From positions 1 through 20,621 of the IMG/VR virus record IMGVR_UViG_3300030101_002579: 20,621 nt of DNA; one strand, given 5' to 3'. The translations under genes were made by a program, and so were the position numbers. The stretch is from a virus. Shown here one piece after another: positions 1 to 20,621 of this stretch (position 1 is the first letter of the stretch; each line of letters begins with the position of its first letter). The notes under the pieces were generated by a model. That model was not told where the DNA came from and searched no databases. It worked only from the letters and a program-made list of their open reading frames with translations.

Positions 1-3000
1 TAGCAATAACTTGCTCTTCAGGGGATAATAAAGCTTGCTGTGTTCGTGTCAAGTTAGTTGTTGGGTTAATTTGTTGCGCTGTTGGCTGTATATTTGGACT
101 AGGTGTTGCAGGTAATGGTGATGTTTGTATTTTTGCCTCTGGTTCATCAACTAAATTTTTAATAGTTCTTGTTGTTTTTCTTAAAACTTTTTTAACGAAA
201 CCTTCGTCTCTTATAGGGTCACCATTTTCATCCAATAATATATTACCTTTTTTATCTGTTTCGTAACTAAACTCTTCCGGATTATATTCGTTACCTTTTG
301 TAAAAAATTCTCTATCTTCGTACTCATCAATAATGTCATCTAATTCATCCTCTGGAAAAACAAAATCTTCATTTAATCTGTATTTAAATTTATTGTTTGT
401 AAACTCTTCTATCTCTGTTTCTAAAGTATTTATCTTTGTTTCAAATCTTTTCTTAGAATAATTAACTGGAGTAAATTCACCATCAATTAAATTTTTAACT
501 ATTTTTTTACTTGTACCAGATTTAATCATGATCTCTTCAATAGTATCTTCATCTACATCTAATAGTTTTAAATTTTGTATTCTAATAAACATATCTTTCT
601 GTATTCTAAACGCCTCGTCTTGCATTTTTGTAAATGTTCTAATCATGTCAGATGGTGTATTTTCTTGATAATTATTTACATTATAAAAAGTTTCGTTTTC
701 ATCTGTTGCTCTTAATTTTCTATTCATGTCTGATGTAAAAAATCTTAAATCTTTTTTAACATCAATTCTAATAATTCTAGTACCAGCAAACAAAGCAAGT
801 AATTCATCTTTTAAATTTAAAGGTTTACCACCAGCTGTAAGATCTTTTGATACAGCTCCTGCAACTTTATCAACGTTTACAAACACACCTGGTTTAACTC
901 CATCCAATACGTAAGCAAAAGATTTTGTCATCTTATCTCCTAAACTATCAGATGCAGAGTAAACTGTACCACCTTGTGCTTTTCTTCCTTTTCTAGTTGT
1001 AACATCTAAAACTCTATCGTACCCAATTGGCTCTGTAATAAATGGACTTAACAAAGTCATAACAGGTCCATCAGATGCAAACATTAATTCTAAAACATAA
1101 TCTTCAGTTTCTTGTGGGTTTAATTTTTGTGATTTTGCTTTTGCAAGTGCAGAAGCAAATGGTGCATACAAACTATCGTATGGTGAAAAGTATGAATAAT
1201 TTATAGCTGCAGACTCACCATTTTCCCATCCTTTAATAGGTAATAAACTAGAGTTTTTATCCCAAGGTGCAGCAGCAGACATTTTGTAAGCATCCCATTG
1301 TGCACTAGTGCTATTAGTTAAAAACTGTGCTGTTTGTACAAGACCCGTTCCTCCAGCGTATAAAGTCATAAAACCACCTAATAATCTTCTAAGTCCCATC
1401 TGTCTTACAGCAGCGTTTGAACTAGATGCTTGTTTTAAAGCAAAGTTCATGATGTTTGCTCCTGTTCTTAATATCTCTGCTGGAAAAGATACAAAAGCAC
1501 CTAGTGGTAATTTTCTTAAATTTTGTATTGCAGGTGGCACTTTAGAGTAAGTTGGGTATGTATTTCTAATAGAGTATGCAGCTACTTCATCCAGTGCATC
1601 ATCAAAAGTTTTTACAGTGCCTGTTATAGGATTTATGTCATCAAAAGACCTTCCCATTTCTTTAAAATATAATCTAACATCATCTAAGTTTCTTAACCCC
1701 TGACTTAATATTGATCTTTCAAATTCAAAACCATAAAATTTCCACAAGTTGTCTCCTCCTGCATATACTCTTGCAACTTTATCAGTAGGAGTCATTTTAA
1801 TTAATTTGCTAAAAAGTTGATCAGATGTTCTAATTGATTGATTTTTTACCTGATCCATAATTGCTTTTAATTCAGCAGCTACAACGTTTTCATCCCACAC
1901 TCCTAAACGAACTAGTCTTTCTACATAATTATTAAATGCTACTTCATCTATATTTTTTTGACCTGCTTTAAATATATCATCTAATACTATTTTAATTGCA
2001 TTTGTAACACTTGCGTTACCACCAATGTGTCCATTCATAAGTGCAAAAAAAGCAGCTGATGTTACGTTTCTTACTTGTGTTTGTGGAGAGTACAAAGTTT
2101 TACCAATTTGCACACCAACTTTACCTTGCATAATTTCTCTGTATATTGGTATGTTAATTAAGTCATCTAATAGACCACCTACACCTTGAAACATTTGTAC
2201 ATACTCTGGATCTGCGTACAACTCCATTAAATCAGACTTCATATGTCTACCAAGTCTAGGTAATTTTTCTATCTTTTGAGCGTTTAAAATACCAGCATTG
2301 ATTGCTTCCTCACGACTGTTGAAAAGCCATTTATTTTTTAAACCTGATCGAGCTATGTAATCTGCAGCTCTTTTGTTTGCCATTGCAGAAACCATTTCTG
2401 CTGTGGTTGTTCCCACAACTGCTTTTAAATTTTTTTCAGGGCCTAATAAATTTTTAACAACAGTAGGTAATTCTTCTCCTGTTTTTAACATATTGTAATC
2501 TTTAAACCTTAATAGTTTTGCTATTTCTTTTAATTGTGATAGTGGATTTCTACCTTCAGCTCTACCTAATCTTAATATTGATTCTACCATCATTTTTGCA
2601 GATTCGTTGTAAGCTCTTTCTTTATTTAATTTTGGAAAGTCTTTTACAGAAATTAATCTTAAATCTTTATTTTTTTTAATAATATTTGTTGATACCCAAT
2701 CAACAGCACTGTTATAAATTTTTTGATCTGGTGCATAATTAGGATTTGAAAACGTTGAAAAAGATTTAATTAAATAACTATTAATTCTACTAGCTTCTAT
2801 ATTAGCTAATTGTTTTGTAAGTTTATCTGCATTTTTATCTTTAGGTAAAGATTTTTGAAACTCTCTCATTACATTTGCAATTTCTTTTTTTAAATCTGCA
2901 GCCAATGGCTGTAATTCTTTTGGTAAATCATTTTTTTTAATTTGATCTCTTAAAAATTGTTCTACTTGGTCAAGATAATGTTTTTGTAAAGCAGGAGAAC

Positions 3001-4348
3001 TTGTTAAACTATTGTGTTGATTTTCAAAACCTTTTGCTAAATTGTACGCTTTTTTCTCTAAACCTTCCATAGTTCTATCTAATTTTCTTGCTCTACCTTT
3101 TATATATAACATCACATTTTCGGATACACCTTCAATATCTTTTGGTGCTTTACCAAAAGACCTAAAGTAAGATAATATGTTATCTAGTTTTTTAATTACT
3201 CTAAGTTCTCTATTAGGATTTGTTACAGAATACAGTCTCCAATCTTCAAACTTTGGTAATTGTTTTACAATTTTACCAGAAAAAGCAGACACAATTGTAG
3301 GAGCTATTGCCTTTGTTAACACAAAATCTGTAGCATTTCTTACTCCTTTAGCAGTTCCTGTTACAATTGGTTTAACAGCCTCTCTTGATCCAAGGTACGT
3401 AATGGGTCTAAATACAGCATTGTTTATACCTTTAGCACCTAGTGATGCGGACGTTCTTACAAAAGGTGCAAGACCATATTTATAACCTTGTTGTAATGCT
3501 TTTCCTATAATTGGAAAACCAGCTCCTATTAATGTTCCTTCTGCACCATATTTAACTTTGTTTCTAAATTCTGCTGCAGCCCTTTTTCTTCCTTTTAAAC
3601 CCTCTGTTGATTCAGGTTCAAAAAATAAAGATTGTCTTCCAGGTTCGGACACTAAAAAATCTGTTGCACCAACAACTGTCATGCCCTCTATGGCTCTTGA
3701 TGCAATCTTACTAACTTTTCTTTGTCTTGCAGTCTTACCCATTTTTTCAACAACATTTTTAACTTGTCGAAAAGTTTTAGTTCTGTTTAAAGACTTTTGA
3801 ATAATACCACCAGGTATTCCAAACTGAACCATTAATGCAACAAGATCACCTCTCCAAGTTTCTGGTCTGTCTGGTTGTTTTTTAGGATCTTTCATCATTT
3901 CATCAAATGATTCTAAAAAACTAGTGTTAAAAGTGTAATCTAATCCTGTAAATAAAGCGCTCTTAAGAGCTACGTAAGTATCAAAACCTCCAGCATCTAT
4001 ACCTTTTCTAATTTCATCAAAACCAGATATGTAATCTTTTTCTCCCTCCATTCTTTCTAGTTTTTTAACTATATCTTCGCCTGCCACTAATGAACCAGTT
4101 GTTCTCATTTGTGGACTTAAAGATAAAGCAAGTCTTGCTAAACTGGTATCTTTTGTTGCATCGCCTTTAAAAGCTTCTATTATGGGTCTAATATATTTTA
4201 CAGGTTTTTTAGGTTCTCCAATACTTTCTAATGCAGATAAAAATGTTTGCTGAAACTCATCAAGGTTTCTTACATTTCCAGGCTCGGTCGCAGGTTTCTT
4301 ATAAGGTCTCTTTCGTTGCCTTTCTATAGCAGTTTCATCTCTAGCCAT
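1..4348 (-). CDS. Giant putative internal/ejected virion protein (3' end beyond window)
   Basis: I translated this frame from the ATG at 4348 to the left edge and met no stop, giving at least 1449 residues. The start is supported by AGGAG seven bases upstream, four bases after the previous stop. I see no recognised catalytic domain. The N-terminal part is Lys/Arg/Glu-rich and probably helical. There are weakly hydrophobic Gly-rich patches near residues 265-280 and 987-1010, neither a convincing transmembrane helix. The last visible stretch, about residues 1405-1430, is Pro/Thr/Gln-rich, followed by ALLSPEEQVIA, a tail I associate from memory with large marine-phage proteins close to their C-terminus, so the true end is probably near. 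Its size resembles T7 gp16 (about 1300 residues), and its place after the hub and ejection-like genes suggests a large internal protein released with the DNA. That role is inferred from size and position; it could also be another large structural protein. Confidence 0.8.
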   Translation of the reverse strand, partial: MARDETAIERQRKRPYKKPATEPGNVRNLDEFQQTFLSALESIGEPKKPVKYIRPIIEAFKGDATKDTSLARLALSLSPQMRTTGSLVAGEDIVKKLERMEGEKDYISGFDEIRKGIDAGGFDTYVALKSALFTGLDYTFNTSFLESFDEMMKDPKKQPDRPETWRGDLVALMVQFGIPGGIIQKSLNRTKTFRQVKNVVEKMGKTARQRKVSKIASRAIEGMTVVGATDFLVSEPGRQSLFFEPESTEGLKGRKRAAAEFRNKVKYGAEGTLIGAGFPIIGKALQQGYKYGLAPFVRTSASLGAKGINNAVFRPITYLGSREAVKPIVTGTAKGVRNATDFVLTKAIAPTIVSAFSGKIVKQLPKFEDWRLYSVTNPNRELRVIKKLDNILSYFRSFGKAPKDIEGVSENVMLYIKGRARKLDRTMEGLEKKAYNLAKGFENQHNSLTSSPALQKHYLDQVEQFLRDQIKKNDLPKELQPLAADLKKEIANVMREFQKSLPKDKNADKLTKQLANIEASRINSYLIKSFSTFSNPNYAPDQKIYNSAVDWVSTNIIKKNKDLRLISVKDFPKLNKERAYNESAKMMVESILRLGRAEGRNPLSQLKEIAKLLRFKDYNMLKTGEELPTVVKNLLGPEKNLKAVVGTTTAEMVSAMANKRAADYIARSGLKNKWLFNSREEAINAGILNAQKIEKLPRLGRHMKSDLMELYADPEYVQMFQGVGGLLDDLINIPIYREIMQGKVGVQIGKTLYSPQTQVRNVTSAAFFALMNGHIGGNASVTNAIKIVLDDIFKAGQKNIDEVAFNNYVERLVRLGVWDENVVAAELKAIMDQVKNQSIRTSDQLFSKLIKMTPTDKVARVYAGGDNLWKFYGFEFERSILSQGLRNLDDVRLYFKEMGRSFDDINPITGTVKTFDDALDEVAAYSIRNTYPTYSKVPPAIQNLRKLPLGAFVSFPAEILRTGANIMNFALKQASSSNAAVRQMGLRRLLGGFMTLYAGGTGLVQTAQFLTNSTSAQWDAYKMSAAAPWDKNSSLLPIKGWENGESAAINYSYFSPYDSLYAPFASALAKAKSQKLNPQETEDYVLELMFASDGPVMTLLSPFITEPIGYDRVLDVTTRKGRKAQGGTVYSASDSLGDKMTKSFAYVLDGVKPGVFVNVDKVAGAVSKDLTAGGKPLNLKDELLALFAGTRIIRIDVKKDLRFFTSDMNRKLRATDENETFYNVNNYQENTPSDMIRTFTKMQDEAFRIQKDMFIRIQNLKLLDVDEDTIEEIMIKSGTSKKIVKNLIDGEFTPVNYSKKRFETKINTLETEIEEFTNNKFKYRLNEDFVFPEDELDDIIDEYEDREFFTKGNEYNPEEFSYETDKKGNILLDENGDPIRDEGFVKKVLRKTTRTIKNLVDEPEAKIQTSPLPATPSPNIQPTAQQINPTTNLTRTQQALLSPEEQVIA

Positions 4349-4352
4349 GTTA

Positions 4353-5372
4353 TTACTCCTGTGGTAAAACTAGATTGACACTATACTTTTGATTAAATAA
4401 ATCTACGTCTTGTTGTGTTGCTATTGTTGCAAAGTCTTCTAATGCTTCTGGACTCAATGCAATAAGTTTTACAACATCATCACCTATCTCTTTTGGTAAT
4501 CTAGCTCTTAAAGTTGCAAAATCTATTTTAGGTTCTTCTGTTGTTCCTTGATCCGCGGGCATTGATTCACCACCCATTTGTAATCCAATACGACCACCAT
4601 CAGCTTTTGCCTCTTCTACTGTAGGTACGTTTTCAAAAAATTCTGCATATCTTCTGTATGCTTCTTTCAACAGATTAGGATCATTATCACCATCTGGATA
4701 TTTATCTATCATTACGTCTGGGTTATTAGGATCAGGTACTTGTTCAGCTTTTAATGACTTAATAATACCTTTTAAAACATCCGCAGCAAAATCAGTTTGT
4801 TGCATTAATGATTTACCAACAGGATTTTCTTTAGATAAATAATTTATTCTTGCTTCAGCTTTACCTAATTCATTTTCAAGACCTGTCTCACCTGCTGCAA
4901 TTCTTTCGTTAAGATCAGTTATTTTCTGCATTGTTCTTTCAATATCGTTTGCTATTTCAAGTTTAGCATATGTCTTACCACTAGTTCCACCAGCAGCCTC
5001 ACCTTTAGCTTCTATTAAAGTTTTAAATAAATCTGCATCTGTTGCAAACTTTGTAGCTCTTTCAGTGTCTATATCTTTAAAAAGTTGTTCTGTTGGCCCT
5101 TTAGCTGCAGATGCAACTGTAGAGAAGAAACCACCTTCTGGTGGTCTTGATAATAAATCTAAACCAAATGTAGTTAAAAATCTTGAAAGACCTTCACCTT
5201 GTGGTCTTTGAAATTGTGGAAACATCTCTTTTGCTTTTTCAAACTCTTCTTGAGTTGGTAACACACGACCTGCATCAAAATAATTTTTTCTTGGTGTATC
5301 TAGTCCTGTCGTAATGCCAGTTCCTGCAGAACCACCTATTCTAAACATTGGTCTTTTTAAAATTCTATTCAT
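4353..5372 (-). CDS. Putative internal virion protein with GGRIG motif
   Basis: This 339-residue protein has no catalytic motif I know. It begins with a basic, Gly-containing leader (MNRILKRPMFRIGGSA), a start I recognise from marine phage structural genes. The middle, about residues 60-230, is charged and helical, rich in Ala, Glu and Lys, and could form coiled coils. Near residue 255 it carries ADGGRIG followed by LQMGG, the same motif found in the 653-residue protein two genes upstream. The C-terminal 60 residues look like a compact helical domain ending in a hydrophobic NLVLPQE. The ATG lies two bases after the previous stop and has only a weak ribosome site (GGTGGA), so translation is probably coupled. 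Position between the Gln/Ala-rich protein and the giant protein suggests a part of the ejected or internal core; this is inference. Confidence 0.75.
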   Translation of the reverse strand: MNRILKRPMFRIGGSAGTGITTGLDTPRKNYFDAGRVLPTQEEFEKAKEMFPQFQRPQGEGLSRFLTTFGLDLLSRPPEGGFFSTVASAAKGPTEQLFKDIDTERATKFATDADLFKTLIEAKGEAAGGTSGKTYAKLEIANDIERTMQKITDLNERIAAGETGLENELGKAEARINYLSKENPVGKSLMQQTDFAADVLKGIIKSLKAEQVPDPNNPDVMIDKYPDGDNDPNLLKEAYRRYAEFFENVPTVEEAKADGGRIGLQMGGESMPADQGTTEEPKIDFATLRARLPKEIGDDVVKLIALSPEALEDFATIATQQDVDLFNQKYSVNLVLPQE

Positions 5373-5374
5373 TA

Positions 5375-6376
5375 TTATCCACCAAACAATGGTCTTGGGT
5401 TTACCGCTCCATAAATACCAGCAAGTGTTGTTCCAACACCAAGAGCTGTTTGTAATGGTGTAGGGTTAGGTCTTATAGTTTGTTGGAACTGTGCAGGGTA
5501 TCCACCCATTAATCCAGTTACTTGTCCAGCAAATCTATCTAACTGTTCTTGTGGTTGGAATGCTGCTTGTCTTGTTGCTTCTCTTTGTGCATCGAGTTGA
5601 GCCTGTGCTTGTGCCTGGTTTGCTGCGCCCAGTCGACCTAAAGTAGAAATATCTCCTTGTTGTAATCCAGGCACGAGAGATGCTAAACCTGCTTGTTGTT
5701 GTCCTAATCCGGATTGTGCTTGTGCTATGTTAAATCTGTTTTGGATATCTTGCTGTCTTGCAGCTTGTGCTTGTCCAAAACCTTGTTGCAAGAGACCTGC
5801 TTGTAATAAAGCTCTTTCTCTCGCTGCCCCTGTGCCAAACTCGGCGAGTTGCACTCCCGCTCGGCCACTGCCGAGCACTCCCAAACTTGCTTGTTGATCT
5901 CGTATTTGTTGCTCTCTAATAGCTTGGTTACGATCAAATTCTGAAAGGGTTGCATCAATCACTTGTGATTGATATGGGGACATAAAATCTTGAATCTGTT
6001 GTGTTGTTGCTGCCCCTGTTGGTACACCACCTATTGTAGTTCCTGCTGCACCAACTTGTTGTTGTGCTGCAGTTACAAAGGGTTGAAAAGATCCGATACC
6101 TTGTTGTGCTAAAGTTTGTGCTTGTGTTGTTAACGCGTCTTGTGCTGCGATTTGTGGTGCAAGTCCAGCTAAACTTTCTTGTCTTGTTGTAAATGCTTTA
6201 GCCGCATCTTGTCTTGCCTTAAAACCTGCTGCAGTTTCACCAGGCTGTTGTGTAATACCTGCAATACCAGTTGATACAACTGGAACAGCTGTTTGAGCTG
6301 TAATTTGTTTTGCTAGGTCTAGACCTAAATCTTCAATAAATTTTGCGGGTAATGTTCTTTGTTCAGCTACGCTCAT
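5375..6376 (-). CDS. Gln/Ala-rich putative DNA-ejection protein
   Basis: A 333-residue protein dominated by Gln, Ala, Gly and Thr, with long stretches such as RQQDIQNRFNIAQAQ and QAQAQAQLDAQREATRQAA that should form extended amphipathic helices or coiled coil. The N-terminal 60 residues are less repetitive, and the C-terminus (residues 280-333) is Pro/Gly-rich with a weakly hydrophobic stretch around GVGTTLAGIYGAV. The composition resembles that of ejection proteins such as P22 gp20, but I cannot claim homology. The start codon overlaps the previous stop as TAATG, and GAGGAAG lies just upstream, so it can both reinitiate and bind ribosomes directly. It sits in a block of four large proteins after the tail hub, the place where P22-like phages keep ejection proteins. 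No enzyme motif is visible. Confidence 0.75.
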   Translation of the reverse strand: MSVAEQRTLPAKFIEDLGLDLAKQITAQTAVPVVSTGIAGITQQPGETAAGFKARQDAAKAFTTRQESLAGLAPQIAAQDALTTQAQTLAQQGIGSFQPFVTAAQQQVGAAGTTIGGVPTGAATTQQIQDFMSPYQSQVIDATLSEFDRNQAIREQQIRDQQASLGVLGSGRAGVQLAEFGTGAARERALLQAGLLQQGFGQAQAARQQDIQNRFNIAQAQSGLGQQQAGLASLVPGLQQGDISTLGRLGAANQAQAQAQLDAQREATRQAAFQPQEQLDRFAGQVTGLMGGYPAQFQQTIRPNPTPLQTALGVGTTLAGIYGAVNPRPLFGG

Positions 6377-8337
6377 TATAATACTTCCTCTAATCTTTGT
6401 GATGTTTGAAACATTCGTCTTGCGCCTTCTAAGCCTTGCGATTCTTCAGATACGTCACCTCCGGCTTCGAGGTTCTTCATCATGTTATACATGACTTCTG
6501 CTCCCTTGTCTATATCTCCTTCACCTGCATTTCTAACCGCATCAGCCGTAAATACAAACTCATTCTTGGATAATCTAGCTGGTACATCATCTGCTTTTTC
6601 CATACGTCCAATAGGCACAAAACCACCATCTTCTCTGTAGTCTTTTTCCATACCACCCATATCTAGTAAAGGCATTACCTTTTTAGCTACTGGTTCTGCT
6701 TTACCACCCTTTTGAAATTTTTGTTTATACACTTGTTCAAAAATGTCAAACTTGTCTTTGTATGCTTTGTTTTCTTTTGCCATGCTAGGATCCACACTAT
6801 ACATAGTTTTAAATCCTTTGTATAAAGAACTTTTAGCTATCTTTTTCATTTGTTCTTTACTTAGGACAGCTCCTGCATCATCATAACCTATTCTACCACC
6901 GTCAGCAGCGTAGAAATCAAACTCACTACCTGCAAACCTAGATCTTAAAGTATTAAAAGGTCTTGCTTTAATTCCTTCTATATCTAATGATGGACCTCTA
7001 TCTTCATCTGTAAATTCATCTGGGTCTTCTTGTTCTTTTTTAGTAGCTAGTCCTGCTAGTGCTGATGATCCTAATATTGTTAAGAGAGGGTTTTCTTTTA
7101 CAAAATCTAATACTTTACTATCTTTGACATTTGTCAATATATCTTTACCAGTTTGTAAAATACCTGTGGGTTTAGACACTGCTCTTGGAATTATTTCACC
7201 TTGAAGTCTATCAGGAATTATACCTTTTTGTATTTGAGATGATATTAAGTTAGGTTTTTGAGTAGCTATAGCTACATCGTCAGGATCAAAGAAACGAGGT
7301 GTTATTTGACCCATAGCTCTATCAGGTATGGCTCCTGCGCTTATGTCACTTGCAACTCTTGCTCTACCAGCTGCACTAGAAGGGTCAATTCCTGCCGCTG
7401 CTGGAGTTGTAAGTTTTGAAATACCACCTGACAATGCTGCTGATAACCCAATCTCTTTTAAATCTAAATCTTCACCTGTTGCAAGCTGTGTAATTCCTGT
7501 TGTTGCACCAGATATTAAAGCTGCTTTTTGAGCTGCAGATAAACCTGCTAAAAATTGTGATTGAGCCACGGCTGGTCCAAGGGCATAAGGTGCTGCGACT
7601 GCTAAAGCTATTCTACCAGCTGGACTTTTTGCAACTTTTTTAACTGTTGAAACTGTTTTCTTTGCAACTTTTTTAATTGGACGTGTAATTTTTCTTACAA
7701 AACTACCTAAACCATAAGCTTGTCTTTCTTCATCAGTATCTTCTAAAAAACCACCATCAGCAAAAAATCTATATGCTATTCTATTTAAATCCATAGGTCT
7801 TTGCATAGGCATTACTGGTGCGACTGCTCCTGGAGCAATTTGTGTTTGTGCAAATGTAGGAGCTATATATTCTCCTTCTTCTCCTGGTTCAACAGTATCA
7901 TCATCGTCATCTGTAAAAAAATCTAATTTTGCTTGTTCGTAAACATTTGGGTCTTTAATACCTTTTTTAGGACCAAAAAGATTAGTTGGATTAAAAGTTG
8001 GTATACCTGTTTTTAACGTAATAAGACCTTTTATTAAATTTGTAGGAGTAAAAAACTTTGTTAAACCCTCACCTTTATCAGCTTTACCTGATCGAGTTTT
8101 ACCCTTATCACCCATACGTGATTCTCTATTTAAATCACCTAATGAATCTGCTCCAGTTTCTGGTCCATCTCCTTTATCACCTGCGTTCCCTTGATCTCCT
8201 CCACCTGCAGCTTGATCTCCACCGCCATAAGCATCATCACCACGGTATCCTTGTCTAGCACCACCAAACCCTGGTTGTACTAACATACCTCCGTTTTGTA
8301 ACATCTGTTTTGCTTGTTGTGCTCTTGTTATGGCCAT
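6376..8337 (-). CDS. Large putative ejection/internal virion protein with DGG motifs
   Basis: 653 residues with a mosaic layout. Residues 1-35 hold a basic start and NGGMLVQPGFGG; about 36-92 are low-complexity Gly/Asp/Lys (for example AYGGGDQAAGGGDQG). Around 205-260 a Lys-rich amphipathic stretch (RPIKKVAKKTVSTVKKVAK) runs into an Ala-rich hydrophobic segment (GRIALAVAAPYALGPAVAQ), which could interact with membrane. A 15-residue motif occurs twice, at 335 and 372. Residue 478 onward has AADGGRIGYDDAG. Near 570-630 lies a block containing DDVPARLSKNEFVFTADAV and a later MYNMMKNLE, which I recognise from memory as widespread in marine phage proteins of unknown function. The upstream linker (nine bases) has no clear ribosome site. 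I infer an ejected or membrane-contacting virion protein; no catalytic residues are evident. Confidence 0.78.
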   Translation of the reverse strand: MAITRAQQAKQMLQNGGMLVQPGFGGARQGYRGDDAYGGGDQAAGGGDQGNAGDKGDGPETGADSLGDLNRESRMGDKGKTRSGKADKGEGLTKFFTPTNLIKGLITLKTGIPTFNPTNLFGPKKGIKDPNVYEQAKLDFFTDDDDDTVEPGEEGEYIAPTFAQTQIAPGAVAPVMPMQRPMDLNRIAYRFFADGGFLEDTDEERQAYGLGSFVRKITRPIKKVAKKTVSTVKKVAKSPAGRIALAVAAPYALGPAVAQSQFLAGLSAAQKAALISGATTGITQLATGEDLDLKEIGLSAALSGGISKLTTPAAAGIDPSSAAGRARVASDISAGAIPDRAMGQITPRFFDPDDVAIATQKPNLISSQIQKGIIPDRLQGEIIPRAVSKPTGILQTGKDILTNVKDSKVLDFVKENPLLTILGSSALAGLATKKEQEDPDEFTDEDRGPSLDIEGIKARPFNTLRSRFAGSEFDFYAADGGRIGYDDAGAVLSKEQMKKIAKSSLYKGFKTMYSVDPSMAKENKAYKDKFDIFEQVYKQKFQKGGKAEPVAKKVMPLLDMGGMEKDYREDGGFVPIGRMEKADDVPARLSKNEFVFTADAVRNAGEGDIDKGAEVMYNMMKNLEAGGDVSEESQGLEGARRMFQTSQRLEEVL

Positions 8338-8346
8338 TTGTCTATT

Positions 8347-8526
8347 CTATTTTGTTTTACCTAATAAATCAAGGCTAGGCATTTTTATAGTTACGTCTCT
8401 TTGTACGTCTTCTACTGGTATATTAGCAGCTTTTAAAGCTTCCTCGTTTTCATAAATTTGACCAGTTTTTTTATTTTTTATAGTTGTTTTAATGTCCTCT
8501 GGTTTTATTACCATTACTTTACTCAT
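8347..8526 (-). CDS. Small conserved-position protein, 59 aa
   Basis: A 59-residue frame, MSKVMVIKPEDIKTTIKNKK to LDLLGKTK, ending in TAG. The ATG at 8526 overlaps the stop of the 113-residue gene as TAATG, and the gene fills the space before the 653-residue gene exactly, which is the main support that it is real. It is charged (Lys, Glu, Asp), has no membrane segment or signal peptide, and matches no family I can name. The sequence TGQIYENEEALKAA resembles a small two-strand plus helix fold, but that is only an impression. It lies between a small beta-sandwich-like virion protein and a large putative ejection protein, so a minor virion or assembly role is likely but unproven. Confidence 0.7.
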   Translation of the reverse strand: MSKVMVIKPEDIKTTIKNKKTGQIYENEEALKAANIPVEDVQRDVTIKMPSLDLLGKTK

Positions 8527-8867
8527 TATGTTGTTACCTCTCTTGGCTGTATTTCTAATATTGAGGCTATGACGTGCAGCCTACTTGCGTCAGCGGCCTG
8601 TACTTTTAATGCTTCACCTTCTTCCATTACAAGAGGTTGAGACAAAAGTTCTGTTGTTGCTTTAGATGCTATGGCTTTATCTTTAAATAAATTAAATATA
8701 GCACTACTAGCATTTACTAAAGTTATAGTTATTGTGCTTCCTGATCCAGCGTCTTCGGATACTAACAATGATTTAATAACAGCTGTCTTAAAACTAGGCA
8801 CTGTATATAGTGTAGTTAAATCTGTTGTAGTTAAATCTACTTTTTTATTTATAAAACTATTAGCCAT
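8526..8867 (-). CDS. Small beta-rich virion protein, 113 aa
   Basis: 113 residues, MANSFINKKVDLTTTDLTTL onward, with the pattern YTVPS..TAVI.SLLVS, a middle strand block STITITLVN and a late block GEALKVQAADASRLHVIASI. This alternating pattern is typical of an all-beta sandwich. From memory, similar small proteins (YTVP near the start, GD/GEAL.V.A near the end) are common in marine phages, usually beside fibre or tail genes, where they are taken as decoration or fibre-knob proteins. No active-site residues are evident. Both ends overlap neighbours as TAATG (8867 and 8526), placing it in a tightly coupled set of small genes after the tail hub. The function is inferred from fold pattern and context. 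Confidence 0.75.
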   Translation of the reverse strand: MANSFINKKVDLTTTDLTTLYTVPSFKTAVIKSLLVSEDAGSGSTITITLVNASSAIFNLFKDKAIASKATTELLSQPLVMEEGEALKVQAADASRLHVIASILEIQPREVTT

Positions 8868-9031
8868 TATTGTAAAAAGAAGTTAAATGCTTCTACCTCT
8901 TGTTTTAATTCTTCTTGAAATGTTGTATTTAATTTTTCTACAATTGCATCAAGATCTCTTACTTGTGCCTCTGCCGTTCCTAAATCATATTCTTTACTTG
9001 GTCTTGTTAATACTTGTACTATCTTTGCCAT
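8867..9031 (-). CDS. Small helical protein, 54 aa
   Basis: A 54-residue frame starting MAKIVQVLTRPSKEYDLGTA and ending FFLQ-stop. The second half (about residues 18-50: AEAQVRDLDAIVEKLN and onward) is strongly helical and acidic, with heptad-like spacing of Leu, Ile and Val, so a short coiled coil is likely. The ATG overlaps the hub gene's stop as TAATG at 9031, and its own stop overlaps the next ATG as TAATG at 8867; this tight packing supports expression. Small proteins beginning MAKIVQ and containing LTRPSKEY are, from memory, found in marine phage structural clusters, with no assigned role. It may be a minor tail or assembly factor. Confidence 0.72.
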   Translation of the reverse strand: MAKIVQVLTRPSKEYDLGTAEAQVRDLDAIVEKLNTTFQEELKQEVEAFNFFLQ

Positions 9032-11205
9032 TATCTACGTCCGTCTGGTTGTATATCTAATCTAAAAGTCCCTAACTTCCAGTTTTGAGAAGAAGAGGTA
9101 TTTTCTATTTTTAATGCAATAGCTCTAGCTCTTGCTCGTGTATCTACTTTTTGTGTAGCTGTTGAAACTGTAAATGGTCCTAATGATGAACTAGATTGGG
9201 CATCATTTGGAAAGTTTCTTAATTGTAATGTAACTTGTGCATTCCCTGTTTGAGATATAAAATCTGGTATAAATCTTCTTATCTTCATTATAAACTCACC
9301 ATCTCCTCTAATGTCAGGTGTGCCTGTTGTTGCACCTCGTGCGATTCTTTGAGTAATATCAAAATCTCCAGAAGCTATGTTAGCTGTGATAGCTGTTATA
9401 GTTCCATTTTTATTTTGATCTGTCCCTGTTTCGTGTTCATAGTATATTGTTGTGCCTTCTGTGTTTCCTACTACATCAAAAGATGTATCAGTTCCAGCAT
9501 CGTATTCCGCTGCGTGTGGTAAACCAAATACTGCAGAATCTCTCCACATTGTTCTAGCTAGTGTTCCGTTTGTCCAAACTGGCCTTTGTGGTGAAGAATC
9601 AAAATAGTTATATGCAACCATTCTGTTTACAACAGAAGATGAGGAAGTTGGATAGAACCACATGACTTCACCAAAAAGATTATTTAATCCAGCAGATACC
9701 ATTTGGTTACCAGATGTTAAATTAATATCGTCGTATACAAAATCTTCTACTAAGCATGGTAGTGATTCTAGTTTACCAGCATATCTAAAAAAACCATTCT
9801 CTGACATCCAGTATGCTGAACCATCTACTTCAACACATGCATTTTTTCCAACGAGTCCGCAGTTAGTTCCAACCTGTGCAAACGCAAAGGTAAAAGGTTG
9901 ACCAACAAAACGTTGTGTAAATAATGCTGTATCAGTCCAAACATAGATTGCATCTCTACCTCTAATAGCTCCTATAATCTTTGATCCGTCGGCCAGTCTT
10001 TGTGTGCCTGCTGTATTGGTTGCTGTGGGTGTATATGTATTTATATCCTCTTGATCAGAGAATCTAATAAACATACTATCTTGTGTTTGTGTATCTCCAA
10101 TAGTTGTTTCTGTTCCAAAAAATACTAAGTGACGATCTGGTGTAGATACTACCATGTGTCTTGATGCTGTTGGTGCTCCAGATATAATTGTAGCTCTAGT
10201 AGTTGTTGCATTTGATAATGAAGAGTCCCATTCAAAACAAGCATTGTTTGCAATTAAACAAATAGCTTTGTCACCAAAATTATCTATGGACCACATACCA
10301 GGTTCGATAACTAAGTCTCCTGATGCAGCTTCACCCCATGCTACAAAGTCTGACGTGTCGGTAACTGTGGCTCCATCACTGTGAGATGCAGCTGTTGTAT
10401 TTCTAACACCTCTAGTTACACCTGTTAAAGTGTTTGATGTAATACCTGTGTAAGACATTTCTTCAGTCCCTATTTTAATAAAGTTAGTTCCTGTGTTAGG
10501 AAACTGAGAAGCGTCCGTTAATACAATAGTTGTTGTTGAATCATTAATAGCACCATTTAAAGTAGTAGTTGTTGCACCTGGCTCTTCTCCACCCCATGTT
10601 CCTAATGACCAACCAAAACCTCTTGCTTGAACGGCAGGTCCAACAGGATAATAATGTTGAACTCTAATACCACCTGATGTTGTAGCACCAGATCCAGATT
10701 CATTTGATGGCATTGTTATTGTTAAAGTTGTAGTAGATGGTACAGATGTTACCATAAATTTTTTGTCATCAAAATCAGATGCACTAAAATTAGAACCAGT
10801 TATAGCAGTGAAACTATCTAATAAAATTATTTCACCCGCAGAAATATTGTGTGCTGAGGGAAAAGTAATTGTAACAATAGGCGAACCATTGACTGTGCTA
10901 AAAGCACTTGTTAAAGTTGTTGTAGTTTTTATAGGGTGTATGTCATGAAAAAGACCACCTGAGAATGCGTATAAAATTCTGTTTGTACCTATGATTGCAT
11001 ACTTTCTACCTACACTATTGATGTAGTGGTGTAGACCTCTAGTAGCTCCCGTTAAAGCATCTGTTCCTAATTGTTTCCATCCACCTATCTTTTCTGGCGT
11101 GCCATATCTAAATCTAACATTATCGCAGTCTATCCACTGGCCTTCGGCTGTGGTTGCAGATATTTGTTTATTGATTCCAGGTTGGAAACCTATTTTTTGT
11201 AGCAT
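9031..11205 (-). CDS. Tail hub/nozzle protein, P22 gp10-like
   Basis: 724 residues. The N-terminus (GFQPGINKQ, then WIDCDNVRFRYGTPEKIGGW at about residues 24-43) is a hallmark I recognise in marine phage proteins related to P22 gp10, the hub or packaged-DNA stabilisation protein that forms the tail nozzle. Later blocks fit the same family: MVVSTPDRHLVFFGT near 345 and YWMSENGFFRY near 450. It is much longer than P22 gp10 (472 residues). Part of the excess comes from two apparent beta modules, about residues 95-182 (HNISAGEIILLDSF core) and 209-283 (TTIVLTDASQFP, then LTGVTRG). The ATG at 11205 follows GAGG by five bases. The gene comes after the oxygenase cassette, across a 68-base gap with a palindrome. 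It probably seals the tail after packaging and may bind fibres. Confidence 0.85.
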   Translation of the reverse strand: MLQKIGFQPGINKQISATTAEGQWIDCDNVRFRYGTPEKIGGWKQLGTDALTGATRGLHHYINSVGRKYAIIGTNRILYAFSGGLFHDIHPIKTTTTLTSAFSTVNGSPIVTITFPSAHNISAGEIILLDSFTAITGSNFSASDFDDKKFMVTSVPSTTTLTITMPSNESGSGATTSGGIRVQHYYPVGPAVQARGFGWSLGTWGGEEPGATTTTLNGAINDSTTTIVLTDASQFPNTGTNFIKIGTEEMSYTGITSNTLTGVTRGVRNTTAASHSDGATVTDTSDFVAWGEAASGDLVIEPGMWSIDNFGDKAICLIANNACFEWDSSLSNATTTRATIISGAPTASRHMVVSTPDRHLVFFGTETTIGDTQTQDSMFIRFSDQEDINTYTPTATNTAGTQRLADGSKIIGAIRGRDAIYVWTDTALFTQRFVGQPFTFAFAQVGTNCGLVGKNACVEVDGSAYWMSENGFFRYAGKLESLPCLVEDFVYDDINLTSGNQMVSAGLNNLFGEVMWFYPTSSSSVVNRMVAYNYFDSSPQRPVWTNGTLARTMWRDSAVFGLPHAAEYDAGTDTSFDVVGNTEGTTIYYEHETGTDQNKNGTITAITANIASGDFDITQRIARGATTGTPDIRGDGEFIMKIRRFIPDFISQTGNAQVTLQLRNFPNDAQSSSSLGPFTVSTATQKVDTRARARAIALKIENTSSSQNWKLGTFRLDIQPDGRR

Positions 11206-11236
11206 ATAACCTCATATTCCTATTGGTCGAATGCTT

Positions 11237-11265
11237 AACATATACTAGTATATCCCTCACATCAA
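11237..11265 (-). promoter_or_regulatory. Weak candidate promoter of the tail hub gene
   Basis: On the minus strand TTGATG (11265-11260), 17 bases and TATGTT (11242-11237) form a weak sigma70-like pair overlapping the palindrome. The position is sensible, about 30 bases before the hub ATG at 11205, but the match is modest. Confidence 0.28.
11240..11253. repeat. 14-bp perfect palindrome upstream of tail hub gene
   Basis: ATATACTAGTATAT reads the same on both strands and lies in the 68-base gap between oxygenase 4 and the tail hub gene. It is the only other long gap in the window. It may be an operator or part of a promoter. Confidence 0.5.
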
Positions 11266-11273
11266 GCGAGACT

Positions 11274-11891
11274 TTAGCCCAAATTTAATTCATTCAAGCA
11301 CTCAGGCTCACCAATTACACCAGAAATAAAAGTATTAAAAGCCAAACTTATTCTAGTATTAGTTCCTTTTTTTGCTTCTACTTGATGAAGTGTGCTTGAG
11401 GGAAACATAACTAAATCACCCGTGCCAACATGAAACCACCACATGTGAGAGTTCCAAAGATTATAGTTTTCTACTTCAGGACTAATTTGTTGGTATTCTG
11501 ATTTTGTAAATTTAATTTTGTCATTGTTAATATCACAATCAAAATATAAAACACCTGAAACAAATGAATTTGGATGTGAGTGCATGTGATGAAATTCATC
11601 TTTTTCTGTGTAATTAAGCCAAGATTGAGTTATCCTAATATCTATTTTATTTTTAGGACAGATAACAGTATCTATATAATTTTTGCAATGTCCTTCTAAA
11701 AAACTTTTTATGTTTATAAATTCTTTTCTATTTAATATATAATTGTCTTTTGTATTAATATTACCATTATTTGTAATACAATGATTTTTTTGTTCTTTTG
11801 CAAATAATAATTCTTGATCTGTAAAATTCCTGTCCATTTTTATTTTATATACTGGTATAGGAAAAAGACTGTGTATTGTAGGTTGTTCCAT
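11274..11891 (-). CDS. 2OG-Fe(II) oxygenase 4 (TIGR02466-like)
   Basis: 205 residues with the layout of the TIGR02466-type putative 2OG-Fe(II) oxygenases: an N-terminal FPIPVYK strand, a His cluster at 101-106 (HHMHSHPNS) with SGVLYF, then GDLVMFPSSTLHQV containing distal His169, and NTRISLAFN with Arg180, the expected 2-oxoglutarate carboxylate partner. The proximal metal site appears as HxH rather than the classical HxD, which is how I remember this family. Reaction expected from the family: O2- and 2-oxoglutarate-dependent hydroxylation of an unknown substrate. Its ATG directly abuts the preceding TAA, with no good ribosome site, and a hairpin plus T6 tract lies over the junction, so expression probably depends on coupling. 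It is the last gene of the four-enzyme cassette. Confidence 0.85.
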   Translation of the reverse strand: MEQPTIHSLFPIPVYKIKMDRNFTDQELLFAKEQKNHCITNNGNINTKDNYILNRKEFINIKSFLEGHCKNYIDTVICPKNKIDIRITQSWLNYTEKDEFHHMHSHPNSFVSGVLYFDCDINNDKIKFTKSEYQQISPEVENYNLWNSHMWWFHVGTGDLVMFPSSTLHQVEAKKGTNTRISLAFNTFISGVIGEPECLNELNLG

Positions 11892-12464
11892 TTAAAAAAC
11901 CCAAGATACTAGAGAGTATCTTGTTCCTTTTGTTACTGGTTTAACTAGATGTGGATATAAAAATATTGATGGAAAAAGTAAAACATCTCCAGCTTTAAAT
12001 TTTATTTCATGATCATCAAACATTATAAACTCACCGCCTTGATAATCATCATTTAAAACTCCAACAATACTTAAAACTGGTATCCCTTTAATTTGTCCAT
12101 CAAATATGCTGTGAATATGATCATTATGTTTAGCCATGGATTGACCTTCGCTATATCTATTAAACCTAATATGACTAAAACCTTTCCAGCCCGAAAAACT
12201 TTCTCCACCAATTTTATCAACTACAACATATCTTTCTATTGCTTTCCAAATAAATTGGTGAATTTGTTTACTATAAGTAAAATTATTATTTTGAATAACA
12301 TCAAGTTCTTTATTTCCATGCATACTTTTTGAATCATATGAAAATGAATTAGTCCATTTATGTTTTAACCAACCCTCTTGTTCATTAAACTCCATTATAG
12401 TTTTTTCTAAGATATCTTTAGGAATCCAATTATCTAATTGTAGTATGTAATCTTTTAAATTCAT
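11892..12464 (-). CDS. 2OG-Fe(II) oxygenase 3 (prolyl-4-hydroxylase-like)
   Basis: 190 residues. The double-stranded beta-helix core is recognisable: HIRFNRYSEGQSMAKHNDH gives His113 and Asp115 of the HxD motif, YQGGEF near 141-146 matches the strand that follows in prolyl-4-hydroxylase-like proteins, GDVLLFPS precedes distal His172, and GTRYSLVSWVF supplies Arg182 for 2-oxoglutarate. All expected cofactor ligands are present, so the protein should be active. It is most like oxygenase 1 of the same cassette (both end in GTRYSLV.W), which suggests paralogy or shared origin. The substrate is unknown; protein Pro or Lys hydroxylation is only one option. The ATG abuts the previous TAA (TAAATG) without a ribosome site, so translation is probably coupled. 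Confidence 0.88.
   Translation of the reverse strand: MNLKDYILQLDNWIPKDILEKTIMEFNEQEGWLKHKWTNSFSYDSKSMHGNKELDVIQNNNFTYSKQIHQFIWKAIERYVVVDKIGGESFSGWKGFSHIRFNRYSEGQSMAKHNDHIHSIFDGQIKGIPVLSIVGVLNDDYQGGEFIMFDDHEIKFKAGDVLLFPSIFLYPHLVKPVTKGTRYSLVSWVF
11896..11922 (-). terminator. Terminator-like hairpin at the oxygenase 3/4 junction
   Basis: On the minus strand AAGATACT, loop CTCT and AGTATCTT form an eight-base-pair stem at 11922-11903, followed by GG and then a GTTTTTT tract ending just before the stop and the next ATG at 11891. The stem is AT-rich, so it is weak as an intrinsic terminator, and it lies in the last codons of oxygenase 3. It may attenuate transcription or hide the start of oxygenase 4. 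Confidence 0.35.
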
Positions 12465-12947
12465 TTAAAAATAATTAAAGTTTATATTGAATCTTGCTTT
12501 TTTATCTGTGCAGTTTGTACTGTTATGTTCAATTGATGGATTAAAAAATAAAGCTCTGTTAGCTTTAGATTCTATTTTTTTATCTCCTATAACTGTATAA
12601 CCATCACAATCATTTAAACTTAATATTAAACCTTTGTGTTCATACTTATAATCAGTATGTGGTTTATGATAAACAATTTTATCCGATCTTGGATAACAAT
12701 TACCCTTAACTCTTATTAGTGCTTTTGAAGCAATTTTTTTTAACACAGGTTCTAACACATAAAAATGATCGCTATTTATTGTATTTTTGTCATAAAACAT
12801 ATGGGTAAAGTATAATGATCTTGGTTCATTTTCTTCATCTTCAGCAGAAACATTTTGCTGATAAAACCAAGAAAAATGCCAATTTATTACTTTGTCTTTT
12901 ATATTATTAAAATCTGTAACGTTTAAAAAATTATCAATTACTTCCAT
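12465..12947 (-). CDS. 2OG-Fe(II) oxygenase 2 (short cyanophage-type)
   Basis: I choose the ATG at 12947 (160 residues, MEVIDNFLN) over the upstream in-frame ATG at 12965. An AGGAG lies four bases before 12947, the upstream start has no ribosome site, and the protein family usually begins near this point. In this numbering the ligands are His97 and Asp99 (KPHTDYKYEH), distal His141 (FFNPSIEHNST) and Arg152 (KKARFNINFNYF). The block GYTVIGDKKIESKANRALFF matches small phage oxygenases known from cyanophages and marine contigs. It lacks the EGGE strand of oxygenases 1 and 3, so it belongs to a different subfamily. It overlaps the end of oxygenase 1 by ten bases and abuts oxygenase 3. The substrate is unknown. 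Confidence 0.85.
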   Translation of the reverse strand: MEVIDNFLNVTDFNNIKDKVINWHFSWFYQQNVSAEDEENEPRSLYFTHMFYDKNTINSDHFYVLEPVLKKIASKALIRVKGNCYPRSDKIVYHKPHTDYKYEHKGLILSLNDCDGYTVIGDKKIESKANRALFFNPSIEHNSTNCTDKKARFNINFNYF

Positions 12948-13534
12948 GGTTCTCCTAAAGTCCATACAACAAGGCTATATCTAGTGCCACTAGTTATGGG
13001 TTTTACTCTATGCCAAACAAAAGAGGGAAATATTACTATAGACCCTTGTGTTTTTATTTCATCACACACTCTGATATTATTTTCTGGTCTATTTTTAAAA
13101 TCAAACTCTAGTTCTCCACCCTCGTATTCATTTGTATCATTAAGTAAAATTGTTAAAGATAATTTTCTTTGTTTGTTTACAATTGTTTTATCTTTATGTT
13201 CTTTTATCCTATCTGTAACACTATCTGTGTGCCAGCCAAAAAAATGATCTTTATTATAAATTGTAAACTGTGTTTTTTCAAATGTATGCCATTCAAAATT
13301 CCATTCAGCGTTATGATTAGCGTAATTAATATATGGTCTTAAATCATCATAAATAAATTTTTGATCTAACCAAGAAACATCACAATCCCTGTTTTTACCA
13401 AGTATGTTTTTTTGATTAGCATCGTACACTTTAGCTTTTTCTTTTGTAATGCTTAAACCTAAATTTATAACTCTATTACACCAATCTTTCGATAGAGCGT
13501 CTTTAAAATAATAGTAATAATTGCTTAGTTTCAT
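12938..13534 (-). CDS. 2OG-Fe(II) oxygenase 1 (prolyl-4-hydroxylase/PKHD-like)
   Basis: 198 residues with a complete 2OG-Fe(II) oxygenase core: FTIYNKDHFFGWHTDSVTD carries His102 and Asp104 of HxD, LTILLNDTNEYEGGELEF is the family's next strand pair, GSIVIFPSFVWHRVKPIT holds distal His175, and GTRYSLVVW has Arg185 for the cosubstrate. The N-terminal 90 residues are helical, with aromatic residues at the very start (NYYYYF). This is the first gene of the cassette. It follows a 52-base gap with a candidate promoter and an AT-rich palindrome, and two bases of its ATG lie inside that palindrome. No Shine-Dalgarno is visible, so if the promoter is real its transcript would have a very short leader. 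The catalytic residues look intact; the substrate is not known. Confidence 0.88.
   Translation of the reverse strand: MKLSNYYYYFKDALSKDWCNRVINLGLSITKEKAKVYDANQKNILGKNRDCDVSWLDQKFIYDDLRPYINYANHNAEWNFEWHTFEKTQFTIYNKDHFFGWHTDSVTDRIKEHKDKTIVNKQRKLSLTILLNDTNEYEGGELEFDFKNRPENNIRVCDEIKTQGSIVIFPSFVWHRVKPITSGTRYSLVVWTLGEPWK
12952..12956 (-). promoter_or_regulatory. Ribosome binding site deciding the oxygenase 2 start
   Basis: AGGAG four bases before ATG 12947, inside the last codons of oxygenase 1. No comparable site precedes the longer frame's ATG at 12965, so the shorter protein is preferred. Confidence 0.65.
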
Positions 13535-13558
13535 ATATCTTTATAATTAAAGATATAT
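13533..13558. repeat. 11-bp inverted repeat over the oxygenase 1 start
   Basis: Arms ATATATCTTTA (13533-13543) and TAAAGATATAT (13548-13558) are perfect complements around a four-base centre. The left arm includes the first two bases of the oxygenase 1 start codon, and the right arm overlaps the candidate -10. It could be an operator, or an RNA hairpin if transcription reads through from the fibre genes. Confidence 0.6.
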
Positions 13559-13579
13559 CATATTGGTTTTATAAGTCAA
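13552..13579 (-). promoter_or_regulatory. Candidate sigma70-type promoter of the oxygenase cassette
   Basis: On the minus strand TTGACT (13579-13574) is followed after 16 bases by TATATC (13557-13552), with TG one base before it (13560-13559), giving an extended -10. A start about seven bases further would leave a leader of only some 10 bases before the ATG at 13534. The call rests on consensus match in a very AT-rich gap, where chance matches are frequent. Confidence 0.45.
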
Positions 13580-13587
13580 AGATATAT
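13578..13587 (+). repeat. Third copy of the AAAGATATAT element
   Basis: AAAGATATAT occurs here and again at 13549-13558 in the same direction (29 bases apart), and inverted at 13533-13542. This copy lies at the candidate -35 and touches the stop codon of the upstream 164-residue gene. Three copies within 55 bases suggest a protein-binding site, although low complexity weakens the case. Confidence 0.45.
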
Positions 13588-14081
13588 TAGGCTAGTACCC
13601 AAGCAGATCCATTCCAATTGTAAAGAGTAAGGTCTCCTGCAAATGTTGCTTTTTGCCCCTGCCAACCTAGTACTTTTGTAACATCGTTTTGATGAACACG
13701 CTCGTTCCAAGTTAAATCCCAAAGAACTTGATTTCCCTCATGTTCATATGTTGTTATACTTGGTTTTGCAATCGGTGATTCCCACTGATAAGTAGTTTCA
13801 TTTAAAAGCCAACTATCGTATCTTTTAATTGGAAGAAAAGCATCTAGTGCTTGATCGTATCTTCCACCAACAATTGCAAAATTTTTTCTAAAAGGTGTGC
13901 CACCTAATAAATGTTCGTTTTCAGAAGTATTGTATGAAGTCTGTTTCCAAATACTACCATCATTAGGATAAAGTGTTTTAATAAATTCAAGACCAGCTTC
14001 TTCTGTAGGAGCGTCATTATTATTAATAATAATTACGCTTTCAACTATGTTTCCTTTTCCTAATTTTGCAAAATGTGCCAT
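13587..14081 (-). CDS. Fibre-associated marine phage protein, 164 aa
   Basis: 164 residues, beginning MAHFAKLGKGNIVESVIIIN. The pattern that follows (SIWKQTSYNTS, then PFRKNFAIVGGRYDQALDAF, then SWLLNETTYQWESP) is familiar from cyanophage and other marine phage proteins found beside tail-fibre genes. Those usually read K.YAGIG..YD...DAFIPP.P..SW.LDE.T..W. The C-terminus (LYNWNGSAWVLA) also fits. The biochemical role is unknown; a tail-fibre subunit, connector or fibre-assembly factor is plausible from position directly after the glycine-rich fibre. The start follows the TAGGAGAT motif built on the previous stop. Its TAA overlaps the third copy of a ten-base repeat in the promoter region of the oxygenase cassette. 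Confidence 0.78.
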   Translation of the reverse strand: MAHFAKLGKGNIVESVIIINNNDAPTEEAGLEFIKTLYPNDGSIWKQTSYNTSENEHLLGGTPFRKNFAIVGGRYDQALDAFLPIKRYDSWLLNETTYQWESPIAKPSITTYEHEGNQVLWDLTWNERVHQNDVTKVLGWQGQKATFAGDLTLYNWNGSAWVLA

Positions 14082-14086
14082 AATCT

Positions 14087-14094
14087 ATCTCCTA
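14087..14094 (-). promoter_or_regulatory. Stop-embedded ribosome site TAGGAGAT before the 164-aa gene
   Basis: The TAG stop of the tail fibre forms the first three bases of TAGGAGAT, with the next ATG five bases later. The same eight bases recur at 16341-16348 and 17936-17943. Confidence 0.7.
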
Positions 14095-16335
14095 TGCTAC
14101 GTACGTACCGCTAGCTGTAAATTGTATTACTGTATCACTACCGTCTACTGAAACCGTAGGTGATCCTGTTGTTGTGCCTGAAAAGTTTGCTGTTGGTATT
14201 CTTAAAATTATAATACCGCTTCCTCCAGCTCCTGCATTGTTTGCGCTAGCACCGCCACCGCCGCCAGTATTTGCTGTGCCTGCAGGTTCACCGTTTCCTG
14301 TAGCGCCGTTACCGCCGCCTCCGGCGCCTCCGGATCCTCCACCTGCCGGTCCGCTTTGGCCACCGCCTCCGCCACCACCAGCTAATGTTACTGAAGCACC
14401 TGTAATAGCTGTAGCTTGACCGTCTCCTCCAGGGTTAGCAGAACCGTTTTGAACTCCGTTTCCTCCAACCTGAGTAGCTCCACCACCAGATCCTCCTGAT
14501 CGGTTACTTCCACCGCTTGAACCGTTTCCACCGTCATTTCCTTGACCAGCAGTTCCAGCTCCACCAGGGATGACAGGTCCTCCGCCACCTTCTTGGGCAG
14601 ATACTCCTCCACCGCCAGATCCACCAGCCGATGAAGGTGTGTTACTATTATTAAAATTACCTCTACCACCACCAATTGATGTGATTGTAGTGACTCCTGG
14701 TCCAGCTATTGAACTGTCTGAACCGTTACCATTTTTGCTACCCCCAGCCCCTACTGTAATCGTGTAAGTTGCACCAGGTGTTAAAGTTATTGCAGGTTCC
14801 CCTGAAGCAGAACCACCAGTGGGTTCACTAGCGAAAGCCGCTCTGTACCCGCCTGCGCCTCCGCCTCCGCCACCAAACGGAACTAAAGGTGTTCTACCGC
14901 CTCCGCCACCAGCTACAACAACCCAGTTAGATGTGTAAGGTGCAGAAAGGTTAAAACCACCAGAGTTTGCGTCTGCTGTTGAGTTACCAGATCCAGTTAA
15001 GACATATCCTTTTGTGCTGTCTGTAAAAGTGACTTCAACTGCTTGCCTATTTTGAGTGGCAAAGTGATTAAGATCATCTAATCCTTCAAACTTATTTCCA
15101 TTAGGATCTAATACTAAGTTATTAGAATTCCATGACTGTGCATAATCTTTAAATCTAAAAGTGTCTCCTATACTAGGAGATGCTGGTAATGTTGCTGTTA
15201 TTGCACCACCACTTGTATTTACGAAATAACCTTCTCCTGCTGCTGCGTTAAAGTTAGCTGTTTTTACTGCTTGCCAAGAGGTTCCGCCTGATACTGCCCC
15301 AAAAGACAATACTCCTGATCCATCTGTTTTTAAAAATTCATCAGCGTTACCATCTGTTGCAGGTAAAGTTAAAGTTACATCACTCGCAAGTGTAGGTGCT
15401 TTTAACGCAATGAAATTTGTACCATCATCGGTATCTTCTGTAATTTTTATAGTACCAGCTTGAGTTGAATTACCTGAAACTTGTACAACTCCTGATCCAT
15501 TTGGTGCTAATGTAATGTCTCCGTTTGCACCGTCTGTAATTGTAATCGAGCTAGAGTTTGTTCCTGAGTTTGTATCTAAAACTAAGTCATGTGCACCACT
15601 AGAAGTTACAGTAGCTGCTGCAGCTCCCGTACCAACTTTAGTTTCACCAGTTCCTTTTGGAATTAAAGCAAGATCAATATTAGAGTCATCTCCAGTTGCA
15701 GATATGCTAGGTGCGTTACCTGTCGCTGCGTTCGTAACATCTATTTGGTTTACTGCAGACGATGTTGTTTGAAAAATAATTTGTTCATTTCCATTCTCAT
15801 CAGCAATAAAGTGTGCATCATCAAATAAAATATTATGAGAATTAGTATCTAGATTTCCACCTAATTGTGGTGTTGTATCATCAACAACATCTGAACCTGT
15901 TGAGATTTCTAAAATTTTAGGATTTGTAGTATCTGGATTACCAGAAGCAAAAACTATTTTTGTTCCTTTATCTGTAGCTGAAAAAGTAAAACTATCTCCA
16001 GATCCTGTAGCATATTTAAACTGTACAGTGAATGATCCTGAAGTTGAATTTTTTAAGAAGTAAAGGTTTTGAACGTCATTTGGAATTGTAACGATTTGAT
16101 TACCTGTAATTGTACCTGTAAACTCAATCATTCTGTGTGCAAGTTCTGCACCTGTGTTACCATCTGTAACCGCTAAAGCAGTTGTCTGTGCACTACCTGC
16201 AATAGATTTTTGTATAAATCCACCAGATATTTGTTCTAAAATTTGTAAATTGGTATTTGTTTTTGTTCCCCAAGTTCCAGCATTTTCACCGGTTTGTTGA
16301 ATTTCTACCCCTAAAGGTGTGTATGTTGATGCCAT
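14092..16335 (-). CDS. Tail fibre with glycine-rich tip
   Basis: 747 residues in three parts. Residues 1-150 (MASTYTPLGVEIQQTGENAG, then TIPNDVQNLYFLKN) form a conserved marine-phage fibre N-terminus that probably attaches to the virion. Residues about 150-350 hold repeated short beta motifs (ALIPKGTGETKVG, TLAPNGSGVVQVSG, LTLPATDG) typical of trimeric fibre shafts. Residues 355-465 (SWQAVKTANFNAAAGEGYFV onward) form another beta module, containing GDTFRFKDYA. Residues about 468-706 are extremely Gly-rich (runs such as GGGGGGAGGYR), ending in SGIIILRIP and a beta-strand tail. Gly-rich receptor-binding tips are known in phage adhesins such as S16 gp38, where polyglycine helices pack together; similarity here is by composition only. 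Local G+C is high for this genome (41 of 60 bases at 14281-14340). Likely role: host recognition. Confidence 0.85.
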   Translation of the reverse strand: MASTYTPLGVEIQQTGENAGTWGTKTNTNLQILEQISGGFIQKSIAGSAQTTALAVTDGNTGAELAHRMIEFTGTITGNQIVTIPNDVQNLYFLKNSTSGSFTVQFKYATGSGDSFTFSATDKGTKIVFASGNPDTTNPKILEISTGSDVVDDTTPQLGGNLDTNSHNILFDDAHFIADENGNEQIIFQTTSSAVNQIDVTNAATGNAPSISATGDDSNIDLALIPKGTGETKVGTGAAAATVTSSGAHDLVLDTNSGTNSSSITITDGANGDITLAPNGSGVVQVSGNSTQAGTIKITEDTDDGTNFIALKAPTLASDVTLTLPATDGNADEFLKTDGSGVLSFGAVSGGTSWQAVKTANFNAAAGEGYFVNTSGGAITATLPASPSIGDTFRFKDYAQSWNSNNLVLDPNGNKFEGLDDLNHFATQNRQAVEVTFTDSTKGYVLTGSGNSTADANSGGFNLSAPYTSNWVVVAGGGGGRTPLVPFGGGGGGAGGYRAAFASEPTGGSASGEPAITLTPGATYTITVGAGGSKNGNGSDSSIAGPGVTTITSIGGGRGNFNNSNTPSSAGGSGGGGVSAQEGGGGPVIPGGAGTAGQGNDGGNGSSGGSNRSGGSGGGATQVGGNGVQNGSANPGGDGQATAITGASVTLAGGGGGGGQSGPAGGGSGGAGGGGNGATGNGEPAGTANTGGGGGASANNAGAGGSGIIILRIPTANFSGTTTGSPTVSVDGSDTVIQFTASGTYVA
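14215..14930 (-). repeat. Low-complexity glycine-codon tract of the tail fibre tip
   Basis: About 240 codons dominated by GGN with mixed third bases, raising local G+C to 41 of 60 bases at 14281-14340 against 16 of 60 at 12721-12780. Many GG doublets on the coding strand could form weak two-layer G-quadruplexes. Confidence 0.75.
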
Positions 16336-16340
16336 ATTTT

Positions 16341-16348
16341 ATCTCCTA
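16341..16348 (-). promoter_or_regulatory. Stop-embedded ribosome site TAGGAGAT before the tail fibre gene
   Basis: The TAG of the repeat-built protein is the start of TAGGAGAT, followed by five bases and the fibre ATG at 16335. Confidence 0.7.
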
Positions 16349-17485
16349 TGCAGCGTCACTATAACTTGTATTTGAGCCAGTTGCAACATCTGTATACGAT
16401 GAATTTGAACCGGTGTCAACGGCTGAATATGCTTGAATTCCAAATCCTGAAGCAGTACCAAATGCAGCTACAGAGGATGTCGCAGATAATCCTGTTACTC
16501 CCATTATATCTTCAGGTGCTAAAGATCCAACAGAAGATGTTGCAGATCGACCAGTTAATCCCATTACATCAGCGGGTGCTAAAGCTCCAACTGAAGATGT
16601 TGTAGAGAAACCTGTTAAATTAATAATAGGATTTGTAGTTATTTCTTCATTACCTAAAGATATAGAAGCACTTAAACCAGTCACACCCATAACATCTGCA
16701 GGTGCTATTGATCCAACAGAGGAAGTAGCTGATTGTCCTGTTACACCCATAATATCAGCAGGGCTTAAATCTCCAACTGTAGATGTAGATGACTGTCCTG
16801 TTGGAATAACAGTTACGTCTCCAATAGCTGTAACACTTCCAAGAGAAGCTGTAGAACCTATTCCAGTTAAACCCATTACATCCGCAGGAGATAATGCACC
16901 TACAGAAGATGTAGATGATTGGCCTGGTAAAATTATTGCAAAATCATTTGCTTGACCATATAATTCTTCACCCCAACCATCACGACCCCAACCTACTTCG
17001 TTGTATGCTTCTATGTCTGTACCAAGAGAAACTGCTACTGATAAACCTGTTAGTGAAACAGTAAGTGCACTTTCACCCCAGTTTTCAAATCCCCAAGTGT
17101 CTCTACCCCAACCTTGAGCATTAAAAGATTCTACAGAACCTATTGATGGTGTTAGTGATTGTCCAGAAAGAGTTACTATGGTGTTAGGTGTAGCTGTTGC
17201 ATCGCCTAATGATGAAGTTGATGATTGACCAGTTAAAGAAACTTCTAATAGTTCTGTTGCTGCTACTGTTCCAAGAGATGTTGTTGCAGAAAGTCCACCA
17301 AGTTCTTGAGAAAATGCAACGCCCCATCCAGAGTTATTCCAAGCTTGTCTACCCCATCCAGCTTGGTTAAAACCGTCTGCTTGACCTGGCGAAGATGTTA
17401 CGGAAAAGCCAGTTACACTTATTGAAACAGTGTCTGACTGCCATGTATTAGCACCCCAAGTGTTATTACCCCAGGTAGAAGCCAT
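16346..17485 (-). CDS. Repeat-built Trp/Ser-rich virion protein
   Basis: 379 residues made almost wholly of repeats. A nine-residue motif, GxSxTSSxG, occurs about 13 times (first at residue 26, last at 332), spaced about 20-22 residues in the second half. Between copies the block PADVMG or a variant recurs at residues 200, 242, 262, 304 and 324. Three Trp modules (GWGRQAW, GWGRDTW, GWGRDGW) lie near 43, 125 and 165, plus a Trp-rich start (TWGNNTWGANTW). The end has two copies of TGSNSSYTD-like sequence. Such spacing suggests a beta-solenoid or beads-on-string fibre; the Trp modules could bind carbohydrate. Proteins with GWGR/W modules are, from memory, common in marine phage tail regions. It is separated from the fibre gene by the TAGGAGAT linker. 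I infer a tail or head fibre component. Confidence 0.75.
   Translation of the reverse strand: MASTWGNNTWGANTWQSDTVSISVTGFSVTSSPGQADGFNQAGWGRQAWNNSGWGVAFSQELGGLSATTSLGTVAATELLEVSLTGQSSTSSLGDATATPNTIVTLSGQSLTPSIGSVESFNAQGWGRDTWGFENWGESALTVSLTGLSVAVSLGTDIEAYNEVGWGRDGWGEELYGQANDFAIILPGQSSTSSVGALSPADVMGLTGIGSTASLGSVTAIGDVTVIPTGQSSTSTVGDLSPADIMGVTGQSATSSVGSIAPADVMGVTGLSASISLGNEEITTNPIINLTGFSTTSSVGALAPADVMGLTGRSATSSVGSLAPEDIMGVTGLSATSSVAAFGTASGFGIQAYSAVDTGSNSSYTDVATGSNTSYSDAA
16500..16920 (-). repeat. Tandem higher-order repeat in the Trp/Ser-rich protein gene
   Basis: The plus-strand sequence CCCATWAYATC begins at 16500, 16560, 16686, 16746 and 16872, so the intervals alternate 60, 126, 60, 126 bases, a 186-base unit of two sub-units. 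In protein this is PADVMG at residues 324, 304, 262, 242 and 200. Copies have diverged at many wobble positions, so the array is not recent. Confidence 0.75.
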
Positions 17486-17498
17486 AAGGTTGGCTCCT

Positions 17499-17930
17499 TT
17501 ACGCTATTCTGATGATTGCGTTTGATGCGTCTGCTGCTGGAAATTGAATTGTAAAAGTTCCGCTTGTTACAGTTTTGTCTGCACCGAAATCGATTGCACA
17601 AACTGCTGGGTCACCTGATGCTGAATCATTAAAAATTAAACATCCTCTTGCTGTAAAAGAAGCAGATGTAAAACTTGTATCAGCAAAATCACAAACTGCT
17701 GTGTCTGTTGATAAAGCTGGAGTTACACTCGTAAGCGCGTTTCCTTTTGCAGTATAACCAGATCCAGAAACTTCTTCTGAAGTTGTATATGCAGTTGTAG
17801 ATTTATTTAACGTTGCAGAACTTGTGTACAAAGCTAAATTGAAAGTGTTTCCAGATGATGCAGTAAAATTATGCACTCCTGTTAATATTTCAGTTTTAAA
17901 ACTATTACAAATTGCCGATGTTATTGCCAT
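17499..17930 (-). CDS. Conserved marine phage structural protein, 143 aa
   Basis: 143 residues, MAITSAICNSFKTEILTGVH onward, with FNLALYTSSATLN, SGSGYTAKGNALTSV, FTARGCLIFND and FTIQFPAADASNAIIRIA. I recognise this whole architecture from marine and other phage contigs, where it is a frequent unannotated virion protein of all-beta character near fibre genes. It contains three Cys residues (positions about 8, 84 and 96) plus one near 111, which is notable for so small a phage protein. No enzymatic motif is seen. The start at 17930 follows the TAGGAGAT motif formed by the stop of the adaptor gene. The next gene begins 13 bases after its TAA, with AAGGAG between. Function is inferred from context only. 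Confidence 0.75.
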   Translation of the reverse strand: MAITSAICNSFKTEILTGVHNFTASSGNTFNLALYTSSATLNKSTTAYTTSEEVSGSGYTAKGNALTSVTPALSTDTAVCDFADTSFTSASFTARGCLIFNDSASGDPAVCAIDFGADKTVTSGTFTIQFPAADASNAIIRIA

Positions 17931-17935
17931 AATTA

Positions 17936-17943
17936 ATCTCCTA
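17936..17943 (-). promoter_or_regulatory. Stop-embedded ribosome site TAGGAGAT before the 143-aa gene
   Basis: The TAG of the adaptor gene begins TAGGAGAT, followed by five bases and the ATG at 17930. Confidence 0.7.
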
Positions 17944-18645
17944 CGGGTTTACTGAGTTTACCGGTATTCGAACAGTGCCATCTGTGTAGTCATCTCTTCG
18001 TCTTCTACCGACTTGCTCGTTAGCAAACTTTTGTATCTCTTGTTTATATTTATTTTCATATAATGTCAACATATCTATTGGGCCTTTTAAAAAGCCGTAT
18101 GCCTCCGATAAACAGCAATATAATAGCCCATTTGGAAAATTAAGACTAATGTAATTAGTATCATTATTTTCTAATAATGCAGGGGCCACATTATAATGAA
18201 CTCTAAATTTATAAGTTGTATCTGGAACAGGAGCAAACATCATTCTGCCAGATGTGGTATCAGATTCTCCTGTAGCACCACCAAACATAGCGTAGTATTT
18301 TGGTTGTCCTCTTTTAGCAGATTCTGTCGATGAAACATACTCTTGAAGATATGTAACATCTTTTTTTTCTAACCAAACATTAGCTCCAGTTGTAGCTGAT
18401 GTTGAATCATATACCTGTATGGCTCTTACAAAAACTGCTCCTGCTGGGGCATTAATTGTTTCTTGACCTGCAACTAAATTACCTATTTGTTGTTTTCTAT
18501 CTGCATCTATTGGCACATCTCTAAAGATTCTGTATTGTGCGTTTAAGATTATATTCTCTAATACAGCGTCTGTTAAAACATTTGAGTCTGTTTCTGTATA
18601 GCTTCTAATTTGTGTTTTTAATCCTGATGCACTTAATCCTGCCAT
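17941..18645 (-). CDS. Head-tail adaptor, SU10-type
   Basis: 234 residues. The N-terminal helices (LKTQIRSYTETDSNVLTDAV, then NIILNAQYRIFRDVP), a beta section with RAIQVYDS and RMMFAPVPDTTYKFRVHYNV, and a helical C-terminal part (GLLYCCLSEAYGFLKGPIDM, then YENKYKQEIQKFANEQVGRR) match the phage adaptor proteins named after phage SU10, which bind the portal ring and connect it to the short tail. Length is usual for the family. The Arg-rich patch GRRRRDDYTDG near the end could contact DNA or the portal. The start overlaps the previous stop as TAATG at 18645, and its TAG is part of the TAGGAGAT motif leading the next gene. Together with the 250-residue protein upstream it suggests a portal outside the window to the right. 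Confidence 0.8.
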   Translation of the reverse strand: MAGLSASGLKTQIRSYTETDSNVLTDAVLENIILNAQYRIFRDVPIDADRKQQIGNLVAGQETINAPAGAVFVRAIQVYDSTSATTGANVWLEKKDVTYLQEYVSSTESAKRGQPKYYAMFGGATGESDTTSGRMMFAPVPDTTYKFRVHYNVAPALLENNDTNYISLNFPNGLLYCCLSEAYGFLKGPIDMLTLYENKYKQEIQKFANEQVGRRRRDDYTDGTVRIPVNSVNP

Positions 18646-18809
18646 TACTCTTCTCCGATTCTATCAGTATCAACTTTATATTTTAATCTTATCTTTTTTT
18701 GTTTTGCAGTTTCTTCATTTTCATAAACAGGCACATCCGCTACAGAATTACATTTACATCGTTTAATGCCAAATAATTTACAAATAAAATTTTTTAATTT
18801 TTCTATCAT
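18645..18809 (-). CDS. Small Cys-containing protein, 54 aa
   Basis: 54 residues, too short for most gene callers. It starts MIEKLKNFICKLFGIKRCKC and ends DTDRIGEE-stop. The N-terminal 16 residues form an amphipathic or weakly hydrophobic helix, followed by Cys18 and Cys20, which with Cys10 could bind a metal or be lipid- or disulfide-linked; this is speculation. The remainder is charged and helical. The ATG overlaps the previous TGA (ATGA at 18806-18809), and its TAA overlaps the adaptor start as TAATG, so it fits exactly between two structural genes, which is good evidence that it is translated. Proteins with ICNLFGIKxCKC-like starts are, from memory, present in related marine phages without known function. 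Confidence 0.7.
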   Translation of the reverse strand: MIEKLKNFICKLFGIKRCKCNSVADVPVYENEETAKQKKIRLKYKVDTDRIGEE

Positions 18810-19303
18810 GGTGTTATTGTAACTGGTCCTGCAGACACAGTTGGTCCTCCTGACTCTTCTGTTATACTAGGAGTTGCCCCTAGTGTAAATGTATATTTAT
18901 CTGTTGTGGTTACAGTTATACCAAATCCCGATGCATTTTCATAGGTAGAAAAAGGAACTCCTCCTGGACTACCTTGAACATTTCTAAATCTTACAGTGTT
19001 ACCAGTTGTTCTTCCGTGATTAGGTTCAGTGACAGTAATTGTCTGTGAAGATGCTGTTATAGAAAAAGGATTATTTCCTAACATAGCTGCAACAGCAGGT
19101 TCTGTTCTTCCCGGTCTTACATGTCTTAAAGATATGGAATCACCATTCATAGGCTTTGGTTCTAATTGTGGTTGCTTTGGTTCAAATTCAGAGACATGCA
19201 CAAACGCACCATTCCATTCTCTAACCATTTCTTTGTATGGAAACTCCATACCAGATCTATCTGATATTGCTTTTGCGTATTTACCTGTTGCGTATTTTGC
19301 CAT
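18806..19303 (-). CDS. Conserved marine phage virion protein, 165 aa
   Basis: 165 residues in two parts. The N-terminal half (MAKYATGKYAKAISDRSGME, then YKEMVREWNGAFVHVSEFEP, then KQPQLEP) is a pattern I recognise in many marine phages, with no known function. The C-terminal half, about residues 78-160, is a beta module (ITVTEPNHGRTTGNTVRFRN, then TTTDKYTFTLG) resembling module 1 of the tail hub at 9031-11205, which has a comparable His-x5-Gly core and TLTIT strand. No catalytic residues are evident. TAATG joins it to the 78-residue gene upstream, and ATGA to the 54-residue gene downstream. A minor head-tail or decoration role is inferred. Confidence 0.75.
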   Translation of the reverse strand: MAKYATGKYAKAISDRSGMEFPYKEMVREWNGAFVHVSEFEPKQPQLEPKPMNGDSISLRHVRPGRTEPAVAAMLGNNPFSITASSQTITVTEPNHGRTTGNTVRFRNVQGSPGGVPFSTYENASGFGITVTTTDKYTFTLGATPSITEESGGPTVSAGPVTITP

Positions 19304-19539
19304 TATTTTTTACCTTTTTTCTTTTTACCACCAGATCCTAAAGGTTTATCTACTCTACCACCTTTAGATAAAAACTTATTTCTTAATCTTTCCATTTCCT
19401 CTTCAAATTCTTGAAGCTGACTTGGAGTTAGTTTATTATAAGGTTTACCAAACATTTCCATTGCATGATCATCTGCATATTCTGGTTTATAAAATGATTT
19501 ATCTACCGACGCTACTTTTTTATTTTTTTTTTTTGCCAT
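19303..19539 (-). CDS. Small Lys-rich protein, 78 aa
   Basis: 78 residues. It opens with a Lys run (MAKKKNKK) encoded by a 12-base poly-A tract, has a central helical section (KLTPSQLQEFEEEMERLRNK), and ends in a Gly/Lys tail (SKGGRVDKPLGSGGKKKKGK). The tail includes GGRV, reminiscent of the GGRIG motif in the large proteins at the other end of the window. The protein has basic ends and an acidic centre, so it could bridge DNA and protein, but no family is recognised. It starts and ends with TAATG overlaps (19539 and 19303). Its position between adaptor genes suggests a head-completion or assembly factor; this is inference. Confidence 0.7.
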   Translation of the reverse strand: MAKKKNKKVASVDKSFYKPEYADDHAMEMFGKPYNKLTPSQLQEFEEEMERLRNKFLSKGGRVDKPLGSGGKKKKGKK

Positions 19540-19739
19540 TAATCTAGATAGCCTTTTAAGTAACTTAAATCTTTAGGTATTTTTTTTGCTTTTAAACCTA
19601 TAAATCCTTTTTTCTTCATATCTTTTTTTGCCTTAGCAATACCTTTTCTAACAGCAGGATCTGTTTCCATACTTCCTTTGGTTTTTAAACTATTTAAAAA
19701 AGCTTTTCCTAAACCTTTAACTGCTTTTATTTTTCCCAT
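19539..19739 (-). CDS. Small highly basic protein, 66 aa
   Basis: 66 residues, MGKIKAVKGLGKAFLNSLKT onward, very rich in Lys (about one residue in four), with few acidic residues. A central stretch (RKGIAKAKKDMKKKGFIGLK) should form a basic amphipathic helix. It could bind DNA or RNA, or neutralise packaged DNA near the portal, but there is no recognisable fold. The ATG overlaps the stop of the adaptor-like gene as TAATG at 19739, and its TAA overlaps the ATG of the 78-residue gene. Both neighbours are small or structural, and the pair of basic proteins in a row is unusual. Function is unknown. Confidence 0.68.
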   Translation of the reverse strand: MGKIKAVKGLGKAFLNSLKTKGSMETDPAVRKGIAKAKKDMKKKGFIGLKAKKIPKDLSYLKGYLD

Positions 19740-20491
19740 TATGACCCCGGATAATATGCTTTAGGAGTAATGTGTGTGCTAGATGCAGAACCATCTTCTG
19801 CTAATGCTCTTGCAAACTCATCCTCGTAAACTAATTTTGTTTGTTGAATTAATGCTGGTTGATATTTCATAGATAGATAATACGCTAATCCTGATACCAT
19901 GCAAGGCACAAATCTAAATGGAACATCAGTAGCATTTGTGTAATCGCCTGCATCTTGTATTCTTTTTATGAAAAAGAAATGCATATCTTTAGACGCGTTT
20001 GTTGAATCTGGTGTTGGATAAACGTGTATAGTAACTTTATCTATAAATCTTTCTACCCAATATTGATTAGGTGTTCCTTTTGATAACTTGTTAGAAAATC
20101 CAGCGTAAGTAGATCTATCTACTTTAGTCATCGGTGAATCTGATTGTGTTGTTTGAGTTCTATTGGATCTTAACTGTGCTTCAAGAACATCGGATATACC
20201 AAATACACTAGCTGGGTCTACTGTAGTTGCAGAAGTTCCATCGCCACTAGATCTAAAAAAATCATAATCTGCTTGACCCTCTATAAGATCTAAGTTTGTT
20301 GAACCTATTTCCCAATAGTGAATACCTCTATTACCCCATTCTTGGAACAATATATTTAATGTTCTTCTAGCGTTTTTTAGTTGATAACCAGCAACATTTT
20401 GCTGACCGATACGTTCAAACGCTTCTTCTATTATTTCTTCAATAGCAAAAGTTTTGTCGAACGTTGTTGTTCCTGAAGTAGTATTAGCCAT
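19739..20491 (-). CDS. Head-completion/tail adaptor, P22 gp4-like
   Basis: 250 residues. The N-terminal region (AIEEIIEEAFERIGQQNVAG, then LKNARRTLNILFQEWGNRGI, then HYWEIG) has the helix-turn-helix-like pattern of podovirus head-completion proteins such as P22 gp4, in which A...LG......Q...A...L..L..EW recurs. It then has a beta section with DYDFF, VLEAQLRSNR, DSPMTKVDR and YPTPDSTNASKDMHFFFIKR. The C-terminal part (RFVPCMVSGLAYYLSMKYQP, then LVYEDEFARALAEDGS) is helical and matches the corresponding part of this family in marine phages. The ATG follows AGGAGTTTAA, whose AGGAG overlaps the previous stop TAG. A ring under the portal is the likely place. The identification is by pattern, not by search, so the exact family is uncertain. 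Confidence 0.75.
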   Translation of the reverse strand: MANTTSGTTTFDKTFAIEEIIEEAFERIGQQNVAGYQLKNARRTLNILFQEWGNRGIHYWEIGSTNLDLIEGQADYDFFRSSGDGTSATTVDPASVFGISDVLEAQLRSNRTQTTQSDSPMTKVDRSTYAGFSNKLSKGTPNQYWVERFIDKVTIHVYPTPDSTNASKDMHFFFIKRIQDAGDYTNATDVPFRFVPCMVSGLAYYLSMKYQPALIQQTKLVYEDEFARALAEDGSASSTHITPKAYYPGS

Positions 20492-20494
20492 TTA

Positions 20495-20502
20495 AACTCC
20501 TA
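20495..20502 (-). promoter_or_regulatory. Stop-embedded ribosome site TAGGAGTT before the adaptor-like gene
   Basis: A variant of the same arrangement: the TAG of the truncated gene at the right edge is part of TAGGAGTT, three bases before the ATG at 20491. Confidence 0.65.
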
Positions 20503-20621
20503 GCCAGTGTAGCCAATAGTAACAGATGTAGTATTTGTTATCGTAGCATGTAAAGTTGTTTCGAATCTAATACCATTTCCAGGCATATAAATATCTAAAC
20601 CTTCCGTGCCAAAATCAGCTT
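20500..20621 (-). CDS. C-terminal fragment of a small beta-rich protein
   Basis: Only the last 39 residues are inside the window (ADFGTEGLDIYMPGNGIRFE, then TTLHATITNTTSVTIGYTG), ending in TAG at 20500-20502. The frame stays open to the right edge. The fragment is beta-strand-rich, with a closing VTIGYTG strand as seen in capsid decoration or small virion proteins. I do not recognise a family. Its TAG is part of TAGGAG, the ribosome site of the adaptor-like gene. Confidence 0.6.
   Translation of the reverse strand, partial: ADFGTEGLDIYMPGNGIRFETTLHATITNTTSVTIGYTG

Follow-up and report, generated by a model that had tools for sequence, protein, structure and literature searches.

The oxygenase block and its surroundings

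The window analysed here is the whole 20,621-nucleotide stretch of the IMG/VR virus record IMGVR_UViG_3300030101_002579, at the right end of which an open frame runs off. It contains four consecutive genes, transcribed in the order D-C-B-A (D and C overlap by 28 nt), with a small gene Y and a glycine-rich fibre gene on one side of the block and the STAB gene on the other:

14092-16335, minus strand: fibre protein with a glycine-rich C-terminal domain (PF21722)
13587-14081, minus strand: Y, a small protein (phrog_7759, function unassigned in PHROGs)
13535-13586, minus strand: gap upstream of the block, 52 nt, A+T rich, with a short inverted repeat
12938-13534, minus strand: gene D, first gene of the block, putative PKHD/P4H-like 2OG-Fe(II) oxygenase, 198 aa
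12465-12965, minus strand: gene C, putative short cyanophage-type oxygenase, 166 aa
11892-12464, minus strand: gene B, putative PKHD-like 2OG-Fe(II) oxygenase, 190 aa
11274-11891, minus strand: gene A, putative TIGR02466/2OG-FeII_Oxy_5 protein with H-x-H replacing H-x-D, 205 aa
11206-11273, minus strand: gap between the block and STAB, 68 nt, with weak hairpins
9031-11205, minus strand: STAB, "virion structural protein" of phrog_3287, called "stabilization protein" in relatives

The two flanking gaps are the only longer ones, as the sequence-only reading had pointed out; all other gaps between called genes measure at most 13 nt. The suggestion of the same reading that the block is separately controlled fared unevenly: a strong hairpin or a TATAAT-like sequence is found in the gap before STAB in several relatives, but scanning the window for promoters revealed no excess over shuffles, and we regard separate control as possible. 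The G+C content of the block is 27%, compared with 37% for STAB and 43% for the fibre gene. Since the oxygenase genes of relatives average 29%, the low value is a trait of these genes and not a sign of recent foreign origin.

Enzyme family assignment of genes A-D

The profile searches identified PF13640 above the Pfam cut-off for gene D (E-value 8.8e-16; also phrog_61) and gene B (4.9e-13), and PF13759 for gene A (6.5e-20), for which TIGR02466 was also above its cut-off. Gene C matches phrog_274 (1.6e-47) and, weakly and below cut-off, PF13640 (0.004); profile-profile comparison related the C profile to that of B/D with an E-value of 1.1e-7. The name "DNA endonuclease V", given to gene C in PHROGs and in cyanophages, is ruled out by profile and motif. 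B and D are distantly related (31% identity, E-value 1e-10), and their relatives in the PDB are PiuC 9ghl and 3dkq for D, and 3dkq and PiuC for B.

The HxD/E...H triad is present in three of the proteins, followed in each by a candidate 2OG-binding basic residue: H102-x-D104 (HTD), H175 and R185 in D, H103-x-D105 (HTD), H147 and R158 in C, and H113-x-D115 (HND), H172 and R182 in B. Gene A exhibits H104-x-H106, H169 and R180, i.e. an HxH...H variant with His where Asp is usual. The variant is a property of the class (HxH in 52 out of 52 relatives, H169 in 51 out of 51) and occurs also in the aligned sequences of the solved relatives 3bvc and 2rg4. Gene A is the one of the four for which the fold was predicted. 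Its AlphaFold2 model (pLDDT 89.7) has 3bvc (E-value 1e-10) and 2rg4 (2e-9) as the nearest solved structures, followed by prolyl hydroxylases, and the predicted fold best matches the double-stranded beta-helix (DSBH) of the 2OG family.

We conclude from profiles and motifs that the products of A-D are members of the DSBH-fold 2OG-Fe(II) oxygenase superfamily, from which we infer the corresponding activity. The tandem of four intact and different oxygenase genes, claimed initially from the sequence, is thus confirmed by the profile searches, the metal-site residues and the selection analysis given below; it is a real observation, far beyond chance.

Near relatives and selection

STAB is 46% identical to its counterparts in 023Pt_psg01 and HTVC027P, and 47% identical to part of the HTVC023P protein. 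Judging from homologous virion proteins and a broadly agreeing gene order, the window is a fragment of an HTVC023P-type pelagiphage-like virus. Pelagibacter is the isolation host of the relatives; the window virus is placed with them by its genes alone.

Six close IMG/VR contigs (L098-L103), in which D is 91-96% identical, retain the order fibre-Y-D-C-B-A-STAB throughout the stretch that each contig covers. With the window as reference, the dN/dS values against these relatives are 0.09-0.23 for A, 0.23-0.60 for B, 0.08-0.27 for C and 0.14-0.24 for D, compared with 0.04-0.08 for STAB and 0.23-0.47 for the fibre gene, while the value for Y (0.60-2.47) has few synonymous changes behind it. All four oxygenase genes are under purifying selection in this comparison. 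The changes in gene B are concentrated in the N-terminal half, the catalytic half being nearly fixed, and the alleles of B and of the fibre gene track each other imperfectly among the six relatives.

A more distant locus with the same fibre type (L016) retains Y, B and A, with A and B 57-58% identical to those of the window, and lacks D and C, with no more than 24 nt between Y and B in place of these two genes. Change in the cassette proceeds one gene at a time at a single site. The proposal of a discrete block of genes from different subfamilies is supported.

Oxygenase arrays in wider relatives

A further 80 loci were found by STAB similarity, and their fibre-STAB intervals were annotated by ORF calling, clustering and profile-profile comparison. 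In 42 loci, three reference phages included, the upstream virion gene is present on the flank and the interval is complete; 38 of these 42 intervals contain at least one oxygenase, mostly 2-4 and at maximum 8 in this subset. In the locus L069, which lacks the upstream flank, there are 10 oxygenases together with a gene for the F protein described below, and across related ocean phages the array size is about 1 to 11. Related phages thus nearly always carry such arrays in this interval, therefore four oxygenases in a row are ordinary for these viruses, and the rarity attributed to the block by the sequence-only reading is rejected by the counts.

STAB is the fixed downstream border of the array. 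Arrays between fibre and STAB are carried by HTVC023P, 023Pt_psg01, HTVC033P and HTVC027P, inverted in the last of these as well as in L003, L031 and L082. The arrays of pelagi- and cyanomyoviruses lie beside neck genes, mostly on the fibre side: Mosig, HTVC008M and Sf-CH11 have oxygenase arrays on that side, and the cyanomyoviruses S-RSM4 and S-SM1 show a fibre-like gene, Y and oxygenases. In many relatives, and also in these two cyanomyoviruses, Y immediately precedes the array. In total, the arrays comprise 214 oxygenases, 64 F proteins, 9 carbamoyltransferase ORFs (some of them split), 7 sulfotransferases, 6 halogenases, 2 methyltransferases and 17 unclassified ORFs, several of which are JmjC/cupin-like. 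No fusion of an oxygenase with a fibre domain was found among the oxygenase ORFs of more than 300 aa in the later IMG/VR loci.

The F protein

The F protein (~210 aa), which is absent from the window, is found in one copy in most arrays and is annotated as "putative ferrochelatase" (phrog_2954, phrog_3531), a name that derives solely from PHROGs and from record annotation. The Pfam ferrochelatase model matches none of 45 F members. A putative metal site (H108, D110, H161) is invariant in all 68 members, with the usual position of the basic residue not obvious. The AlphaFold2 model (pLDDT 94.5) has as its best PDB match the prolyl-4-hydroxylase of P. putida (4iw3, E-value 6e-9), an enzyme solved with EF-Tu, and the other best solved matches are prolyl hydroxylases too. 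Because there is no ferrochelatase match, the HxD and the distal His are invariant and the model resembles prolyl hydroxylases, F is most likely a further 2OG-type enzyme, and its role as a ferrochelatase or iron partner is rejected on the fold and family tests. F matches one half of the family phrog_3531 and B the other, which suggests that a fusion of F with an oxygenase exists in some phages.

Other tailoring genes in the arrays

The large non-fibre ORFs inside the arrays of relatives encode mostly putative tailoring enzymes: tryptophan halogenases (PF04820; L023, L032/L034, L044, L069, L073), NodU-like carbamoyltransferases (PF16861/PF02543; L018, L037, L045, L048, L054, L057, L075), sulfotransferases (L038, L071; weaker in L020 and below cut-off in L015) and methyltransferase-like proteins (L020; below cut-off in L038). 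The window has neither halogenase nor transferase genes. Both the GxGxxG and the WxWxIP motif are kept in three of the five halogenases checked, WxWxIP being absent from those of L044 and L073. None of the loci without oxygenases has a tailoring gene. In a separate search, 72 out of 78 related halogenase loci had an oxygenase or F gene as immediate neighbour, and 70 out of 78 had fibre/Y/STAB-type genes; these loci are interrelated and not independent. In Syn10, two halogenase genes are followed by at least seven oxygenase-like genes and F. The combinatorial logic of modification envisaged for the block is supported, and it is strengthened by these halogenase, carbamoyl-, sulfo- and methyltransferase genes.

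Array content and fibre type

Array content follows the fibre type. Loci with LamG/DUF7483 fibres have no oxygenase (5 out of 5), while one or more oxygenase or F genes are present in the available sequence of all other loci. All 13 R254-type loci contain exactly one B/D gene and one F, some with extra oxygenases of other classes; five of six BIG42-type loci contain A and one B/D gene and nothing else, the sixth (L047) having these and more; the Y-type loci are the variable ones. In Mantel tests on 41 loci, with figures that are inflated by shared ancestry since relatedness is not fully corrected, the oxygenase set correlates with the fibre module at r = 0.49 (0.43 controlling for STAB), and with STAB at 0.26 after controlling for the fibre module. 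The difference between these values points to the fibre rather than STAB as the correlate of array content. The linkage could partly reflect a recombination hot spot.

Proposed function and alternatives

The genes are intact, under selection, members of one enzyme superfamily and located at a fixed site, where the enzyme set follows the fibre type. As our preferred but tentative reading, we propose that the four genes represent a small version of a modular tailoring cassette, which is part of the host-recognition module and probably acts on virion adhesins. During virion assembly, the 2OG-Fe(II) oxygenases would hydroxylate side chains of the new receptor-binding proteins (the fibre and/or Y); in relatives, halogenases would put halogen on aromatic groups, and carbamoyl-, sulfo- and methyltransferases would cap the new hydroxyl groups. 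With enzyme sets that differ among phages, adhesin chemistry would vary along with adhesin sequence. For this scheme we infer late expression, enzyme activity, a virion-protein substrate and a benefit in attachment; our search of the open-licence literature found no published virion proteomics showing modified fibres. A broader proposition, which we consider doubtful at present, is that marine phages build hydroxylated, halogenated, carbamoylated, sulfated and O-methylated side chains on their own receptor-binding proteins, with swappable arrays exchanged together with fibre genes and forming a second layer of host-recognition variation beyond sequence.

The main rival, itself rather unlikely in our estimate, is that the cassette decorates glycans, either of the host surface (LPS or capsule) or bound to the virion, and thereby blocks superinfection or alters adsorption. 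Carbamoyl- and sulfotransferases frequently use sugars, glycosyltransferases are encoded a few genes from the arrays of HTVC023P (gp77) and HTVC027P (gp80), and others are described in the host recognition cluster of pelagimyophages (PMC7029224). A glycan role is also one of the readings offered for the related cluster of a jumbo cyanophage (Iyer et al. 2021, PMC7824862), and gene A weakly matches the "sporadic carbohydrate cluster" model (E-value 0.004, far below cut-off). However, no glycosyltransferase was found among the array ORFs scanned with Pfam, and the dependence of array content on fibre type also speaks against this role. Moreover, sugars already have hydroxyls, and arrays of up to 10 hydroxylases need some other reason; because capping enzymes accompany the hydroxylases, protein side chains would, by argument, fit better.

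It is improbable that the genes are classical auxiliary metabolic genes that change how the host handles 2-oxoglutarate, iron or nitrogen, the "ferrochelatase" serving as the iron partner. Sullivan 2010 (PMC3037559) proposed a role of this kind for cyanophages, and it recurs in PMC9599517 and PMC11561400. The predicted 2OG-oxygenase fold of F undercuts the iron-partner reading of the latter two papers, and 1-11 diverged copies with a fibre-dependent content are a misfit for a single metabolic sink.

Quite improbable, too, is a phage-encoded small molecule or peptide that is made and tailored as a secondary metabolite, as suggested for S-SSM6a (PMC7824862): halogenase, 2OG, carbamoyl, sulfo and methyl enzymes do resemble natural-product tailoring sets, but the scanned array ORFs included no recognisable scaffold-forming enzyme, transporter or protease, and the array sits inside a virion operon. 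We give similarly little credence to a recombination hot spot by the fibre gene that gathers unrelated oxygenases, each useful by itself and not part of a shared pathway; it would be consistent with the high gene turnover, the loss or absence of D and C in L016 and the inverted arrays mentioned above, but the classified genes in the interval are nearly all hydroxylases or tailoring enzymes, and their set depends on the fibre type. A role in nucleic-acid modification or repair, in line with the DNA repair proposed for phage 2OG enzymes (PMC3037559) and with the PHROG name of gene C, is hardly plausible for genes that sit among virion genes and whose products matched no AlkB or TET/JBP family in the Pfam search up to an E-value of 1.

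Comparison with known systems

The clustering of these genes has been noted before: Wittmers et al. 2022 (PMC9599517) reported eight non-orthologous 2OG genes co-located in HTVC023P-type pelagiphages, with adjoining "ferrochelatases", and interpreted them as "partner AMGs", so that the term "undescribed system", used for the block in the sequence-only reading, is too strong. The phage group and the co-location are the same in both studies; however, the genes were described there as nearby but non-adjacent and metabolic, whereas we find them mostly adjacent, at one fibre-STAB site and dependent on the fibre type, and the "ferrochelatase" is predicted here to be a 2OG-type enzyme. If the genes encode tailoring enzymes of the host-recognition module, the metabolic reading changes and a widely copied annotation is wrong. 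The link to the fibre, the correction of F and the tailoring arrays of small phages appear to be new in the open-licence literature, though the fibre link may have been stated elsewhere before.

Several 2OG genes per genome were described in cyanomyoviruses by Sullivan 2010 (PMC3037559), with metabolic or DNA-repair roles proposed. The evolution experiment with S-TIM4 (PMC6224464) was considered and set aside, as the mutated 2OG gene (ORF23) is located near gp5/lysozyme, outside any fibre array. The pelagimyophage host recognition cluster (HRC) of Zaragoza-Solas et al. 2020 is a hypervariable region with tail fibres that ends at a neck gene (PMC7029224); the arrays of Mosig and HTVC008M are likewise beside their neck genes, and the description drawn on here stresses glycosyltransferases rather than oxygenase arrays.

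The cluster of a halogenase, 2OG enzymes and a carbamoyltransferase predicted in the jumbo cyanophage S-SSM6a by Iyer et al. 2021 (PMC7824862) resembles the arrays of the relatives in combining the same kinds of enzymes. It has, in addition, sugar genes of the rfaE and cytidylyltransferase type and was interpreted as a system for glycans or metabolites, unlike the pelagipodovirus arrays, which consist mainly of oxygenases and are located between fibre and STAB.

VirX1 is the iodinating halogenase of cyanophage Syn10, with a listed length of 531 (reviewed in PMC8407142); we take the 530-aa halogenase gene of Syn10 as VirX1 by its length alone. The open-licence literature that we searched gives no natural substrate for VirX1. 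Its homologues occur in the arrays of the relatives, while the window has no halogenase, and if the proposed function is correct, the search for what viral halogenases such as VirX1 naturally act on could start from these arrays.

The label "DNA endonuclease V" carried by cyanophage homologues of gene C (phrog_274; window 12465-12965), one of the four oxygenase genes, is probably wrong, because gene C and phrog_274 exhibit an oxygenase motif and profile. The "ferrochelatase" annotation of the F protein from relatives' arrays is probably also incorrect, since a 2OG-type fold is predicted; this concerns families phrog_2954 and phrog_3531 and the following products:

L002 9264-9884, HTVC023P gp67
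L004 9471-10115, HTVC033P gp58
L007 9386-10502, S-SM1 SSM1_060/061

Halogenase-family genes were found in several related arrays:

L097 (P-TIM40) 8001-11097, two tandem halogenase genes heading the oxygenase array
L095 (Syn10) 10986-14091, two tandem halogenase genes, likewise heading an oxygenase array
L044 4348-5544, family member without the WxWxIP motif
L073 4607-5989, family member without this motif

The latter two proteins are possibly decayed or may have another activity.

The small protein Y (phrog_7759; window 13587-14081, minus strand) has the highest dN/dS among the genes tested (0.6-2.5 against close relatives, with few synonymous changes behind the value) and is a possible candidate for a receptor-contacting or modified protein.

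In the gap before STAB, the structural gene bordering the arrays downstream, L016, L040 and L055 contain terminator-like elements, strong stem-loops that share an ACCACAC-like loop and have a T-rich stretch after them; other loci contain TATAAT-like sequences in this gap. The oxygenase arrays of L003, L031 and L082 are inverted with respect to the virion operon and therefore should need their own promoter.
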